Below are positions 1 through 64,000 of a stretch of 64,000 bases of DNA, in pieces. The DNA comes from Desulfonispora thiosulfatigenes DSM 11270 (GTDB lineage Bacteria > Bacillota > Peptococcia > Peptococcales > Desulfonisporaceae): positions 1-64,000 of the forward strand of contig NZ_FWWT01000008.1 of NCBI RefSeq assembly GCF_900176035.1. Direction: 5' to 3'. The notes beneath the pieces are model-generated. The model was not told the DNA's origin. It was given only the letters and a program-made list of their open reading frames with translations, and ran no database searches. Within the stretch, counting starts at the first letter, position 1. Each line of letters opens with the position of its first letter. Position numbers and translations under genes: made by a program.

Positions 1-490
1 AAATAAGCATTCTCGATTTTAGTTTTAAGAGTTCAGCTTCAAGCTGTTTAACATGCTCAGTGCTTGTATCAACAGGAGCTGAATCATCTTGGCGTTGTAT
101 ATTAACAGCCTTACCTGATGAATTCATTTTAGCCCTTCTCCCACGTTTCTTATCTCTTAAGGCATCAGGACCAGCCGCTCTATAATCATTTACCCACCTA
201 GCGATAAGAGCATTATTATTAATCCCTATCGAAAGAGCCAGTTCCTGATAAGATACCTCACTTGTTAAATAAGACTCTACCACACCAAGCTTAAATTCAA
301 AAGAATAAGCTTCGTTCTTTCTTGAACGTTTTAATCCATCATCACCAAGTTCTTCGTAGTAATGTACCCAATTGAGAACTTGTCTTCTGTTTTTTACTCC
401 ATATTTTTCTGCTAAAAAAGTATAACCTCCTTCGCCACGTAAATATGCATCTACAACTTTCTTTTTAAACTCATAACTGTATGCAGCCAT
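1..490 (-). CDS. IS3-family transposase OrfA (partial, runs off the window)
   Basis: The frame opens with ATG at 488-490 and stays open to base 1 (about 163 codons). The first 120 residues hold two tandem helix-turn-helix units: YEFKKKVVDAYL...GVKNRRQVLNWV and FEFKLGVVESYL...GINNNALIARWV. A basic KKRGRR stretch follows, then a leucine-rich coiled-coil start (EAELLKLKIENAYL). This is the organisation of IS150-type OrfA, which binds the terminal repeats and is fused to OrfB by -1 frameshifting. It lies just inside the IS end, as expected. The identity is family recognition by eye. Confidence 0.8.
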   Translation of the reverse strand, partial: MAAYSYEFKKKVVDAYLRGEGGYTFLAEKYGVKNRRQVLNWVHYYEELGDDGLKRSRKNEAYSFEFKLGVVESYLTSEVSYQELALSIGINNNALIARWVNDYRAAGPDALRDKKRGRRAKMNSSGKAVNIQRQDDSAPVDTSTEHVKQLEAELLKLKSRMLI

Positions 491-546
491 AAAAATACCG
501 ACCTCCAATTGTTAGATTTTTGGTCTAACTTTTGGGGGTCGGTACA
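1..546 (-). mobile_element. IS3/IS150-like insertion sequence, one end only
   Basis: The element runs off the left edge of the window. Its visible end is a GC-richer terminal inverted-repeat-like stretch at about 500-546; read on the minus strand it begins TGTACCGACCCCCAAAAG and contains GTTAGAC, typical of IS150-group IS3 elements. The OrfA reading frame begins at 490. The other terminus and OrfB are outside the window, so completeness cannot be judged. Confidence 0.75.
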
Positions 547-560
547 TTCATAAAGTAGAT

Positions 561-669
561 GTTTTTATATTGTGTTTTATATTGTGTTTTATATTTCGTT
601 TTATATTTCGTTTTATATTTCGTTTTATATTTCGTTTTATATTTCGTTTTATATTTCGTTTTATATTTT
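561..669. repeat. 12-bp tandem repeat (GTTTTATATTTC unit)
   Basis: About nine head-to-tail copies of a 12-bp unit. The first two copies read TATTGT and the later ones TATTTC. They lie between the IS end and the 3' end of the oxidoreductase gene. The array is not CRISPR-like because it has no spacers. It probably arose by slippage. Confidence 0.9.
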
Positions 670-700
670 AATATTATTGATCCTTTGGTTCTAAAAACCT

Positions 701-2338
701 TTAAACTAAGGGCTCGTAAGTAGTATAGCCACCACTTAAGTTTTTGCTACTATAGCCATTTTGTACTAATATTCGATGTGCTAAATAACCTCTTAAACCA
801 ATTGCACAATAAATAATAATCTCTTTATCCTTTGGTATTTCTTCTATTCTTTCTCTTAATTCATCTATTGGAATATTAAGAGCACCTTTAATCATACCTT
901 CTTTGGTTTCTTCCTTAGTTCTTACATCTAAAATAAAACTGTCATTAGATAAATCTTGAAACTCATCCCAGTGAATTACTTTTGAAGAATTATTTAAAAT
1001 ATTACTTGCTACATATCCCGCCATATTTACAGGGTCCTTTGCTGATGAATAAGGTGGTGCATAGGAAAGTTCTAATTCCTGTAAATCTAAAACTGTCATT
1101 TTAGCTCTAATTGCAGTTGCTAATACGTCTATTCTTTTTTCTACGCCTATAAATCCTACCGCTTGTGCTCCAAGTATCGTTCCATTTTCAGGCGAAAATA
1201 ATAGTTTAATAGCCATTGGCATAGCACCTGGATAATATCCAGCATGAGAGATAGAATGAGTATAAGATTTTAAATAAGGGATATTAAATCTTTTTAAAAT
1301 CTTTTCATTATTTCCAGTGGAGGCAGTAGTCATATCAAAAAGTTTTAAAACTGATGTTCCTTGAGTTCCTTTGTATTCATCTTTGATTCCTAGAATATTA
1401 TTTGCTGCAATTCTGCCTTGCTTGTTAGCAGGACCTGCTAAAGGAATTAAGGTTTGATTTCCATTAATAAAATCTTTAACTTCAATTACATCTCCCACGG
1501 CATATATATCTGGATCTGATGTTTGGAGGTTTTTATTAACCTTGATTCCACCTCGCTCACCAATAGTAAGATCAGCCTTTTTAGCTAAATCTATCTCTGG
1601 ACGCACCCCTATGCCTAAAACGATCATATTTGTTTCAATGCTTGTACCACTATTTAATTCTACAATAGAAGCATCTTCCTTATGTTGAATCTCCTTTAAG
1701 CCATCTCCTAATTGCAGTTTAATCCCTTTTTCTCTTAAATAATCTTGTAATAATACAGCCATTTCATAATCTAAAGGAGCTAAAATTTGATTAGCTAATT
1801 CAACGATAGTAACATTGACCCCTCTTTCATGAAGATTTTCAGCTATTTCAAGGCCTATAAATCCTCCCCCAACTACAACAGCATGCTTAGGTTTACTATT
1901 ATCTACTAATTCCTTTATTCTAAAAGTATCGTCTAAATTTCGTAGTGTAAATACATTTTTAGCCTTAATCCCTGCAATATCAGGTTTAAAAGGAGCAGCC
2001 CCAGGAGATAAAATCAATTTATCATAGCTTTCGGTATATTTTTTATTTTTCTTTAAATCCATTACTTCTACCTGTTTATTTTTAGGGTCAATATTTATGA
2101 CTTCATTATTTACCCTTACATCGACTCTAAAACGTTGCTCCATACCTTCAGCTGTTTGAACCAGGAGGTTTTCTCTGTGTTTAATAACTTCTCCAATATG
2201 ATAAGGTAAGCCACAGTTAGCAAATGATATATTTGGTCCGCGTTCAAATAAGATTATTTCAATATTTTCGTCAATTCTTCTAAGCCTAGCAGCTGCACTA
2301 GCACCTCCAGCAACTCCACCGATAATTAGTACCTTCAA
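701..2338 (-). CDS. CoA-disulfide reductase with C-terminal rhodanese domain (FAD-dependent)
   Basis: 545 aa. An N-terminal FAD-binding Rossmann motif (IIGGVAGGASAAARLRR) is followed by the SFANCGLPYHIG segment. Its single redox cysteine is diagnostic of the CoA-disulfide reductase/NADH-oxidase branch of pyridine nucleotide-disulfide oxidoreductases. A second nucleotide-binding motif (VVVGGGFIGLEIAENL) sits near residue 155. The last 100 residues form a rhodanese domain (ILDVRTKEE...) with active-site loop YCAIGLRG. CoADR-rhodanese fusions are known to reduce CoA disulfides, CoA persulfides or polysulfide with NAD(P)H, so a cytoplasmic role in thiol or sulfur redox is likely. It sits just upstream, in the minus direction, of the IS and repeat. 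The substrate cannot be told from sequence. Confidence 0.88.
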   Translation of the reverse strand: MKVLIIGGVAGGASAAARLRRIDENIEIILFERGPNISFANCGLPYHIGEVIKHRENLLVQTAEGMEQRFRVDVRVNNEVINIDPKNKQVEVMDLKKNKKYTESYDKLILSPGAAPFKPDIAGIKAKNVFTLRNLDDTFRIKELVDNSKPKHAVVVGGGFIGLEIAENLHERGVNVTIVELANQILAPLDYEMAVLLQDYLREKGIKLQLGDGLKEIQHKEDASIVELNSGTSIETNMIVLGIGVRPEIDLAKKADLTIGERGGIKVNKNLQTSDPDIYAVGDVIEVKDFINGNQTLIPLAGPANKQGRIAANNILGIKDEYKGTQGTSVLKLFDMTTASTGNNEKILKRFNIPYLKSYTHSISHAGYYPGAMPMAIKLLFSPENGTILGAQAVGFIGVEKRIDVLATAIRAKMTVLDLQELELSYAPPYSSAKDPVNMAGYVASNILNNSSKVIHWDEFQDLSNDSFILDVRTKEETKEGMIKGALNIPIDELRERIEEIPKDKEIIIYCAIGLRGYLAHRILVQNGYSSKNLSGGYTTYEPLV

Positions 2339-2356
2339 ATATATCCTCTCCTTTAA

Positions 2357-3763
2357 CTATTCTTGTAAGTAAATATATAAATCTTTCTCATTTAATTCAG
2401 GGTAATGTCGTAATATATTTTTAAACAAAATATGTGTATCAATAATATTGTACCTATATTTTGTTTGAATATCCGTAAGATAGTTAATCAGTTTAGTTTT
2501 TCCTTCAATATTTCTTATATTATCCCAAAATAAGATTGATTTATGATAAATAGCATCTGTGTACATTTCCTTATCAGAATAGTTTAATATAGAATCTAAA
2601 CTAGAATAAGTTATATTTTTTTTAATAATTCTCTTAATTTCTTTATCATAATAATAATGACCATATTTATTTTCTAAATATAATAAAGAAGAATAAGTAG
2701 CTAAGCTTTCATCTATCCACGGTTCGTTAGCTTGATCTGAACAAACTAAACTATACCAATACTGATGGGCAACTTCATGAGCAATTGTTTTTTCTCCTAA
2801 CTGATCATGAATTGTACTTAAAAATAGCATTCCTGAAAACTCCATGCCATAAAGATTATCTAAGGGCACATCCACTAAAACTAATTGTTCATAAGGATAT
2901 TTCCCATAAATACTATTATAATATTCTAGACTCGCACTGGCATGAGGTAAAGCATTCCTATTTTTATTTAAATAGCAATAGACTACTTGAGTACCCTGCA
3001 CATTTTTTTGTTTCTTTTTAAATCCTGTACCATAAACTATAGTGAAATCTCGAACTGGTAATTTACTATCAAAAGTAATAGTTTTTGTCTCTTTTATTAC
3101 ATTTTCAGAAATACTGTAAGGTGTTATTATATCAAAATCTGTAGGAGCAGTAATGGTTCCGAAAAAGTTAGCCGCTGGATAAAAATAAGGTTCTCCAAAA
3201 TCGCTCTTAATAAAGCTAAGCCACTCTTTTTTCTTTTCATCAAAGGGAGGTATAGCAGGATACCAATTAGATAGCATATTTACACCTTGATGACTTCCCA
3301 TCATTTTAGCTTGGTCTGGAAGAAAAGTAGTAAACTTTACATAAATATTTACTTTTTCTTTAGGGAATAAACCTTTGTCAAAATATATATTAATTTCATT
3401 GTTATTTTCTTCGTATTTAGATTTCTTATCTGTATTTATATTTAAAATATTTATATATTTGTCTTCATATAATATATTAGCAGGTAAAATTAACCTTAAA
3501 TCAGATTGTAAAAAGTCATAATTATTTTTATACTTTATCATCATTTCAGTTACTATCATTTTATCTTTATATATTTTAGATTTAAGTTTATATTGAGGAA
3601 CATTCTCATTATCCTGCTTATTATAAAGACTATAAATATAGCCCTGCTTAGGATAAGATTCACTATTTACCTTTTCCTTAAAGTTACTATGCATATTTAA
3701 GATAAAAAAAGCAACCAATGTATAAACCAAAACCAGTATTGTCTTTTTTAGCATATTGTTCAT
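2357..3763 (-). CDS. Membrane-anchored M1-type (gluzincin) metallopeptidase
   Basis: 468 aa. One N-terminal hydrophobic segment (residues about 7-23) looks like an uncleaved anchor, so the catalytic domain should face outward. The zinc site is HEVAHQYW (HExxH) near residue 320, followed about 18 residues later by NEPWIDESLATY with the third ligand Glu, the M1 aminopeptidase pattern. The segment GMEFSGMLFLS before it is like the substrate-binding GxMEN region but lacks the exact motif, so aminopeptidase specificity is uncertain. The gene is separated from fliY by a hairpin terminator and is probably an independent unit with the oxidoreductase 19 bp downstream. Confidence 0.8.
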   Translation of the reverse strand: MNNMLKKTILVLVYTLVAFFILNMHSNFKEKVNSESYPKQGYIYSLYNKQDNENVPQYKLKSKIYKDKMIVTEMMIKYKNNYDFLQSDLRLILPANILYEDKYINILNINTDKKSKYEENNNEINIYFDKGLFPKEKVNIYVKFTTFLPDQAKMMGSHQGVNMLSNWYPAIPPFDEKKKEWLSFIKSDFGEPYFYPAANFFGTITAPTDFDIITPYSISENVIKETKTITFDSKLPVRDFTIVYGTGFKKKQKNVQGTQVVYCYLNKNRNALPHASASLEYYNSIYGKYPYEQLVLVDVPLDNLYGMEFSGMLFLSTIHDQLGEKTIAHEVAHQYWYSLVCSDQANEPWIDESLATYSSLLYLENKYGHYYYDKEIKRIIKKNITYSSLDSILNYSDKEMYTDAIYHKSILFWDNIRNIEGKTKLINYLTDIQTKYRYNIIDTHILFKNILRHYPELNEKDLYIYLQE

Positions 3764-3780
3764 CCCATTAAAATCAATTT

Positions 3781-3800
3781 AGGCAGCCCTTAGGCTGCCT
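3781..3800 (-). terminator. Hairpin terminator at the end of the fla/che operon
   Basis: An 8-bp perfect stem (AGGCAGCC/GGCTGCCT) with a 4-nt loop begins 8 bp past the fliY stop. On the minus strand it is followed by AAATTGATTTTAAT, a T-containing but imperfect tract. Its position right after the last motility gene supports a terminator role. Confidence 0.6.
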
Positions 3801-3808
3801 ATTTAAAA

Positions 3809-5119
3809 TTAATTTAACCTGCCTAAGTTCTTTATTCTATTCTCAGCAGATAAAATGTTTGTTATTTTCACGCCATAATTTTCATTAACTACAACTACTT
3901 CACCTTGAGCTATTAAAGTTCCATTTACTAAAATGTCTACAGGTTCATTAGCATATTTTTCTAATTCCACAATAGATCCTGGATTTAAAGCTAAGATTTC
4001 ATTAATTGGTCTTTTCGTTCTTCCTAAAATAACTGAAATCTTAAGTGGTACATCTAAAATTAAATCAAGGTTTTTCTGATTTATATTTGGATTACTAGTA
4101 TTAATTGTTTCAAATTGGGGAGCACTTATTTTAACCTCTTTTACATCTTGTTTTTGTTGTGGTTCTGCTTGTGTTTTTGTTTGACTAACAGTATTACTTT
4201 CAGTTTTAGTTTCGGGTTTATTTTCAGGTTCTGACGCAGTTTGACCTGTGGTAACCTCAACTAATAAAGCTACTTCTTGCTTGGCTACATCTAAGGGCAT
4301 TACTTGAAAAATTTCACTATCTAGTAAATTATCGATTTGGATATTAAAAGCAGTTACTACTACTTCTTTATCACTACTCCAGTTATATTTGAAATCTTCC
4401 ATATTTACATCTACAGAAGTAACTTTAGGAGGAGAAATATTTACTTTTTTATTAAATATCTCTGACATAGCAGTAGCTGATGAACCAACCATTTGATTCA
4501 TAGCCTCAGAGATTGCGCTTATTCTAATTTCATCTAATTCTAAATCAGGATTATCTCCAGCTCCGCCCATCATAATATCGCTAATTATAGCTACATCTGA
4601 GCGCTTTAAAACTAATAAATTTGTTCCTTCTAAACCGGAAATATAATTTACTTCTAATAATATATAAGGAACTTCTAAATTTGAGATTAAATTTTCTGGC
4701 TTTACTACAAAAACTTTTGGTGTATTAATCATCACTTTATGAGATAAAAGATCGGACAAAGCAGTAGAAGCTGAACCAGCTGCTATATTACCTATTTCCC
4801 CTAAAGCATCCTCTTCAAATTCATTTAATAATCCTTCTTCAACCTGTATACCCATTGGTTTAGATGGGTCATCGACTTTTATTTCTTCTTTAGGATCTGC
4901 AGTCTGTGCATTTAACATAGCATCTATATCTTCTTGAGATAATTCTTTATTTTCATTTATAGGTTCTTCTTTAGGTTCTTCAGCCTGTGCATTTAACATA
5001 GCATCTATATCTTCCTGAGATAGTTCTTTATTTTCAATTATTTCTTCTTTAGGTTCATCATCATTTTTGGGATTTAACAAAGCATCTATTTCTTCCTGAG
5101 ATAAGAAGGAATTATCCAT
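3809..5119 (-). CDS. fliY: Flagellar motor switch phosphatase FliY (FliN-type C-terminus)
   Basis: 436 aa. A CheC-like phosphatase region (about residues 95-290) has two ExxN helices, EDALGEIGNIAAGSASTAL and DEIRISAISEAMNQMVGS. A Gln/Lys-rich linker (about 300-345) leads to a C-terminal SpoA/FliN domain (VILGRTKRPINEILALNPGS). FliY removes phosphate from CheY-P and forms the C-ring in Bacillota. The N-terminus carries three copies of the CheY-P-binding type peptide (LSQ(E/D)(E/D)IDA(M/L)L at about 6-15, 33-42 and 60-69) separated by acidic spacers. One such motif is the norm. It is the last gene of the operon, 1 bp from fliM. Confidence 0.95.
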   Translation of the reverse strand: MDNSFLSQEEIDALLNPKNDDEPKEEIIENKELSQEDIDAMLNAQAEEPKEEPINENKELSQEDIDAMLNAQTADPKEEIKVDDPSKPMGIQVEEGLLNEFEEDALGEIGNIAAGSASTALSDLLSHKVMINTPKVFVVKPENLISNLEVPYILLEVNYISGLEGTNLLVLKRSDVAIISDIMMGGAGDNPDLELDEIRISAISEAMNQMVGSSATAMSEIFNKKVNISPPKVTSVDVNMEDFKYNWSSDKEVVVTAFNIQIDNLLDSEIFQVMPLDVAKQEVALLVEVTTGQTASEPENKPETKTESNTVSQTKTQAEPQQKQDVKEVKISAPQFETINTSNPNINQKNLDLILDVPLKISVILGRTKRPINEILALNPGSIVELEKYANEPVDILVNGTLIAQGEVVVVNENYGVKITNILSAENRIKNLGRLN

Positions 5120-5120
5120 A

Positions 5121-6104
5121 TTACATCTCCTCCTGTACTTTTTCCGTAACTTGTATCGCTAATTTATCACCTAATAATCCAGGTTGGCCTTTATATTTTA
5201 AAATTCCTTCTACTAATATATGCATATCTCCATGAACTTTGTTATCTAACGGTATTACATCTCCAATACTAAGCTGTAAAAAGTCACGAATAGATATATT
5301 TGTTTCACCACAAAGTGCAGTTAAGTCTAAAGGAGCATTTAGAATACGATGAGCTATTTCATCTTTACTCTTGCTTTCAGCATTCTTTTTCGAATCTTGG
5401 CTAGAAAACCAAAATTGAGCACTTAAATTTGCAATAACATCTTCTAAAGTTAAAAAAGGAAAACATAAATTTATAATTCCATGTTCTCCCCTAATTTCTG
5501 TAACAAATGTAATAAGAGCTACAATTTCATTAGGAGAAATAATTTGATTTAATTGGGGATTTGTTTCCATAGAATCTATTTGAGAGGTAAACTGAAAGAC
5601 ATCTCCCCATGCAGTTGTTAAATTATCTAAAATCTTTTGATTTAACTTTTTTAATACGCTAAGCTCAATATCGGTTAACTCTCTTGATTCACCAAATTTT
5701 TTACCCTGTCCACCAAATAAGGAATCTATTATTGGAAAGGTAAAATTGGAATTGCATTCAAAAATAGCATTTCCATTTAAAGGTGACAAGTTAAAGTTTG
5801 TTAATAAAGTCGGACTTGGGATTGATACTAAAAATTCTTCATACGTTATTTGGTCTACAGAAGCTATATTTATAGTTACATTAGTTCTTAAATATCCCGA
5901 TAAAAAATTGGATACTATTCTAGCAAAGTTTTCATGAATCATTCGCAAAGTACGCATATGATCATTGGTAAACTTATTAGGTCTCCGAAAATCATATGCT
6001 TTTACTTCTAACTTTTCCTCATTTACTTCTGTTGCGTTTAACTCACCACTATCTATTGCTCCTAAAAGAAGATCTATTTCATCTTGCGAAAGAACCGTTG
6101 ACAT
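5121..6104 (-). CDS. fliM: Flagellar motor switch protein FliM
   Basis: 327 aa, the usual FliM length. The N-terminal CheY-P-binding peptide LSQDEIDLLLGAI is followed by YDFRRPNKFTNDHMRTLRMIHENFAR, the start of the conserved middle domain. The C-terminus is a SpoA-type domain (LCGETNISIRDFLQLSIGDVI). FliM couples CheY-P binding to C-ring rotation switching and contacts FliG and FliY/FliN. It lies between cheY and fliY in one operon. Confidence 0.96.
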   Translation of the reverse strand: MSTVLSQDEIDLLLGAIDSGELNATEVNEEKLEVKAYDFRRPNKFTNDHMRTLRMIHENFARIVSNFLSGYLRTNVTINIASVDQITYEEFLVSIPSPTLLTNFNLSPLNGNAIFECNSNFTFPIIDSLFGGQGKKFGESRELTDIELSVLKKLNQKILDNLTTAWGDVFQFTSQIDSMETNPQLNQIISPNEIVALITFVTEIRGEHGIINLCFPFLTLEDVIANLSAQFWFSSQDSKKNAESKSKDEIAHRILNAPLDLTALCGETNISIRDFLQLSIGDVIPLDNKVHGDMHILVEGILKYKGQPGLLGDKLAIQVTEKVQEEM

Positions 6105-6125
6105 AAACTTTTCAGTCCTTTCTAA

Positions 6126-6488
6126 TTACTTTAATAATTTTTCCACGGCTTGAACCACTCGATCTTGTTGAAATGGTTTAACAATAAAGTCTTTTGCCCC
6201 CGCTTGGATAGCTTCCATTACCATCATTTGCTGACCCATTGCACTACACATAATTACTTTTGCATTTGGATCAATTTGCTTTATTTCTTTTACAGCTTCA
6301 ATTCCATCCTTTTCAGGCATTGTAATATCCATTGTAACAAGATCTGGCTTTAACTCTTGGTATAATTCTACGGCTTTGACACCATTTTCTGCTTCTCCAA
6401 CTACCTCAAAACCACCTTTAGTTAGCATGTCTTTAATCATCATTCTCATAAAAGCTGCATCATCAACAATTAGTATTCTCTTTGCCAT
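6126..6488 (-). CDS. cheY: Chemotaxis response regulator CheY
   Basis: 120 aa single receiver domain with no output domain. The acidic pocket is ILIVDDAAFMR and the phospho-acceptor Asp is in PDLVTMDITMPEKDG (about residue 54). The switch residue is in VIMCSAMGQ and the conserved Lys in DFIVKPF. CheY-P binds FliM/FliY to change rotation. CheC and FliY nearby are its phosphatases. A Shine-Dalgarno (GGAGGT) lies 7 nt before ATG. Confidence 0.96.
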   Translation of the reverse strand: MAKRILIVDDAAFMRMMIKDMLTKGGFEVVGEAENGVKAVELYQELKPDLVTMDITMPEKDGIEAVKEIKQIDPNAKVIMCSAMGQQMMVMEAIQAGAKDFIVKPFQQDRVVQAVEKLLK

Positions 6489-6499
6489 ATCCAGACCTC

Positions 6500-7117
6500 C
6501 TATAATTCTATTCCAACAGAATTAAATATTTTTTCTAAAGATCCTACATGAGGTAACATGAAAAAGTATCCATCAAAAGCTATACTTTCATCAAAAAATC
6601 TAGTTTCTATAATTAATAATCTATCATCAAAATAACCGGTTTCAAGCATAGCAGCACTAATTACGGCTCCTAACATATCATGGGCAAGTGCTGGTACTGA
6701 CGGTTTCATATTTAAATTAGTCATCATACTCATAGAACTTAAAATTGATCCTGTTAAAATATTTCCTATTTCTGAAAGAGCAGACTGCGCCGTTTCATCT
6801 ATAGAAGTATAACTTCCTTCGGGTAATCCCATTAATTTATCTACAAGCGTTAAAGCGCTATTTTCTTTGATAACAAAAAATACATTGGAAGGAGAATCCC
6901 CTAAAACCTCAAGATTAATACATATTACTACTTCTTCTTCATCACCAATTAATTTAATTAATGATTGCATATCAATAATCGCAGCAGTAGGTACATCCAT
7001 ATCAATTTTTTTGCCAGTCATTACTGCTAATGAAGTAGCTGCATTTCCTGCTCCGATATTACCAATTTCTTTTAACACATCAAGATGAATAGCCTGTAAG
7101 TTATCCCAATTTATCAT
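6500..7117 (-). CDS. cheC: CheY-P phosphatase CheC
   Basis: 205 aa. Two phosphatase helices with the E-x-x-N pattern are visible: DVLKEIGNIGAGNAATSL near the N-terminus and TAQSALSEIGNILTGS near residue 115. CheC dephosphorylates CheY-P and is activated by CheD, whose gene is three genes upstream. Both active sites look intact. It is spaced 12 bp from cheY and part of the operon. Confidence 0.94.
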   Translation of the reverse strand: MINWDNLQAIHLDVLKEIGNIGAGNAATSLAVMTGKKIDMDVPTAAIIDMQSLIKLIGDEEEVVICINLEVLGDSPSNVFFVIKENSALTLVDKLMGLPEGSYTSIDETAQSALSEIGNILTGSILSSMSMMTNLNMKPSVPALAHDMLGAVISAAMLETGYFDDRLLIIETRFFDESIAFDGYFFMLPHVGSLEKIFNSVGIEL

Positions 7118-7137
7118 TTTCAGATTCTCCTTTATTG

Positions 7138-7904
7138 TTAGTTTTTTTGATAGAACCAGGGAGAAACTTTATTAAATCCAAGTTCCTTATGATCTAAAAC
7201 ACTTTCTGTAGCTCCAATAAATAGTATCCCATCAGGAGCAAGTGACTTTCTAAAGTTTTCATATAATTGATTTTGTATTTCCTTTGTAAAATAAATTGTA
7301 ACATTGCGACAAATTATTAAATCATAATTAGTTTGATAACTATCTTTTATTAAATCATGCTTTTTAAATTTAACCTTATTTTTTATGTCTTGGCTCAAAC
7401 AAAAGGTATCTCCATCTTTCGTAAAATACTTTGCTAATCTATCAGGACTAACATTTTTTAAAAGATCCGCCTTATAACAGCCTTTTCGTGCGTCTTGTAA
7501 TATTTTATCATCTATATCAGTTGCATCGATAGTATGGATCTGCCGTGGAGTTAATTGATCCAAAATCATGGCTACAGAATATGGTTCTGCACCATTTGAG
7601 CAAGCAGCACTCCAAATTTTTAACTTTCCCTTTTTTCTAATAATTTCGTTAAGATAGTTTTTTCTAAAGTGTCAAAAATAGCTTTATTTCGGAAAAATTC
7701 TGACACATTTATGGTTAATTTATCAATAAAAAGTTGCTTTTGAATTATATCCTTTGTCAAAGCAATATAATAATCATCATAATCTTTAAACCCTTGATAG
7801 GCTAATAAATGATCTATTCTTCTTTTTAACTGTTTTTCCTTATAACCTTCTAAATTTATATTAATCAGTGAAGAAGCTTTTTTTCTAAACTCTTCAAAAT
7901 CCAA
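7138..7904 (-). pseudogene. cheR: MCP methyltransferase CheR, split by a -1 frameshift
   Basis: Two adjoining frames together make a normal CheR of about 255 aa. The N-terminal part ends ...TKLLEKRES-stop at 7620. The catalytic part begins KGKLKIWSAACSNGAEPYS in the -1 frame, before the ATG at 7569, and contains the SAM-binding WSAACSNGAEPYS motif, with DIICRNVTIYF later (written NYDLIICRNVTIYF). The join falls in GAAAAAAGGG (A6 at 7631-7636). One extra A restores the frame. CheR methylates chemoreceptor glutamates. It may be a true mutation, a homopolymer sequencing error, or a recoding/slippage site. fliL and fliJ show the same -1 defect. Function is probable if the shift is rescued. Confidence 0.85.
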
Positions 7905-7921
7905 TTAACTCTCCTCCTAAT

Positions 7922-8422
7922 TTAAATCTCCACCGGAGATTTTCCTACTGTACGCACATATATCTTTTTTTCTAAACAATCTAATATCATGGTTCTTCCT
8001 ACAGATCCACCAGTGTCTTCACCTGTAATTCTAATTCCCAATTCTTTTAAAACTTCTGTACATTTTTTTATATTTCTATCTCCTATTTGTAATAGAGATG
8101 TTTTTGCCGAAGTTTTAAACATTTGAGCTCCACCAGCCATTTTTGCATACAGATTGTGTTTGCTTGTTCCTTTTTTTAGTAACTCATTTAGTAGTAAAGG
8201 AATCCCCATATCTGCAAACTTATAAGGATTTGGAACCTTTGTAAATTGGGTGCTATCAGGTAACATTACATGAATCATGCCACCTATTCCATTAATACGA
8301 TCTAATAAAACAACACCAACACATGAACCTAATCCTAAAGTAAGTAATTTATCCGGGGGGGTACAAACTTTATGTTCAGCTATACCTATTTTATGTTCCT
8401 TTACTCCTCCTCCATTATTCAT
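7922..8422 (-). CDS. cheD: Chemoreceptor glutamine deamidase CheD
   Basis: 166 aa. The catalytic cysteine is in LTLGLGSCVGVVLLD and the histidine in GGMIHVMLPDS; a third conserved region is KMAGGAQMF. CheD deamidates receptor glutamines and binds CheC to stimulate CheY-P hydrolysis, so its co-operon position with cheC fits. RBS context is GGAGGAG-type upstream of ATG; an alternative start a few codons in (MxxHKI) is not excluded. Confidence 0.95.
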   Translation of the reverse strand: MNNGGGVKEHKIGIAEHKVCTPPDKLLTLGLGSCVGVVLLDRINGIGGMIHVMLPDSTQFTKVPNPYKFADMGIPLLLNELLKKGTSKHNLYAKMAGGAQMFKTSAKTSLLQIGDRNIKKCTEVLKELGIRITGEDTGGSVGRTMILDCLEKKIYVRTVGKSPVEI

Positions 8423-8448
8423 TAATACTCCTCCAATTATCGATTCTA

Positions 8449-9150
8449 TTAGCCTCTAATACTACCAATCTCACTAGCACTTTTTTCTAAAATCCTATCT
8501 TGAACACTTAGTACCTTACTATTAAATGATAAAAACCTTGAATAGGTTAACATTTCGCCCATATTTTTTACTAAATCTACATTAGAAGATTCCAAAAAGC
8601 CCTGCATTACAGTACTATTATCAGACCAGTTTGCGCCTTCTTCATCATTTGTAATATACAGATTTTCTCCTACTTTTCGCAAATCATCTAAATTTTCAAA
8701 GTTGGTTAACGCAAATTCTTGATCTGGTTTTCCATCTTCAACCATTATTGATCCTTGTTCACCTTGTACTTTAAAACCATGATTATCAACTAAATAGCCT
8801 TCTGCATCCTTTTGAAAAGCACCATTTCTTGTATATTGATAACTACCATCTGGCAATTCTAAAGTAAAAAAGGCATCTCCCTTTATTGCATAATCAAATT
8901 CTCTATTTGTTTCCTGTATACTGCCCATTGTATAGTCAGTTTTTATTTCATCTAATTTCACCCCATGAGAGGTGCTTCCAATGATTTTTTGCCCATTTTT
9001 AGATACAAGGGCTTCTTTAAAAGTGCTAGCTGCTATATCTTGTTGTTTATAGCCAGAAGTATTAACATTAGCTAAGTTACCACCTATTGTATTTAATGCT
9101 TTTTGGTTATAATTTAGTCCTGTATTAGCTATATATAAACCTTTTATCAC
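8449..9150 (-). CDS. Flagellar rod/hook-basal body protein, FlgF/FlgG (FlhO/FlhP) family
   Basis: 233 aa. The N-terminal rod-protein signature is MIKGLYIANTGLNYNQKALNTIGGNLANVNTSGYKQ. It contains the FlgE/F/G central domain segment DYAIKGDAFFTLELPDG...YTRNGAFQKD, and the C-terminal motif GFLESSNVDLVKNMGEMLTYSR is the paired coiled-coil D0 helix. These proteins form the distal/proximal rod. FlgF versus FlgG cannot be settled from sequence alone. The hook gene of the same family is at 20904-21707. Position next to sigD and cheD resembles other clostridial fla/che operons. Confidence 0.88.
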   Translation of the reverse strand: MIKGLYIANTGLNYNQKALNTIGGNLANVNTSGYKQQDIAASTFKEALVSKNGQKIIGSTSHGVKLDEIKTDYTMGSIQETNREFDYAIKGDAFFTLELPDGSYQYTRNGAFQKDAEGYLVDNHGFKVQGEQGSIMVEDGKPDQEFALTNFENLDDLRKVGENLYITNDEEGANWSDNSTVMQGFLESSNVDLVKNMGEMLTYSRFLSFNSKVLSVQDRILEKSASEIGSIRG

Positions 9151-9162
9151 CTGTATCCACTC

Positions 9163-9339
9163 CTAGTTAAAAAGTTTGTCTACTTTTATCTCTCCGGGAT
9201 AAATCATACCTTGATCTCGTGCTAATTTTTCTATTTCTACTTTATCTAGGCTTTGATAGTTTGAAAGAGTAAGGATCATTCCCGCTAAAAAAAATCCTAA
9301 ACCAATTCCAAAAATTATCTGACTATACTTTTTTACCAT
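9163..9339 (-). CDS. Small single-pass membrane protein, unknown
   Basis: 58 aa, starting at ATG 9337-9339 and ending TAG 9163-9165. It consists of a hydrophobic stretch (IIFGIGLGFFLAGMILTL, about residues 8-25) and a charged tail (LDKVEIEKLARDQGMIYPGE). The tail resembles the juxtamembrane segment of small YceG/MltG-like anchored proteins seen in some Bacillota, but I cannot confirm this. It lies in the operon between the DUF-type coiled-coil protein and the rod gene with little intergenic space, so it is probably translated. Confidence 0.55.
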   Translation of the reverse strand: MVKKYSQIIFGIGLGFFLAGMILTLSNYQSLDKVEIEKLARDQGMIYPGEIKVDKLFN

Positions 9340-9344
9340 GCTTT

Positions 9345-9704
9345 TTATTTTTTCAAGTTTAGTCTTAATTCGATCTCACCCTTTCCTTTTTTATACTTAC
9401 TAGCTAACTCATTTACTGTCAAACCTTGTTTATAATCTTTAAATATTTCTTCATTTATATCTTTACTTAATTCCGTATTTACTAAATCTTCAAAATTCAA
9501 CTCTTGCGACAACATTTTCTTATTTCCGTTAATATTATCCTCTTTCCCCATTTTATCCTGCAGATAATCTATTTTATCATTTAAACTGTCTAATTTCTCG
9601 TTAATTGTTTTTTTACTTGTTATATTTATATTACTTGGGATAAATATAGAACGATATGTGAAGCCCATTAAAATAATACCTATAATGATTAAGAAAATAT
9701 TCAT
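9345..9704 (-). CDS. Membrane-anchored coiled-coil protein, unknown (DUF6115-like)
   Basis: 119 aa. One N-terminal membrane segment (IFLIIIGIILMGFTYRSIFI) is followed by a coiled-coil region (KLDSLNDKIDYLQDKMG). The C-terminus is HTH-like (LSKDINEEIFKDYKQG LTVNELASKYKKGKGEIELRL). Proteins with this layout are common just downstream of sigD in clostridial motility operons; their role is not known. The start overlaps the sigD stop by 4 bp, which implies translational coupling. Confidence 0.6.
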   Translation of the reverse strand: MNIFLIIIGIILMGFTYRSIFIPSNINITSKKTINEKLDSLNDKIDYLQDKMGKEDNINGNKKMLSQELNFEDLVNTELSKDINEEIFKDYKQGLTVNELASKYKKGKGEIELRLNLKK

Positions 9705-10372
9705 CTATCTTCCTCCAGCTTTTTGCGCAGGGAAATAAGTGCCTTTGATTTTATCTGCGATACTCTGGATACCCCTACTTCTAATACTTCTGCTATTTCT
9801 TTCATAGATAACTCTTCATAAAAGTAAAGAGTTAGGACTAATCTTTCGTTTTCTTTAAGCTCTGAGATAGCTTTTGCTAAACTTTTCGTTTGTTCTTCCC
9901 TGACAAAATTCTCTTCTGGAGATCCTAATTGAGTGTCTTTTATACCTAAGGTTTCTTCGATAGAGACATGAGCAAAATAATTTAAGGACTCTAAGGCTTC
10001 GCTAACTTCTTGCTCAGATATTCCAATCTCTTTTGCCACGGCTGAGTACGAAACTTCTGTATCTATATTTCCAGCTAATTTTTCCATAGTTTCTGTGATT
10101 CTTTTTATCATTTCCCATTTAGTACGGGATACAGGAGCTGCTTTTCTTATTGCATCTATAATTGCACCCCTGATTCTAATTGATGCATAGGTAGCAAACT
10201 TTACTTCTTTTTCAGGTTTATATCTTTTTATCGCATCCATTAATCCTAATATACCATAGCTTATCATATCTTCTTTATCCCAGTGACTAGGTAATTTTAA
10301 ATCAATTCGATTTACTATGATATTCACAAGTGATAGATAATCTTCAGGGTTAATGGGCATTTCTTTTTTCAC
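9701..10372 (-). CDS. sigD: RNA polymerase sigma factor for flagellar operons, SigD/FliA/WhiG family
   Basis: 223 aa. Region 2 is DMISYGILGLMDAIKRYKP and KFATYASIRIRGAIIDAIRK; region 3 follows (YSAVAKEIGISEQEVSEAL). Region 4 ends in LVLTLYFYEELSMKEIAEVLEVGVSRVSQIKSKAL. The hallmark RGAIIDAIRKAAPVSR is typical of the FliA/SigD group. It should read promoters of the form TAAA-N15-GCCGATAT; one lies before the flagellin at 60659-60685. In this operon it follows the PilZ gene. Confidence 0.95.
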   Translation of the reverse strand: MKKEMPINPEDYLSLVNIIVNRIDLKLPSHWDKEDMISYGILGLMDAIKRYKPEKEVKFATYASIRIRGAIIDAIRKAAPVSRTKWEMIKRITETMEKLAGNIDTEVSYSAVAKEIGISEQEVSEALESLNYFAHVSIEETLGIKDTQLGSPEENFVREEQTKSLAKAISELKENERLVLTLYFYEELSMKEIAEVLEVGVSRVSQIKSKALISLRKKLEEDR

Positions 10373-10378
10373 CAGAAA

Positions 10379-11059
10379 TCACTCCATAAAAAGATGCATT
10401 TTTTTTCTCATTACAGAAAAAATATATTTAATTATACAGTCCCTTTGTCTTTCGGTTATCTCTTCTAAAGCTACTCCTACACGCCACTTATATTTAGTTT
10501 CAGTAGTAGTATCTTCTATGCTTCTTACCACTTTACCTAAAACCTTTATTTCAATTTCAGTATCATCAACAAAGATAGGGAAACACACTACCATCAACGT
10601 GTCTTCAGCTAAACCTTTGTCTAGGGCTAATTGCATCCCTCCACCACTTAAATCGCTCGTTCTAGCCTTATTAGTTGGGTTTACTGCAGTCCAGGTTCTA
10701 CGTTGACTATTTTTTATAATCTCATAATTTATATCTAAAGAAACATCTATCCGAAAAAAGTTTCTTCTTTCTATCTTCTTCATATTTGGATTTATTTTCA
10801 ATACATACATAGGGGCTTCATTTTCTTTTTTCATACCCAGTATTTCTGTTTTAAACTTATATAAGGTAGTATCTGTAAAAACAGTAATCTCTACCTTTTC
10901 TCCTATTGCTAGGCGAAGTTGAATTCTTTTTTCTTCGGGAATTGCCATAGAAAAGGTCTCTTTATCTACTCCTGTAATTATACTTCGATATGTATTAGTG
11001 TCATTATTTCTCGTTACTTCTAATTTATTATGTATTTCCAATGCTTTTTTCTTTTTCAT
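10379..11059 (-). CDS. PilZ-domain flagellar brake protein (YcgR/YpfA-like)
   Basis: 226 aa. The N-terminal YcgR-type beta domain is followed by a PilZ domain with the c-di-GMP-binding RxxxR element in KIERRNFFRIDV and the second motif DLSGGGMQLALD. YcgR proteins bound to c-di-GMP slow the motor by contacting FliG or MotA. Location between flhG and sigD is the same as in many clostridia. Both nucleotide-binding motifs look intact, so c-di-GMP responsiveness is likely. Confidence 0.9.
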   Translation of the reverse strand: MKKKKALEIHNKLEVTRNNDTNTYRSIITGVDKETFSMAIPEEKRIQLRLAIGEKVEITVFTDTTLYKFKTEILGMKKENEAPMYVLKINPNMKKIERRNFFRIDVSLDINYEIIKNSQRRTWTAVNPTNKARTSDLSGGGMQLALDKGLAEDTLMVVCFPIFVDDTEIEIKVLGKVVRSIEDTTTETKYKWRVGVALEEITERQRDCIIKYIFSVMRKKMHLFME

Positions 11060-11069
11060 AAAAACACCC

Positions 11070-11954
11070 TTATCTAAATATATTTATTAACTTTTTAATA
11101 AACTTTTCTGTTCCTTGAGGAGGTCTATCATTTCCTCTTAAAAAGTTCTCTGCAATATAATTCATATCTTTAGCTGCCTTACTTCTTGGATATGATAAGA
11201 CAAAAGGTCTTTGTTCTTTAATTGATTTTACTACATTATCATCTTGATTAATAAAACCAATTTTCTTAATATCTATATTTAAAAACTTATCAGCAACATT
11301 TTCTATTCTTGCTATAGTATCATCTGCTTCTTTAATACTAGTAACTCTATTTACAATTACAGAAACTTCTTTATGTAAATTAAACTGAGATAATATTTTA
11401 ATTAAAGCATACGCGTCTGTAATCGATGTAGGCTCAGGCGTAATAACAATTAAAACATCATCTGCAGCTGAAATAAATCCTAAAATATTTTTAGAAACTC
11501 CCGCTCCACAATCAATAAATAAATAATCCATTTCAAGCGAAAATTCTGCTAATTCATTTAAAATATTATCTCTTTGCTCGCTTTCTAAATTAACTAATTC
11601 ATTTATACCAGATCCACCGGGGATAATAGTTATCCCTTCAGCTGTTGTAACTGCAATCTCTTTTAAGCTTTTTTTCCCTTTAATAACATCATAAAGTGAA
11701 TGCTTTGGAAAAAGTCCAAACATAATATCTATATTAGCCATACCTAAGTCTGCATCCATAATCAATACTTTATTACCCAGCTTAGTTAAAGAAAGAGCAA
11801 GATTAGAAACAACACTAGTTTTTCCTACTCCTCCTTTACCACTGGCAACTGTAATTATCCTCATGTTTTTAGGCTCATTGTTCTTTTTCTTTTCTTGTTG
11901 GCCTTTATTTAATACAAATAATTTTCTTAATTCTTCTGCCTGATCTTTTATCAT
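11070..11954 (-). CDS. flhG: Flagellar number regulator FlhG (MinD-like ATPase)
   Basis: 294 aa. The deviant Walker A motif is ASGKGGVGKTSVVSNLALSL, followed by LIMDADLGMANIDIMFGL (switch region) and LFIDCGAGVS. The short N-terminal extension carries the DQAEELRKL segment used by FlhG to stimulate FlhF GTPase activity. FlhG controls flagellar number and C-ring assembly. It overlaps the flhF stop by 4 bp, as usual for this pair. Confidence 0.95.
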   Translation of the reverse strand: MIKDQAEELRKLFVLNKGQQEKKKNNEPKNMRIITVASGKGGVGKTSVVSNLALSLTKLGNKVLIMDADLGMANIDIMFGLFPKHSLYDVIKGKKSLKEIAVTTAEGITIIPGGSGINELVNLESEQRDNILNELAEFSLEMDYLFIDCGAGVSKNILGFISAADDVLIVITPEPTSITDAYALIKILSQFNLHKEVSVIVNRVTSIKEADDTIARIENVADKFLNIDIKKIGFINQDDNVVKSIKEQRPFVLSYPRSKAAKDMNYIAENFLRGNDRPPQGTEKFIKKLINIFR

Positions 11955-13102
11955 AAGGATACACCTTCTAATATTAATTTTGCTATTGATTCTGGTTCTC
12001 CTACATCTATATCATCAGGTACATTTTGACCATTAGTTATATAGGCAATAGGTAAATCAGTTATATACGCCGCATTAATTACAGAACCTAGATACTGTGT
12101 TTCGTCGGTTTTGGTAAAAACAAGTTTTGTATAATTTAAACATTTATAGTCATCTAACATACGAAGTAAATCTCTATCTTTCGTAACTGAACTTAAAACT
12201 AAATAAATCTCTACGGAATCAAGTGCCTCAAGATATGTTTTAAGTTCTAAAATTTTCGAAATGTTTTTAGAAGGTCTACCCGCTGTATCAATCAGGATAA
12301 TATCCTTAGATTTATTTTTTTCAACGGCTTCTTTTAATTGTTCTTGATTCATTACAACATCTACAGATACATTCATAATTTCTCCATAGGTTTCAAGTTG
12401 TTGCACTGCCCCTATGCGATATGTATCTATTGTAATTAAGCTAATGCTTACATTATTGATTAAAGAAAAATGTGCACCTAATTTTGCTAAGGTAGTAGTT
12501 TTACCGACCCCCGGGGGGCCTACAAAAGCTAGAATATTTGATTTTTGATTTTCTTTTGTTACTGGCTTTAAAATTTTAGATATACTATTAGTTAATGCTT
12601 CTACATCAATATTATCCTTATTAAAAGCACTTTTTTGATAATTATTTAAGATTACATCTACTATATCTGGCTTTATCTCTAGATCTAGGAGGTTTTTTCT
12701 TAAATGTTCTAAATTAGAATTATCATCTTTAGGAACATTTTCTTTAGAGACATTTTCTTTTTCTGTATTTATATCTGAGTTAATTTCTGGGTTTATTTCT
12801 GAGTTTACATCAGTATTTAGATCAGTATTTATTTCTGTCTTATCTGGACTTAAAAGACTTTTCAAGCGCTTAATTTCTTCAGGGGTAAAAATTTCTTCAT
12901 TCTTCTTTATTTCTTTAGTTTCCTCAATATCCTCTTCATCAACAGCTGCCGTTACTTCTAATTTTTTCGGCAGAAAATATCCTTTAAAGCCCTTTTCACG
13001 CACCTTTTGACTACTAACAATTACAGCATTGGGGCTTAGGTCTTCTTTAATAGTCATTAAAGCTTCTTTCATATCCTTGACAATATAACGCTTAATCTTC
13101 AT
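11951..13102 (-). CDS. flhF: SRP-type GTPase FlhF
   Basis: 383 aa. N-terminal basic B domain (KIKRYIVKDMKEALMTIKEDL), then a low-complexity linker of N/D/E/T/I repeats (residues about 95-125, units like INTDLNTDVNSEINPEINS), then the NG GTPase with G1 FVGPPGVGKTTTLAKLG, DTYRIGAVQQL and DTAGRPS. FlhF marks the flagellar assembly site. The C-terminal part is complete. It overlaps flhA by 11 bp. Confidence 0.95.
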   Translation of the reverse strand: MKIKRYIVKDMKEALMTIKEDLSPNAVIVSSQKVREKGFKGYFLPKKLEVTAAVDEEDIEETKEIKKNEEIFTPEEIKRLKSLLSPDKTEINTDLNTDVNSEINPEINSDINTEKENVSKENVPKDDNSNLEHLRKNLLDLEIKPDIVDVILNNYQKSAFNKDNIDVEALTNSISKILKPVTKENQKSNILAFVGPPGVGKTTTLAKLGAHFSLINNVSISLITIDTYRIGAVQQLETYGEIMNVSVDVVMNQEQLKEAVEKNKSKDIILIDTAGRPSKNISKILELKTYLEALDSVEIYLVLSSVTKDRDLLRMLDDYKCLNYTKLVFTKTDETQYLGSVINAAYITDLPIAYITNGQNVPDDIDVGEPESIAKLILEGVSL

Positions 13103-15170
13103 TTAGCTTCACCATACCTATAGCTTCAACTTCTAATTCCGTTGTTAACTCATTAATACTCAGCACTGCTAATTCTGGCAAATACCTATCAATTAATCTC
13201 CTAAAAGGTAATCTAATTCCTGCTGATGTTACTATCACAGGGGGTAATCCTAGAAGAGCAAATTGTTCTTTAAATTCACTTAATTGATTAAAGATATGCT
13301 GTGTTAACTCGGGTGAAATAGCGGAATAACTTCCTTTAGGTGTATTTTGAATAGACCCTGCTAATTCTCTTTCTAAGACAGGTTCTAAGGTCACAACAAT
13401 CATTTTCCCATCACTAGAATATTGATTGCTAATATTTCTCGCTAGTTTTTCCCTACTAGACTCTGTTAAATAATCTATATCTTTAGAGAGCCTTACTGCA
13501 TCAGAAATAGCTTCTAATATTGCTTCCATATCCTTGATCGAAATCCTTTCTTTTAAAAGGTTTTCGAGTACTTTTTGAATTTCACCTACCGTAATTTGAT
13601 CTGGTACGAGTTCTGTTACCAATGCTTCATTATTTTCCTTAACTATTTCAATTAATTCTTTAGTATCTTGTTTTGATAATAATTCACTAGCATGCACCTT
13701 AATAAATTCTGTAAGATGCGTAATTAGCACAGTCGCTGCATCTACTACAGTAAATCCTTCAAGTTCTATTTTTTCTTTATTTTCTTCGGTTACCCACCAG
13801 GCAGGAAGGCCAAAGGTAGGCTCAGTAGTTTTAATTCCTTCAATAGTAGCTTCTGAATCATCGGGATTCATCGCTAAAAATTGATCAGGCATAATTTCTC
13901 CACTAGCTATTTCTACTCCTCTAATTTTAAATTGATATGAGTTTGCAAACAACTGTAAATTATCCCTAATTCTAATTGGCTTTACATATATACCTAATTC
14001 TTGAGCACATTGTCTCCTTACAGCTGCAAGACGCTCTAAGAGATCTCCACCTTGGTCAGAATCTGTTAGAGGTATTAAATTATAGCCAATTTCTAATTCT
14101 AAAGGATCTACTTTAAAGAAATTAAGAACATTTTCTGGTTCTCTTGAACTGCTTGGAGCTATTTTTTCTTCTATTTCTAATTCTTCTTTTTTCTTTTCTT
14201 CTTTATTTAAAGCATATGCTGTATATCCTGCTCCTAAAGCTAAAATCATAAAAGGTGGAAATGGTAATCCTGGGATAAGACCTAAAATCAGCATAATTCC
14301 CGCTGCTAGAGCAATTACCTTTGGAAAAGAGCTTAATTGCTCAGTAAAATCTATCCCAAAACTATTTCCAGAGCCTGATCTTGTTACTAGAATACCTGTA
14401 GCTGTCGAAATTAAAAGCGCAGGCATCTGTGAAACTAAACCATCACCCACAGAAAGAATCGTAAAAGTTTGTAGTGCTTCCATAGCTGGCATTTGGAGTT
14501 GCCACATTCCGATAATTAAACCACCAATAATATTTATAATAGTAATAATGATTCCTGCTATTGCATCTCCCTTAACAAACTTACTAGCACCATCCATTGC
14601 CCCAAAAAAGTCAGCTTCTCTTTGAATAGTTTTTCTTCTTTCTTTGGCATCTTGTTCACTTATTAAACCTGCATTAAGGTCAGCATCAATACTCATTTGT
14701 TTTCCTGGCATTGCATCTAAAGTAAAACGCGCGGCAACCTCTGCTACCCTTCCCGCACCATTTGTGATAACGACAAATTGAATAATAGTAATAATTATAA
14801 AAATAATCATACCTACTACATAATTTCCACTAACCACAAATGACCCAAAGGCATCAATTACAGATCCTGCATTAGCATCAATTAAAATTAATCTTGTTGA
14901 AGATATATTTAAGGCTAAACGAAATAGTGTTGTCACTAATAATAATGAGGGAAACACAGAAAACTGTAAGGGCTGGGTAATAAAAAGTGTCGTAAGAAGT
15001 ACAATTAACCCTATTGTCAGATTTAAAGTTAATAATACATCAAGCATCCCAGGGGGTAAGGGAATGATAATCATCATTATTATCGCAATAACCAATGCAG
15101 CAACTAATAAATCATTATGTGCAGTTAATTTTCGTAATATTTCTGATATATTAGCTTTAGATGTTTCCAT
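13092..15170 (-). CDS. flhA: Flagellar type III export gate protein FlhA
   Basis: 692 aa, normal length. About eight N-terminal membrane segments (residues 20-330) include the FHIPEP-family loop (RVAEVAARFTLDAMPGKQMSID). A large cytosolic domain follows and binds export chaperones such as FliS and FlgN. FlhA forms the nonameric export gate with FlhB. It lies between flhB and flhF. Confidence 0.97.
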   Translation of the reverse strand: METSKANISEILRKLTAHNDLLVAALVIAIIMMIIIPLPPGMLDVLLTLNLTIGLIVLLTTLFITQPLQFSVFPSLLLVTTLFRLALNISSTRLILIDANAGSVIDAFGSFVVSGNYVVGMIIFIIITIIQFVVITNGAGRVAEVAARFTLDAMPGKQMSIDADLNAGLISEQDAKERRKTIQREADFFGAMDGASKFVKGDAIAGIIITIINIIGGLIIGMWQLQMPAMEALQTFTILSVGDGLVSQMPALLISTATGILVTRSGSGNSFGIDFTEQLSSFPKVIALAAGIMLILGLIPGLPFPPFMILALGAGYTAYALNKEEKKKEELEIEEKIAPSSSREPENVLNFFKVDPLELEIGYNLIPLTDSDQGGDLLERLAAVRRQCAQELGIYVKPIRIRDNLQLFANSYQFKIRGVEIASGEIMPDQFLAMNPDDSEATIEGIKTTEPTFGLPAWWVTEENKEKIELEGFTVVDAATVLITHLTEFIKVHASELLSKQDTKELIEIVKENNEALVTELVPDQITVGEIQKVLENLLKERISIKDMEAILEAISDAVRLSKDIDYLTESSREKLARNISNQYSSDGKMIVVTLEPVLERELAGSIQNTPKGSYSAISPELTQHIFNQLSEFKEQFALLGLPPVIVTSAGIRLPFRRLIDRYLPELAVLSINELTTELEVEAIGMVKLNED

Positions 15171-15183
15171 TTAATGACCCCCT

Positions 15184-16272
15184 TTATCTTTTTCCTAATT
15201 TATAAATAGACGCTATAATTTCAGCTACAGCTTGATACAATTCGATTGGAATAAAATCATCTACTTCTACATTTTTATATAAAGTTTGAGCTACCGGTTT
15301 ATTTTCAATAATTGGAATATTATATTCTTTAGCTCGTTCTTTTATTTTTAAAGCAATATGTCCTGTTCCTTTAGCTACTACTTTAGGAGCACCCATATCA
15401 TCTTCATATTTTAAGGCTACTGCAAAGTGAGTTGGATTAGTAACTACTACTGTCGCTTCTGGAATACTTTCCATCATCCGTCCCATTGCTAATTGCCGCT
15501 GTTTTTCTCGTAATTTAGATTTAAGTTGAGGATCACCCTCACTTTGTTTCATTTCTTGCTTTACTTCATGTTTAGTCATTTTTATATTTTGCTTGTGTTC
15601 CCATTTTTGAAAAGTAAAATCCAAAATTGCAATAAACACAAAAATAAGTCCTGCACCGAGGCAAATTTTATAAATTAAACCAGCAAGATAAGAGCCGATT
15701 CCAGCTACATCCATGTCACTTAGGAAAAATAGTTTTTTAAAATCTTTTTTTACCATTAAGAAAACTACAAAACTTACCACTGATACTTTTAATAAAGACT
15801 TAACTAATTCTACTAAGGACTTTTTGGAAAAAATCTTTTTAAACCCTTCCACCGGATTTAATTTGCTAAACTTTGGCTTGATAATTTCGGGTGAAAATAA
15901 AAAACCCACCTGGACAACATTAACTAAAAAACCAAAAACCATCGCTACAATAAAAATTGGCGCCATTAAAGTTAAAAAGAATTGTAAAACTACCCCAAAT
16001 AAATTAAAGATATAATCATCAGTTAAAGGCATTTTTATTTCATGAGCAAAAACAAATTTCATGAAATTTTGAATCTTTCCTCCAAAATAGCCTCTTCCCC
16101 CATATAGAGAACTAACTAGAGCTATTAAAACAAGAGCAGCATTAAAGTCTTGGCTTTTTGCTATTTGACCTTTTTTCCTACTATCTTGTTTTTTCTTAGG
16201 AGTAGCGTCTTCTGTTTTTTCTCCCGATTCTGCAAATAGTTGTAAATTAAGATAAAGTTTTTGTTCACTCAT
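15184..16272 (-). CDS. flhB: Flagellar export switch protein FlhB
   Basis: 362 aa. The polar N-terminus GEKTEDATPKKKQDSRKKGQ is followed by four membrane segments and a cytosolic tail with the self-cleavage motif TNPTHFAVAL (cleavage between N and P). Cleavage drives the rod/hook to filament substrate switch with FliK. A second FlhB-like C-terminal domain (FlhX) is encoded at 31430-31705. Start codon overlaps the fliR stop by 4 bp. Confidence 0.96.
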   Translation of the reverse strand: MSEQKLYLNLQLFAESGEKTEDATPKKKQDSRKKGQIAKSQDFNAALVLIALVSSLYGGRGYFGGKIQNFMKFVFAHEIKMPLTDDYIFNLFGVVLQFFLTLMAPIFIVAMVFGFLVNVVQVGFLFSPEIIKPKFSKLNPVEGFKKIFSKKSLVELVKSLLKVSVVSFVVFLMVKKDFKKLFFLSDMDVAGIGSYLAGLIYKICLGAGLIFVFIAILDFTFQKWEHKQNIKMTKHEVKQEMKQSEGDPQLKSKLREKQRQLAMGRMMESIPEATVVVTNPTHFAVALKYEDDMGAPKVVAKGTGHIALKIKERAKEYNIPIIENKPVAQTLYKNVEVDDFIPIELYQAVAEIIASIYKLGKR

Positions 16273-17039
16273 CGCATTAATTGCTCCATAACTAAAATTA
16301 AATCTTTTTCCATTTGGCTTAAAATATTACCTATTATAACCACCGTGATAGGTAACATGAGCATCAAAGAGATAACTCCAAGTCCTGCCTTAATCGGGAA
16401 TCCTAAAATAAAAACATTAAGTTGTGGAACAGTTCTAGCAAGTAAGGCTAAAGCGATATCTGCAATTAATAAAACAGTCATTATCGGAGCTGCTATTTTA
16501 AAGGATATAGCAAACATTCCCACGAATATACTTAAAATAGCGGCTGGTACATTTTTCGACAAAATTATTTCCCCAATAGGAATAATTTCATAACTATGAA
16601 AGATTGCCATTAATAAACTGTGATGACCATCTAATGATAAAAAAATCATAATAGCTAATGTATATAAAAATTGACCTACCAAAGTAATCTGGGACTGGCT
16701 TTGTGGATCTAAAACACTTGCCATTGCAAATCCCATTTGAATATCGATTATTTGCCCAGCTACCCTTATTGCGGTAAAAGTCAATGAACTAACATATCCT
16801 AAAATTAAACCAATAACTACTTCTTTAATAATATAAAATAAGTATAATACCAACTCATAGGAAACCGTAGTTTGCATATTTTGCACTAAAGGAAGTAATA
16901 AAATAGTAATAAGTCCTGCTAAACCAACCTTAACAACATTGGAAGCATATCTAATAGAAAAAAAAGGTGCTACAACCATGAAAGCTGTAATTCGCGCTAA
17001 AATTAAAAACCCTAATTGAAAACTTTGAGCGTCAGGCAA
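16269..17039 (-). CDS. fliR: Flagellar export apparatus protein FliR
   Basis: 256 aa, hydrophobic, with about six membrane segments. The segments FLILARITAFMVVAPFFS at the N-terminus and VLDPQSQSQITLVGQFLYTLA mid-protein are typical of FliR/SctT. FliR forms the FliPQR export channel. It lies between fliQ and flhB. Confidence 0.95.
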   Translation of the reverse strand: MPDAQSFQLGFLILARITAFMVVAPFFSIRYASNVVKVGLAGLITILLLPLVQNMQTTVSYELVLYLFYIIKEVVIGLILGYVSSLTFTAIRVAGQIIDIQMGFAMASVLDPQSQSQITLVGQFLYTLAIMIFLSLDGHHSLLMAIFHSYEIIPIGEIILSKNVPAAILSIFVGMFAISFKIAAPIMTVLLIADIALALLARTVPQLNVFILGFPIKAGLGVISLMLMLPITVVIIGNILSQMEKDLILVMEQLMR

Positions 17040-17049
17040 ACTATCCCTC

Positions 17050-17319
17050 CTAATGAACTAGGTTACTTAAATTACCAAAAATATTTGCGGCATAACTAAC
17101 TAGGATAGTAAGCATCCATTTACCAAAAATTAAAATCGCTAAAAAAACCGCTATTATTTTAGGAACAAAAGTAAGAGTTTGTTCTTGAATTTGCGTTGTT
17201 GCCTGTAAAATACTAATAGCTAAACCAACCAGTAGACCTACCCCTAATGCAGGGGCTGAAAGTAATAATACTAATGATAAGGCATCTCTAGCTAAAGAGA
17301 TTATCATTTCTTGACTCAT
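17050..17319 (-). CDS. fliQ: Flagellar export apparatus protein FliQ
   Basis: 89 aa with two membrane hairpin segments. The signature ALGVGLLVGLAISILQATTQ and IQEQTLTFVPKIIAVFL identifies FliQ/SctS. It lies 18 bp after fliP and 10 bp before fliR. Confidence 0.96.
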   Translation of the reverse strand: MSQEMIISLARDALSLVLLLSAPALGVGLLVGLAISILQATTQIQEQTLTFVPKIIAVFLAILIFGKWMLTILVSYAANIFGNLSNLVH

Positions 17320-17337
17320 TTATACATCCCCTTTTAA

Positions 17338-18093
17338 TTACCCAAAACTTTCTAATAAAGATTTAACGACTAAAAACCATCCATCAGTAATAACAAATAA
17401 TAATAATTTAAAAGGAAGTGAAATCATAATTGGTGGAACCATAACCATACCCATGGACATCAGCGTACTAGCCACAACCATATCTATTACCAAAAAGGGT
17501 ATATAAATTAAAAAACCCATTTGAAAGGCAGTTTTTAACTCACTAATAATAAACGCAGGTACAAGTACTGTTAGGGATACATCTTCCTTAGTCTTTGGCT
17601 TTGGTGTTTTTGACATTTTCACAAAGAGTGCTAAATCTTTTTCCCTCGTTTGTTTCATCATAAAATTTTTCAGTGGTTCACTTGCCCTTGTAAGAGCATC
17701 TTCTTGTGATAGAGAACCTGCTACATATGGATCTAAAGCATTAACCTTTATATCTTGGTACACTGGTGCCATCGTAAAAAAGGTTAAGAACAAAGCAAGT
17801 CCGATTAATACCTGATTTGGTGGGGATTGCTGCGTAGCAAGTGCATTTCTGACAAAACTAAGCACAATTACAATACGTGTAAATGAAGTCATCATCATTA
17901 TTAAAGCAGGTGCTAAAGTTATAATAGTCAGTATCGTTAAAAGCTTCAGTGAATCCACTACTTCAGTTGGATTATCTGTTGGATTAACTTGTAAGTCTAT
18001 GCCTGGCAAGGGAGCAGCTAAAACCTCTTGAGAAAAAAGGACAGTTAAAAATATTAAGGATATTAAAATAACTTTTTTATTCATTTTGCTCAC
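17338..18093 (-). CDS. fliP: Flagellar export apparatus protein FliP
   Basis: 251 aa. A cleavable signal peptide (KKVILISLIFLTVLFSQEVLA) precedes a region with LTLAPALIMMMTSFTRIVIVLSFVR-like sequence (written here as segments TLAPALIMMMTSFTR and IVIVLSFVRNALATQQ). The motif FKLLLFVITDGWFLVVKSL is near the C-terminus. Together with FliQ and FliR it forms the export pore. It overlaps the fliO stop by 17 bp. Confidence 0.96.
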   Translation of the reverse strand: MSKMNKKVILISLIFLTVLFSQEVLAAPLPGIDLQVNPTDNPTEVVDSLKLLTILTIITLAPALIMMMTSFTRIVIVLSFVRNALATQQSPPNQVLIGLALFLTFFTMAPVYQDIKVNALDPYVAGSLSQEDALTRASEPLKNFMMKQTREKDLALFVKMSKTPKPKTKEDVSLTVLVPAFIISELKTAFQMGFLIYIPFLVIDMVVASTLMSMGMVMVPPIMISLPFKLLLFVITDGWFLVVKSLLESFG

Positions 18094-18412
18094 TTTCCCT
18101 GCTAAATTTTTTCGCTAATACCTTAAGATATTCATTTTCAGGTCTTTCTTTTTCCTGATAATCATTAATTTCCTGCAATACATTTACCTGTTGTTCAGTA
18201 GCTGTTAGTAAAAAGTACTTTTCTCCAATTTTCACTACATTTAAAGATGCCTTAGGATTAATCGAAGTTTGCTCTATAACCTTGATATATTTATCTCCTA
18301 ATTGTAAGTACTTTTTACTTAGTCCATATTTAATTAAAAAATAGGCTAGTAATGAAACTAAAGGTAAGGCAATAACTAATCTAATAATAGCTCCCCAAAA
18401 ATTATCTACCAT
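18077..18412 (-). CDS. fliO: Flagellar biosynthesis protein FliO
   Basis: 111 aa. One N-terminal membrane segment (IIRLVIALPLVSLLAYFLI), then a basic cytosolic domain with KVIEQTSINPKASLNVVKIG. FliO stabilises FliP during export gate assembly. The family is poorly conserved, and position between fliN and fliP supports the call. Confidence 0.88.
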   Translation of the reverse strand: MVDNFWGAIIRLVIALPLVSLLAYFLIKYGLSKKYLQLGDKYIKVIEQTSINPKASLNVVKIGEKYFLLTATEQQVNVLQEINDYQEKERPENEYLKVLAKKFSRESEQNE

Positions 18413-18416
18413 ATTG

Positions 18417-18803
18417 TCACTCCTGCTTAAGGGATTGCTGTTCTTCTTGACTTAATAAACTAATTCTAATGCCAAATTGATTATTTAATACTAGTACCTC
18501 GCCTAAGCCTAACCACTCATCATTAATGTAGACATCTACTTTATCCCCGGCTAATTTGTCTAAGGATATTATGGAGTCAACATTTAACTCTAAAATTTCT
18601 CGTAGAGTTTGACTTGCCGTGCCCAGAACCGCCTGTACCTCTACTTCGATATTATCTAAAAAGTTTATATTTGTTACTTCACTAGTAGTATTGTGAGACT
18701 CAAAAGGAGAAAATTGTGCCTTTTTTATTTTGGGAGATGAACTATCTCTATTCAAATTTAACATTTCTTCGATTTGTTCTTGTGTTAAATTGCTAAAAGT
18801 CAT
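18417..18803 (-). CDS. fliN: FliN-type (SpoA domain) motor switch protein
   Basis: 128 aa. The N-terminal LTQEQIEEMLNL resembles the FliM/FliY switch peptide. The C-terminal SpoA domain has VEVQAVLGTASQTLREILELN and VLVLNNQFGIRI. This genome also has a FliN domain in FliY, so two FliN-type proteins are present. It sits between fliL and fliO rather than beside fliM. Confidence 0.9.
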   Translation of the reverse strand: MTFSNLTQEQIEEMLNLNRDSSSPKIKKAQFSPFESHNTTSEVTNINFLDNIEVEVQAVLGTASQTLREILELNVDSIISLDKLAGDKVDVYINDEWLGLGEVLVLNNQFGIRISLLSQEEQQSLKQE

Positions 18804-18814
18804 AAAATCCTCCT

Positions 18815-19278
18815 TTACTGGATAATGAATTCATTAAAATATAAACCAGTTAATTTACCTTTTGTTAATTCCGAATTTATTTTACTTAATAATTCATTTT
18901 TTAGTTTTTGTGTTTTTTCGGGTGAATCAAGATCACTTACAGTTTTTTCACGTAATGAAGTAATGATAATATCATTTAATCTATGCTTTTTAATATCTAG
19001 TTCTTCTGCTGCCTTTTTATCTAAATACTCTAAAGTAATAGATGTTCTAATATAACGAGTTTGACCCATATCAGCTAAATTTGCAGTGAAACTATCCATT
19101 GGGTACTGCTTTATATCCTTTATATCTACAGCAGCTGCTTGGTCATCTCCCTTAATTCCATAAAAATAACCATAAGATGCTCCTAATAACATTAGGGGTA
19201 ATAAAAATATCACAAAGATCCAAGTTTTTTCTTTTTTTTAGGTGCTGGGACCTTAGCATTATTCTCTTCTTGCGGCAT
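18815..19278 (-). pseudogene. fliL: FliL with -1 frameshift at an A_AAA_AAG heptamer
   Basis: The gene opens at ATG 19276-19278 with MPQEENNAKVPAPKKKKK, then the zero frame stops. The membrane segment and periplasmic domain (TWIFVIFLLPLMLLGASYG..., then FTANLADMGQTRYIRTSITLEYLDKKA) continue in the -1 frame to 18815. The switch point is the in-phase slippery heptamer A_AAA_AAG (19231-19237) inside AAAAAAAAGAAAAAA. After a -1 slip the product is a normal FliL of about 154 aa. FliL supports stator function and is placed after motB, as usual. It could be decoded by frameshifting, rescued by transcript slippage, or be a homopolymer error. An internal GTG start near 19213 would lack the cytosolic tail. 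Confidence 0.85.
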
Positions 19279-20032
19279 TTATCTCAACTTCCTTTCCGGA
19301 ATAAGTATTTGCAGTATTAATTACAATAACTACGCGTCTATTTTTTGCCATGTTTTGCGGTGAATCATTTGGTACTACGGGTTGATATTCGCCATAACCA
19401 GCTGCATTAAATCTAGCTGGATTTAGCCCTGTTTGCTCACTTAGATATCTAACAACACTCACAGCTCTAGCCGTTGATAGCTCCCAGTTACTTGGAAAAA
19501 CACTACTTCTTATTGGTCTAATATCAGTATGGCCTTCCACACTAATCATATTAGGAATATCCTTAAAAAGACCCGATAAATCACTTAATAATTTGCGTGA
19601 TTCAGGCTTTATATCTGCCTTACCTGACTCAAAAAATATTTTATCTTTTATTTCTAAATATACTCCTTTATCCATAAAACGTACCGATATTTCTGATTCC
19701 AAATTATTTTCTTGTATATACTTTTGTACAGACTGATACAGATTATCTAAAGGCTGAAGTTTACTCATATCATCTAAGGTATTTTCAGAATTAGAGGGGA
19801 CATCATAATCATGATCCCTATCTTTATCAAGGGGCTCGGCTCCACTATCTAAAATTCCAACTCCTTGAAAAGATGCCACAAAGCGTTTAAACTTTTGCAC
19901 ATCTATCACAGAAAAAGAATACATTAAGACAAAAAATACTAGTAATAAAGTTGTTAAATCGGAAAAAGTAGTCATCCAAGCAGGTGAACCACTACTCTTT
20001 TTCTTTTTTTTATAAGGCAACATCAGATTCAA
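19259..20032 (-). CDS. motB: Flagellar stator protein MotB
   Basis: 257 aa. The N-terminus has PAWMTTFSDLTTLLLVFFVLMYS with the proton/sodium-pathway aspartate in FSDL. The C-terminal OmpA-like peptidoglycan-binding domain has SVEGHTDIRPI and NRRVVIVI. MotB anchors the stator. It overlaps motA by 23 bp and fliL by 20 bp. Coupling ion cannot be assigned from sequence. Confidence 0.95.
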   Translation of the reverse strand: MNLMLPYKKKKKSSGSPAWMTTFSDLTTLLLVFFVLMYSFSVIDVQKFKRFVASFQGVGILDSGAEPLDKDRDHDYDVPSNSENTLDDMSKLQPLDNLYQSVQKYIQENNLESEISVRFMDKGVYLEIKDKIFFESGKADIKPESRKLLSDLSGLFKDIPNMISVEGHTDIRPIRSSVFPSNWELSTARAVSVVRYLSEQTGLNPARFNAAGYGEYQPVVPNDSPQNMAKNRRVVIVINTANTYSGKEVEINAARRE

Positions 20033-20813
20033 GCCCCTCTTGATTTATTGTAGTTGGTGGTGTTCCTACAAAAGATAATAAACGTTCTTCTAAAATTCTT
20101 GGATTTATTCCGGATTGGATAGCTAAAATACCTTCTAACATCATTTGTCTTCTCATCATTTCTTGATCACTTAAGAGTTCTAGCTTTCCGGCAATTGGAT
20201 TTAAAATAAGATTTGCCAATAAAACCCCATAAAATGTAGTAAGTAAAGCTACTGACATAGCAGGGCCTATACTACTTGGATCGTCTAGCTTTGCTAGCAT
20301 CTGGATTAAACCAATTAAAGTACCTATCATACCAAAGGCAGGAGCTAGTTCACCCCAAGATCTAAAAACCCCTTGACTGACTTCATGTCTCATTGCTGTA
20401 GCCTGCATATCTGTTTCTAAAATTATCTTAATTTGCTCTGGCTCAACAGCATCAACAGTTAAACGTAAACCTTTTTGAAAGAATCCATCATTAATTAATC
20501 CCATATCATCTTCAAGCCCTAAAATTCCTTCTCTTCTTGCCTTTCGTGCTAAATCCACTAAAATTGTAATAATATCCCTAACATCCATAACCTCGGTTGA
20601 AAGTACTTTTTTAGTAGTTTTAATAACGCCCACTATTTGATTCCACTGATAATTAACCAATAAACCACAAAAGGATCCCCCAACAGTAATCATAATAGAA
20701 GCTATATCCACAAAAGTTTTGATACTACTACCTAAGCTTATGGATAAAAAAACCAAGGTTAAGCCTAGAAATATCCCAATGGGGGTCAAAAAGTCCTTTT
20801 TCAAAATTGTCAC
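20010..20813 (-). CDS. motA: Flagellar stator protein MotA
   Basis: 267 aa with four membrane segments, including GIFLGLTLVFLSISLGSS near the N-terminus and SWGELAPAFGMIGTLIGLI and MSVALLTTFYGVLLANLI near the C-terminus. The cytosolic loop contains ARRKREG-like and EPEQ residues that contact FliG. MotA and MotB form the ion-driven stator. A hairpin between flgE and motA (20858-20893) may modulate read-through. Confidence 0.95.
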   Translation of the reverse strand: MTILKKDFLTPIGIFLGLTLVFLSISLGSSIKTFVDIASIMITVGGSFCGLLVNYQWNQIVGVIKTTKKVLSTEVMDVRDIITILVDLARKARREGILGLEDDMGLINDGFFQKGLRLTVDAVEPEQIKIILETDMQATAMRHEVSQGVFRSWGELAPAFGMIGTLIGLIQMLAKLDDPSSIGPAMSVALLTTFYGVLLANLILNPIAGKLELLSDQEMMRRQMMLEGILAIQSGINPRILEERLLSFVGTPPTTINQEGLESDVAL

Positions 20814-20857
20814 CTCTTTTTTTGCCTGACAAAAATTTTAAGCATTTGATTTATAAG

Positions 20858-20893
20858 GAGTAAATGCCCTGTATAAACTTTAGGCATTTACTC
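20858..20893. terminator. Hairpin between flgE and motA (possible attenuator)
   Basis: An 11-bp perfect inverted repeat (GAGTAAATGCC/GGCATTTACTC) with a 14-nt loop lies in the flgE-motA spacer. Neither side has a strong T-run. It could lower downstream expression or be an mRNA-stability hairpin rather than a true terminator. Confidence 0.4.
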
Positions 20894-20903
20894 TTATTTA
20901 AAA

Positions 20904-21707
20904 TTACCTTTTAATATTAACTAATTCTTGCAAAATTTCATCAGCAGTTTTAATTGTTTTAGAGTTTGCTTGGAAACCCCTTTGCGTGATAATCATATCC
21001 GTAAATTCTTGCGCGATATCGACATTGGACATTTCTAAGGCATTAGGTAGAAGAGTACCTCTGCCTTTTTCACCAGGAGCCCCTTCTGTAACATTACCTG
21101 AATTATTACTTTGAAGATATAAGTTTTCTCCTGCTTTTAGTAACCCCGCAGGGTTTACACATTTAGCAATTCCTACAGGATTGGTTAATGTTTCTATATT
21201 ATCACCACGGAGAAAGCTAATTTCCCCATTAGGTGCAATACTAACATTTTTAACGTCTTCCATATTTGTAATTTTAATCTCATTTTTCTTGCTGTCTAAA
21301 ACCTTCATTCCATTAGAGGAATTAACTAGGGTTCCTTCTTTATCAAACTTAAATGCTCCAGCTCTAGTGTAATAAGTTTCATTATCATCGCCTTTTAGCA
21401 TGAATAAACCTTCTCCTTGAATGGCAAGGTCTGTAGCATTGCCCGTTGTCGCTGGTGCTCCTTGCGTGAAAACAGTATTAATCGCTCCCACCATTACTCC
21501 TAAGCCAATTTGACTAGGGTCAGTACCCCCACGATTTCCACGAGGCTTACCAGCATCCTTTAAAGTTTGACTTAATGTATCTTGAAAAGTTATATTACTC
21601 TTTTTAAAACCTATTGTATTAACGTTTGCAATATTATTACCGACAACATCCATTTTTTCTTGGTGTGTCCTTAAACCAGAAACTCCAGAATATAGAGAAC
21701 GCATCAT
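20904..21707 (-). CDS. flgE: Flagellar hook protein FlgE (short FlgG-like hook of Bacillota)
   Basis: 267 aa. N-terminal signature MMRSLYSGVSGLRTHQEKMDVVGNNIANVNTIGFKKS, FlgE/G segment DLAIQGEGLFMLKGDD, and C-terminal LEMSNVDIAQEFTDMIITQRGFQANS. Bacillota hooks of about 265 aa resemble FlgG and are often annotated so; position directly after flgD and the TIGR02530 gene indicates the hook. The leader (21708-21790) has a short inverted repeat GTCTAC/GTAGAC before a G-rich Shine-Dalgarno. Confidence 0.88.
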   Translation of the reverse strand: MMRSLYSGVSGLRTHQEKMDVVGNNIANVNTIGFKKSNITFQDTLSQTLKDAGKPRGNRGGTDPSQIGLGVMVGAINTVFTQGAPATTGNATDLAIQGEGLFMLKGDDNETYYTRAGAFKFDKEGTLVNSSNGMKVLDSKKNEIKITNMEDVKNVSIAPNGEISFLRGDNIETLTNPVGIAKCVNPAGLLKAGENLYLQSNNSGNVTEGAPGEKGRGTLLPNALEMSNVDIAQEFTDMIITQRGFQANSKTIKTADEILQELVNIKR

Positions 21708-21789
21708 AATTAATCTACCCCCACAAATTTTAATTCTTAAGTCTACCTCAATCAGTCAGTAGACAATAGGCTTCCTGCAAAGGTCCAGC

Positions 21790-22182
21790 CTAGATTATTA
21801 CTGCACTATCAATGTTCGTAAAGACATTATCTTTCATTCGCTCGCTATCAACAGCAGTAATCACAGTTCTATTTTTTATACTTACCACTAATGCTAAATC
21901 ATCTAACAACATTAAAGATTCTTTAGCCCCTTTAGATTCAGCTTTATCAATTGCCTTTGTTAATTTGTCAATTTGTATATTTGATAAGTTAATATTATTT
22001 TGTTCTAATCTTTTTATACAATGACTGCTAAAACTAAGTCTTTTGTCTACTATTTCTTTGTTTAATAAATCTTTGAAATTTACCGTTGTATCCTTGTTTA
22101 TTTTATGAGGTTCAGTTATTTTCTTAACTGGTACAGGTGTTACTTGATAGTGAAGATTAATTTTATTAACCATTTTTATCAC
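21790..22182 (-). CDS. Flagellar operon protein, TIGR02530 family
   Basis: 130 aa. The conserved portion is INFKDLLNKE-like at residues about 33-42 and RLSFSSHCIKRLEQNNINLS, ending ALVVSIKNRTVITAVD. Proteins of this family are encoded between flgD and flgE in many Bacillota; the function is unknown, with a suggested role in hook assembly. It is 10 bp from flgD. Confidence 0.8.
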   Translation of the reverse strand: MIKMVNKINLHYQVTPVPVKKITEPHKINKDTTVNFKDLLNKEIVDKRLSFSSHCIKRLEQNNINLSNIQIDKLTKAIDKAESKGAKESLMLLDDLALVVSIKNRTVITAVDSERMKDNVFTNIDSAVII

Positions 22183-22191
22183 TCCCCATAG

Positions 22192-22692
22192 TTAACCGAT
22201 TTTTGAAATCGTATGCATGGGTATTTCTTGATCATCTACAACTGCATAAACAATTGTATCTTTAACTTTGATGGATTTTACTATTCCTTTTACTTCTTTA
22301 TCCTCTATGTTTGCAGTTATATTTTTGCCTATTAAATTAGCAGATTGTGCTATTCCCATTGCACCACTTACATTAATCTGATAGCCCATGTAGTTTTCTA
22401 ATAAGCCTTTTAAATCTGATACTTCACCAGACATATTTTGCATTTGTTCTAAAGAACTAAATTGAGCTAATTGAGCAATAAAGTCTTTATTATCCATTGG
22501 GCTTGAAGGATCTTGATACTTTAATTGCGTTGCTAATAATTTCAAAAATTCATCTTTTCCTAAATTTTGATTAGGACCTGTAAAAACATCTTCGGTGTTA
22601 TTAGTTTTTGCTTCAGTTTTAGCATTATTTTCAGTTTTACTTTTGTTCTGAGGCATAATTGTATTAAATAGGTTACTATTTATAGTAGTCAT
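22192..22692 (-). CDS. flgD: Hook cap protein FlgD
   Basis: 166 aa from the chosen ATG at 22690-22692, which has AAGGAGG five nt upstream. The frame extends nine codons further without a better ribosome site. The diagnostic LGKDEFLKLLATQLKYQDPSSPMDNKDFIAQLAQFSSLEQMQN (given here in part: LGKDEFLKLLATQLKYQDP, FIAQLAQFSSLEQM) identifies FlgD. The C-terminus has a short domain with IVKSIKVKDT. It caps the growing hook. Confidence 0.93.
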   Translation of the reverse strand: MTTINSNLFNTIMPQNKSKTENNAKTEAKTNNTEDVFTGPNQNLGKDEFLKLLATQLKYQDPSSPMDNKDFIAQLAQFSSLEQMQNMSGEVSDLKGLLENYMGYQINVSGAMGIAQSANLIGKNITANIEDKEVKGIVKSIKVKDTIVYAVVDDQEIPMHTISKIG

Positions 22693-22702
22693 TTTTTCCT
22701 CC

Positions 22703-23938
22703 TTAGGCCAAAATATCAAGTCTAGTATTAGTACTATCCGGACTAACTTCTGGATTAGTTACAAGCTCAGATTCGATGCCTAAATAATTTGTTTGAGCTG
22801 AAGGTCTTCTGTTGTTACTTTGATTTTCTTGACCTGTAAATCGTCCTTGCCCTTCACTACCAACATTCACGCCAAAATTTTGCACCTTTATTCCTTGGCT
22901 TTCTAAATTTTCCTTAATCTGCTGAATGTTTGTGCCTAACAAACTTGCCGTTCGACTATTTTCAGCTATTATTTTGGCTGTTACTATTCCTTCGAGAGAC
23001 TGTAGTTCAATTTTAACCTTACCTAGGGACTCTGGTCTTAAATGAACTTCTAAAGTTTTTTGTTTACCCTCAATCATAACTTTAAATTTATCCACAATTT
23101 GTTCTAAAGTTTGCTCTGGAAGTACTTTAGACATATTATTTTTAGCTGTTTCAGAAAGCTTTAAATTAAATTCATTACGTTCTAATGAGATTTTTTCTGC
23201 ACTAAGTGTAGTTTTATCTTTATTACTTTCACCTGATTTGGATTTTTCGAAATTTTGTAATTCTTCTTTGAAATTAAAATCTTTTTTACTATTTTTAGTT
23301 TTATCTGTTTCGGTAGTTAAAACTTTATCCCCTGCAACTTGCTTTTCTTTTGCCTCTAACTGACTTTCTTTATCACTTTCTTTTATGGTCATTTTACTTG
23401 ATACGCTTGTCAGTACCGTAGATACTTCTCCGGATTTTTGTTTAAGAGTATCCGCATCTGGGACTGATTTTCCAGCGTTTTTCACCTGATTACTCGGGAT
23501 ATTTTCCTTTTTACCTGCCTCAGCAAGTGCATTTTGTAGTGTTAGCTCACTACTTTTCGCTTTTTTAGTTAGTACTTGAGATTCTGAAGCTAGTTTTTCT
23601 AGAGTTTCTGTTTTAAGATTATTTTGCTGATTTTTTTGTTCTATCTTACTGAGCAAAGCTTGCCAATCTTGCGATATATCTTTCGATTTTAGATTTAAAT
23701 TAGGGGAATGCGTTCCGAATTTTGTTTTACCTAATTCTACTTGAGTGGATTCTGAATCAGGATCACTTTCGTCCCGACCTTTCTTAATCATTTGCTGCAT
23801 TACTTCTCCAAAAGGCATTTCCTCAGCTTTATTCTTTTTACTTTCTTGTGTTCCCTGGTTATCTAGATTCTCAGCTTTTTCAGTATTTCTTGTTCCTTTA
23901 ACAGGCTCAGGTCTAGGTAGTATCGCTGCTATTCGCAC
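22703..23938 (-). CDS. fliK: Flagellar hook-length control protein FliK
   Basis: 411 aa from GTG 23936-23938, chosen because AAAGGAGG lies 7 nt upstream; the frame could extend 6 codons. The N-terminal 280 residues are low-complexity, Lys/Glu/Ser-rich and variable as usual. The C-terminal domain has VMIEGKQKTLEVHLRPESLGKVKIEL, the substrate-switch domain that acts on FlhB. A second FliK-like gene lies at 30486-31430. Confidence 0.88.
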   Translation of the reverse strand: MRIAAILPRPEPVKGTRNTEKAENLDNQGTQESKKNKAEEMPFGEVMQQMIKKGRDESDPDSESTQVELGKTKFGTHSPNLNLKSKDISQDWQALLSKIEQKNQQNNLKTETLEKLASESQVLTKKAKSSELTLQNALAEAGKKENIPSNQVKNAGKSVPDADTLKQKSGEVSTVLTSVSSKMTIKESDKESQLEAKEKQVAGDKVLTTETDKTKNSKKDFNFKEELQNFEKSKSGESNKDKTTLSAEKISLERNEFNLKLSETAKNNMSKVLPEQTLEQIVDKFKVMIEGKQKTLEVHLRPESLGKVKIELQSLEGIVTAKIIAENSRTASLLGTNIQQIKENLESQGIKVQNFGVNVGSEGQGRFTGQENQSNNRRPSAQTNYLGIESELVTNPEVSPDSTNTRLDILA

Positions 23939-23967
23939 TGGTTCACCTCCTTTCAAAAGATATTAAA

Positions 23968-24395
23968 CTAATTTGCCTTGCTATTAAATCCGATAACACC
24001 TAGTTCATCAAATAGCTTTTGTTCTTCTTTTAAAAATTCTTGGCGATATTTTTGAATGCATTTTTCTTTAAAATCTTGCATTATTTTGCGATCTACTGCT
24101 GCCTCATTTAGATTAGCCCTTTTTTCATTTACAACTTCCTTTGCCTTTTGGACGCGTAACTGTTGGTTTTGAATAGAATTATCGATTGCCTCTAAATAAG
24201 CTTGTTGTTGTCTCATTAAATTAATATTCTTAATATTCCCTTGTAAGGCCTTGTGTCTTTTTGCATATAGCTTGTCTAATTCTTCTTCTTCCTGGTACTC
24301 TAGATTAATTGCTTTTGCTAATTCTTCTTTTTTTGTTCTTCAACATTTTCACGATATTTAAACACATTCTCCATTGAGAACTTGAAATTTTTCAC
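23968..24395 (-). pseudogene. fliJ: Export chaperone FliJ with -1 frameshift at an A_AAA_AAG heptamer
   Basis: The gene begins at GTG 24393-24395 (KNFKFSMENVFKYRENVEEQKK). The zero frame soon stops, and the coiled-coil body (EELAKAINLEYQEEEELDK ... MRQQQAYLEAIDNSIQNQQL) continues in the -1 frame to 23968. The join is CAAAAAAAG with the in-phase heptamer A_AAA_AAG at 24327-24333. The restored protein is about 142 aa, the usual FliJ length, between fliI and fliK. FliJ is the export ATPase stalk protein and is normally essential for motility, so rescue by slippage or a sequencing error is more likely than loss. Confidence 0.85.
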
Positions 24396-24400
24396 TATTA

Positions 24401-25720
24401 TCACTCATTTCTCATAACATTATGAAAATTAGCTAGCATATCCTCATATGTATATTTTTCATTCATCATTTGCTTTAAAAATTCAGTAATAATAGGTTGT
24501 ATTTTTATGGCTGCGTCTACCTGAGGATTAGAACCGAGTGAATATGCTCCAATATTAATTAAGTCTTCGTTACGCTTATAAACTGCTAGATGGTTTCTTA
24601 ATTTCGACGCTAGTTCTTGTTGTTCTTTATCTGTAATACTAGACATTAACCTACTTACGCTTTGTAAAACATCGATTGCGGGAAAATGATTTTGGGAGGC
24701 TAAATCCCTAGAAAGAACTATATGTCCATCTAAGATACCCCTTACAGCATCAGCTACAGGCTCGTTCATATCATCACCATCAACTAAAACAGTGTATAAA
24801 CCTGTGATCGTACCTTTGTCAGAATTACCTGCGCGTTCTAAAAGTCTCGGTAACATGGCAAAAACTGAGGGAGTATAACCTCTAGTAGTAGGGGGTTCCC
24901 CTATTGCCAAACCAATTTCTCTTTGTGCCATTGCAAAACGAGTAACTGAATCCATCATGAGTAAAACATTTTTACCCGAGTCTCTAAAGTATTCTGCTAC
25001 GGCCGTGGCTACTAATGCACCCTTTACTCTTAAAAGGGCAGGCTCATCAGAAGTAGAGACAATCACAACAGAACGTGCTATACCTTCTTGTCCTAAATCA
25101 TTTCTAATGAATTCTAACACCTCTCTGCCACGTTCCCCAATTAACCCAATCACATTGACATCAGCTGAACTATTTCGTGCTATCATTCCCAGTAAAGTAC
25201 TTTTACCTACGCCACTTCCGGCAAAAATGCCCATTCTCTGACCTACACCACAAGTTAATAAACCATCAATGACCTTTACGCCTGTTTCTAAAATCTCTTC
25301 AATAGGTTTTCTCTTTAAAGGATTTGGAGGCTCATTTTCAATCGGATAATTACCACCCGATAAGGCTATATCATCTTCTTCTAAAAAACGACCCGTACTA
25401 TCCATGACCTTTCCTAAAAGTTCAGGCCCTACATTAATTGTATGAGTCTGTCCACTTGCGTAGACCTTACATCCTGGGTAAATTCCACCTATTTCACCAA
25501 GTGGCATTAAAAGGGAAGATTTTTCTTTAAACCCGACCACTTCGGCTAAAAGTTTTTTTTCTTTACCCGTTACCTCAATAAAGCAAAGTTCACCTACAGA
25601 GGGCTTGATTCCACTTACTTCAATAGTTAATCCTACTACTTTTGTTACCTTGCCGATAAAATCATATAAATCTAAACTACGGATACGAGGGATATATTTT
25701 TGCAAATTCACTATACTCAT
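24401..25720 (-). CDS. fliI: Flagellar export ATPase FliI
   Basis: 439 aa. Walker A is FAGSGVGKSTLLGMIA and Walker B NVLLMMDSVTRFAMAQREIGLA. FliI energises export with FliH and FliJ. The F1-beta-like fold is complete. It overlaps fliH by 4 bp. Confidence 0.97.
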   Translation of the reverse strand: MSIVNLQKYIPRIRSLDLYDFIGKVTKVVGLTIEVSGIKPSVGELCFIEVTGKEKKLLAEVVGFKEKSSLLMPLGEIGGIYPGCKVYASGQTHTINVGPELLGKVMDSTGRFLEEDDIALSGGNYPIENEPPNPLKRKPIEEILETGVKVIDGLLTCGVGQRMGIFAGSGVGKSTLLGMIARNSSADVNVIGLIGERGREVLEFIRNDLGQEGIARSVVIVSTSDEPALLRVKGALVATAVAEYFRDSGKNVLLMMDSVTRFAMAQREIGLAIGEPPTTRGYTPSVFAMLPRLLERAGNSDKGTITGLYTVLVDGDDMNEPVADAVRGILDGHIVLSRDLASQNHFPAIDVLQSVSRLMSSITDKEQQELASKLRNHLAVYKRNEDLINIGAYSLGSNPQVDAAIKIQPIITEFLKQMMNEKYTYEDMLANFHNVMRNE

Positions 25721-26469
25721 ACGGCCTCACTTCTAATTGCAAAACCAAGGTTCTCAAGCCTTTTTTGTAAAGTAGCATCAACATATCCCTCTTCATTTTC
25801 CAAATAACAACCACCTGGTTCGATACTATTATCAGCTATTATTTGTATTTTAGCAGTTGAATCTAGTTCTGAGGCAATTCTTTCTTTATTTTCCCTGATT
25901 ATTTCAACCTCACTAGGATTTGCATAAATCACAAATTGTTTGGCTTCTATTTTTTGTTGGCACGCTTCCTTCACGATATCAATAATCGTTTCTGAATTTA
26001 CATCTATTTGCCTAGAAACTAACTTTTCCGTCATTTCTATGCAAAGTTCGATAATTTCTTGCTCAGTTTCTTGATAAATCTCCTTTTCAATCTGTCGCGC
26101 CTCTCTTAGCACACTTTTGGCTGCATCATAGATGCCTGTCGTTTCTTCCTGTACCTTTTGCCAAGCATCTTCCTGCCCTTTAGCAAAACCTTCGTTATAG
26201 CCTTGTTCATAAGCTGCCTCATAAGCCTCATTTTTTAAGTTTTCGATTTCTTGATATGAATTTTCTTTTAAAGCGCTAATTTCTTCATGAGCTTTTTCTA
26301 AAATGAAAGCTGCTTGCTTTTTGGCATCTTTTAATATTGCGTATTCTGATTCTGCATTGCCTTCGTTGTTTTGATTTTGCCCGGCTATAGTTTTAGTTTT
26401 AATAGAAAATCCTTCTAAAGAATTATCTACACTTTTAATTACCTTAGACGACAATGGCATCTTCGCCAC
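25717..26469 (-). CDS. fliH: FliI regulator FliH
   Basis: 250 aa. A long central coiled coil (about residues 45-120) contains GxxxG-like repeats (YEQGYNEGFAKGQEDAW). The C-terminal domain resembles the FliH/YscL fold (EIIELCIEMTEKLVSRQID). FliH inhibits and localises FliI. It overlaps fliG by 26 bp. Confidence 0.92.
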   Translation of the reverse strand: MAKMPLSSKVIKSVDNSLEGFSIKTKTIAGQNQNNEGNAESEYAILKDAKKQAAFILEKAHEEISALKENSYQEIENLKNEAYEAAYEQGYNEGFAKGQEDAWQKVQEETTGIYDAAKSVLREARQIEKEIYQETEQEIIELCIEMTEKLVSRQIDVNSETIIDIVKEACQQKIEAKQFVIYANPSEVEIIRENKERIASELDSTAKIQIIADNSIEPGGCYLENEEGYVDATLQKRLENLGFAIRSEAV

Positions 26470-27457
26470 CCCTTGAAATAATTATTTCTCCTGTTTCATC
26501 TAACTTTCTAATTACCTGCACAATTTTCTGTTGAGAAGTTTCAACTTCTCTAATTCTAACTGGTCCTAGTAATTCGATATCTTCTTTCAGCATATCTGCT
26601 GCTCTTGTAGATAAGTTTTTATAGATTCTCTCTGCAACTTCTTCACTCGAACCTTTAAGAGCATAAGCAAGGTCTTTGAAATCGACTTCACGTAAAACTC
26701 TCCTAATAGCCGTATCATCGAGCGTAATAATATCTTCAAAGATAAACATTCTTTTCTTAATTTCTTCAGCTAAATTAACATCTTCTTGTTCTAAATCCTC
26801 CAAAATGCTTTTTTCAGTACCTCTATCAACACTATTTAAAATATCTACCAGCGTCTCGATTCCACCAGCTGATGTAAAATCTTGAGTCACTACTGAAGAT
26901 AGTTTTTTTTCTAAAATAGCCTCTACTTCTTTTATAATTTCCGGAGAAGTACGATCCATCGTGGCTATTCTTCTGGCTATTTCGCTTTGCATTTTTTCAG
27001 GCATTAAATTAAGGATCACAGCTGATTTATCTGGTTCGACATAAGATAAAATTAAAGCAATGGTTTGCGGATGCTCTTTGCTGATAAAATTAAACAATTG
27101 CTCTGGGTCTGTTTTCTTTAGTGCTGAAAATGGCCTTATTTGGGAGCTATGAGTCAACTTTTTGATAATTTCACTTGCTTTTTGTGGACCTAGAGTTGAC
27201 TCTAGTAGCTCTCTAGCATATTTAATTCCACCACTAGCTATATAGTTCTGGGCATCATTTAATTGAAGAAATTCCTCAATAATGCTATTTTTCAGTTCAG
27301 AATCAACTGTCGTAGTATTTGCTATTTCGCTACTTATTTTTTCTATTTCAGCTTCTTTAAAGTTTTTTAGAATCTTAGCTGAATATTCTGGTCCCATTGA
27401 TATTAAAAATATCGCTGCCTTTTTAGTCCCAGATAATTTTTTTGCTTCCCGCGCCAT
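26444..27457 (-). CDS. fliG: Flagellar motor switch protein FliG
   Basis: 337 aa. The N-terminal domain (KKAAIFLISMGPEYSAKILKN) binds FliF. The middle EHPQTIALILSYVEPDKSA motif and the C-terminal FEDIITLDDTAIRRVLREVD hold the charged torque residues that contact MotA. All three FliG domains are present. Confidence 0.97.
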   Translation of the reverse strand: MAREAKKLSGTKKAAIFLISMGPEYSAKILKNFKEAEIEKISSEIANTTTVDSELKNSIIEEFLQLNDAQNYIASGGIKYARELLESTLGPQKASEIIKKLTHSSQIRPFSALKKTDPEQLFNFISKEHPQTIALILSYVEPDKSAVILNLMPEKMQSEIARRIATMDRTSPEIIKEVEAILEKKLSSVVTQDFTSAGGIETLVDILNSVDRGTEKSILEDLEQEDVNLAEEIKKRMFIFEDIITLDDTAIRRVLREVDFKDLAYALKGSSEEVAERIYKNLSTRAADMLKEDIELLGPVRIREVETSQQKIVQVIRKLDETGEIIISRGGEDAIVV

Positions 27458-27468
27458 TTATTTCACCT

Positions 27469-29043
27469 CTAATCTTCTGAAAGCCAGGTATTAATAACTT
27501 GCACTGCTTCTTTGGTATTTTCTTGCACAATTTTTTGCGCCTTTTTTTGTTGCTGCATACTTTTATTTGCAATAATCTTTTGATCTTGTTGTTCTTTACT
27601 TATCTCTTCTTCTACTTGCGCAATTGGAGTAGGTTGTGTTATTGCCACTTGCTGTTTTTTAGGTTTTGACTTACGCGAACGCATAAATAAAATTACAAAA
27701 ATAAGTACGGCTAAAGCTCCTAAACCTTTTATTACCCATGATATTATTGTATTAATATTTTCTTGTTTTTGTGCCTCGGCTGCTAATTTTTCCATTTCCT
27801 TTTTGTTTTCTTCTAACAGACTATTATCAAATTCCATACTAAGTACTGAAATTTTATCTCCACGTTCGGGGTTAAACCCAGCAGCTGCAGCGACAATTTC
27901 CTCAATTTCCGCCCTATTACCTTGTGACAATCTACCATCAACAGTAACAGCAATGGATAAGTTTTTTATTTCTCCTGGAGAATATTTTATCTTTTCTTCA
28001 ATTTTATCTATTTCATAATTTTTTATAGATTCACTACTATTACTAGAAGAAGCCCCTGAGCCATCTAAACCCGGATAACTATCCCCTAATTCAGTATCTG
28101 TTAAACGATTATTTTCTCCGACAAGTCCTGCATTCCCACTAGAGGATGCGCCATCATTTTCCAGTAATTGTTCACTTCTGATAACATTTTCGCCCCAATC
28201 TACACTTGTCACTTCTCTTTGATTAAAGTCTAGGTCAGCAGAAATCATCGTTAAAACTTTACCTGCACCAAACATTCTTTCAAGTAAATTTTGGATTCTT
28301 TTTTCTAAATCCTTTTCAAATGCCTTTTTTAATTCTTGTTGCTTTAATTGTAAAGCGCTAAGACCTGCACTTTCACTATTAATACCATCGCTTAAAACTT
28401 GCCCTTTTGTATCAATAACCGAAACATTCTTCGGGTCTAAATTTTCCACAGATCTTGCAACTAATTCGACGATACCTTTTATCTGTGCTGGTTCTAATGA
28501 CTTCATCGGCTTTAACTTTAAAAATATACTAGCCGTTGATTGACCTTGTTCATCAATAAAAACACTTTTTTCAGGAATAACTAGGTGAACTCTCGCTTGG
28601 TCTACCGCATCTAATTGAATGATAGTTCTGCGCAATTCTTCTTGCAATGCTCTTTGTTTATTAAGTTGTCTTTCAAAATCTGTTGTTCCTAGAGGACTAT
28701 TATCAAATAATTCAAAGCCCATTCCTTCACTAGTAAAAACTCCATCACTAGCTAATTGTAAACGCAAATCATAGACCTTTTCCTCAGGAACCATAATCGT
28801 CTTTCCTTCATCAGCTAATTTGTAAGGAACATTCATTTCCTTGAGCTTTTCTGCTATCTTTCCTGCACTTTCAACCTGCATATTAGAAACTAAAGGTGAA
28901 TAATTAATTTTTATCATCCAACTGTAAAAGAAAATAGAAGCTAAAATCAAACTAATTCCCATCACAGCTACAGCAGACTTTTGTGTTTTTGATAACTTAG
29001 CCCATCTATCAGTTAAATTTTTAAGCAATTTATTCATTATCAA
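27469..29043 (-). CDS. fliF: Flagellar MS-ring protein FliF
   Basis: 524 aa. Two membrane segments (about residues 20-42 and 445-465, LGALAVLIFVILFMRS) flank a large extracytoplasmic domain with LNKQRALQEELRRTIIQLDAVDQARVHLVIPE-like sequence (ALQEELRRTIIQLDAVDQA). The acidic C-terminus (VQVINTWLSED) binds FliG. The MS ring is the base for assembly. Confidence 0.96.
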   Translation of the reverse strand: MIMNKLLKNLTDRWAKLSKTQKSAVAVMGISLILASIFFYSWMIKINYSPLVSNMQVESAGKIAEKLKEMNVPYKLADEGKTIMVPEEKVYDLRLQLASDGVFTSEGMGFELFDNSPLGTTDFERQLNKQRALQEELRRTIIQLDAVDQARVHLVIPEKSVFIDEQGQSTASIFLKLKPMKSLEPAQIKGIVELVARSVENLDPKNVSVIDTKGQVLSDGINSESAGLSALQLKQQELKKAFEKDLEKRIQNLLERMFGAGKVLTMISADLDFNQREVTSVDWGENVIRSEQLLENDGASSSGNAGLVGENNRLTDTELGDSYPGLDGSGASSSNSSESIKNYEIDKIEEKIKYSPGEIKNLSIAVTVDGRLSQGNRAEIEEIVAAAAGFNPERGDKISVLSMEFDNSLLEENKKEMEKLAAEAQKQENINTIISWVIKGLGALAVLIFVILFMRSRKSKPKKQQVAITQPTPIAQVEEEISKEQQDQKIIANKSMQQQKKAQKIVQENTKEAVQVINTWLSED

Positions 29044-29113
29044 ACTCCTATTATTGCAAAAAAATATTAAAATACCCGTTTAAAAACTTCTTAATATTCG
29101 AATAAGTAATATT

Positions 29114-29416
29114 CTATATTTGCATTTGCGAGATTTCTTTGTAAGATTGTACTAATTTATTTCTAACTTGCACAGTTAATTGCATCGCTAGATCAGCCTT
29201 TTCCATGCTAAGCATAACATCATGAAGTTCAACTGGCTCTCCTGCTAAAAAACTTTCTGTAATTTTGTCCGCTTCTTTTTGGATATTGTTTACTTTGTCT
29301 AAGTTTTGTTGTAAAATATTCCCAAAGGATGGCTTGTCATTTTTCTCATCTTTTTCTGTATTTTTTATACTATTTGGTAATACTAACGGTTGCGGATTTA
29401 ACAAAGATATTTTCAT
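29114..29416 (-). CDS. fliE: Hook-basal body protein FliE
   Basis: 100 aa. The C-terminal motif DVMLSMEKADLAMQLTVQVRNKLVQSYKEISQMQ (in part: MLSMEKADLAMQLTVQVRNK) is diagnostic. FliE joins the MS ring to the rod. It lies between flgC and fliF. Confidence 0.93.
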   Translation of the reverse strand: MKISLLNPQPLVLPNSIKNTEKDEKNDKPSFGNILQQNLDKVNNIQKEADKITESFLAGEPVELHDVMLSMEKADLAMQLTVQVRNKLVQSYKEISQMQI

Positions 29417-29491
29417 TTACATAACTCCTCACGATCGAATTAATTTAAAAATAGCCATAAACATATTAAAGCTAATAATAAAAAATACTTA

Positions 29492-29920
29492 CTATCTTCT
29501 ACCAATACTTAATGTTTTCATGGCTATACTTTTTGTTGTATTTAACACGGTGACATTAGCCTCATAAGCTCTGGATGCTGAAATTAAATCAACCATTTCA
29601 TTTGCTAAATTAATATTAGGCTTAGCAACATAGCCCTCTGCATTTGCATCAGGGTGCTTAGGATCATAAACCATTAAAGGAGGGGTATTATCTACTGCTA
29701 TGCGATCTACTTCTACTCCTTTACCCTGATAATTATTACCTTTATAAGCTAAAGCTTTATCTAAACTTTCCTTAAAAATTGCTACTTTTCTTTTATATGG
29801 ACCTCCTGAAGCAGTCCTGGTTGTATTAATATTCGCAATATTTTCAGAAACTAAGTCTAATCTCACTCTTTCAGCTGCAAGCCCCTTAGAACTTATATTC
29901 ATGCTTTGAAATAAACTCAT
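29492..29920 (-). CDS. flgC: Proximal rod protein FlgC
   Basis: 142 aa. N-terminal FQSMNISSKGLAAERVRLDLVSENIANINTT and C-terminal NEMVDLISASRAYEANVTVLNTTKSI are rod-protein D0 helices specific to FlgC. Gap to fliE is about 75 bp without an obvious gene. Confidence 0.95.
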   Translation of the reverse strand: MSLFQSMNISSKGLAAERVRLDLVSENIANINTTRTASGGPYKRKVAIFKESLDKALAYKGNNYQGKGVEVDRIAVDNTPPLMVYDPKHPDANAEGYVAKPNINLANEMVDLISASRAYEANVTVLNTTKSIAMKTLSIGRR

Positions 29921-29926
29921 AATCTC

Positions 29927-30334
29927 CTATCTTCCCTCCGAAATTACATTTTTCAAAATCCCTATGCGAGAATTTAACTGATTTATGGCTGTATTTTGAT
30001 AAATTAAGTTTTCAGCCATTTGCGCCATCTCTTGATCAATGTCAACATTATTACCATCAGTATTTATCTGAGTATTTGTCATTTTGACTATCTGGGGATT
30101 AATCTTGTTTAAAGGTGCTCTATTTGTAATATGACCCTCTTTTGTAGCCGCTAAGGCAATCTTCTTACTACTACCTAATGCACTTTGTAATTGTTCCTTA
30201 AAATTAACTTTAGCACTATTATACCCTGGCGTATTGAAATTTGCCATGTTCTGGGCAACAGCCTTCTGTTTTACCATACTACCTTGTAATCCTTTTTCTA
30301 AAAACAATAAAGTACGATTATTAAAAACAGTCAC
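29927..30334 (-). CDS. flgB: Proximal rod protein FlgB
   Basis: 135 aa from GTG 30332-30334, preceded by GCAGGAGG at a good distance; a longer in-frame extension to 30406 has no homology and no ribosome site. The signature is LEKGLQGSMVKQKAVAQNMANFNTPGYN, with a C-terminal ENLIYQNTAINQLNSRIGILKNVI helix. FlgB begins the rod. The 150-bp spacer upstream (30335-30485) contains TATAAT at 30356-30361 but no convincing -35. Confidence 0.92.
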   Translation of the reverse strand: MTVFNNRTLLFLEKGLQGSMVKQKAVAQNMANFNTPGYNSAKVNFKEQLQSALGSSKKIALAATKEGHITNRAPLNKINPQIVKMTNTQINTDGNNVDIDQEMAQMAENLIYQNTAINQLNSRIGILKNVISEGR

Positions 30335-30485
30335 ATAAAAACCTCCTGCGTTACCATTATAACTAGTTTTCCGTTTCAGGTTACTTAAAATAAATATGTA
30401 CTTCATTCTACCAAAATTTTTCTGTTAAAACTAGTTTAGATAGCTATTATTACCAAATAAATTAGTTATTTTTTGACTAATCAAT

Positions 30486-31430
30486 TCAAACTTTATAATT
30501 GACACCTGTTATTTCTTTTTTGGAATTTGTAATCACATCAAATATAGAATTTATACTTTTGGTTTCAATTTGTATATTCTTAATATTGTAACCTAATTGA
30601 CTTAGATTTTCTTCTAGTAAATTAATTTCCCCTGAAAGTATTTTTTTTCTTTTTTCATTATCGCAATGAATTATAACATCTAAAGAATTATTTTGATAAT
30701 TAATTTTAAACCATAAGCCCTCAAAATACTCAGAAACAGTTTTTACTACTATTGAGCAATTATTCGGATCAAGCTTTTCATTTTTAGAATTATTAGTTAA
30801 TAAGTAGATCCTATTTTCGCCTAAAGGCCAGCCATAAATGTTATGACCTCCTAAAACCATACTTTCCGTTTTATTTAAAAAGTTAAAAAACTTATTTTCC
30901 TCACCTTCTGAAAGGATTTCTGTAAAAAAGCGTTGTAAATGAAGTAATGCTTCCACATCCTGTTTGGACTGCACCTCTATGCCACTACTTTTTAACCACA
31001 TTAGTAAAGGTAAGGTTTCCTTTGGTATATCATGGAGCTTAGTAAACCCTGTGAGTTCCCCTAAAATTTGCCCACTTACAGGCATTTTGAATTTTAATAG
31101 TTCCCCTACCATCGACTCTAGCCTCTCACTAGGGGTTAGGCCCATCCGGGACAGTAAAATAGATTCAGGTTTAATCGTTTCACCTTGAGGTATAATTTTG
31201 AGCTTAATAATATTATCTTTCATCGATTCAACTAATAGCTTTAAATTGTCTCCTTGTTGCAGGGCTACCTTTGTCTTAGCATCTATAATAGTCTTTCCTA
31301 ACTTTAATTTAATCTGCTCTCCTTTAACATGCATAACCTCAGCTTTTATTATTTTTCCTTCATTTAAAGAGATGCTTTGCTGTAATTTACTTACCCCAGA
31401 TGCTGGAATCTGAATACCTGTTACCTTCAT
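30486..31430 (-). CDS. FliK-like protein, second copy (hook-length-control-type C-terminus)
   Basis: 314 aa. The N-terminal 100 residues have beta-rich QGDNLKLLVESMKDNIIKLKI. The C-terminal about 90 residues (WFKINYQNNSLDVIIHCDNE, then LEENLSQLGYNIKNIQIETK) match the FliK/YscP C-terminal switch-domain pattern loosely. It is coupled by stop/start overlap to the FlhB-like gene. A FliK-FlhX pair at the operon head suggests a specificity switch partner set, but FliK (22703) is also intact. Identity is moderate. Confidence 0.6.
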   Translation of the reverse strand: MKVTGIQIPASGVSKLQQSISLNEGKIIKAEVMHVKGEQIKLKLGKTIIDAKTKVALQQGDNLKLLVESMKDNIIKLKIIPQGETIKPESILLSRMGLTPSERLESMVGELLKFKMPVSGQILGELTGFTKLHDIPKETLPLLMWLKSSGIEVQSKQDVEALLHLQRFFTEILSEGEENKFFNFLNKTESMVLGGHNIYGWPLGENRIYLLTNNSKNEKLDPNNCSIVVKTVSEYFEGLWFKINYQNNSLDVIIHCDNEKRKKILSGEINLLEENLSQLGYNIKNIQIETKSINSIFDVITNSKKEITGVNYKV

Positions 31431-31705
31431 TATTTTTTCTCCTTGCCATATTTCTTATCTAATCCCCAGACAAAAGCGATTACTCCTGCTACAGCTTGAT
31501 AAAGTTCTGGTGGAATTTCAGTTCCGATCTCTACTGAAGTTAAAACTTTGGCTAAATTTTCATCTTCATAAGCAGGGATATTTTCTTCTTGTGCCCTTTT
31601 TAAAATTGTCTCAGCAATAGCTCCTTTACCTGAAGCAACGACAGTTGGGGCACTATCATTCTCAGTATATTTAAGTGCAACGGCTAATTTTTGAACTTTT
31701 TTCAT
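31430..31705 (-). CDS. FlhB C-terminal-domain homologue (FlhX)
   Basis: 91 aa from ATG 31703-31705 with GGAGG five nt upstream. It corresponds to the FlhB cytosolic domain after the cleavage site: VQKLAVALKYTENDSAPTVVASGKGAIAETILKRAQEE (in part), then ELYQAVAGVIAFVWGLDKK. It lacks the NPTH motif and membrane segments. FlhX proteins partly substitute for the cleaved FlhB C-terminus in some bacteria. It is the first gene of the fla/che operon. Confidence 0.88.
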   Translation of the reverse strand: MKKVQKLAVALKYTENDSAPTVVASGKGAIAETILKRAQEENIPAYEDENLAKVLTSVEIGTEIPPELYQAVAGVIAFVWGLDKKYGKEKK

Positions 31706-31743
31706 GTTAACCTCCGCAAATATCTTCAAGTTGCTTTTCTTTT

Positions 31744-31772
31744 ATCATAACACAATTATTAGGTGAATTTAA
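31744..31772 (-). promoter_or_regulatory. SigA-type promoter for the fla/che operon
   Basis: On the minus strand TTAAAT (31767-31772) and TATGAT (31744-31749) are separated by exactly 17 bp. It lies about 40 bp upstream of flhX, the first gene of the operon, in the divergent spacer with sulP. The -35 matches the consensus partially. Confidence 0.55.
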
Positions 31773-31884
31773 CAGAAACTGTTTTCTTTTACTCCAAAAG
31801 GTGATAGAATGTAAAATTGTGTGAGTCAAATTCGGCTGTTTTAAAAATGAGCAAAAAAATAATATAGATGAGGTGTAAAAAAAA

Positions 31885-33348
31885 TTGATAAAAAAAATTA
31901 AACAAGAATGGTTTTCAAATGTCAGAGCAGATGTCCTCGCGGGAATCGTAGTTGCTTTAGCCTTAATTCCAGAAGCAATTGCTTTTTCAATTATTGCGGG
32001 GGTCGATCCTATGATCGGATTATATGCTTCTTTTTGTATTGCTGTGGTTATCTCCTTTGTGGGCGGACGTCCTGGAATGATTTCAGCTGCAACAGGGGCA
32101 ATGGCATTATTAATGGTTCCGCTCGTTAAAGAGCATGGACTTAATTATTTATTAGCCGCAACAGTTCTTACTGGAATTATCCAAATATTGTTTGGCGTTT
32201 TTAAAATTGCAAAGGTAATGAAATTTATTCCACGTGCAGTTATGATTGGCTTTGTTAATGCACTTGCTATTTTAATTTTCATGGCGCAAGTTCCTCACTT
32301 TTTAGGCATTTCAAACATGACCTATATTTTTGTGGCAATTACCCTATTTATCGTTTATCTCTTACCTAGACTTACAAAATCAGTCCCTGCTCCCTTAATT
32401 GCTATAATTGCCTTAACATCAGTTACACTTTATGCAAATATAGATTTAAGAACCGTAGGCGATCTTGGAGCGATCACTAGAACATTACCCGAATTTCTTG
32501 TTCCAAGTATTCCCTTTAACTTTGAAACATTAGCTATTATTTTTCCTTATTCCTTTGCCTTAGCTATCGTTGGTTTATTAGAAACATTGCTCACATCTTC
32601 AATTGTCGATGATATGACAGGCACAGACAGTGATAAAAATAAAGAAGCTAGAGGTCAAGGAATTGCAAATATAGTTGCTGGATTTTTTGGGGGTATGGCA
32701 GGTTGTGCTATGATCGGTCAATCAGTGATTAATGTTAAATCTGGAGGACGAGGCAGATTATCTACATTAGTGGCAGGATTATTTTTAATGTTTTTAATAA
32801 TAGTTTTAGGCGATTTAGTAGTCCAAATCCCTATGCCTGTACTTGTTGGGATTATGATTATGGTATCAATTGGTACATTTGACTGGTCATCATTTAGTTA
32901 TTTAAAAAAGGCACCTAAAAGCGATGCTGCTGTAATGCTCGTAACAGTCATTATTATCGTAGCTACACATGATTTATCTAAAGGCGTCATTGCCGGAGTT
33001 ATCTTAAGTACGATTTTCTTTGTGGCTAAGATTTCTAAAATTAAAGTAAAAGAACATCAAACGGGTGAAAATACAATCTTTGAATTAGAAGGTCAATTAT
33101 TTTTTGCCTCGGTAGAAGATTTTGTAGAATCCTTTGACTTTAATGTACAGAATAGAAATATTATCATCGATTTCTCCAAAGCACATATCTGGGATGATAG
33201 TGCAGTAGGAGCTGTCGATAAAGCAGTAATGAACTATAGGGAAAATAATAATAAAGTAACCATCAAAGGGCTAAATTCCGCAAGTAAAAAGATCGTCGAT
33301 AAACTTGCCATCTATCAGAATTTAAATACAAACTTAATGCCACATTAA
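31885..33348 (+). CDS. SulP-family anion transporter with STAS domain
   Basis: 487 aa, starting at TTG with GATGAGGTG upstream. About ten to twelve membrane segments occupy residues 15-385, including [22 protein letters not shown] and [21 protein letters not shown], the SulP signature. A C-terminal STAS domain ([19 protein letters not shown] ... [21 protein letters not shown]) follows. Members move sulfate, bicarbonate or dicarboxylates; the substrate is not readable from sequence. It is divergently placed from the fla/che operon and followed by uspA. Confidence 0.9.
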
Positions 33349-33369
33349 TCTACTTGAAGAGGTGATCAA

Positions 33370-33789
33370 ATGTACGAAAATATTTTATTAGCAGTTGATG
33401 GATCAGAAAACTCCTTACGAGCAACTAGGGAAGCAGTAAAAATAGCTTCCTTACTCCATAAATGTATGATTGAAGTTATCTTTGTCGCTGATTTTTCTAA
33501 ATCTAAAAACGAAGTCCTACATTCCCTAGGAAAAGAAGAATTAGAACAGTCACGCAAAAAAAAGCTCCTTCCCATAATAGAAGAATTAAAAGCTAATAAT
33601 TTAACGCATGAAATAAAAATATTGCCGGGTGATCCAGGCCCAACCATAGTACAGTACGCTAATGATAATGAATTTGATCTCGTCGTGATCGGTAGTCGTG
33701 GCCTTAACTTACTCCAAGAAATGGTCTTAGGAAGTGTCAGCCATAAAGTAGTAAAACGAGTGGCAGCTCCTGTTTTAGTGGTAAAATAA
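33370..33789 (+). CDS. Universal stress protein UspA family
   Basis: 139 aa. The ATP-binding type motif DLVVIGSRGLNLLQEMVLGSVSHKVVKR (in part GSRGLNLLQEMVLGSVSHKV) gives G-2x-G-9x-G(S/T). The N-terminal ILLAVDGSENSLRATREAVK is typical. It lies 21 bp after sulP with AGAGGTG, so co-transcribed. SulP-UspA pairs are common in bacteria. It probably modulates transporter or stress physiology. Confidence 0.92.
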   Translation: MYENILLAVDGSENSLRATREAVKIASLLHKCMIEVIFVADFSKSKNEVLHSLGKEELEQSRKKKLLPIIEELKANNLTHEIKILPGDPGPTIVQYANDNEFDLVVIGSRGLNLLQEMVLGSVSHKVVKRVAAPVLVVK

Positions 33790-33796
33790 ATATTAA

Positions 33797-33836
33797 AAGC
33801 CATGCTCTTGTTAGTTTAAAATTAAGAGCATGGCTT
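33797..33836 (+). terminator. Terminator after uspA
   Basis: A 13-bp perfect stem (AAGCCATGCTCTT / AAGAGCATGGCTT) with a 14-nt loop is followed by ATTTTATTTATAT. It is about 8 bp after the uspA stop and can also act on the minus strand against the truncated gene to its right. Confidence 0.85.
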
Positions 33837-33843
33837 ATTTTAT

Positions 33844-33903
33844 TTATATATATCCCGAGATAACCTTTATAAATTTTCTAATATCTTTTAGATTATTAAC
33901 CAT
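33844..33903 (-). pseudogene. Truncated 19-aa frame after the MntA-like gene (possible HepT remnant)
   Basis: ATG 33901-33903 overlaps the end of the nucleotidyltransferase gene by 8 bp and reads MVNNLKDIRKFIKVISGYI then TAA. In MntA/HepT systems the HEPN gene starts exactly here, and this short sequence could be its first residues. It is too short to prove homology. Confidence 0.3.
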
Positions 33904-34333
33904 TATTTCCTCCAAAGTACTCATCATTTTTAATACTTTCCAAGATAGCTGCATTGTATTTTTCTGCATAATAAGCAAAATCAAAATATTCTCTTAAAAC
34001 TAAAGATTCAAAAGTAGCTCTTTCATTATTGTCTTTTAGAATTATTCCCTGCTGTACAACTATATATTTTAAACTGATAGGGGCTTTATCTAGATTTAAT
34101 ATATCCACTTTTCTTTTTAAAGTTTCCTTACCTCTTTCAATCAAATCTCCCCTAATCATTACATCATCAAAAGAAGAGTATTCCTCCATAAAGCAAATAG
34201 CAATATCACTATCACTTTGGTCATTTTCTTCTCCCCGCGCAAAAGAACCAAATAAATAAGCCAATTTAATTTTATATTCTTGATCTATTTCCTTAATAAA
34301 ATACTTTAGTTTTTGTAAAATGTCCTCTTTCAT
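33896..34333 (-). CDS. MntA-like nucleotidyltransferase (type VII antitoxin-like)
   Basis: 145 aa. The minimal nucleotidyltransferase core is LAYLFGSFARGEENDQSDSD followed by IAICF, with GSx10DxD catalytic arrangement. Similar MntA antitoxins AMPylate the HEPN toxin HepT. No intact HEPN gene is present next to it; only a 19-residue frame overlaps its end. It may be orphaned or act on something else. Confidence 0.8.
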   Translation of the reverse strand: MKEDILQKLKYFIKEIDQEYKIKLAYLFGSFARGEENDQSDSDIAICFMEEYSSFDDVMIRGDLIERGKETLKRKVDILNLDKAPISLKYIVVQQGIILKDNNERATFESLVLREYFDFAYYAEKYNAAILESIKNDEYFGGNNG

Positions 34334-34416
34334 ATTGATTTTCCTTTCAATACCCTTTTCTTAATTCTAACATAAAAGTTTGAAATTAAATAAAAAAACT
34401 GCTCACACTGAACAGC

Positions 34417-34611
34417 TTAAACATACTTATCTATATTATTACCCATATGGGGTAAATTTGCTTGAGGTGATTTGGAAGAAGAACCTAACATTTCATTAAT
34501 AAAATTGCTCCTTTGTTCAGCCGTATTCATAACCTTTTTCATCATTGCAACCCCTACATCTTGCTGTAACTGAGCCTGACTTTTTATCATAGATAAAGCC
34601 GCTATATCCAT
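34417..34611 (-). CDS. YjfB-like putative motility protein
   Basis: 64 aa. The sequence MDIAALSMIKSQAQLQQDVGVAMMKKVMN matches the small YjfB motility family of Bacillota (unknown role, often SigD-linked). An AGGAGG site lies before ATG, and a good SigA-like promoter (34727-34755) lies about 120 bp upstream. Confidence 0.75.
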   Translation of the reverse strand: MDIAALSMIKSQAQLQQDVGVAMMKKVMNTAEQRSNFINEMLGSSSKSPQANLPHMGNNIDKYV

Positions 34612-34726
34612 GGTAATACCTCCTTATTTCCTTTTCTTAGTCTAAATAATCTTTAAATGAGATAGTACAAATAAAGCTAACATCATATTTACTTTCTACA
34701 AGTATAATAAACTGTCTTGCACTTTA

Positions 34727-34755
34727 TTTATAGACTTCTTAACTACTTTTGTCAA
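34727..34755 (-). promoter_or_regulatory. SigA-type promoter upstream of the YjfB-like gene
   Basis: On the minus strand TTGACA (34750-34755) and TATAAA (34727-34732) are exactly 17 bp apart. The -35 is a perfect consensus. It is oriented toward the YjfB-like gene. Confidence 0.65.
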
Positions 34756-34899
34756 TAGGACCTAGACCACTACAGGAACAATAGCCTCTAGATAGTGACC
34801 AAGAAAAGCGTATGAATTATTCCAGGAAAACTTCTATTTTGGTTATCCTATTTTTATTCTAGTACTAGTTTTTGCATTGAAGCACAAAAATACCCTAAA

Positions 34900-35340
34900 T
34901 TATTCTCTTTTTAACTTTTCAATTTCTTCTTTAGATAATTTTGTTGCTTCGATAATTTTATCTATCTCAATTCCTATTTCTAATTTGCTCCATTTTATAT
35001 CTTAGCTTAAATACTTGTAAGGGCAATAGAGTGTACATCTTTTCTTCAATTAAGTATTTTGCATCATATTCCCATTATTTCATCACGGGAACTGTGTATT
35101 TAATATTTTGTCTATTTGGAAATATTAGACGCATTTTTAAAGCCATACTCAAACATTCTAATTACCATAGAGCTATCATTTTCTTTTGATTATTCTGGTG
35201 TATTTTCTTTTAATTTATGTTTTGATTTGTGTTGTGCTTTATTTTTTGTTATTTGTTTACCACATTAGTCACGCCTTTAGTCTATTTTTCTTATCTTATG
35301 TTAAATTAAGTTAAATTTACTTTTCAGTTTTTATTACTTA
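34900..35340 (-). pseudogene. Decayed Rpn-type (PD-(D/E)XK) nuclease/transposase gene
   Basis: Stretches of this region read as broken pieces of the gene at 40231-41316. The end reads EIEKLKRE-stop preceded by a segment like IGIEIDKIIEATKLSKEE, and further upstream come the LKYRIKWSKLEI-like and MKYWEYDAKYLIEEK-like pieces, separated by frameshifts and stops. It is a dead copy. Confidence 0.65.
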
Positions 35341-35357
35341 ATATTATTATACCACTT

Positions 35358-35615
35358 TTAATTTTTATCATCCAGTTTAAGATGTCTGAATTTTCCTAAT
35401 AATAATTGTGTAAGAGTCCTATATGTTTTTACTAAGATATCTTTAAAAGATCTAACCTCGATCATTTCATGGTCACCTAAAATAAAATCCCCTAGGGCTT
35501 TTATTAGTATATGACTCTTGATTATTAATTGGATTATTTCTTTTTTTGTTTGCTTAAATTGCAATAGCAAACATAAACCATAGATATCAAAAGAGATTAA
35601 ACTGTATGACGCCAT
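35358..35615 (-). CDS. Hypothetical protein, 85 aa
   Basis: No family recognised. It begins MASYSLISFDIYGLCLLL and ends in a basic tail (LGKFRHLKLDDKN). It has Leu/Ile-rich segments, no clear Shine-Dalgarno and lies in a decayed region, so it may not be a real gene. Confidence 0.25.
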   Translation of the reverse strand: MASYSLISFDIYGLCLLLQFKQTKKEIIQLIIKSHILIKALGDFILGDHEMIEVRSFKDILVKTYRTLTQLLLGKFRHLKLDDKN

Positions 35616-35658
35616 TGAAATATAGATAACATCTTAATAATTCAGCTGCATAGCAAAT

Positions 35659-35695
35659 GACACCGATCATAATTAAATGATTGGTGTCGGAGATT
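35659..35695 (+). terminator. Hairpin with T-run in a gene-poor stretch
   Basis: A 12-bp inverted repeat (GACACCGATCAT / ATGATTGGTGTC, one G-T wobble) is followed by GGAGATTTTTATTTATT. It resembles a terminator, but there is no clear gene just before it. Confidence 0.5.
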
Positions 35696-36103
35696 TTTAT
35701 TTATTCTACTGTCTACTTGACAGGGAGCAGTTCAGATTTTATCATAGAAAGCTATTTTAATCTACATACTTTTTTTAAAGGCTGGCAAAATACAATAACT
35801 TTTGTTAGTACCGAAGTTACTTAAACTTTCTTATATGATTGAAGGGGGTGATTTGCGTTAAAGGCTTAACGGAACACATTCGTAATATAACTTCATCCAT
35901 TTCATCTTTATTTGCCCTTTGTTTACTTCTTATTTTTTCGGATATATTTAACAATAATTGATAAGGTTTTTCGTTACTAATAGTCCCAACCTTCTCATTT
36001 TGGACTAAGTTTGTTGTCGCTATTATAATATATGATTATTTTTATTTAGACATTCAAGAAATGCATCTAAAAAAATATCCTTACTTAAACTTCATGATAA
36101 TTT
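35696..36103. other. Gene-poor stretch with fragments
   Basis: About 400 bp with no supported gene. It contains a palindromic CTGTC...GACAG motif at about 35709-35727 that looks like an IS end. A weak plus-strand frame (GTG 35848 to TGA 35961, 37 aa, hydrophobic SLFALCLLLIF core) has GAAGGGG directly abutting the start. Neither is convincing. Confidence 0.3.
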
Positions 36104-36319
36104 TTATTTTAAGTTGAAAATATGCTCTTTCCTCAGAGTGATAGGATTATAAATATCCCTTACAATTTTAAGCATTCTTTTACTACGCAGATGTCCGATT
36201 CCACCCAAGACTTGTTCTTGGGTATATCCTTTAGATAACCCATAGTTTTCGATTTCCGTTGTACTTTTATTTGATCCACTAAGGAAAGTTAAAATATCAT
36301 TGGTTACTTTTCTTTTCAT
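36104..36319 (-). CDS. Small winged-helix-like protein, unknown
   Basis: 71 aa. The pattern ILTFLSGSNKSTTEIENYGLSKGYTQEQVLGGIGHLRSKRML is that of a short winged-helix DNA-binding domain, but no exact family is recognised. It lies 4 bp after the 347-aa gene and is probably co-transcribed with it. Confidence 0.5.
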   Translation of the reverse strand: MKRKVTNDILTFLSGSNKSTTEIENYGLSKGYTQEQVLGGIGHLRSKRMLKIVRDIYNPITLRKEHIFNLK

Positions 36320-36323
36320 ACAA

Positions 36324-37367
36324 TTATTCCTCCATTTTCTTGTATACTTGGGAATTATTTACTACCCTGTCTACCTCAATAACATTTGCAACTCTACTTT
36401 TTCTGATTTCCGATATAAATTTACGTCCGAGGCTTTGTCTTACTTTGAAAGGCACATATATCCAACAATCATTCAGTACTGACTTAACTGTAAATTCTTT
36501 ATTCGCACTTATCCCATTTACCCTTACAGTCAATAACCTTAATAATTTATAAACAAGCCAAGTTTCAAAAGCTTCTCTATGAAGATTTTCAACCCATTGT
36601 GAACAAAGAAAGTATTCTCCACCATCTGTATGCAATATTAAATCGTAATATCGATTATACCCTTTACTATCTCGTTTTTGCTTATCAATATCAACTTGCC
36701 TATCTACAAGCTTCAGAATCTCAAAATTAAGGTTAAATACTTCTTTCGAATATTCTGCAGTTTCCATTTTTTCTAGTTCATATTTAGAGATAACATTTTC
36801 ATTCAAAAACTTAGTAATAAACGTTCTAGCCAATTTTCCTATTTTTAAATTGTGTCCTTTTTCGTCTTCCTCTAAGTTCGCTCCTACTACAAGTGACTCA
36901 TTGCTAGTTTCTTGAGATAGAATTTTTCTTGCTTTAGTGAGGGTTATATCATCTAATCTAGAAGATTGTACTATATTCTCTAATGCATCTATTTCAAGAT
37001 CCTCTCTAAAAATTTTCCTTGCACTTGAACTTCTACTTCTCCTAGAGTTTAATGAGAAACCATTATCTCCACTTGGCAGTTGCTCTTCTGGGTTATTATC
37101 TTCTTTAAAGATGTAGTAATAATCAACAAATATCCTTTTACCAATTTTATTTAGTAATTTTTCAATACTATCGTCATTTGCTTCATTGGATTCACTGCTA
37201 GCGCCTTCTAGTAAATTCTGATAATGTTCGATAGTCATGATTACATGAGTAGGTTTATTGTCTTGAAAAATATATACTTCATTTTCAGATTTCAATTTAG
37301 AACAAAACTCACTAAAATTATTTTCTAATTCATTAATGCTTACAATTCTATTAATATCAATTTTCAC
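36324..37367 (-). CDS. Unknown protein with Phd/YefM-like N-terminus
   Basis: 347 aa. Residues 1-55 (IVSINELENNFSEFCSKL ... VYIFQDNKPTHVIMTIEHYQNLLE) match the Phd/YefM antitoxin DNA-binding fold. The remaining about 290 residues are charged and unrecognised. Fusion of an antitoxin-like N-terminus to a long unknown C-terminus is uncommon. The downstream 71-aa winged-helix-like protein may be a partner. No toxin gene is next to it. Confidence 0.55.
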   Translation of the reverse strand: MKIDINRIVSINELENNFSEFCSKLKSENEVYIFQDNKPTHVIMTIEHYQNLLEGASSESNEANDDSIEKLLNKIGKRIFVDYYYIFKEDNNPEEQLPSGDNGFSLNSRRSRSSSARKIFREDLEIDALENIVQSSRLDDITLTKARKILSQETSNESLVVGANLEEDEKGHNLKIGKLARTFITKFLNENVISKYELEKMETAEYSKEVFNLNFEILKLVDRQVDIDKQKRDSKGYNRYYDLILHTDGGEYFLCSQWVENLHREAFETWLVYKLLRLLTVRVNGISANKEFTVKSVLNDCWIYVPFKVRQSLGRKFISEIRKSRVANVIEVDRVVNNSQVYKKMEE

Positions 37368-37454
37368 CCTCTTTACCTCCGATACTTATTTTCTAACATT
37401 AATATATCATAACTAACTTTTGTTTGTAAACCCCTAATTTACCCTTAAACAAAT

Positions 37455-37559
37455 TCATATTGCTCTATCCATTGCCATAATTGTTACAACAACACAATCT
37501 GCCTTCTCAGTAAAACTTTCTTTATCAGGTTTTATATTTCCGGCAGAGTCTATTTTCAT
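37455..37559 (-). pseudogene. C-terminal scrap of a phage terminase large subunit
   Basis: A 34-residue frame reads MKIDSAGNIKPDKESFTEKAD, then CVVVTIMAMDRAI-stop. This matches the conserved end of large terminases (NIKPDK...K.DG....IMALDRAI). Upstream, MEERIASNLMMDDV fits the preceding residues in a shifted frame. This is a prophage remnant. Confidence 0.6.
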
Positions 37560-37696
37560 TAAGATGTTATACATCATCCATCATAAGATTGGATGCAATG
37601 CGTTCTTCCATTGTTAATTTCCTCAATTTTGTAGGTGATATTTTTGCTAATCTATTAGAGTACCAAAAAAGCAATCCCTTGACTTAGAGATTGAGG

Positions 37697-37985
37697 TTAT
37701 TTGTTTTCTTGCTTTACTGTTGTATAGGCTGTAATACCTAGCATGAATCCACTGGTGAAAAGTTCTACTGATTTTACTGTAGCTGCTGTTAGAAAATCTA
37801 TATCTTTAGTTTTTAGATTTACAAGTTCACTTACTCTTAGACCTGTATAGAGTAGAAGGACAATGGCTGCTCTATCTCTTTGGCTAACTCTTTGTCTATT
37901 TTCTAGAAAAAAGAGCAAGCGTTCTACTTCTTCAGTTGATGGTGTTCACGCTATAGTTTTTTCCTACTAAGTATTCTTTGTAGCT
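37697..37985 (-). pseudogene. Broken tyrosine recombinase fused to a small membrane-peptide tail
   Basis: The 73-residue frame reads LFFLENRQRVSQRDRAAIVLL, then LYTGLRVSELVNLKTKDIDFLT, and switches to AATVKSVELFTSGFMLGITAY-TTVKQENK. The first part equals the middle of the recombinase at 56381-57274; the second equals the 36-aa peptide at 56072-56182. The two parents share TTTCTAACA at the join, so a deletion between 9-bp repeats is likely. A second deletion lies within the upstream remains (37919-37985: MSVQ-like VNTINKK and YSVNTI sequence). Confidence 0.8.
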
Positions 37986-38006
37986 GTCGCTACTTTTGGT
38001 ACTGAC
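37986..38006 (-). repeat. Xer/dif-like recombination site candidate S1
   Basis: Minus strand: GTCAGTA-CCAAAAG-TAGCGAC, imperfect inverted arms around a 7-bp spacer. Identical in all 21 bp to the sites at 42622 and 57431. Right arm lies where a recombinase start would be; the rest of the partner site is deleted. Confidence 0.65.
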
Positions 38007-38171
38007 GATATTTAGGGGTCAAATTTAGGTGTGAACTCAAATAGGTTCAACTGTCTGTAGAATTTAGATTATTCAGTGAGTTTTTCTAATTCATTTCTTG
38101 TAGGTTTGTTGGCATCATTAGAAAGCTGGATTTTGCTCTTTTTCTGAATTATTTTTCAGCGAGAATGGTCA
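38007..38171. repeat. Block shared by three flagellin-associated modules (copy 1)
   Basis: Runs from the S1 flank (TTTAGGGGTCAAA) to a GAGAATGGTCACTATTTTTCAG segment. Similar blocks follow sites S7 and S11 (42643-42988 and 57452-57726). It contains no supported gene here and includes the TAG that ends the shifted flagellin frame (38172-38174, next base). Confidence 0.7.
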
Positions 38172-38948
38172 CTATTTTTCAGCCAGTTGGTGCTCTAGAC
38201 AAATAGTTGCTCCTGCTTTTTCTTCTGTACTAGTTCGTGCTGCAGTTGTAACTCCAGTAAAGTCAACTACATCATCTGCAACTGCTTTTGCTTTTGTAGT
38301 TACACCTACGGAAGCTGTTCCTGTATTTGCTCCAGCAATCGTACCACCAGAAACTGCGATATTACCTTCAGTCCTTTAAATAAGCCTGTTGCTGTTGCTG
38401 CTACAGTTATTGCCCCTGCTGCATTACTAACACTAAAGTTCCCTTTTAATATATTATTCTTTGCCATTACTTCTTTTAGAGCTGCTGTTTGCCCATTTGT
38501 AGCAGCTGCAGTTAGAGTTGCAGTTTGAGTAGCTTCAGTAGTTGTTACTTTACCACCAGTTAAGTTAGCATTTTTAGCCTTTCCTGTTTCTGCTAAGTTT
38601 GCTTTACCATCACCAGCTAAAAGTTTTTGGGTATTAAACTCAGTGGTATTCCCAATACGGTTAATTTCTGATGTTAGCTGATTCATTTCTTTTTGGATTT
38701 CTTCACGGTCAACTGTTACGTTAGTATCATTGGCTGCCTGGTCAGCTAGTTGTAAAATGCTGTGTGTTTCATTTAGAGCACCCTCAGCCGTTTGAATCAT
38801 AGAAATACCATCTTGAGAGTTTTTGGCTGCTTGATCTAAACCACGAATCTGACCACGCATTTTTTCAGAGATTGCAAGACCTGCTGCGTCATCTCCTGCT
38901 TTGTTAATTCTTAGACCTGAAGATAATTTCTCCATTGATTTGCTTTGA
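38172..38948 (-). pseudogene. Flagellin remnant 1 (N-terminus and C-terminus lost, frameshifted)
   Basis: The frame [21 protein letters not shown]...HSILQ is the flagellin N-terminal domain minus its first about 25 residues. A 4-codon gap removes RVRE after HSILQ. A -1 shift near 38375 carries on as [18 protein letters not shown]..., into the shared 3' block, ending at 38172. There is no flagellin C-terminus, exon 2 or intron. At its 5' side the sequence jumps at GCATTA into AGGTGGGCATAAG, a junction shared with flagellin 2. Confidence 0.85.
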
Positions 38949-39046
38949 GCATTAGGTGGGCATAAGAAAATGGAAGAATGAAAAACAGGTGTTCATAGGA
39001 AATTATTAGAACCTATTCATCATTTCTCCCATTAGAACTGCCTTTG

Positions 39047-39829
39047 CTAGGCATTTGTTTCTAACAAGGCATGGGTTTCTCGTTCGTACCCATACTTTTG
39101 GAAAAACTCTATCAACGCTACTTCAAAGATTTCCCTTTGGTTGATATTCTTTTCCTTGCTAAAGTCTCTAACCATTTGGTCTAGGGGATTGGTCATATGA
39201 ACTGATTTGGTCACAAATGTTCCTTTGAGGGTAAAGCGAGGTATCTGCCCTGACAGTATTGCCAGTACTGACGGTAAACACACACTTTGGAGGGCTTCTT
39301 TGTTTGTAGCTAGCCATTCTAACAATGGCAAATATTTTTCTAGTCCATCATTTTCAGTGGGCAGAGAACTCTCCTGCGCACCGTCAATACTAACAGTAGC
39401 AGCACTTTCAGCAACTTTAGGTGTTGGTGGGGAAGCAGAAATATAGTTCCCTGCTTCCTGTGACCATTCAAAACCTTTTGATTTCATATAGCGTGCCATT
39501 TCAATATGGTTTTCAAAACCCACCTTGAGAGCGGTCTCCTTGGGATCAGCCCCTTCCTTGTTCAGTTCCATGACTACCCTTCGAACTCTGTCTGATTGAA
39601 AACTCACTATAGTTTCAAGCGGTGCATTGAGAACATCTGCTGGCACATAGGTTCCTCTAGTTTTGTCCCAAAGAAAATTCTTGCGGTTCATATATCCATC
39701 CATAGAACGATAGGTTGAGTACCGAAATTGCTCGGCTACTTCTTCTCTAGAAAAACCTTCCCCAAGCAATTGCAAAATCTTTTTGACCTTATCATCATAG
39801 ATAGGTTCTAATGGTTCTACTTTTGCCAC
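39047..39829 (-). CDS. HTH/RHH-like DNA-binding protein of the flagellin-associated element (copy 1)
   Basis: 260 aa from GTG 39827-39829, chosen because AGGGGAGG lies before it and the sister copy has ATG there. The N-terminus holds two HTH-like units: KKILQLLGEGFSREEVAEQFRYS and GFENHIEMARYMKSKGF. The C-terminus has a ribbon-helix-helix-like segment (KSVHMTNPLDQMVRDFSKEKN) followed by INQREIFEVALIEFF. A Pro/Ser/Thr-rich linker connects them. The sister gene at 45809-46591 is about 90 percent identical by eye. Site S2 lies inside it. Function probably DNA binding for the element, possibly partition, regulation or a recombination accessory role. Confidence 0.65.
   Translation of the reverse strand: MAKVEPLEPIYDDKVKKILQLLGEGFSREEVAEQFRYSTYRSMDGYMNRKNFLWDKTRGTYVPADVLNAPLETIVSFQSDRVRRVVMELNKEGADPKETALKVGFENHIEMARYMKSKGFEWSQEAGNYISASPPTPKVAESAATVSIDGAQESSLPTENDGLEKYLPLLEWLATNKEALQSVCLPSVLAILSGQIPRFTLKGTFVTKSVHMTNPLDQMVRDFSKEKNINQREIFEVALIEFFQKYGYERETHALLETNA
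39252..39272 (-). repeat. Xer/dif-like site candidate S2 (inside the HTH gene)
   Basis: Minus strand: GTCAGTA-CTGGCAA-TACTGTC. Arms match in 6 of 7 positions as an inverted repeat. Paralogous position to S8. Confidence 0.5.
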
Positions 39830-39911
39830 TTCTATTCCTCCCCTACAATGTGTTGACAGCACCAACAATTTCTTCAATTTAGGGTTGATCGGTACTCATT
39901 TCATCTTTGTT

Positions 39912-39932
39912 GTCGCAACTGCTAGTACTGAC
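39912..39932 (-). repeat. Xer/dif-like site candidate S3
   Basis: Minus strand: GTCAGTA-CTAGCAG-TTGCGAC. Lies just upstream of the HTH gene copy 1, beside the recombinase remnant. Confidence 0.5.
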
Positions 39933-40033
39933 GGTAAATACAAGGAAAATAAGTAGCTAGACATTTCTTTTCATCTATTTTTTTTCATTTTCTAATTTTT
40001 TCTGCTTGAACCCCTTTTTGAACCTTTTCTATC

Positions 40034-40054
40034 GTCAGTACAGGTAATAACGTC
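40034..40054 (+). repeat. Xer/dif-like site candidate S4
   Basis: Plus strand: GTCAGTA-CAGGTAA-TAACGTC. It faces S5, which starts 5 bp beyond its end. Confidence 0.45.
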
Positions 40055-40059
40055 AAAAT

Positions 40060-40080
40060 GATTGTACTTACAGTACTGAC
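40060..40080 (-). repeat. Xer/dif-like site candidate S5
   Basis: Minus strand: GTCAGTA-CTGTAAG-TACAATC. Weak right arm. With S4 it forms an inverted pair. Confidence 0.4.
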
Positions 40081-40230
40081 GACAAACATAGAGCTTGCAT
40101 AAAAAAAATACTCCAACCTCTACTTAGGAGATTAGGAGTTCCTTACAAGAATTCATCATTATTCTGGGCTTCTGTGATATCTAACACGAACTGAACAACT
40201 TACCTGGTTGAATCTACAGTAGACCCTAAC

Positions 40231-41316
40231 TTATTCTTTTTCCAGTTTTTTTATTTCTTCTTTAGATAACTTTGTGGCTTCCACAATCTTATCTATCTCA
40301 ATTCCTAATAAAAGAAGGTTTCTGGCTACATTTTTGCGTTCTTCTTTTCTTCCTTCTTTTATTCCTTCTTTTCTTCCTTCTTTTCTTCCTTTTAATTCTC
40401 CTCTAGCAAGTGCTTTTTCGGCTACAACTGGATCATACAGTGTTCTAGTCATAGAAAAAACCTCCTCTACTAATTTTTTATCTTCTCCGTATTTATCATT
40501 TAAATATTCAAATAAATTCCCTACTGCTAATAATACTTTATGTAGGTCATCGCCATTAATTTCGTCTTTTTCATATAATTTTTTTGCTTCTAGGGCGATA
40601 TGTTCGGCTTCTCTTTTTGCTTCTAAAACGGCTTTTCTTAAATTAGTCTTATTATTTTTATTTTCGTCTCTTTTTCTTAAGGACTCCATCTTATACCTTA
40701 GCTTAAATACTTGTAAGGGCAACAGCGGATACATTTTTTCGTTAATTAAAGTTCTAGCATCATATTCCCAGTATTTCATCACAGGAACTGTGTATCTAAT
40801 ATCTTGCCCATCTGGGAATATTAACCTCATTTTTAGTTCATCTTTAATATTAGAATTTTGCTCGATAAAAATTACTAATTGTCGTGGAATATAAATAACA
40901 GTTTCTGCGTCATTATTATATTTTGCAACTTCTTTAGCCTTTTTAAAGCCATACTCAAACATTCTAATTATCATAGAGTTATCATTTGTGGTTTGTAATT
41001 CAATATGATAATGATAAGGCTTGCCGCCCTGTGACGAGAGTTTTAGGAATAAATCGCCCCTGATAATATCATATTCATCTGAAATAAATTCATTATTTTC
41101 AAAGGTTACATCGGTCATATTTACATCAAAATTTTCTTTAAATAAGCTATTCATCATTTGAATTAATACTTTTTTAGAAACCCCAAATAAAGATTTTAAG
41201 ATTTCATCTAATTTAACCCTAGAGCTATCATTCTCTTTTGATTTTTCTGGTATATTTTCTTTAAATTCATGTTTTGATTTGTCTTGTGATTTATTTTTTG
41301 TTTCCCTATCTAACAT
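40231..41316 (-). CDS. Rpn-type PD-(D/E)XK nuclease family protein (PDDEXK_2-like)
   Basis: 361 aa from ATG 41314-41316 (AAAGGCGTG before it). An N-terminal polar tail leads into the nuclease domain with FGVSKKVLIQMMNSLFKENF, a DIIRGDLFLKLS strand and PYHYHIELQTTNDNSMIIRM, the D...ExQ active-site pattern. A tandem KEGRKEG run (about residues 318-335) and a C-terminal HTH-like tail (EIDKIVEATKLSKEEIKKL) are typical. Rpn proteins are mobile, often multicopy, recombination-promoting nucleases. A dead relative is at 34900-35340, and a second family member at 41519-42442. Antisense frames are shadows. Confidence 0.8.
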   Translation of the reverse strand: MLDRETKNKSQDKSKHEFKENIPEKSKENDSSRVKLDEILKSLFGVSKKVLIQMMNSLFKENFDVNMTDVTFENNEFISDEYDIIRGDLFLKLSSQGGKPYHYHIELQTTNDNSMIIRMFEYGFKKAKEVAKYNNDAETVIYIPRQLVIFIEQNSNIKDELKMRLIFPDGQDIRYTVPVMKYWEYDARTLINEKMYPLLPLQVFKLRYKMESLRKRDENKNNKTNLRKAVLEAKREAEHIALEAKKLYEKDEINGDDLHKVLLAVGNLFEYLNDKYGEDKKLVEEVFSMTRTLYDPVVAEKALARGELKGRKEGRKEGIKEGRKEERKNVARNLLLLGIEIDKIVEATKLSKEEIKKLEKE

Positions 41317-41518
41317 TTTAGTCACGCCTTTTTGCTTTCTTAATACTATTATACCACTTATAATTTTTATCATCCATATTTAAGGTGCCTGAATTTTCTT
41401 AATAATCTATATATACTAGACCTATCTTTTATCATTAAACTATTTTCTACTTAGTTAAGATTTATATCAAGAAAGCTGCTCATATTAAATAATGAACAGC
41501 TTAATAAATAAATTCACC

Positions 41519-42442
41519 TTATTCTCTTTTTAGCTTTTCAATCTCTTCTTTAGTTAAACCTGTAATATCAATGATTTCAGCAACTGGCATACCTTTAATT
41601 AGGAGTTTTCTTGCCACGTTTTTGCGTTCTTCTTTTCTTCCTTCTTTTCTTAACCTTTCAGCGGTAGTCATAATTAGCTCTCTCCCTTCAGGATAGATTC
41701 TTTCTATTTCTTCAGCTATATTTTTAAGGTCTTCTTCATCTAAACTTTCTCCTACATTAAACACATACTTTAAAAATGTTTCAAAATATTCTATTCCTGT
41801 TTGCCTATCTTCTAGTTCTCTAAGATATTTAGCAGCTAGTGTTATTGTTTCTTTTAGCCCTTCTTTATCTTTAATAAATATATCCCTAAATATTGTAAGT
41901 ATTATTTTAAGCTGGGCTATTCCTTTGATATCTTCATCTTTATATTTAGATACATCATATAGAAGATATTTATAATTAGGTATAAATTCCTTTATTTCTT
42001 CTGGAAGTTCTTCATATCCTTCAATCATTTCTCCTAAGGTTGTTCTTATCTGCCATTTATTTTTTCCATGATATATTACTAAAGGTATTATTATTGGTAG
42101 CTCATTAGTATGTTCTTTTGTAATTTTTGCTTCCCAAATTTCTACCATATACTTTAGTAGTTGAAAGGCTATATTTTTACTTGTATAACTCTTATGTTCA
42201 AATAAAAAGTAAATATATCCTAGTCTTTCATTTATTTTTACCCCAAATAATAAATCTGAAAAGTATTCATTAAGGTTCTTATCTATAAAACTATCTTTTA
42301 GGGGTATTAGGGTATTTGTATCTATAATATTTATAATGCTCTCTGGCAAGTAATTATTTATAAAATCCTTTGTCACTTTGACATCGGAAAAGGTTTCCTT
42401 GAAAATTTTATCATGGGAGTTTTGTATTTTCACTTTTGTCAC
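41519..42442 (-). CDS. Rpn/YhgA-like (Transposase_31) PD-(D/E)XK protein
   Basis: 307 aa. The N-terminal NSHDKIFKETFSDVKVTKDFI and LNEYFSDLLFGVKINERLGYIY, then FLFEHKSYTSKNIAFQLLKYM, match the Transposase_31/YhgA domain with a nuclease fold. The C-terminus has RKEGRKEERKNVARKLL and an HTH-like GMPVAEIIDITGLTKEEIEKL, like the neighbour. The start is uncertain (GTG 42440 or a GTG three codons later). It replaces the recombinase gene expected beside sites S6-S7, as judged by module 3. Confidence 0.8.
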   Translation of the reverse strand: MTKVKIQNSHDKIFKETFSDVKVTKDFINNYLPESIINIIDTNTLIPLKDSFIDKNLNEYFSDLLFGVKINERLGYIYFLFEHKSYTSKNIAFQLLKYMVEIWEAKITKEHTNELPIIIPLVIYHGKNKWQIRTTLGEMIEGYEELPEEIKEFIPNYKYLLYDVSKYKDEDIKGIAQLKIILTIFRDIFIKDKEGLKETITLAAKYLRELEDRQTGIEYFETFLKYVFNVGESLDEEDLKNIAEEIERIYPEGRELIMTTAERLRKEGRKEERKNVARKLLIKGMPVAEIIDITGLTKEEIEKLKRE

Positions 42443-42542
42443 CTACCTACTTATATTATACAACAATCCTTCCTAGTATGCCATTATATGCAGGATAGCT
42501 TTCTTAGAAAACCTTCCCTACCCCCTTTCATCCGTTTTTACC

Positions 42543-42563
42543 GTCAGTATCAACACTAGTGGC
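42543..42563 (+). repeat. Xer/dif-like site candidate S6
   Basis: Plus strand: GTCAGTA-TCAACAC-TAGTGGC. With S7 it makes an inverted pair 58 bp apart, as in module 3 (S10-S11). Confidence 0.6.
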
Positions 42564-42621
42564 AAAGGGATTTGTTGCAGATGTTTCGTATAGTTTTGCA
42601 TGGTAGTTTTTCCTGTGGGAT

Positions 42622-42642
42622 GTCGCTACTTTTGGTACTGAC
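42622..42642 (-). repeat. Xer/dif-like site candidate S7
   Basis: Minus strand: GTCAGTA-CCAAAAG-TAGCGAC, identical to S1 and S11 in all 21 bp. Confidence 0.65.
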
Positions 42643-42988
42643 GATATTTTAGGGTCAATTTTAGGTGTGAATCAAAAAAGTGATAGGACTAGTTGTAGAA
42701 TTTAGATTATGCAGTGAGTTTTCCTGCTTCATTTTTGGTAGGTTTGTTGGCTTGAATGAAAAGCTATACTTGATTCTCTTTCAGCATTATTTTTCAACGA
42801 GAATGGTCACTATTTTTCAGCCAGCAGGTGCTGCTCTAGCAAATACTTGCTCTAGGTTTTTCATGTATTTTTCAATCACAAAAATAGCCCAGCTATTTTC
42901 CCTAAACTAGTGGCTCCTGCTACTTCAATAGCAGCTACTATTGCTACTGCTGTTCCTGCTTTTTCTTCTGTACTAGTTCATCCTGCCG
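42643..42988. repeat. Shared module block, copy 2
   Basis: Follows S7 and matches 38007-38171 and 57452-57726. It carries GAATGGTCACTATTTTTCAG and TTTTTCTTCTGTACTAGTTC segments. No supported gene. It separates the pair S6-S7 from the 155-aa-class gene. Confidence 0.7.
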
Positions 42989-43447
42989 CTAGATATCTGG
43001 ATGGCTGTTCCAGCCGTTGTAGAAGATGATGAAATGGCGGTCTGGGTATACTTGGTCATCTAGATAGTAGAGACATCTCGAGTACTCGTTTGCGTGTTTC
43101 ATGCCTAGGTCAGCACACAAGGAAAAACTGTCTGGATTAGTGATTTCTACTACTAGGTATTCATTATGTGGGGGTTCTATTGAAGGATTATTTTTTCCTT
43201 GGAGATTTTCTTCTCTATCTGCTTTTAAACCTTCTGCTATGGTTTTTAGCTGAATACCTGGGGCAGGTTGTTTGCCGTTGTAGAATACTAAGAATGGTTC
43301 TGTTTCATCCTCTAGCCAGCTGTTTTCAGAAGGGATATCTACTTGGATTACTCCTTCAAAGTTACCATGGTCAAGACCATAGGTTACTACTGTATCATAG
43401 TCATCTGAATCTAGGATTTGGACTACACTTAGCTTTGTTTTACTCAT
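42989..43447 (-). CDS. Unknown protein of the flagellin-associated module (short form)
   Basis: 152 aa from ATG 43445-43447 (GGAGTG before it). It reads MSKTKLSVVQILDSDDYDTVVTYGLDHGNFEGVIQVD... and YSRCLYYLDDQVYPDRHFII. It is a shorter relative of the gene at 57727-58314, lacking about 40 residues in the middle. No family is recognised. It begins just past the flagellin terminator (43521-43552), so it needs its own promoter or read-through. Confidence 0.65.
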   Translation of the reverse strand: MSKTKLSVVQILDSDDYDTVVTYGLDHGNFEGVIQVDIPSENSWLEDETEPFLVFYNGKQPAPGIQLKTIAEGLKADREENLQGKNNPSIEPPHNEYLVVEITNPDSFSLCADLGMKHANEYSRCLYYLDDQVYPDRHFIIFYNGWNSHPDI

Positions 43448-43520
43448 TTCATTCACTCCTTGATTTTTAATATCAAGGTAATAATATATGTTTTACTTTG
43501 CTTTATTTACATTTCTAAAT

Positions 43521-43552
43521 AGGAAAAGAGACCCTAGCATGGCTAGAGCCTC
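43521..43552 (-). terminator. Terminator after flagellin 2 exon 2
   Basis: Minus strand: an 11-bp stem (GAGGCTCTAGC / GCTAGGGTCTC, two G-U pairs) with a 3-nt loop, then TTTTCC. It begins 18 bp past the exon 2 stop, so the transcript normally includes intron and exon 2. The same structure with compensating G-U pairs lies at 58389-58419. Confidence 0.8.
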
Positions 43553-43569
43553 CTCTAAATAGTTTAAGA

Positions 43570-43614
43570 TTAACGAAGTAATTGTAATACTCCTTGAGGT
43601 TGTTGATTTGCTTG
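43570..43614 (-). CDS. Flagellin 2, 3' exon (alternative C-terminus)
   Basis: 45 bp encoding QANQQPQGVLQLLR then TAA, the canonical flagellin C-terminus. It starts immediately after the group I intron, whose last base would be the G at 43615. It parallels the [11 protein letters not shown] end encoded before the intron. The twin exon at 58437-58481 differs by one synonymous base (CAA to CAG). Confidence 0.75.
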   Translation of the reverse strand, partial: QANQQPQGVLQLLR

Positions 43615-43991
43615 CGGATCGTCAATTATCTTTCGATAACTGCCAGACTATATCTTCAACCATTTTCTTTCTTTGAGTACTAATGATTGTCGGGTACTTC
43701 GGGGAACCTCTTACCCCTACGGATCTCATCACCATAGCCTATTGCTTTAGGTGGTACATCCTAGTCGTTGAACCTTCTCCATCCTTTCGGAACAGGAGCT
43801 CGGCTGCTGATTATCCAATCTACCTCTTTTTAACCTTTCACGCTTACCTTTTCAGGTTACGTTGTAGGGAGGTTAGCTCTAAGGAAGTTCCAGCAATTCA
43901 CCCGATTTGCACTTAAAGGTTACCCCTTAAGGGACCCTGTAAATAACTACCTTAAGAGTTGTAATATTCCTTGAGGCATGCTATTTGCTTG
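43615..43991 (-). ncRNA. Group I intron in flagellin 2
   Basis: Minus-strand core motifs of group I introns: P GGTGAATTGCTGGAA (43888-43902), Q about AATCAGCAGCCGAG (43799-43814), R GGTTCAACGACTAG (43761-43774), S GAAGATATAGTCTG (43644-43657). R and S pair as P7 (GACUA/UAGUC). A GAAA-capped hairpin follows S, with a terminal G before exon 2. There is no endonuclease frame. Boundaries: the 3' end at G 43615 is favoured; the 5' end is either after GCU (43992 is the last exon base) or after CAACU (43957), see findings. The plus-strand frame across it (43683-43916) is a shadow. Confidence 0.9.
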
Positions 43992-45608
43992 AGCCATCAT
44001 AGCTTGAGCAGCTTGAGCTAAGATACCATTCTTAGTACTTTCCATGATTTCTTTAGCCATATCTACGTCACGTACACGAGATTCTGCAGCTGTTAAGTTT
44101 TCAGAAGATGTTCCTAAGTTGTTGATAGTATGTTCTAAACGGTTTTGAATAGCACCTAACTTGGAACGTTCAGCAGAAACATTTTTGATAGCTTTGTCAA
44201 TAGATTCTAATGCTAACGATGCACCAGATTGAGTTGACGCATCTACACCTGAAATACCTAAAGCTGATGTTCTCATATCATTAATACCAAAAGTAATAGT
44301 TTGCCCTTTATTAGCACCAATTTGGAAGGTCATACCACCATTACCACTAGCATCAGTTTGAGCTTGTGTCAAACCTAGATCTTTAACAGATGTTTTTCCT
44401 TCATAATCTTTAAACGTTACAGTTCCACTTTCACTTGTGATTTCAAATCTACCATCTTTAGTTGCATTAACTTTAACTTGCTCTACATAACCCTCTTCTC
44501 CAGCAGACTTACCTTGCAATGTGTTATAACTATCTACCGCAGTTTTAATTGCTGTTTGTAGGGCAGTTGCTGCAGCATCCATAGTTGTAGTATTATTTTC
44601 AATATCAGAACCAGTTGCTACTTTCATTTTAACACCATTTAAATCCATTTCAAAAGTAGCACCGCTAGAAACTGTGGATCCATTAAACTTATTGGTACCA
44701 GTATTTGTTGAAGCATCTGCAGTCACATCACCAGCAGTATCAGACATAATTAATGCACCAACACTGGTAGCAGCACCTTTAGTCGTAAGAGCTACAACAG
44801 AGTCAGTACCTTCTGTTCCACTTTTGATTACCAATTTTGCAGTAGCAGCTGTAGCACTATCCAAATAACCTTCTACATGCTGCACTGTTGCTCCAGCTGG
44901 ATTTTGAGCATTGTATTGATCAATTGCCTCATTTATTTTACTGGTAATTAGATCTTTCACAGAACTCAGTTGCGAGATATTAGATCCAGCCCCAATTGCT
45001 TTAATTTTATCCTTTTGTTCAGTTGTTAATAAAGTATCCCAATTAACTTCAATTGAGTGTCCATCAATATTAAAAGTATCCTTTTGAAAAGTGGTAGATG
45101 AGAGATCTGCAGCAAGAGCTTGTGCAGCAGTCATTTTACCGGCTTCAAGTTTACCCACTACAGCACTTGTAGTACTATTAGTACCAATAGTAGCACCTGA
45201 AGACTGAAGGTTACCATTAAGTAGCTTCTGAGTGTTAAACTCAGTAGTATTACCAATACGATCAATTTCTTCCTTTAATTGTTTAACTTCATCTTGAATA
45301 GCTTTACGATCTTCAGCAGTGTTAGTACCATTAGCTGATTGATCTGCAAGTTCACGCACTCTTTGTAGAATACTGTGAGTTTCATTCAATGCACCTTCAG
45401 CAGTTTGAACCATAGAAATACCATCTTGAGCGTTAGCACTCGCTTGGTTTAATCCACGAATCTGGCCACGCATTTTTTCAGAAATTGCAAGACCTGCTGC
45501 ATCATCTCCTGCTTTGTTAATACGAAGACCTGATGATAATTTCTCCATTGATTTACTTTGAGCTGTTGTTGCTCCATTCATCTGACGAAAAGCAACCTCA
45601 AATATCAA
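43947..45608 (-). CDS. Flagellin 2 (N-terminally truncated) with its own complete C-terminus
   Basis: 553-codon frame from TTG 45606-45608. It lacks the first about 15 flagellin residues: [12 protein letters not shown] replaces the expected MRINHNIAAL...QM start. Otherwise, the N-terminal domain ([20 protein letters not shown]...[14 protein letters not shown]), a low-complexity variable middle, and the C-terminal domain ([33 protein letters not shown]) are intact. It ends ...[19 protein letters not shown] before or within the intron. No SigD promoter or leader is present upstream. It is probably silent or a recombination donor. Confidence 0.85.
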
Positions 45609-45742
45609 AAATCTTCCTAACCTTGAAACCCTTGTGGCTCAAAGAACTTGCAAATCATTTTGAAGCATCATTAGGAAAACTATATATAATGGAAGGAACT
45701 CATTCCAAAACATTAGGTGGGCATAAGAAAATGGAAGAATGA
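45603..45742 (+). pseudogene. 3' end of an unknown plus-strand gene at the flagellin 2 junction
   Basis: A plus-strand frame ends [20 protein letters not shown], then [14 protein letters not shown]-stop. The last part ([10 protein letters not shown]) recurs at the flagellin 1 junction. It looks like the C-terminus of a gene interrupted by the flagellin rearrangement. Identity unknown. Confidence 0.45.
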
Positions 45743-45808
45743 AAAACAGATGTTCATTAGGAAACCATTAGAACCTGCTCTTCATTTCTCCCATTAGAAT
45801 TCCATTTG

Positions 45809-46591
45809 CTAGACATTTGTTTCTAACAAAGTCTGTGTTTCTCGTTCGTACCCATACTTTTGGAAAAACTCTATCAATGCTACTTCAAAGATTTCCCTTT
45901 GGTTGATGTTCTTTTCCTTGCTAAAATCTCTAACCATTTGGTCTAGGGCATTGGTCATATGAACTGATTTGGTCACAAATGTTCCTTTGAGGGTAAATCG
46001 AGGTATCTGCCCTGACGGTATTGCCGATACTGACGATAAACACAGACTTTGGAGGGCTTCTTTGTTTGTAGCTAGCCATTCTAACAATGGCAAGTATTTT
46101 TCTAATCCACCATTTTCAGTGGACAGGGAACTCTCCTGCGTACCGTCAATACTAGCAGTAGCAGCACTTTCAGCAACTTTAGGTGTTGGTGAGGAAGCAG
46201 AAATATAGTTCCCTGCTTCCTGTGACCACTCAAAACCTTTTGATTTCATATAGCGTGCCATTTCAATATGGTTTTCAAAACCCACCTTGAGAGCGGTTTC
46301 CTTGAGATCAGCCCCTTCCTTGTTCAGTTCCATAACTATCCTACGTACTCTATCTGATGGAAAATTGACTATAGTTTCAAGCGGAGCATTGAGAGTATCT
46401 GCTGGCACATAGGTTCCTCTAGTTTTGTCCCAAAGAAAATTCTTGCGGTTCATATATCCATCCATAGAACGATAAGTGGAGTACCGAAATTGCTCGGCTA
46501 CTTCTTCTCTAGAAAAACCTTCCCCAAGCAATTGCAAAATATTTTTGACCTTTTCATCATAGATAGGTTGTAATGGTTCTGTTTTTGCCAT
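45809..46591 (-). CDS. HTH/RHH-like DNA-binding protein of the flagellin-associated element (copy 2)
   Basis: 260 aa from ATG 46589-46591 with AGGGGAGG upstream. Same plan as copy 1: two HTH-like units (KNILQLLGEGFSREEVAEQF, GFENHIEMARYMKSKGF), linker, then KSVHMTNALDQMVRDFSKEKN. It lies 13 bp downstream of the tyrosine recombinase stop, suggesting an operon. A paralog with changes spread evenly, mostly conservative, argues that both copies were under constraint after duplication. Confidence 0.65.
   Translation of the reverse strand: MAKTEPLQPIYDEKVKNILQLLGEGFSREEVAEQFRYSTYRSMDGYMNRKNFLWDKTRGTYVPADTLNAPLETIVNFPSDRVRRIVMELNKEGADLKETALKVGFENHIEMARYMKSKGFEWSQEAGNYISASSPTPKVAESAATASIDGTQESSLSTENGGLEKYLPLLEWLATNKEALQSLCLSSVSAIPSGQIPRFTLKGTFVTKSVHMTNALDQMVRDFSKEKNINQREIFEVALIEFFQKYGYERETQTLLETNV
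46014..46034 (-). repeat. Xer/dif-like site candidate S8 (inside the HTH gene copy 2)
   Basis: Minus strand: GTCAGTA-TCGGCAA-TACCGTC. Spacer TCGGCA also occurs in S10. Confidence 0.5.
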
Positions 46592-46604
46592 TTCTATTCC
46601 TCCC

Positions 46605-47462
46605 CTACAATGTATTGACAGCATCTTTCAAATCGTCCATATGGCTATGAACATAGATACTGGTGGTTTTGAGGCTACTATGTCCTAATAATTTTGAGAT
46701 TTTGACTAGGTGAACATCGTTTTTGACTAGCTTAGAGGCAAAGGAATGGCGGAGAATATGAGCGGTGACTTTCTTTTTCCAACCTAGAGCACCTGTTGTT
46801 TCTCTAAATACTTTTGCTACTCTTGTAGGTGAAAGGGTACCTGATATTCTTGTAGCAAAGAAATATTCAGAGACTACTTTCCAGTTCTCATTGTAGTCCA
46901 CCAATAGTTTTTTCAATTTGGAGTTGATCGGTACAAACCTATCTTTGTTTCCCTTGCCATGCCTAATATGGATGAGATTATCCTCTAAGTTCACATCTTC
47001 GACCTTAAGATTTAGACATTCAGAAATACGCATCCCTGTATAATAGAGGGTTTGGGCTACTAATCGTACCAAGTCGTGCTTGATAGCTGCCACAAACAGG
47101 TTGACTTCTTCTTCCGATAGATAGTGTCGCTCTTTTTGCTGGCACTTGATAGGTTCTAATCTTGCGGTCACATTTTGGCTGCACCACTGGCTTTTGTAGG
47201 CGTAGCTGAAAAAGGAACGCATACTTCCTAGTACCCTTTTTCTACTGATAGGTTGATAATGTTTGATTTCCTTCAAATAATAAAGATAGTTTTCAATATC
47301 TTCTTGTGTAATATCTTCTAAATATATTAGGCAGTTGTATTTTTCTTGTAGATAGCGGTTCAGAAGGGTTAGATCTTCATAATAAGCTCTAATAGTGACT
47401 GGACTTCTTTCTATGTTCGCTTGATACCTTCCAAATAATTTGACTGCTTGCATAAATAACAT
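46605..47462 (-). CDS. Tyrosine recombinase, XerC/XerD-like
   Basis: 285 aa. N-terminal SAM-like core-binding domain (FGRYQANIERSPVTIRAYYED). The catalytic residues are all visible: Arg in YTGMRISECLNL, Lys in HGKGNKDRFVP, HxxR in ILRHSFASKL, His in KLLGHSSLKTTS, and the nucleophile Tyr in SIYVHSH. The start has AAGGAGG about 10 nt upstream. It should act on 7-bp-spacer sites such as S8 and others here (inference). Pairs with the HTH gene that follows. Confidence 0.9.
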   Translation of the reverse strand: MLFMQAVKLFGRYQANIERSPVTIRAYYEDLTLLNRYLQEKYNCLIYLEDITQEDIENYLYYLKEIKHYQPISRKRVLGSMRSFFSYAYKSQWCSQNVTARLEPIKCQQKERHYLSEEEVNLFVAAIKHDLVRLVAQTLYYTGMRISECLNLKVEDVNLEDNLIHIRHGKGNKDRFVPINSKLKKLLVDYNENWKVVSEYFFATRISGTLSPTRVAKVFRETTGALGWKKKVTAHILRHSFASKLVKNDVHLVKISKLLGHSSLKTTSIYVHSHMDDLKDAVNTL

Positions 47463-47555
47463 ATGACTAATTCCTCCTTCCAGTGATTCAAAATAATAAT
47501 ATATAGTCGAAAATTGTGCTAAAACCCTTTGGATGCCAATAGGTTAGGAAATGGT

Positions 47556-47587
47556 CTTTCGGGGCAACTGTTTTTGAGCCCCGAAAG
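47556..47587. terminator. GC-rich hairpin after the acidic-protein gene
   Basis: A 10-bp perfect stem (CTTTCGGGGC / GCCCCGAAAG) with a 12-nt loop. No T-run follows on the minus strand, so it may be a processing or stability element rather than a terminator. Related TCGGGGC/GCCCCGA hairpins lie in the other spacers of this operon. Confidence 0.5.
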
Positions 47588-47607
47588 TCCCTTAGAAAAC
47601 TCTAAAT

Positions 47608-48276
47608 CTATCTTTTCTTTCTGAATGGGCGAACAACAATGACATTCTCCCAAACATTGCCCTTTTCATCTGTACGATGTTCGATGGATACCCTCACCTT
47701 TTTTCCTTCAACACCTTTCAAATTGAACCCTGAAGTTGGTGCTGCACCTAGAATTCCCTTTAGAATTGAGTATAGTCTACTTCTAGGATCCATGCTTCGA
47801 TTCGCTACAAATGGCACGGTAACCTTCTCTCCTGTTTCTGGATTCTTGATAATAAATGGTAAAGTAATCTTTACCCAAGGACCATATTTTCCTTCCTCTT
47901 TTTCTGCTTTAGGCTTACCTACCGTACCCAAATAATCAGTCTCATCTAGCTTTGGTTGTCTAAGAGATTCCTTGAGGGTAAATAGATCATCATCGTCCTC
48001 GTCTGATTCATCCACTTCAAAGTCATCGTCATCATCATCTTCGTCTGATTCATCGAAAGTGTCAGCATCCAAATCGAGTTCTTCCTCATCTAGTTCATTT
48101 TCATCATACTCAAAGTCAACATCATCATGGCCTTGATCCAATTCCTCTAATTCTTCATCATCAAAAAAATCAAGTTCATTGTCGTCTACATCTTCCTCAC
48201 CATCAAAAAGATTGTCCTGATTTACAGTCCCCACATTTGCAAACATTTCATCTAATTCATTCATCTCTTTAGCCAT
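47608..48276 (-). CDS. Acidic protein with OB-like C-terminus, unknown
   Basis: 222 aa from ATG 48274-48276, where GGAGG lies 8 nt upstream; the frame could extend 11 codons. Residues about 15-115 are extremely Asp/Glu-rich (DEEELEELDQGHDDVDFEYDE). The C-terminal 110 residues (PWVKITLPFIIKNPETGEKV, then RLYSILKGILGAAPTSGF) resemble a compact beta domain. Possibly a ssDNA- or DNA-mimic-type replication partner of the primase next to it, but not a recognised family. Confidence 0.5.
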   Translation of the reverse strand: MAKEMNELDEMFANVGTVNQDNLFDGEEDVDDNELDFFDDEELEELDQGHDDVDFEYDENELDEEELDLDADTFDESDEDDDDDDFEVDESDEDDDDLFTLKESLRQPKLDETDYLGTVGKPKAEKEEGKYGPWVKITLPFIIKNPETGEKVTVPFVANRSMDPRSRLYSILKGILGAAPTSGFNLKGVEGKKVRVSIEHRTDEKGNVWENVIVVRPFRKKR

Positions 48277-48341
48277 TTTTAAATTCCTCCATTTTTTTAA
48301 AAGTTTCATTGATATCTTTTACTGATATTTTTTAGGGGTCA

Positions 48342-48365
48342 TCGGGGCTCTGTTTTGTGCCCCGA
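48342..48365. repeat. TCGGGGC/GCCCCGA hairpin between primase and acidic-protein genes
   Basis: Seven-bp perfect stem with a 10-nt loop at the start of the 106-bp spacer. The same stem core occurs at 47556-47587, and imperfect relatives at about 51220 and 55421. Confidence 0.6.
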
Positions 48366-48381
48366 ATTCCCAGGTTCGACA

Positions 48382-51162
48382 CTATTGAGCTACTCTGCCT
48401 TCATCATCACTATCAAGCACATTTCGGTACACATGTAGGACCCTTGGTCTTAATGGTTTTTCCTTTGGATTTGCTCTTCGCTTAGGAATGTTTTTCTTAA
48501 TACAGCGGTGAACATTTCCTTCTGAATCCTTTTCAACTTGAATCATGTTGGCGTGTTCAAGGTTCTTCCAAAGTGTACGATCTTTGACTGGAAATGCTTC
48601 TCCACGACTTGCTAAAAATTTTACCACCGCATTATAAGTTGCATCTGGGAGTAAGTAGTAGAAGGTCTCATCCGACCAACCAATATGCTCTCCAGCAATA
48701 GAATCAAATTCATAGTGGCTAGTGGACTTCTTAATCGGATCGATTCGCACTTTGGACATAGAGAGCAATTCACCAAGGATTCTAGTGAAAATTTGTTCTG
48801 GTCTTTCTTGGTTCACTTGACCTCCTTGTTTCTGTACTAGTGACACAAGAACATCTTCTGCTTCTCCCAACATTTCTTTTACCTCATCTGATGATGTCAC
48901 ATCAAGTGATTCCATGTAGCCCAGCATCAAATCATAGGCAAGGTAGAGCCATGCTGCTGCCTCACCAAGACGTCCATGTGCTGCGTTCTTTTGGAACTGT
49001 TCACGCTTCTCTTGGAATTGCTCCAACAGGATTTCTGGAAGATCGTCCATTTTTGGCATTAGCCATTTGATGTAACCCACCATTGCTTCCGAAAGCAATA
49101 GACCATCATTCTGAATCTTTGTTAACATCTTTAAATCCACATCTCCAGACTTAATTTCTGCACCTATAAAACGTGCGACCGATGATTGACCTTGCGGCAA
49201 ATCCTCACCAGTAACCAACCCCATTCCCCTAGGAGCATACGTTTTTTGAAACTCTGTGGTTGATTTCAGACGTCCTCTTCCGATTCGATCCCCAAACATT
49301 CGCAAGATTCTTTGTGCTGTTTGTGCCATTTTCTGAGCTTCATAACGGCTTGCTTCTGGGTGATAATCGTCAATTAGTAGCAATGTATCCTTGGTCACAA
49401 AAGATCGTTTTTCCAAAGCATTTGCAGTATCTTTGAAACTAGCAGGTGGATTTTTGCTGATAAATTCTGCTCCAAAGTGTGCAAGGAATGCTAGACTCAG
49501 GGAAGTTTTTCTCGAACCTGTTAGCCCATGCAACCAAAGAATAAAGTTTGGCTCAATGCCTGCTTTTCTAAGCACCTCAACAAGCGGTGATAAATATACC
49601 AATGCCAGTAAAGGTATAGTAATATCCAACGGGGCTATCTTTAGCAAAGAAAAACTTGTTTCCGCAGCCTTCTTTGCATCTCTGATTTCTGATGGTAAAG
49701 CATAGCGGGCTAGTTCCTTCTCTACTTCAACTGTGATGTTCTCAGCACCGATACATCCTTCCGAATGCAGGTACACCCAACTGCCATCATCTAATTGACA
49801 CCAACCCAGATGGGTAAAAATCCGATGTTGTACAACTTCCTTTGCCATGTTTTGTACAGCATCTCTACATAGGTCTTTACGATTTTGTCCTGCTCGGATG
49901 GAAGCCTCAATGCCCCAGTTTTTCAACACCCAGCTCATTATTGGGAATTCGGATGCAGAGACATCAATGGCAGGTAATGGCTTTGCATCTTTAAGCACAC
50001 CTTCGATTCTAAATGTCCGATCTTCGGTCACACCATCATCCCGTATCACTTCCATCGTTGGCCTTGCCACAAAGTTTGCGACTGTGAATGGATTCCCTTT
50101 TTTGTCAAATGAACATAGATTACCATGGTGATCTATGGTGTAATCATCAACTGAATCTAATGCCTGGATGTATGGTTGATAGACAGGATCTGTTGGTAGC
50201 GTAGGACCATCCATCATGTTTCGAATGAACGAACCTGGAGAATTAGTTATCTCTTCATCATTCAGATTTAGTGTGGAATGGCAACCTTCGATAGTTTCTT
50301 CCCCACAACCGAAAGTCGAACAACGGACCATTGGCCCCGTTCCATTCTCATCTGTCTCTGCAATCAAAGATAGACTTCTTGCATCACTACGTTCGTCATG
50401 CTTGTCTGACGACTTTGAAAATAGTTTAGCTGCCTCATGCTGCCCTGCATTAACTAGAAGTCTCATCCAATTGTGCCAATCTTCCTCACTGATGCCTTGA
50501 GCTTGTTGTTCTTTCCAGCTTTCTTGAAAAAGCGGACATTTACCAGCTAGTCTCTCTAAAACACCTACAGCTTCTTTTGGCTTCTTTGCTGCTTTTTGAC
50601 TAGCTTTCTTTTGTTCCTTTGGCTTTTTCCCCGTCATCAAGTCAATCATCCATTGAGGAGCCTCTGCTACTTCGATACTAGAAGGTCCCTTGCCTTTCAT
50701 CCAAAAATATTCCTTTCCATTTGGATGAATGGATGGTGGCATGATTGTCTGTTGTCCCTCTCCAAGAAGTGCAAGCTCATTGTGCTCCCCTTCTAAAGAC
50801 TCCACATACTTTTTTGGAACCAGCCCCTTCGGAATGCGGTACAAAAGACGAATACCACCACCTGGGGTTTTAAATGACCATGTGTCAGGAAGATCTCCAT
50901 TACTGACTTCTTTCAACCGAGCAATCCCTTTTTGACCATCTGCATCAATTCCAACTAAACCTGAAGCTTGTCCAAGCACTAACCCAACATTGGAATTAGG
51001 ATACTTCGTACCCCATTCATCAAGCTCTTCTTTTGTCGGGACCCCTCGTTTTTGCCAGCTGGAAATCTTAGGTACCTTTTCCTTGCAAGGAACCACTGCC
51101 AGATGGAACTTGTTAGCATAGGTTCGTAGGTAATGGGCACGTTTGTCTTGTTGTTGATTCAT
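48382..51162 (-). CDS. Primase-polymerase/helicase of a plasmid or phage replicon (DUF927-like)
   Basis: 926 aa from ATG 51160-51162, preceded by AAGGGTG. The N-terminus (residues about 5-170) is a PrimPol-type domain: VGLVLGQASGLVGIDADG has the DxD. A zinc-binding-like cluster (CSTFGCGEETIEGCH) lies near residue 285. The middle has a DUF927-like ATPase domain with Walker A GLTGSRKTSLSLAFLAHFG and Walker B TLLLIDDYHP. Such proteins start replication of plasmids, phages and integrative elements. It is encoded just after the gene interrupted by the transposon. Confidence 0.8.
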   Translation of the reverse strand: MNQQQDKRAHYLRTYANKFHLAVVPCKEKVPKISSWQKRGVPTKEELDEWGTKYPNSNVGLVLGQASGLVGIDADGQKGIARLKEVSNGDLPDTWSFKTPGGGIRLLYRIPKGLVPKKYVESLEGEHNELALLGEGQQTIMPPSIHPNGKEYFWMKGKGPSSIEVAEAPQWMIDLMTGKKPKEQKKASQKAAKKPKEAVGVLERLAGKCPLFQESWKEQQAQGISEEDWHNWMRLLVNAGQHEAAKLFSKSSDKHDERSDARSLSLIAETDENGTGPMVRCSTFGCGEETIEGCHSTLNLNDEEITNSPGSFIRNMMDGPTLPTDPVYQPYIQALDSVDDYTIDHHGNLCSFDKKGNPFTVANFVARPTMEVIRDDGVTEDRTFRIEGVLKDAKPLPAIDVSASEFPIMSWVLKNWGIEASIRAGQNRKDLCRDAVQNMAKEVVQHRIFTHLGWCQLDDGSWVYLHSEGCIGAENITVEVEKELARYALPSEIRDAKKAAETSFSLLKIAPLDITIPLLALVYLSPLVEVLRKAGIEPNFILWLHGLTGSRKTSLSLAFLAHFGAEFISKNPPASFKDTANALEKRSFVTKDTLLLIDDYHPEASRYEAQKMAQTAQRILRMFGDRIGRGRLKSTTEFQKTYAPRGMGLVTGEDLPQGQSSVARFIGAEIKSGDVDLKMLTKIQNDGLLLSEAMVGYIKWLMPKMDDLPEILLEQFQEKREQFQKNAAHGRLGEAAAWLYLAYDLMLGYMESLDVTSSDEVKEMLGEAEDVLVSLVQKQGGQVNQERPEQIFTRILGELLSMSKVRIDPIKKSTSHYEFDSIAGEHIGWSDETFYYLLPDATYNAVVKFLASRGEAFPVKDRTLWKNLEHANMIQVEKDSEGNVHRCIKKNIPKRRANPKEKPLRPRVLHVYRNVLDSDDEGRVAQ

Positions 51163-51219
51163 CAAAATCACCCTTCATATTTATTTTCCATAGAACATTA
51201 TTTTTTCATGATAGGGCAT

Positions 51220-51448
51220 TCGGGGCTTCCCCCTTTTCCCCTCAAAAAACAATACCTTCGTTTCGAAAAAGCATCAGTACTTGAACTTTAGCAATACTTA
51301 CTGCTACTTTTTATTTAAGAGTTTTTGTCTCTGTAATTAGATACTACTATAGATTCGTTTGAGCAATTAAAAGCCCAAATCAAAAAAAATTTTGGCCCCC
51401 TAGTTTCGCCTCTAAAAAAACAAAAAAGTCACATGAACATATAGATGC
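51220..51448. other. Spacer with GC-rich motif, 3' side of the interrupted gene
   Basis: About 230 bp. CGGGGC...CCCC (51221-51242) is an imperfect member of the hairpin family in this operon. A terminator for the interrupted gene follows (51412-51460). No other gene is seen. Confidence 0.5.
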
Positions 51449-51460
51449 TCATAGTGACTT
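51412..51460 (-). terminator. Terminator of the gene interrupted by the transposon
   Basis: Minus strand: AAGTCAC-T-ATGA ... TCAT-GTGACTT stem (51426-51460) followed by TTTTGTTTTTTTAG. It overlaps the TGA at 51449-51451, the original end of the split gene. Confidence 0.7.
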
Positions 51461-51567
51461 TCCATTTTTATAATTATTCAGGAAGTTTTCTACTCTTTCA
51501 AATTCCTCTTTAGAAGGACGTTTTAACCTTTCAATTCTATCGCTCAACCTTTCTTCACGGAATGTAT
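51449..51567 (-). pseudogene. Detached C-terminus of the gene at 54596-55360
   Basis: Joined across the 3-kb transposon after removing one ATGTAT duplicate, the frame of the 254-aa gene continues through this stretch as ...EALHTFREERLSDRIERLK, then RPSKEEFERVENFLNNYKNGKSL, and stops at TGA 51449. So the transposon split a gene of about 290 codons, leaving both halves intact. Confidence 0.85.
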
Positions 51568-51690
51568 TGTAAACTTGCACTTTATATCATCCAAAAAGCC
51601 CATAATTTTAGCAAATTAAAATATCTATAAAAATAAATCACCCTGATTTAAATTGCTAAAGATTAAGCAAAATAAATTAGGGTGATAAAA

Positions 51691-52221
51691 ATGCAAAAAA
51701 TATATGATTTTAAAATTAGTCCATTTATTTATGAAAAATTAGGTGTAGAAAATAAATTTCCAGTTTTAAATACATGCCCTGCATGTAAAGCCAACGTAAT
51801 TTTAAAAAGACATGGTTTCTACTATAGAAATATTTATCTACTTAAGAGAAATCTTAGAATTCCTATCTGTAGATATTACTGTCCTTCCTGCCAAAAGACC
51901 ACTTCTTTGCTTCCGATATTTCTTATACCTTATTATCAATTACCATTAAAGCTTATTTTTACGGCGATAAAAGAAAAAATACTGCATGGAAAAAATATAT
52001 TTTCATTAGTCCGTCAACATTTAAGCTTTCTTAAAAAAAGATTCTTTAAAAATCTTAATATCATGGAAGCATTTTTTAGAGATTTAAAGTTTAAAGATTT
52101 CATCCCTAAGGATATCAATAAAAAGGCCATGAAGATCGTCAAAATGATTTGGGTATCCCCAGAAGAAACCTTTAGCAGAAAGTTTTTTCATCATTTTTCA
52201 CGATCATTCATGACACCATAA
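51691..52221 (+). CDS. Zinc-ribbon protein of the transposon (DUF6431-like)
   Basis: 176 aa from ATG 51691 (GGGTGATAAAA before it). Two CxxC pairs, TCPACKANVILKRHGFYYR and YYCPSCQKTTSLLP, form a zinc ribbon. The rest is basic with helix-rich segments (LIFTAIKEKILHGKNIFSLV). It is the first gene of the element. A target-selection or accessory role is possible; I do not claim it. Confidence 0.65.
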   Translation: MQKIYDFKISPFIYEKLGVENKFPVLNTCPACKANVILKRHGFYYRNIYLLKRNLRIPICRYYCPSCQKTTSLLPIFLIPYYQLPLKLIFTAIKEKILHGKNIFSLVRQHLSFLKKRFFKNLNIMEAFFRDLKFKDFIPKDINKKAMKIVKMIWVSPEETFSRKFFHHFSRSFMTP

Positions 52222-52363
52222 CATTTTAATTTTACCCTAAAAAGGACATTTTAATACTTCAAATATCTGACCACACACCTTTTGCGTTTAAAGTAGTTTT
52301 AAGGATTATTAAAATATCTTTAATGGTCTTTATATCACTTTAAATTAAGGAGGGGTAACTTTT

Positions 52364-53638
52364 ATGGATGAAAGTACCAGGGAAAGTATTGCACTTTTTC
52401 GCTATGGCTTAATTGCGCCCATTTTAAATGGACAGGTTAAAAGTCAAAAAGAATATTTGGCCCAAATAGCTACTATAAAACATGATGTTCCTCATTATGG
52501 ACTTAAAGAGTTTTCACCAAAGACAATAGAATTCTGGGTAAGGTATTACCGAAGGTATGGTTTTGACGGGTTAAAACCTAAAGGCAGAAGCGATAAAGGT
52601 TCTTCAAGAAAAATTCCTGCAGAACTTAGCGAGAAAATTATTCTTAAAAGGAAAGAATCCTTGGGACTAAGTGTTACTCTTTTTTATGAAAGTTTAGTTA
52701 AAGAAGGATTGTTTTATCCTCATAATATTTCTTATACTACTGTTTATCGTTTTCTAAAAAAAGAAAATCTAGTAGAACATACAGAAAGTATTACTAATGA
52801 GCGAAAAAGATTTAGTTATGATAAGGTAAATCAATTGTGGCAAGGGGATACCCTTTATGGTCCATATATTAAAGTGGGAGGAAAAAAAGTAGGCACATAT
52901 CTTTTAGCTTTCATTGACGATGCCTCAAGACTCGTTCCTTTTGGTCAATTCTTTTTAGCTGAAAATATAAATTCTCTAAAAACAGTTTTTAAAGAATCTA
53001 TTTTAAGAAGAGGAATACCAAAGCTTGTTTATGTAGATAATGGGAAGATTTTTCAAAGTGGAGATTTTTCTTTAGCCTGTGCTTCCCTTGGAATTACACT
53101 TATTCATACTAAGCCTTATGACCCAGCAGCTAAAGGTAAGATAGAACGTTTCTTTGGAACAGTCAGAACTAGATTTTTACCTACTTTAGATAAAGAAGCT
53201 AATTTTTCTTTAGAAGATTTAAATATTTCTTTTTGGAAATGGCTTGAGGAGGATTACCATAGAAGAAACCATACAGGAATTAACATGCCTCCTCTTGATT
53301 TCTTTATTTCTCAATTTAGTGAAGTTAAAATGTGTGCTAATCCTAAAATTTTAGATGAAGTATTTTTAAAAAGAGTAGTACGTAAAGTCAAACATGATGC
53401 TACTATTTCTTTAAATTCTATTTTATATGAGGTGCCTTTTAAATATATTGGAGAAAAGTTAGATATCAGATATTCTGAAGATAATTTAGATGAAATATTT
53501 ATTTATCTTGATGGAAAAAGAATAGACTCTGGTAAAAAGGTCTCTTTTAGTGATAATACCAAGATTAAAAGAGCTAAAAATATTAAAGATCCTTCTCCTT
53601 TAGCCTTTAAAGAAATTAATAAAGGGAGGGAGAATTAA
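52364..53638 (+). CDS. DDE transposase/integrase (rve fold)
   Basis: 424 aa, with AAGGAGGGG before ATG. Two N-terminal HTH-like regions (FSPKTIEFWVRYYRRYGFDG and SYTTVYRFLKKENL). The catalytic triad is Asp in NQLWQGDTLYGPYI, Asp in PKLVYVDNGKIFQ and Glu in AKGKIERFFGTVRTR. A C-terminal beta region follows (TISLNSILYEVPFKYIGEKL). The architecture with a following AAA ATPase resembles TniA/TnsB-type systems. It overlaps nothing and stops one base before the ATPase. Confidence 0.9.
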   Translation: MDESTRESIALFRYGLIAPILNGQVKSQKEYLAQIATIKHDVPHYGLKEFSPKTIEFWVRYYRRYGFDGLKPKGRSDKGSSRKIPAELSEKIILKRKESLGLSVTLFYESLVKEGLFYPHNISYTTVYRFLKKENLVEHTESITNERKRFSYDKVNQLWQGDTLYGPYIKVGGKKVGTYLLAFIDDASRLVPFGQFFLAENINSLKTVFKESILRRGIPKLVYVDNGKIFQSGDFSLACASLGITLIHTKPYDPAAKGKIERFFGTVRTRFLPTLDKEANFSLEDLNISFWKWLEEDYHRRNHTGINMPPLDFFISQFSEVKMCANPKILDEVFLKRVVRKVKHDATISLNSILYEVPFKYIGEKLDIRYSEDNLDEIFIYLDGKRIDSGKKVSFSDNTKIKRAKNIKDPSPLAFKEINKGREN

Positions 53639-54439
53639 ATGTTTACTTCTTTTTATTCTTTAGCTAAGAGACCTTTTTCTAAAGAAATTGAAACTAAAAA
53701 TTTATTCCCTTCTGAAAGTTTTACTGAATTATCAGCAAGACTTAATTATTTAAAAGATTCAAGGGGTATTGGCGTAGTTGTAGGTGAGCCAGGAGCAGGT
53801 AAGACTTCTACTTTAAGGAGTTTTGTCAATTATTTAAATCCATCTTTATTTAAGGTTATTTATTTTCCTCTTTCTACAGGAACAGTGATGGACTTTTACC
53901 GTGGACTTGCTTATGGATTAGGGGAAATGCCTGGTTTTAGGAAGGTGGATTTATTTAGACGGATTCAAAAGGGTGTAACCACTTTGCATAATGAAAAGAA
54001 AATCACACCTGTTTTTATTTTAGATGAGATGCAGCTTTCTAGTAACAAATTTTTAAATGATCTTAGTATTCTTTTTAACTTTTCTATGGACTCAGATAAT
54101 CCTTTTGTGCTTATTTTAGCTGGTCTACCATATCTTATGGATAGGCTAGCTTTGGCTCATAACCAATCTCTTAACCAACGTATTATTATGAGATTTAAGG
54201 TTAATCCTCTATCAAAAGAGGAAGTTAATGCTTATATTAATCACCATCTAAATTTAGCTGGTGCTAATTATGAAATATTTTCTCCTATGGCCTTAGAAGC
54301 CATAGCTAGCCGGACTCATGGCTGGCCTAGGCTTATTAACAATTTAGCTACTAATTGTCTCCTTTATGGCTGTCAAAAAAGACTAAATACCATTGATGAG
54401 GAGGTTGTGATGAAGGTTTCTAATGAAACAGGATTATAA
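53639..54439 (+). CDS. AAA ATPase, TniB/TnsC/ExeA-like transposition helper
   Basis: 266 aa. Walker A VGEPGAGKTSTLRSFV and Walker B PVFILDEMQLSSNKF. C-terminal ASRTHGWPRLINNLATNCLL is typical of ExeA/TniB-type AAA proteins. It sits directly after the transposase, suggesting translational coupling. Known relatives choose targets for DDE transposases. Confidence 0.9.
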   Translation: MFTSFYSLAKRPFSKEIETKNLFPSESFTELSARLNYLKDSRGIGVVVGEPGAGKTSTLRSFVNYLNPSLFKVIYFPLSTGTVMDFYRGLAYGLGEMPGFRKVDLFRRIQKGVTTLHNEKKITPVFILDEMQLSSNKFLNDLSILFNFSMDSDNPFVLILAGLPYLMDRLALAHNQSLNQRIIMRFKVNPLSKEEVNAYINHHLNLAGANYEIFSPMALEAIASRTHGWPRLINNLATNCLLYGCQKRLNTIDEEVVMKVSNETGL

Positions 54440-54441
54440 TT

Positions 54442-54463
54442 GCCGGGATTTCCCGGCTTTTTT
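54442..54463 (+). terminator. Terminator of the transposon operon
   Basis: GCCGGGA/TCCCGGC stem with a 2-nt loop, then TTTTTT, right after the ATPase stop. Confidence 0.92.
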
Positions 54464-54595
54464 CATATCCTAAAAGACTATGCTAATGTGAAAAAAGTCT
54501 TGGAAAATCCTAATTTAATTTGATAAATGCACTTTTAAAGCAAGAATTTTACCCTGCTTTAATTTGAAATTTAGATACTGGTTTATTGTGCAAGT

Positions 54596-55360
54596 TCACA
54601 ATGTATGTAACGCTTCTAAAATGATTCCCCAGCCTTCGTCCAAGCTTAATTCCCTCTGATCGGGGGCTTCGTCATTTTCTATACCTTGTTCAATCATTTC
54701 TTGACTAATATTAAAAAGTTCATCTAACCTATAATCAGATACATATTGAACAATTGATTTCATTTCCTCATGCATCTCTTTTAAGCGCATCTTATAAAAG
54801 CGCAATAAATTTATTTTATCCTCATCATTTAGAGTATACTCGGTAACGATTGGAATCATTTCTTCTATATCTGTTTCTATCTGTTTTAACAAATCCTCTT
54901 TTATATCGGATATTACCTTCGCTACAGAATATCTCGTTAAAAAGTACATTCGATTCCTTTCCAATTGATATTTTCCATCATCGACCTTCCCATCCATTAT
55001 TAACTCCACATCTCCGATTATCTGTTTTAATTCTTTAATAGGAATACCAGTGAAATCCTTTTTTCTAACCTTCTTCATCACTTTTGATGTGTAATTATGG
55101 AGCAGTTTTTTTACTATCTTTTTCTTTTCTACTGGGATTTCAAATGTATCATCCTCTACTTTTCTTAATACATTGATGTCAATCCCTAAGCTAGTAAGGA
55201 TTTCTTTGAAACGTGATTTCTGTTTATTATAGTAATTTTGGAAACTCTTCTCTTCAAAATCCTCTTTTGACTTTTCTTTTTCTTTTTGTGATTTCTCTTC
55301 AAAAAGCTCCTCACATATTTTGTACAATGACACAAAGCAGCCTTCATTACTCATTTTCAA
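54596..55360 (-). CDS. Charged protein truncated by the transposon, unknown
   Basis: 254 codons, the last few read into the transposon end (HTL-TGA). Lys/Glu-rich N-terminus (FEEKSQKEKEKSKEDFEEK) and alternating charged helices (LKQIIGDVELIMDGKVDDG). No family is recognised. Its original C-terminus is displaced to 51449-51567. In the element it precedes the primase gene; a replication or partition role is possible but unproven. Confidence 0.6.
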   Translation of the reverse strand: MKMSNEGCFVSLYKICEELFEEKSQKEKEKSKEDFEEKSFQNYYNKQKSRFKEILTSLGIDINVLRKVEDDTFEIPVEKKKIVKKLLHNYTSKVMKKVRKKDFTGIPIKELKQIIGDVELIMDGKVDDGKYQLERNRMYFLTRYSVAKVISDIKEDLLKQIETDIEEMIPIVTEYTLNDEDKINLLRFYKMRLKEMHEEMKSIVQYVSDYRLDELFNISQEMIEQGIENDEAPDQRELSLDEGWGIILEALHTL

Positions 55361-55420
55361 TCACTCCTTTCTAAAAGAATACCAAAAAAATAGATTTTTT
55401 CCATACTTGACAGTAGCCTT

Positions 55421-55448
55421 TTCAGGGACTTCTGGGGCCTTCCCTGAA
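55421..55448. repeat. TTCAGGGA/TCCCTGAA hairpin before the truncated gene
   Basis: Eight-bp perfect stem, with TGGGGC inside the loop. Same GC-rich, spacer-located class as hairpins at 47556 and 48342. Confidence 0.5.
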
Positions 55449-55509
55449 TTCCCCAAACATTGGAACTAGACCACAAACAGCGTTTTTCCTCTAGCTTCTG
55501 CAAAAAAAA

Positions 55510-55540
55510 GCTAATCACTTCCAAAAGGTGAGTGATTAGC
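55510..55540 (-). terminator. Terminator between the 30-aa gene and the truncated gene
   Basis: GCTAATCACT/AGTGATTAGC stem, 10 bp, with an 11-nt loop. On the minus strand it is followed by TTTTTTTTG. Confidence 0.85.
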
Positions 55541-55569
55541 CTTTTCTTCAGCCAATTTAGAAAATCATT

Positions 55570-55662
55570 TTACCTTATATTCTTCTTAGACAATTCTTCC
55601 AAAGCAATCGATAAAAAAGCACATACCACTTTCTTGATAATAACAATTTGCTTAGTATCCAT
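55570..55662 (-). CDS. Small protein, 30 aa, unknown
   Basis: MDTKQIVIIKKVVCAFLSIA then LEELSKKNIR-stop. GGAGGGG lies nine nt before ATG. Its ribosome site follows the stop of the 49-aa gene by 2 bp, so the two form an operon. Amphipathic or weakly membrane-active; no family. Confidence 0.55.
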   Translation of the reverse strand: MDTKQIVIIKKVVCAFLSIALEELSKKNIR

Positions 55663-55677
55663 CCTTTTCCCCTCCAA

Positions 55678-55827
55678 TTAGTAGTCATTGGGAAACATCA
55701 TAGTACAATGCGAACCATCATCCCAAATCCAAGTAGTTGTATCAATGGGTTGACTCTCTGTCAGTTCTAATTGGACAATCATTTCCATTGACGGTTGTGG
55801 TTCTTGATTGTTCCTGCGTCTGTCCAT
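55678..55827 (-). CDS. Small protein, 49 aa, unknown
   Basis: MDRRRNNQEPQPSMEMIVQL then ELTESQPIDTTTWIWDDGSH-CTMMFPNDY. GGAGGATA precedes ATG directly. Polar and beta-rich; no family recognised. Precedes the 30-aa gene. Confidence 0.55.
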   Translation of the reverse strand: MDRRRNNQEPQPSMEMIVQLELTESQPIDTTTWIWDDGSHCTMMFPNDY

Positions 55828-56044
55828 TATCCTCCAAAGAATTACTTGTATTTCAACACTTACATTTGATGCTATTTATTTCGTTGCATATCTTGGTTTG
55901 CCCGTTTAAATATTTTTTGCCACCACCCTTATAATAGATTGACCGCAAATAAGAAGATAAGGAGTTATTAATTACAATTTATTATTAGCAATTTTTATTT
56001 ACTTCAACATAGGTTATGCTTTTCATCTGTAGCACAAAAATAAC
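55828..56044. other. AT-rich spacer
   Basis: About 215 bp with no gene. On the minus strand TATTAT (with TTGCGG upstream at an unusually short distance) lies near 55935, so a promoter for the small genes is possible but not well supported. Confidence 0.4.
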
Positions 56045-56070
56045 CTCAATCCCTTGGCTTAGAGATTGAG
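56045..56070 (-). terminator. Terminator after the 36-aa peptide gene
   Basis: CTCAATC/GATTGAG stem with a 12-nt loop, followed on the minus strand by GTTATTTTTG. The same sequence follows the relic at 37697, at about 37665-37690. Confidence 0.7.
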
Positions 56071-56071
56071 A

Positions 56072-56182
56072 CTATTTGTTTTCTTTATTTACTGTTGTAT
56101 AGGCTGTGATACCTAGCATTAATCCGTTTGTGAAAAGTTCTACTGTTTTTACAGTAGCTACTGGTGTTAGAAATGGTAACAT
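56072..56182 (-). CDS. Tiny membrane peptide, 36 aa
   Basis: MLPFLTPVATVKTVELFTNG then LMLGITAYTTVNKENK-stop. AGGAGGG lies eight nt before ATG. A central hydrophobic stretch could span a membrane. Its C-terminal half is fused in-frame to the broken recombinase at 37697, showing it belongs to the module. Confidence 0.6.
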   Translation of the reverse strand: MLPFLTPVATVKTVELFTNGLMLGITAYTTVNKENK

Positions 56183-56215
56183 AATAATTCCCTCCTTTCT
56201 TATTTATGCTTTTAT

Positions 56216-56299
56216 CTAGTAACTTAATCTTGCACTATTTACTTCAAGGGTTATACATATAGTTACGCCTGTGACAATTCCTCCGAGAAACCAACCCAT
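56216..56299 (-). CDS. Tiny membrane peptide, 27 aa
   Basis: MGWFLGGIVTGVTICITLEV then NSARLSY-stop. GGAGGGATGATTC precedes ATG. Hydrophobic N-terminal half. It is the first of two tiny genes downstream of the recombinase; no function known. Confidence 0.55.
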   Translation of the reverse strand: MGWFLGGIVTGVTICITLEVNSARLSY

Positions 56300-56336
56300 G
56301 AATCATCCCTCCTTCTATTATTAATTATTTTCATCT

Positions 56337-56357
56337 GCCACTATTGACAATACTGTC
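56337..56357 (-). repeat. Xer/dif-like site candidate S9
   Basis: Minus strand: GACAGTA-TTGTCAA-TAGTGGC. It lies 24 bp past the recombinase stop; its TAGTGGC arm equals that of S6. Confidence 0.5.
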
Positions 56358-56380
56358 GATATTTTAGGCTCAAAAAGGGG

Positions 56381-57274
56381 CTAGAGCAGATTGACCGCAT
56401 GCTGTTTTTCTTCTCTGCTGGTATTGATATAGTAGTCACTGGTGGTCTGGATATTAGCGTGCCCTGCTAACTTAGCTACGGTGGTTATTTCTACTCCCTT
56501 TTTTATTAGTCTTGTGCAAAAGGTATGTCGAAACTTATGGGGGTACATCTCTAGATGTAGCTGCTTGCCATGCTTTTTTAGAAGTTTATTGATGGTGTCC
56601 TTGTCCATTTTCTCTGCCCTTTGGGTCAGGAGCAGGTACTGGCTATCTACTAGCTTATGATTTTTCCTTTCACCTTCTAAGTAGTCTTTGATAGCTTCTA
56701 TTACTTCTGTTTTTAGAGGTACTTCTCGATATTTTCCACCCTTACCAACTACTTTTAGGTACATTGTTAGAAAATCTATATCTTTAGTTTTTAGATTTAC
56801 AAGCTCACTTACCCTTAGTCCTGTATAGAGTAGAAGTACAATAGCTGCTCTATCTCTTTGGCTAACATTATTTCTATTTTCTAGGTAGAATAGCAGGCGT
56901 TCTACTTCTTCATCTGTGAAAACTTCTACTTCTTGTTCGCTGCCACTGGCTACTTTAATTTTGTCTTTGCTTGGGTAGACTAGCAATTCCTTACACAAGT
57001 TTTGAGCTATTAGAAACTGGTTGAAACTGTGTAAGCTGTTGATCTTTTTGTTGATGGTGTTCACGCTATAGTTTTTTCCTACTAGGTATTCTTTGTAGCT
57101 GATGATGAAAAATCTTGTGAGCTCACCTGTGAACTCTATTTGCTTTGTTTCTAGCCAAGTCAAAAATCTAGCAATATCACCTGTATAGCTTACTACTGTT
57201 TTTCCGCCTTTGCCATCTACTATTAGGTATTCCTGAAAGGCTTGCAGGATTTCGTGGCTGCTCATATGTGCCAC
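56381..57274 (-). CDS. Tyrosine recombinase, XerD-like
   Basis: 297 aa from GTG 57272-57274 (GGGAGTG before it; an upstream GTG at 57283 and an ATG at 57265 are alternatives). N-terminal core-binding domain ILQAFQEYLIVDGKGGKTVV. Catalytic residues: Arg in YTGLRVSELVNL, Lys in GKGGKYREVPL, HxxR in HKFRHTFCTRL, His in KLAGHANIQTTS, Tyr in SDYYINTS. It lies between inverted sites S10-S11 upstream and S9 downstream. A relic is at 37697. Substrate sites are inferred, not shown. Confidence 0.92.
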   Translation of the reverse strand: MAHMSSHEILQAFQEYLIVDGKGGKTVVSYTGDIARFLTWLETKQIEFTGELTRFFIISYKEYLVGKNYSVNTINKKINSLHSFNQFLIAQNLCKELLVYPSKDKIKVASGSEQEVEVFTDEEVERLLFYLENRNNVSQRDRAAIVLLLYTGLRVSELVNLKTKDIDFLTMYLKVVGKGGKYREVPLKTEVIEAIKDYLEGERKNHKLVDSQYLLLTQRAEKMDKDTINKLLKKHGKQLHLEMYPHKFRHTFCTRLIKKGVEITTVAKLAGHANIQTTSDYYINTSREEKQHAVNLL

Positions 57275-57348
57275 TGCTATCACTCCCTGAAAGTTAGTAT
57301 GATTTTCTAGCTATACCTTCCCCTCCCCCTTTTTGCTCTGTTTTTACC

Positions 57349-57369
57349 GTCAGTATCGGCACTAGCGAC
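57349..57369 (+). repeat. Xer/dif-like site candidate S10
   Basis: Plus strand: GTCAGTA-TCGGCAC-TAGCGAC. With S11 it is an inverted pair 61 bp apart, directly upstream of the recombinase start. Confidence 0.65.
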
Positions 57370-57430
57370 AAAAGGTATTTATTGCAGGAATTTCTTATAG
57401 GTTTTGCTTTGTAGCTTTTCCTGTGGGGCT

Positions 57431-57451
57431 GTCGCTACTTTTGGTACTGAC
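57431..57451 (-). repeat. Xer/dif-like site candidate S11
   Basis: Minus strand: GTCAGTA-CCAAAAG-TAGCGAC, identical to S1 and S7 over all 21 bp. Confidence 0.65.
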
Positions 57452-57726
57452 GATATTTAGGGGTCAAATTTGGGTGTGCATCAAAAAAGGGAGGACTGGT
57501 TGTAGAATTTAGATTATGCAGTGAGTTTTTCTGGTTCGTTTTTAGTAGTTTTGTTGGTATGAATGAAAAGCTATACTTTGTTCTATTTCACCATTGTTTT
57601 TCAACGAGAATGGTCACTATTTTTCAGCCAGTAAGTGCTTTTGACAAATACTTACTCTAGGTTTTTCAACCACAAAAATAGCCCAAACTATTTGTCTGGG
57701 ATTAGCCCCTACTGCTGTAGCTAGTG
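57452..57726. repeat. Shared module block, copy 3
   Basis: Follows S11, as copy 1 follows S1 and copy 2 follows S7. It ends against the 198-aa-class gene. No gene seen in it. Confidence 0.7.
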
Positions 57727-58314
57727 CTATTGCTGCTGCTTTTTCTTCTGTACTAGTTCGTGCTGCATCTGGATGTCTGGGTGGTTGTCCCAGCCGTTAT
57801 AGAAGATGAGGAAATGGCGGTCTAGGTATGCTTGGTCATCAAGATAGTAGAGGCATCTTGAGTACTGCTTTGAGTATTTCATGCCTTGTTCAGCACAAAA
57901 GGAAAAATTATCGGGGTCAGTAATTTCTACTACTAGGTATTCATTAGGTGGGGATTCTATTGAAGGTCTATTTTTTCCTTGAGAAGTTGCTGCTCTTTTT
58001 GTTTCTGAATCTTCTTCTATACTTATTTCTGCAAGATAGTTTGTTAGAGTAGGGTACATTTCCAGGAGATCATCCAGGAAATGATCCTTTACTAGTTCAG
58101 CTGCTATTGCTTTCAATTGGAGATCTGGGGCAGGTTGTTTGCCTGTATAGAATATGAGGAAGGGTTCTGTTTCATCATCTACCCAGCTGTTTTCGGAAGG
58201 GACATCTACTTGGATTACTCCTTCAAAATTACCATGTTCAAGGCCATATCTTACTACTGTATCATAGTCATCTGAGTCTAGGATTTGGACTATACTTAAC
58301 TTTGTTTTACTCAT
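57727..58314 (-). CDS. Unknown protein encoded after flagellin in the module (long form)
   Basis: 195 aa from ATG 58312-58314 with AAGGAGTG upstream. It reads MSKTKLSIVQILDSDDYDTV, then VRYGLEHGNFEGVIQVDVPS, and later YSRCLYYLDDQAYLDRHFLI. The tail is HELVQKKKQQQ. Soluble, no signal peptide, no family recognised. The block tail downstream of it is shared in all three modules. The short form at 42989-43447 shows internal deletion of about 40 residues. Its fixed place beside flagellin suggests a linked role, for example in filament biology or in element maintenance. Confidence 0.65.
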   Translation of the reverse strand: MSKTKLSIVQILDSDDYDTVVRYGLEHGNFEGVIQVDVPSENSWVDDETEPFLIFYTGKQPAPDLQLKAIAAELVKDHFLDDLLEMYPTLTNYLAEISIEEDSETKRAATSQGKNRPSIESPPNEYLVVEITDPDNFSFCAEQGMKYSKQYSRCLYYLDDQAYLDRHFLIFYNGWDNHPDIQMQHELVQKKKQQQ

Positions 58315-58388
58315 TTTTTTCACTCCTTGATTTTTAGTATCAAGGTTATAATATATATTTTATTTTTCTTTATTTACATTTCTAAATA

Positions 58389-58419
58389 GAAAAAGAGACC
58401 CTAGCATAGCCAGAGCCTC
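58389..58419 (-). terminator. Terminator after flagellin 3 exon 2
   Basis: Minus strand: GAGGCTCTGGC / GCTAGGGTCTC stem with 3-nt loop, followed by TTTTTC. Base changes relative to the copy at 43521-43552 retain pairing through G-U. Confidence 0.8.
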
Positions 58420-58436
58420 CTTGAAATAGTTTAAAA

Positions 58437-58481
58437 TTAACGAAGTAATTGTAATACTCCTTGAGGCTGTTGATTTGCTTG
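58437..58481 (-). CDS. Flagellin 3, 3' exon (alternative C-terminus)
   Basis: 45 bp encoding QANQQPQGVLQLLR then TAA, directly after the intron. One silent difference from the exon at 43570-43614. Confidence 0.75.
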   Translation of the reverse strand, partial: QANQQPQGVLQLLR

Positions 58482-58848
58482 CGGATCATCATATACCTTT
58501 CAATATATGCCAGACTATATCTTCAACCAAAATATTTTTTGATTGTCGGGTACTTCGGGGAACCTCTTACCCCTACGGATCTCATCACCATAGCCTAAAG
58601 CTTTAGGTAGTACATCCTAGTCGTTGAACCTTCTCCATCCTTTCGGAAGCAGGAGCTCGGCTGCTGATTATCCAATCTACCTCTTTTTAACCTTTCACGC
58701 TTATCTTTTCAGATTACGTTGTAGGGAGGATAGCTCTAAGGAAGTTCCAGCAATTCACCCGATTTGCACTTAAAGGTTACCCTTTAAGGGACCCTGTAAA
58801 TAACTACCTTAAGAGTTGTAATACTCCTTGAGGCATGCTATTTGCTTG
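58482..58848 (-). ncRNA. Group I intron in flagellin 3
   Basis: Same P, Q, R and S motifs as the intron at 43615-43991, with substitutions that keep pairing. The hairpin after S is CATATATT-GAAA-GGTATATG here and CAGTTATC-GAAA-GATAATTG there, so it covaries. Five-base P7 (GACUA/UAGUC) is conserved. No open reading frame. The 5' boundary is uncertain: 58848 if the exon ends GCU, or 58813 if it ends CAACU. Confidence 0.9.
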
Positions 58849-60507
58849 AGCCATCATTGCTTGAGCTGCTTGAGCTAAGATACCATTTTTAGTACTTTCC
58901 ATGATTTCTTTAGCCATGTCTACGTCACGTACACGTGATTCAGCTGCTGTTAAGTTTTCTGAAGAAGTACTTAAGTTCTTAATTGTATGCTCTAGTCTGT
59001 TTTGGTATGAACCTAATTCAGATCTTTGAGCTGATACTTTTTCTATAGCATCATTTATTTTAGTAATAGATGCAGATGCTGTTTCATGAGATGATACATC
59101 TAATGCTGCTTCTACTACAGTATTATTTGTTCCATTAGTTACAGAATTTCCAGATGTAAAACCATCATCTCCAGACTTTCCTGTTAATCCTAATGCTTTT
59201 GCTCTCATATCTTTTATTTCTATAGTCATACTTTGACCTTGGTTAGCACCAACTTGGAAGTTAGATTTAAAGTTTTCTTGAACCCCACCATCTGCAGTTG
59301 TAATATTATTACCTGCTTTTCCACCTTGATTAGCCGTTACCTTTAAGTCGTTAGTAGCATTTGATAATGTAACACCATCAATTTTAGCCTGAGCAACTAT
59401 AGCATTTGTTAAGCCTTCCTTTGTAGTAACTCCATTGATGTTAATACCTTGTGCGTCACCTTTATAAGCTCCTTTATTTGCATCATAGAATTCAAGAGTT
59501 ACATCTCCTATTGTAATCCCTTTTCCTTCTAATCCCTTAGCAACATCTGCATCTGCAGGCATGGTTAATGTCTTAGTCGCTTGAACTGCAGCAGTTGTAG
59601 TTCCTTTGTTAGCAGGTCCTATAGTTCCTAATGTACTTATATTCGCGGTACCACTAGCAACTGCAAGAGCTATATCACCTGCAGAACCTTCAAATTTTCC
59701 GCCTTTAACAGCTGATACTGTAACATTAGCGCCTGTCCCTGACACTACATAGTTACCTTTTAATACATCATTACTATCTATAACCTTTTGTAGTGCATCT
59801 CTAGCACCTGCTGCAGTTTCATCTACAGTTTGACTTCCATCAATATTTACTGAAGCGCTGTTTTGTGTAACATTATATCCTTCATGAGATGGTTTACTAG
59901 AAGTATCCGCAGCTGCAAAGCTAATATCTATCGCTTGACCGTTAAGGGTAACTTTAAGTGTAGATGTAGCATCAGCAGCTGTACCTACTACAGTTGTACT
60001 TGTTGCTTCCACAGTTTTTATATCTTCCCCACCAGTAAGATTACCTAAACTTGCTACAGCAACACCAATACCATCTAATGTTTTTCCACCATCACCCTTT
60101 AAAAGTGCTTGAGTATTAAACTCTGTAGTATTACCTATTCTGTTTATTTCAGAAGTCAATTGGTTCATTTCTTTTTGGATCTCATTTCGATCAACATCCA
60201 CATTTGTGTCATTCGATGCTTGAGTAGCTAGTTCACGCATACGTTGAAGAATACTATGGGTTTCATTTAGAGCACCCTCAGCTGTTTGAATCATAGAAAT
60301 ACCATCTTGAGAGTTTTTTGCTGCTTGGTCTAAACCGCGAATCTGCCCACGCATTTTTTCAGAAATTGCAAGACCTGCTGCGTCATCTCCTGCACGGTTA
60401 ATTCTTAGACCTGAAGATAATTTTTCCATTGATTTGCTTTGAGCATTAGTTGCACCGCTCATCTGACGATAAGTGTTAAGTGCGGCGATATTGTGATTAA
60501 TTCTCAT
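58804..60507 (-). CDS. hag: Flagellin 3, full length with SigD promoter (probable filament protein)
   Basis: 567 aa. MRINHNIAALNTYRQMSGAT is an intact flagellin N-terminus, followed by [20 protein letters not shown]. The middle (about 150-400) is Thr/Ala/Gly-rich and variable. The C-terminal [32 protein letters not shown] is conserved, ending SMPQGVLQLLR-TAG. It is the only flagellin here with promoter, leader and complete N-terminus. Its 3' end carries a group I intron and a second C-terminal exon. FliS, encoded upstream, is its chaperone. Confidence 0.93.
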   Translation of the reverse strand: MRINHNIAALNTYRQMSGATNAQSKSMEKLSSGLRINRAGDDAAGLAISEKMRGQIRGLDQAAKNSQDGISMIQTAEGALNETHSILQRMRELATQASNDTNVDVDRNEIQKEMNQLTSEINRIGNTTEFNTQALLKGDGGKTLDGIGVAVASLGNLTGGEDIKTVEATSTTVVGTAADATSTLKVTLNGQAIDISFAAADTSSKPSHEGYNVTQNSASVNIDGSQTVDETAAGARDALQKVIDSNDVLKGNYVVSGTGANVTVSAVKGGKFEGSAGDIALAVASGTANISTLGTIGPANKGTTTAAVQATKTLTMPADADVAKGLEGKGITIGDVTLEFYDANKGAYKGDAQGININGVTTKEGLTNAIVAQAKIDGVTLSNATNDLKVTANQGGKAGNNITTADGGVQENFKSNFQVGANQGQSMTIEIKDMRAKALGLTGKSGDDGFTSGNSVTNGTNNTVVEAALDVSSHETASASITKINDAIEKVSAQRSELGSYQNRLEHTIKNLSTSSENLTAAESRVRDVDMAKEIMESTKNGILAQAAQAMMAQANSMPQGVLQLLR

Positions 60508-60515
60508 TTGTAAAA

Positions 60516-60551
60516 ACCTCCCTGTTTTTTTGGGGCGACGTCCTTGTCGCC
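60516..60551 (-). promoter_or_regulatory. CsrA-like binding sites in the flagellin 3 leader
   Basis: Minus strand: a 6-bp stem GGCGAC/GTCGCC displays AAGGAC in the loop (60534-60551); ACAAGGACGT differs at one base from the CsrA consensus ACARGGATGT. A second site, ACAGGGAGGT (60516-60525), overlaps the Shine-Dalgarno. The pair mimics the two CsrA sites in the Bacillus subtilis hag leader. A long stem lies upstream (about 60560-60640, GATAACCTTTTC with GAAAAGTTATC). Confidence 0.6.
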
Positions 60552-60658
60552 TATATTGATAACTTTTCGAAGATTTATATCCTTTTATAAGATTAAAAAT
60601 CTTATCTTTAGTTTAAAATCTTTGAAAAGGTTATCTGTTTTTTTGTCTTACACTCTTT

Positions 60659-60685
60659 ATATCGGTTTTGTTTTCAAAAAGTTTA
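60659..60685 (-). promoter_or_regulatory. SigD (sigma-28) promoter of flagellin 3
   Basis: Minus strand TAAA (60682-60685), 15-bp spacer, ACCGATAT (60659-60666). This matches the SigD consensus TAAA-N15-GCCGATAT with one change. It lies about 150 bp before the flagellin start, giving a long leader. Confidence 0.85.
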
Positions 60686-60778
60686 GTAAAAACTTTAAGT
60701 TTTTTTATTATATTTGAAGTTAATTTAGTGAAACCTTCATTTTAAATCATTATCATTAATCTTTATTTCTGATGTATG

Positions 60779-61177
60779 TTAAAGCGCTGATCTTTGGGTG
60801 CTGGTTTGGGGTTTATGTTCTTTTAACATCTGGGCCCAGGAATCACGTAAGTCCTTGACCATAATTAAAATTTCCCCTGCAATTTCTTTATCTTTTTTTA
60901 AATTTGCCTGCATTAATTGATGGTGCATATATTCATAGAGAGAATGCAAATTAGTGGCAATTTCGCCGGCTTTAAAGTTTATCCCAGCCATGAGTTCACT
61001 CATAATATTTTGGGCTTTGACTAAATTGGTATTAGCTTCACTAATGTTTTTTTCTTCGATTGCGGTCATGCCTTTAGAGATAAATTTAATTGCTCCTTCA
61101 TAGAGCATCAGGACTAATTTTTCGGGCGAATTTGTTTGCACTTGGTTTTTACGATAGGCATTTAAGGCTGTATTCAT
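60779..61177 (-). CDS. fliS: Flagellin export chaperone FliS
   Basis: 132 aa. Residues NTALNAYRKNQVQTNSPEKLVLMLYEGAIKF are the family signature (shown in part: YRKNQVQTNSPEKLVLMLYE). It binds the flagellin C-terminal domain until export through FlhA. It lies between FlgN/FliT-like gene and flagellin. Confidence 0.94.
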   Translation of the reverse strand: MNTALNAYRKNQVQTNSPEKLVLMLYEGAIKFISKGMTAIEEKNISEANTNLVKAQNIMSELMAGINFKAGEIATNLHSLYEYMHHQLMQANLKKDKEIAGEILIMVKDLRDSWAQMLKEHKPQTSTQRSAL

Positions 61178-61191
61178 GCTTTACCTCCTTG

Positions 61192-61596
61192 CTATTTTTT
61201 CTTATCTACTAAGATTCCTTCGATACTTTTATTTTTACCCTGATATTCAAAATGGGTTTGCTTATTTTTATGAGCTTGTTTTATCTTGGCAGCAATTTCA
61301 TCGCGATTTGTTTGTAAATGCTCGATGTTTTTATCATCTATGTGCATCGCTTTTTCCACTAGGGCTTTAATTTCCTGAAAGAGTTGTTTAGTTATATCAT
61401 CTTTAGGTAATGTATATTTTTGAAATTCTAAATCGAGAATATTTACTCTTTCCATGATACTTTGTTTTTCATTTAGCACGGTAAAAAGCTGATCATAATC
61501 TTGTTCGGTAATAATTTCGTGTTGTTTTTCGGTTAGACTTAAAAATTCCAGCATTAGGTTCTTTTTTTCTTTTAGGTTATCTAAATAATTATTCAT
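61192..61596 (-). CDS. Flagellar chaperone-like protein (FlgN/FliT type)
   Basis: 134 aa, all-helical and charged: MNNYLDNLKEKKNLMLEFLS, LTEKQHEIITEQDYDQLFTV. The gene place between fliD and fliS is that of FliT or FlgN in other Bacillota. Sequence identity to either is too weak to choose. Confidence 0.6.
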   Translation of the reverse strand: MNNYLDNLKEKKNLMLEFLSLTEKQHEIITEQDYDQLFTVLNEKQSIMERVNILDLEFQKYTLPKDDITKQLFQEIKALVEKAMHIDDKNIEHLQTNRDEIAAKIKQAHKNKQTHFEYQGKNKSIEGILVDKKK

Positions 61597-61599
61597 ACC

Positions 61600-63411
61600 C
61601 TACCCCTGACTAAATTGCTGAGCAAGCCAACTACTTTGCGAATTCATTTGGGAGAGTGCTTTTTCCATGGCGGTAAATTGACTCCAATAGCGATCTTCTA
61701 TTCTCACTAAGCGATCTTCCCAGCTTGCGATGGATTTCTGCATATTCTTTAACCTTTTACCTAAAAAGCTATCATCTACTCCTTTGATACTTACACGACC
61801 TGCTTTTTCTACTACGGCTTTTGTACCATTGTTGACAATATCGTAAAGGCTATCTCCTATTCCTAGGGACTTATCGTCTTCACCTTTTAAAGTAAAGATT
61901 TTTTGCACGGCATCGGGGTCTTCATTAAGTGCCTTTTTTAATTTATCTTCATCTAAATGAAGCTTTCCGCCTTCATAATAGTTTTGAGTAGCAATGCCAA
62001 TAGATTTTAAAGAATTATATTCTGAATCTATATCTTTTAAATAAGAAGAAGTAGCCATGCGCATTTTTCCTAGTAAATCTCGTAAAGTGCTGTCATTACG
62101 GAGGGTACCACTTTTAGCCTTTTCTTCCCAGAGCTCGACTTCTTTATCGGTCATGGCTTCTTTTTCTTCCTTACTTAAAGCATGGAAAGAACGGTATTTC
62201 TTTTCGTCCATTTTACCATTTACTTGCTCTAAGAGTTTGTTATAGTCTTCCACAAATTCTTTAATTTTGTCAAAGACAGCTCCGGTATCATTAGTAATGA
62301 CTATACTAGTCGTAGGATTTTCGGTAGTATTTACACCTTTTAACTCATAGGTGAGTCCATTAATTGTGAATTTATTTTCGGCCATTTCAAAGTCTGTGCC
62401 GTTTAAGGTAACCTTTGCATTTAGCCCTGCTACTTTCCCTTTATCTGTCCCACTTTCCATAGTAGCCCCGATTTTAATAGTATCTAAAAACTCTAAGCCT
62501 TTATCTGTTGTGCCGCTAAAATCAATTTTAGCATCTGCACCTGTTGTGCTAGTGGAAAAGAAAAATCTCTCCGTACCTTTATCATAAGAGGCTCTAACCC
62601 CTGTATCCTTTTCGTGCTCATTGATTTTCTTGGCTATCTGCTCAAAACTATCCGTTGCTCTATTAAACGTAATCTCCGTGCCGTTAATTTTTAGCTTAGT
62701 CTCAAAGTCCGCAAGTCCCTTAATTGTAGACATTTGGGCATCTAAAGAAGTTAATAATTTTGCACCATTATTTGTACCTTCAAGGTCTATACCTTCTACT
62801 TTTATTTCCTTACCAAAGCTACTATCTACATTGGCTAAAAAGAACTTATTGGTATCAGCATTAAAAACAGCTGTTACTCCTGTGGTTTCCATCTTTTCGT
62901 TTATTTTAGCAGCAATATCTTTGATGCTATCTGTTTCAGCATCAAATTCAATAGTCACTTTATCATTTATTCTAATTTGACCTTTAATTACTTCTTTGCC
63001 TTCTTCAGTGGTTTTGGTCCAGCCGGCTCCACTATATTGTTCGGCTAGGGTTTGACCTTCTATATAACCTGTGTCTATTTTTCCCGTACTAGTTCTAAAT
63101 GCCCCTTTGGCTAACTCATTTACCTGTAATTCATAATTACCTGGAGTGGCACTATTACCTGCCGTTACAGTGGCTACCTTATCCTGTGAGGTCGAGGCAC
63201 TTTTAGCCTGAAAGGTTCCTTGTAATTTTAAATCAAATAATTTATCCCGAAAGCTAAATAGAGACTTATTGATTTCCCTGTAATCTTCTTGCTGCCACTC
63301 GAGCCATTGTTTTTCTTGGTTTAATTTATCTAAAGGCATTTTGGCTACTTTCATCATATCTTTGACGATACTATCAGTATCCATGCCGCTTGCTAAGCCA
63401 CCAATTTTCAT
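61600..63411 (-). CDS. fliD: Flagellar filament cap protein FliD
   Basis: 603 aa. N-terminal KIGGLASGMDTDSIVKDMMK and C-terminal QFTAMEKALSQMNSQSSWLAQ are the D0/D1 cap helices. The middle is variable. FliD caps the filament and helps flagellin fold. Starts overlap nothing; spacing to the next gene is 3 bp. Confidence 0.95.
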   Translation of the reverse strand: MKIGGLASGMDTDSIVKDMMKVAKMPLDKLNQEKQWLEWQQEDYREINKSLFSFRDKLFDLKLQGTFQAKSASTSQDKVATVTAGNSATPGNYELQVNELAKGAFRTSTGKIDTGYIEGQTLAEQYSGAGWTKTTEEGKEVIKGQIRINDKVTIEFDAETDSIKDIAAKINEKMETTGVTAVFNADTNKFFLANVDSSFGKEIKVEGIDLEGTNNGAKLLTSLDAQMSTIKGLADFETKLKINGTEITFNRATDSFEQIAKKINEHEKDTGVRASYDKGTERFFFSTSTTGADAKIDFSGTTDKGLEFLDTIKIGATMESGTDKGKVAGLNAKVTLNGTDFEMAENKFTINGLTYELKGVNTTENPTTSIVITNDTGAVFDKIKEFVEDYNKLLEQVNGKMDEKKYRSFHALSKEEKEAMTDKEVELWEEKAKSGTLRNDSTLRDLLGKMRMATSSYLKDIDSEYNSLKSIGIATQNYYEGGKLHLDEDKLKKALNEDPDAVQKIFTLKGEDDKSLGIGDSLYDIVNNGTKAVVEKAGRVSIKGVDDSFLGKRLKNMQKSIASWEDRLVRIEDRYWSQFTAMEKALSQMNSQSSWLAQQFSQG

Positions 63412-63515
63412 CTTTACCTTTTATCTCCTTTCTTTTTATCTTGTGAGTATACTTTTTGATTTTATGATGCTTTATATTTTTAATCTACTTTATGCTTTAC
63501 ACCTTTTACTCTGCT

Positions 63516-63893
63516 TTAAACTTTTTCATCCACAAATATTCCCGCAAGGTCCCACATGGAGGCAACCATGTCTAATATTTTTTCCGAAGGGATTTCCCTG
63601 ATTACTTCATCATTGTTTTTATCAATTACTTTAACCATGATTTCTTTAGTTTTTTCATGAATAGAGTATTCAAAACGAGTTTCTGTGAGTTCTAAGGATT
63701 TATTTGCCGTTTCGATTGCTTTAATTATTTGCTCGGCTTTATATTTATTTTCTTCGTTATACTTTTTTTCTTCGCTACCTGCGGTGTCTTTACTTTTTAC
63801 GACTTGGATATTTTCTTTTTCCTGCTTGCGATTTGTTTCTTTAAAAGCATCATTATACACGGGAGAATTACTATTTATAGAGGTTACTTTCAT
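63516..63893 (-). CDS. flaG: FlaG family protein
   Basis: 125 aa. The C-terminal core is LELTETRFEYSIHEKTKEIM, then VKVIDKNNDEVIREIPSEKILDMVASMWDLAG. FlaG affects filament length in some bacteria. It starts 4 bp inside the stop of the preceding gene. Confidence 0.9.
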   Translation of the reverse strand: MKVTSINSNSPVYNDAFKETNRKQEKENIQVVKSKDTAGSEEKKYNEENKYKAEQIIKAIETANKSLELTETRFEYSIHEKTKEIMVKVIDKNNDEVIREIPSEKILDMVASMWDLAGIFVDEKV

Positions 63894-64000
63894 TTTTCCT
63901 CGTCTCCTTTTGGTGTAGAATTAAATAAATTAAAATCAATTTCGGCGGTAGTTATTTTTCCGGCGGTGATATTTTCACTTTTTACGGCTTCATAGATTTC
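63890..64000 (-). CDS. C-terminal end of a gene running off the right edge
   Basis: The minus-strand frame stays open from base 64000 to TGA 63890-63892 and reads EIYEAVKSENITAGKITTAE, then IDFNLFNSTPKGDEEK. The stop overlaps the flaG start (ATGA). Probably another motility gene; identity not recoverable from 36 residues. Confidence 0.6.
   Translation of the reverse strand, partial: EIYEAVKSENITAGKITTAEIDFNLFNSTPKGDEEK

Follow-up and report, generated by a model that had tools for sequence, protein, structure and literature searches.

A candidate two-hairpin CsrA-FliW switch in the flagellin leader of Desulfonispora thiosulfatigenes, compared with other flagellin leaders

The flagellin mRNA of Bacillus subtilis, hag, carries two CsrA sites, one of which covers the Shine-Dalgarno (SD) sequence (PMC7652899, PMC6529632, PMC8523840). 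In this organism fliW precedes csrA, and the SD of csrA lies within fliW, where its mutation affects motility (PMC6529632). The flaA leader of Campylobacter jejuni, described as 45 nt long, forms two stem-loops, SL1 and SL2, each with ANGGA in its loop, supported by compensatory pairs and with the second over the ribosome site; both have been footprinted with CsrA and mutated (PMC4894983). For fliC of Clostridioides difficile the sites BS1, TGACAAGGATGT, and BS2, an AAGGAGG site with the sequence CTAAGGAGGG, are described as predicted, not footprinted (PMC8523840). The consensus of CsrA ligands selected by SELEX is RUACARGGAUGU; in most of these ligands an AC/GU-closed loop of six bases presents GGA, and most of the hairpins have four or fewer contiguous pairs (PMC7652899).

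Here we describe a leader of this kind in Desulfonispora thiosulfatigenes DSM 11270. It lies in a window of 64,000 nucleotides (the whole stretch that was analysed; GCF_900176035.1, contig NZ_FWWT01000008.1, positions 1 to 64,000), the features of which are collected in Table 1. Judged by its sequence, the leader appears to be the known CsrA-FliW-flagellin switch in one more lineage, a kind of switch that is well understood, and flagellin production is very probably throttled by CsrA as in B. subtilis and Campylobacter. The parts of the switch are intact in a lineage that has no close relative among the genomes compared. As in C. jejuni there are two stem-loops, although the leader is longer, about 145 nt if transcription begins just past the promoter, and fliW adjoins csrA, whereas in C. 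jejuni it is described as not doing so. The pair of sites is like that of C. difficile, except that BS2 is without the C found in the window. Compared through published descriptions, the locus differs from hag in its lineage and in having a long AT-rich 5' stem-loop in the leader, and its flagellin gene has additional flagellin copies around it and a group I intron at its end.

Table 1. Features of the flagellin locus. Positions are those of the window unless preceded by C8
Feature	Position	Strand	Basis or remark
SigD (sigma-28) type promoter of the flagellin gene, TAAA-N15-ACCGATAT	60659..60685	-	pattern match
Long AT-rich imperfect 5' stem-loop	60558..60635	-	minimum-energy fold; arms 60616-60635 and 60558-60576, inner 8-bp hairpin 60587-60605
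Hairpin 1, GGCGAC-AAGGAC-GUCGCC, GGA in hexaloop	60534..60551	-	shuffles, covariation, covariance model, fold, start-triplet scan
Candidate CsrA site 1, ACAAGGACGT	60538-60547	minus	read from sequence
Hairpin 2, AAAAAC-AGGGAG-GUUUUU, loop holds SD	60512..60529	-	SD composition, covariation, start-triplet scan
Candidate CsrA site 2, ACAGGGAGGT	60516-60525	minus	read from sequence; overlaps SD
SD AGGGAGG	60517-60523	minus	inside hairpin 2 loop
Flagellin gene, 567 aa, predicted regulated target	58804..60507	-	ATG at 60507; Pfam Flagellin_N and Flagellin_C
Flagellin-like stretches (three in window)	38306-38956, 43947-45608, 58804-60507		
Integrase-family genes	46605-47462, 56381-57283		
Group I introns at 3' ends of flagellin copies	58491-58812, 43624-43955	-	Rfam, 102 and 96 bits
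flaG	63516..63893	-	Pfam FlaG, E 1.4e-28; ATG overlaps csrA stop (ATGA)
csrA, 3' part	63890..64000	-	last 111 bases of gene; whole gene C8 63890-64135, 81 aa
fliW	C8 64138-64593		just past right edge of window, directly before csrA

Both sites, which lie on the minus strand, had been noticed in the initial annotation, which placed them exactly where we find them and gave each as one base away from the CsrA consensus. This is true of each against the 10-base core ACARGGAUGU; against the full 12-base consensus there are three mismatches in site 1 and two in site 2. Likeness to the consensus proves nothing alone, since the genome shows no enrichment of ACARGGAYGT (7 occurrences against 21 for the reversed control pattern). 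Hairpin 1, a perfect 6-bp stem with the loop AAGGAC, is built like most CsrA ligands obtained by SELEX (PMC7652899), and site 2 is itself a hairpin, which had been overlooked, with a 6-bp stem and the loop AGGGAG. As in leaders of the hag and flaA type, two GGA sites precede the flagellin start, one of them over the SD; the distance from GGA to GGA is 22 nt. With its six GC-rich pairs against the SELEX norm, hairpin 1 could have an affinity for CsrA below the usual.

A GGA-hexaloop hairpin of at least six pairs occurs in 1% of 20 000 shuffles of the leader. Among the 5453 start triplets of the window (ATG, GTG and TTG on both strands), the flagellin ATG alone has an upstream GGA-hexaloop hairpin of at least 5 bp, and it is likewise the single triplet (1/5453) at which such a hairpin stands together with an SD hairpin of at least 4 bp. 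The minimum-energy fold of the leader by itself (-34.8 kcal/mol, z -5.0) contains hairpin 1; hairpin 2 is absent from it. The AT-rich stem-loop of the same fold sits close to where the flagellin mRNA is expected to begin, and perhaps protects its 5' end.

So strongly folded a leader would also accord with hairpins of a passive kind, hairpin 1 insulating or stabilising the mRNA and site 2 being an ordinary SD that contains GGA by chance. GGA is part of any AGGAGG, and 5' stem-loops are common in stable Gram-positive mRNAs. The comparison that bears on this covers 93 leaders, namely that of the window, 77 of 80 loci from named genomes (L049, L068 and L071, in which the match does not start at residue 1, were left out) and 15 from relatives. 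Left out among the relatives were L087, the leader of which is a run of N and which is the best flagellin match of this group (genome G009), L097, L100, L102-L104, L113 and L114, where the start was unrecognised, and L105-L109, which are other or partial matches. The relatives retrieved belong solely to other families of the order of D. thiosulfatigenes, and searches of the order and the class gave no leader closer than those used.

In their last 100 nt, 77 of the 93 leaders have a best GGA-hexaloop hairpin of at least four pairs, compared with 5.6% of shuffled leaders; in nine of these 77 the SD hairpin is itself the best. Counting upstream of the SD only, such a hairpin is found in 73 of these leaders and in 71 of a further 104, and the spacing of 22 nt is the commonest value in both sets. 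Two-sided changes occur at 11/11 pairs (alignment A1, 93 leaders), seven of them in hairpin 1 and four in hairpin 2, with a covariation score of 0.486 against 0.144 when shuffled (0/500) and 0.11-0.15 with the partners slid. The GGA in the loop of hairpin 1 is kept, its columns G15, G16 and A17 (window numbering) being conserved at 90% or more, while the stem undergoes compensatory changes as in leaders of the hag and flaA type, and this argues against a passive hairpin. The outer pair of hairpin 2 is kept in only 47 of the 93 leaders, and the stem of the window, AAC..GUU, is the rarer version, the common one being UUC..GAA (pair 48-57 is A-U in 8 and U-A in 72).

The SDs of flagellin genes differ also from those of other genes at the same loci, for which open frames of at least 200 codons with an SD score of at least 6 served as controls. 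At GGA-3, C is the base in 93% of the flagellin SDs (n = 91) and in 10% of the others (n = 218), and at least three Watson-Crick pairs surround the SD hexaloop in 64% against 1.8%. Since flagellin SDs are set apart in these two ways, site 2 seems to have been selected as a CsrA hairpin beyond its use as a ribosome site, contrary to what passive hairpins would lead one to expect.

A two-hairpin covariance model (R1) gives the leader of the window, one of the 93 rows on which it was trained, 46.7 bits (E 1.5e-5 for the genome). Elsewhere in the genome (2.41 Mb) the maximum is 24.3 bits (E 0.47); this match, at C7:45955-46006, was considered as a second CsrA target and judged to be due to chance. 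The model, provided here as a base-pair description of the operator, reaches E <=0.01 at 85 of 109 further flagellin loci (53/69 and 32/40), which were taken, not at random but as the best flagellin matches, from 398 genomes drawn from the phylum; 24 of the 109 fall short of this threshold. The phylum is taken to be Bacillota from the named relatives, and the further set is not fully independent because it includes some near copies of named loci (L206 and L076 are alike). A leader was obtained from 104 of 119 loci of the further set, and of the 15 missed L209, L211, L220, L223 and L230 were lost to an over-strict pattern. Rfam at its cut-off finds no family in the leader of the window. Seven matches there below the cut-off were judged to be chance, as was rliG in the leader of L029 (22.9 bits against a cut-off of 55).

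The initial annotation had stated that the window contains neither csrA nor fliW, supposing that they might lie beyond its right edge by flaG, and its reading would have been refuted by a genome lacking csrA. The genome has both genes, and they do lie directly beyond flaG; fliW is outside the window as stated, but the 3' part of csrA is within it. The CsrA match scores 87.7 bits (C8:63980-64135) and the FliW match 125.5 bits (C8:64177-64536). The former protein matches the solved CsrA structure 2bti (E 1e-14) and for the latter the best match is the FliW chain of 5dmb (E 1e-22), an entry that also contains a CsrA chain. CsrA retains L4, R44 and N55, the first two of which we take to be RNA-contact residues, and its antagonist FliW is encoded beside it, so that the two proteins of a CsrA-FliW-controlled leader are at hand. 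N55D CsrA has been combined with the wild type to build a dimer with one FliW site (PMC6529632). The SD of csrA, GGAGGG, is inside the last codons of fliW, and two bases separate the fliW stop from the csrA ATG, an arrangement like that of B. subtilis. Between csrA and the flagellin gene, in the same flagellar cluster, are fliS, a FlgN-like gene, fliD and flaG.

The presence of csrA and fliW was checked in 28 genomes, 15 picked because their leaders were strong and 13 because matches were weak or missing. Both genes are present in every one of the former. Both are missing from five of the 13 (G216, G094, G100, G047 and G212), and fliW alone is missing from G183 of the same group. In a scripted count covering 27 of the 28 leaders (L160 is outside the set), the GGA hairpin has fewer than four pairs in 5/5 csrA-less leaders against 7/22 csrA-positive ones (p 0.0098) and fewer than three in 4/5 against 3/22 (p 0.009); as the genomes were chosen by leader strength, the p values are a guide only and the result is supporting evidence. 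The link between csrA and the hairpin is not absolute, since G142, G232 and G406 have csrA and no GGA hairpin of even three pairs; G406 has a 2-pair GGA loop, yet a strong model score. Absence of the four-pair hairpin from all csrA-less leaders of this chosen sample speaks once more against passive hairpins, an explanation which we now consider very improbable.

Two of the csrA-less genomes retain something of the hairpin. In the leader of G216 (L142), where neither csrA nor fliW was found, the stem stays and the loop is without GGA (GAGC-AGAT-GCTC), perhaps an intermediate of decay, and a 3-bp hairpin is left in that of G212. In L172 (G206) and L210 (G183) csrA is immediately upstream of the flagellin gene, and G206 has two csrA matches.

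That CsrA is the protein bound by the loops is reasoned from relatives, and a different GGA-binding regulator or a small RNA could act on them in its place; FliW itself shifts the hag leader, although with an affinity far below that between FliW and CsrA (PMC6529632). The motif, however, is that selected by CsrA in SELEX (PMC7652899), and csrA belongs to the same flagellar cluster with residues 4 and 44 kept, and we consider another regulator very improbable. Hairpin 1 is a perfect GC-rich inverted repeat within the transcribed region, but its reading as an intrinsic terminator or as a transcription-factor dyad in the DNA is scarcely credible and was rejected, since the sequence after the hairpin on the flagellin strand, CCAAAAAA, is not a T run, and since its stem varies in sequence between genera with pairing kept, which is unexpected for a DNA-binding site.

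The flagellin gene had been called the expressed one, and at the level of sequence the term is apt. The pattern TAAAN{14,16}CCGATAT, which we take to be the SigD consensus, has a single match in the window (0.11 expected), upstream of this leader, and the two other flagellin copies are 5'-incomplete, those near 45593 and 38956 aligning just from residues 12 and 20 onward. The leader is not among the 17 direct-repeat families (at least 40 nt) found over 37500-60800. With partial copies, one promoter and a leader outside the repeats, the CsrA operator would be confined to the copy that begins at 60507. The two start-less copies have long repeats in common with the expressed one and lie near two integrase-family genes, and the whole looks like a set of cassettes for flagellin variation. 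Because the promoter and the CsrA leader belong to one copy alone, flagellin sequence recombined in past about codon 19 would presumably remain under the same translational switch.

We are highly confident that a two-hairpin CsrA operator, relieved by FliW and allowing autorepression by flagellin, is the best explanation of this locus. The CsrA-FliW type of control proposed in the initial annotation gains support from the presence of csrA and fliW, and the covariation, the SD composition and the small presence/absence sample agree with it. The promoter, the paired hairpins with their spacing and the close coupling of csrA to fliW can be read in the DNA. The flagellin mRNA begun at the SigD-type promoter would carry the operator, and, by analogy with the relatives, one face of a CsrA dimer would grip the stable upstream hairpin while the other face takes the weak SD-GGA hairpin 22 nt downstream. 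Tethering and bridging by CsrA have been described for E. coli glgC (PMC7652899). Bridging of the two hairpins by one dimer would exclude ribosomes, and FliW would strip CsrA from the leader. Cytoplasmic flagellin awaiting export would in turn occupy FliW and leave CsrA free again, so that in this proposal flagellin would repress its own translation for as long as it cannot be exported.

The CsrA leader is in itself ordinary, and the main interest of the analysis lies in a by-product of the comparison. In 88 of 197 leaders a hairpin presents a GC-rich six-base palindrome in its loop, against 96 of 3940 shuffles (2.4%, or about 5 expected per 197). The palindrome is CGGCCG in 62 of the 88 and one of ten others in the remaining 26, among them GGGCCC, GCGCGC, TGGCCA and GAGCUC; examples are at L029 7923-7956, from Anoxybacillus tepidamans, and in L088 and L161. 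CGGCCG is found between -130 and -42 in 97 of the 197 leaders and the octamer GCGGCCGA in 49. The arms flanking GCGGCCGA pair and covary: there are 48 distinct flanks, and the first three pairs are standard in 98, 96 and 85%, the first being nearly always G-C and the second and third varying between G-C, A-T, T-A and C-G. Pairing is less when the partners are slid. When the strongest hairpin of the region is taken whatever its loop, that loop nevertheless holds a palindrome in 64 of 170 leaders; the figures for shuffles and for random stretches from the same loci are 3.2% and 3.4%. Rfam at its cut-offs has no family for this hairpin in the leaders of eight loci, and we recognised no description of it in the literature searched, which was partial; it may still be described.

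In HIV-1 the dimerisation site is an apical-loop palindrome (PMC4066764), the same layout as these 5' hairpins with their self-complementary hexamers. A kissing-loop dimer is suggested by several different hexamers, all self-complementary, occupying one place. On such sequence grounds it is possible, though rather doubtful, that many Bacillota flagellin mRNAs pair as kissing dimers through their 5' loops, and the hairpin may instead be a protein site or serve to protect the 5' end. The GC-rich palindrome-loop hairpin was not found in the leader of the window, where the long AT-rich stem-loop sits instead; the lineage would then be a natural case of loss. If true, kissing dimers could alter the stability or the localisation of the mRNA, or the bridging of sites by the CsrA dimer.

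Two flagellin copies of the window end in group I introns (Table 1), and a flagellin intron is known from a thermophilic Bacillus (PMC3984707). Beyond the first of the two introns listed a second stretch reads, by eye, QANQQPQGVLQLLR. Group I introns were also seen at L011 9204-9532, at L071 9336-9671 (Heyndrickxia sporothermodurans) and at L041 9351-9709 (Geobacillus jurassicus), where they lie 1.2-1.4 kb beyond the point at which the flagellin match starts and hence probably close to the 3' end of the gene.
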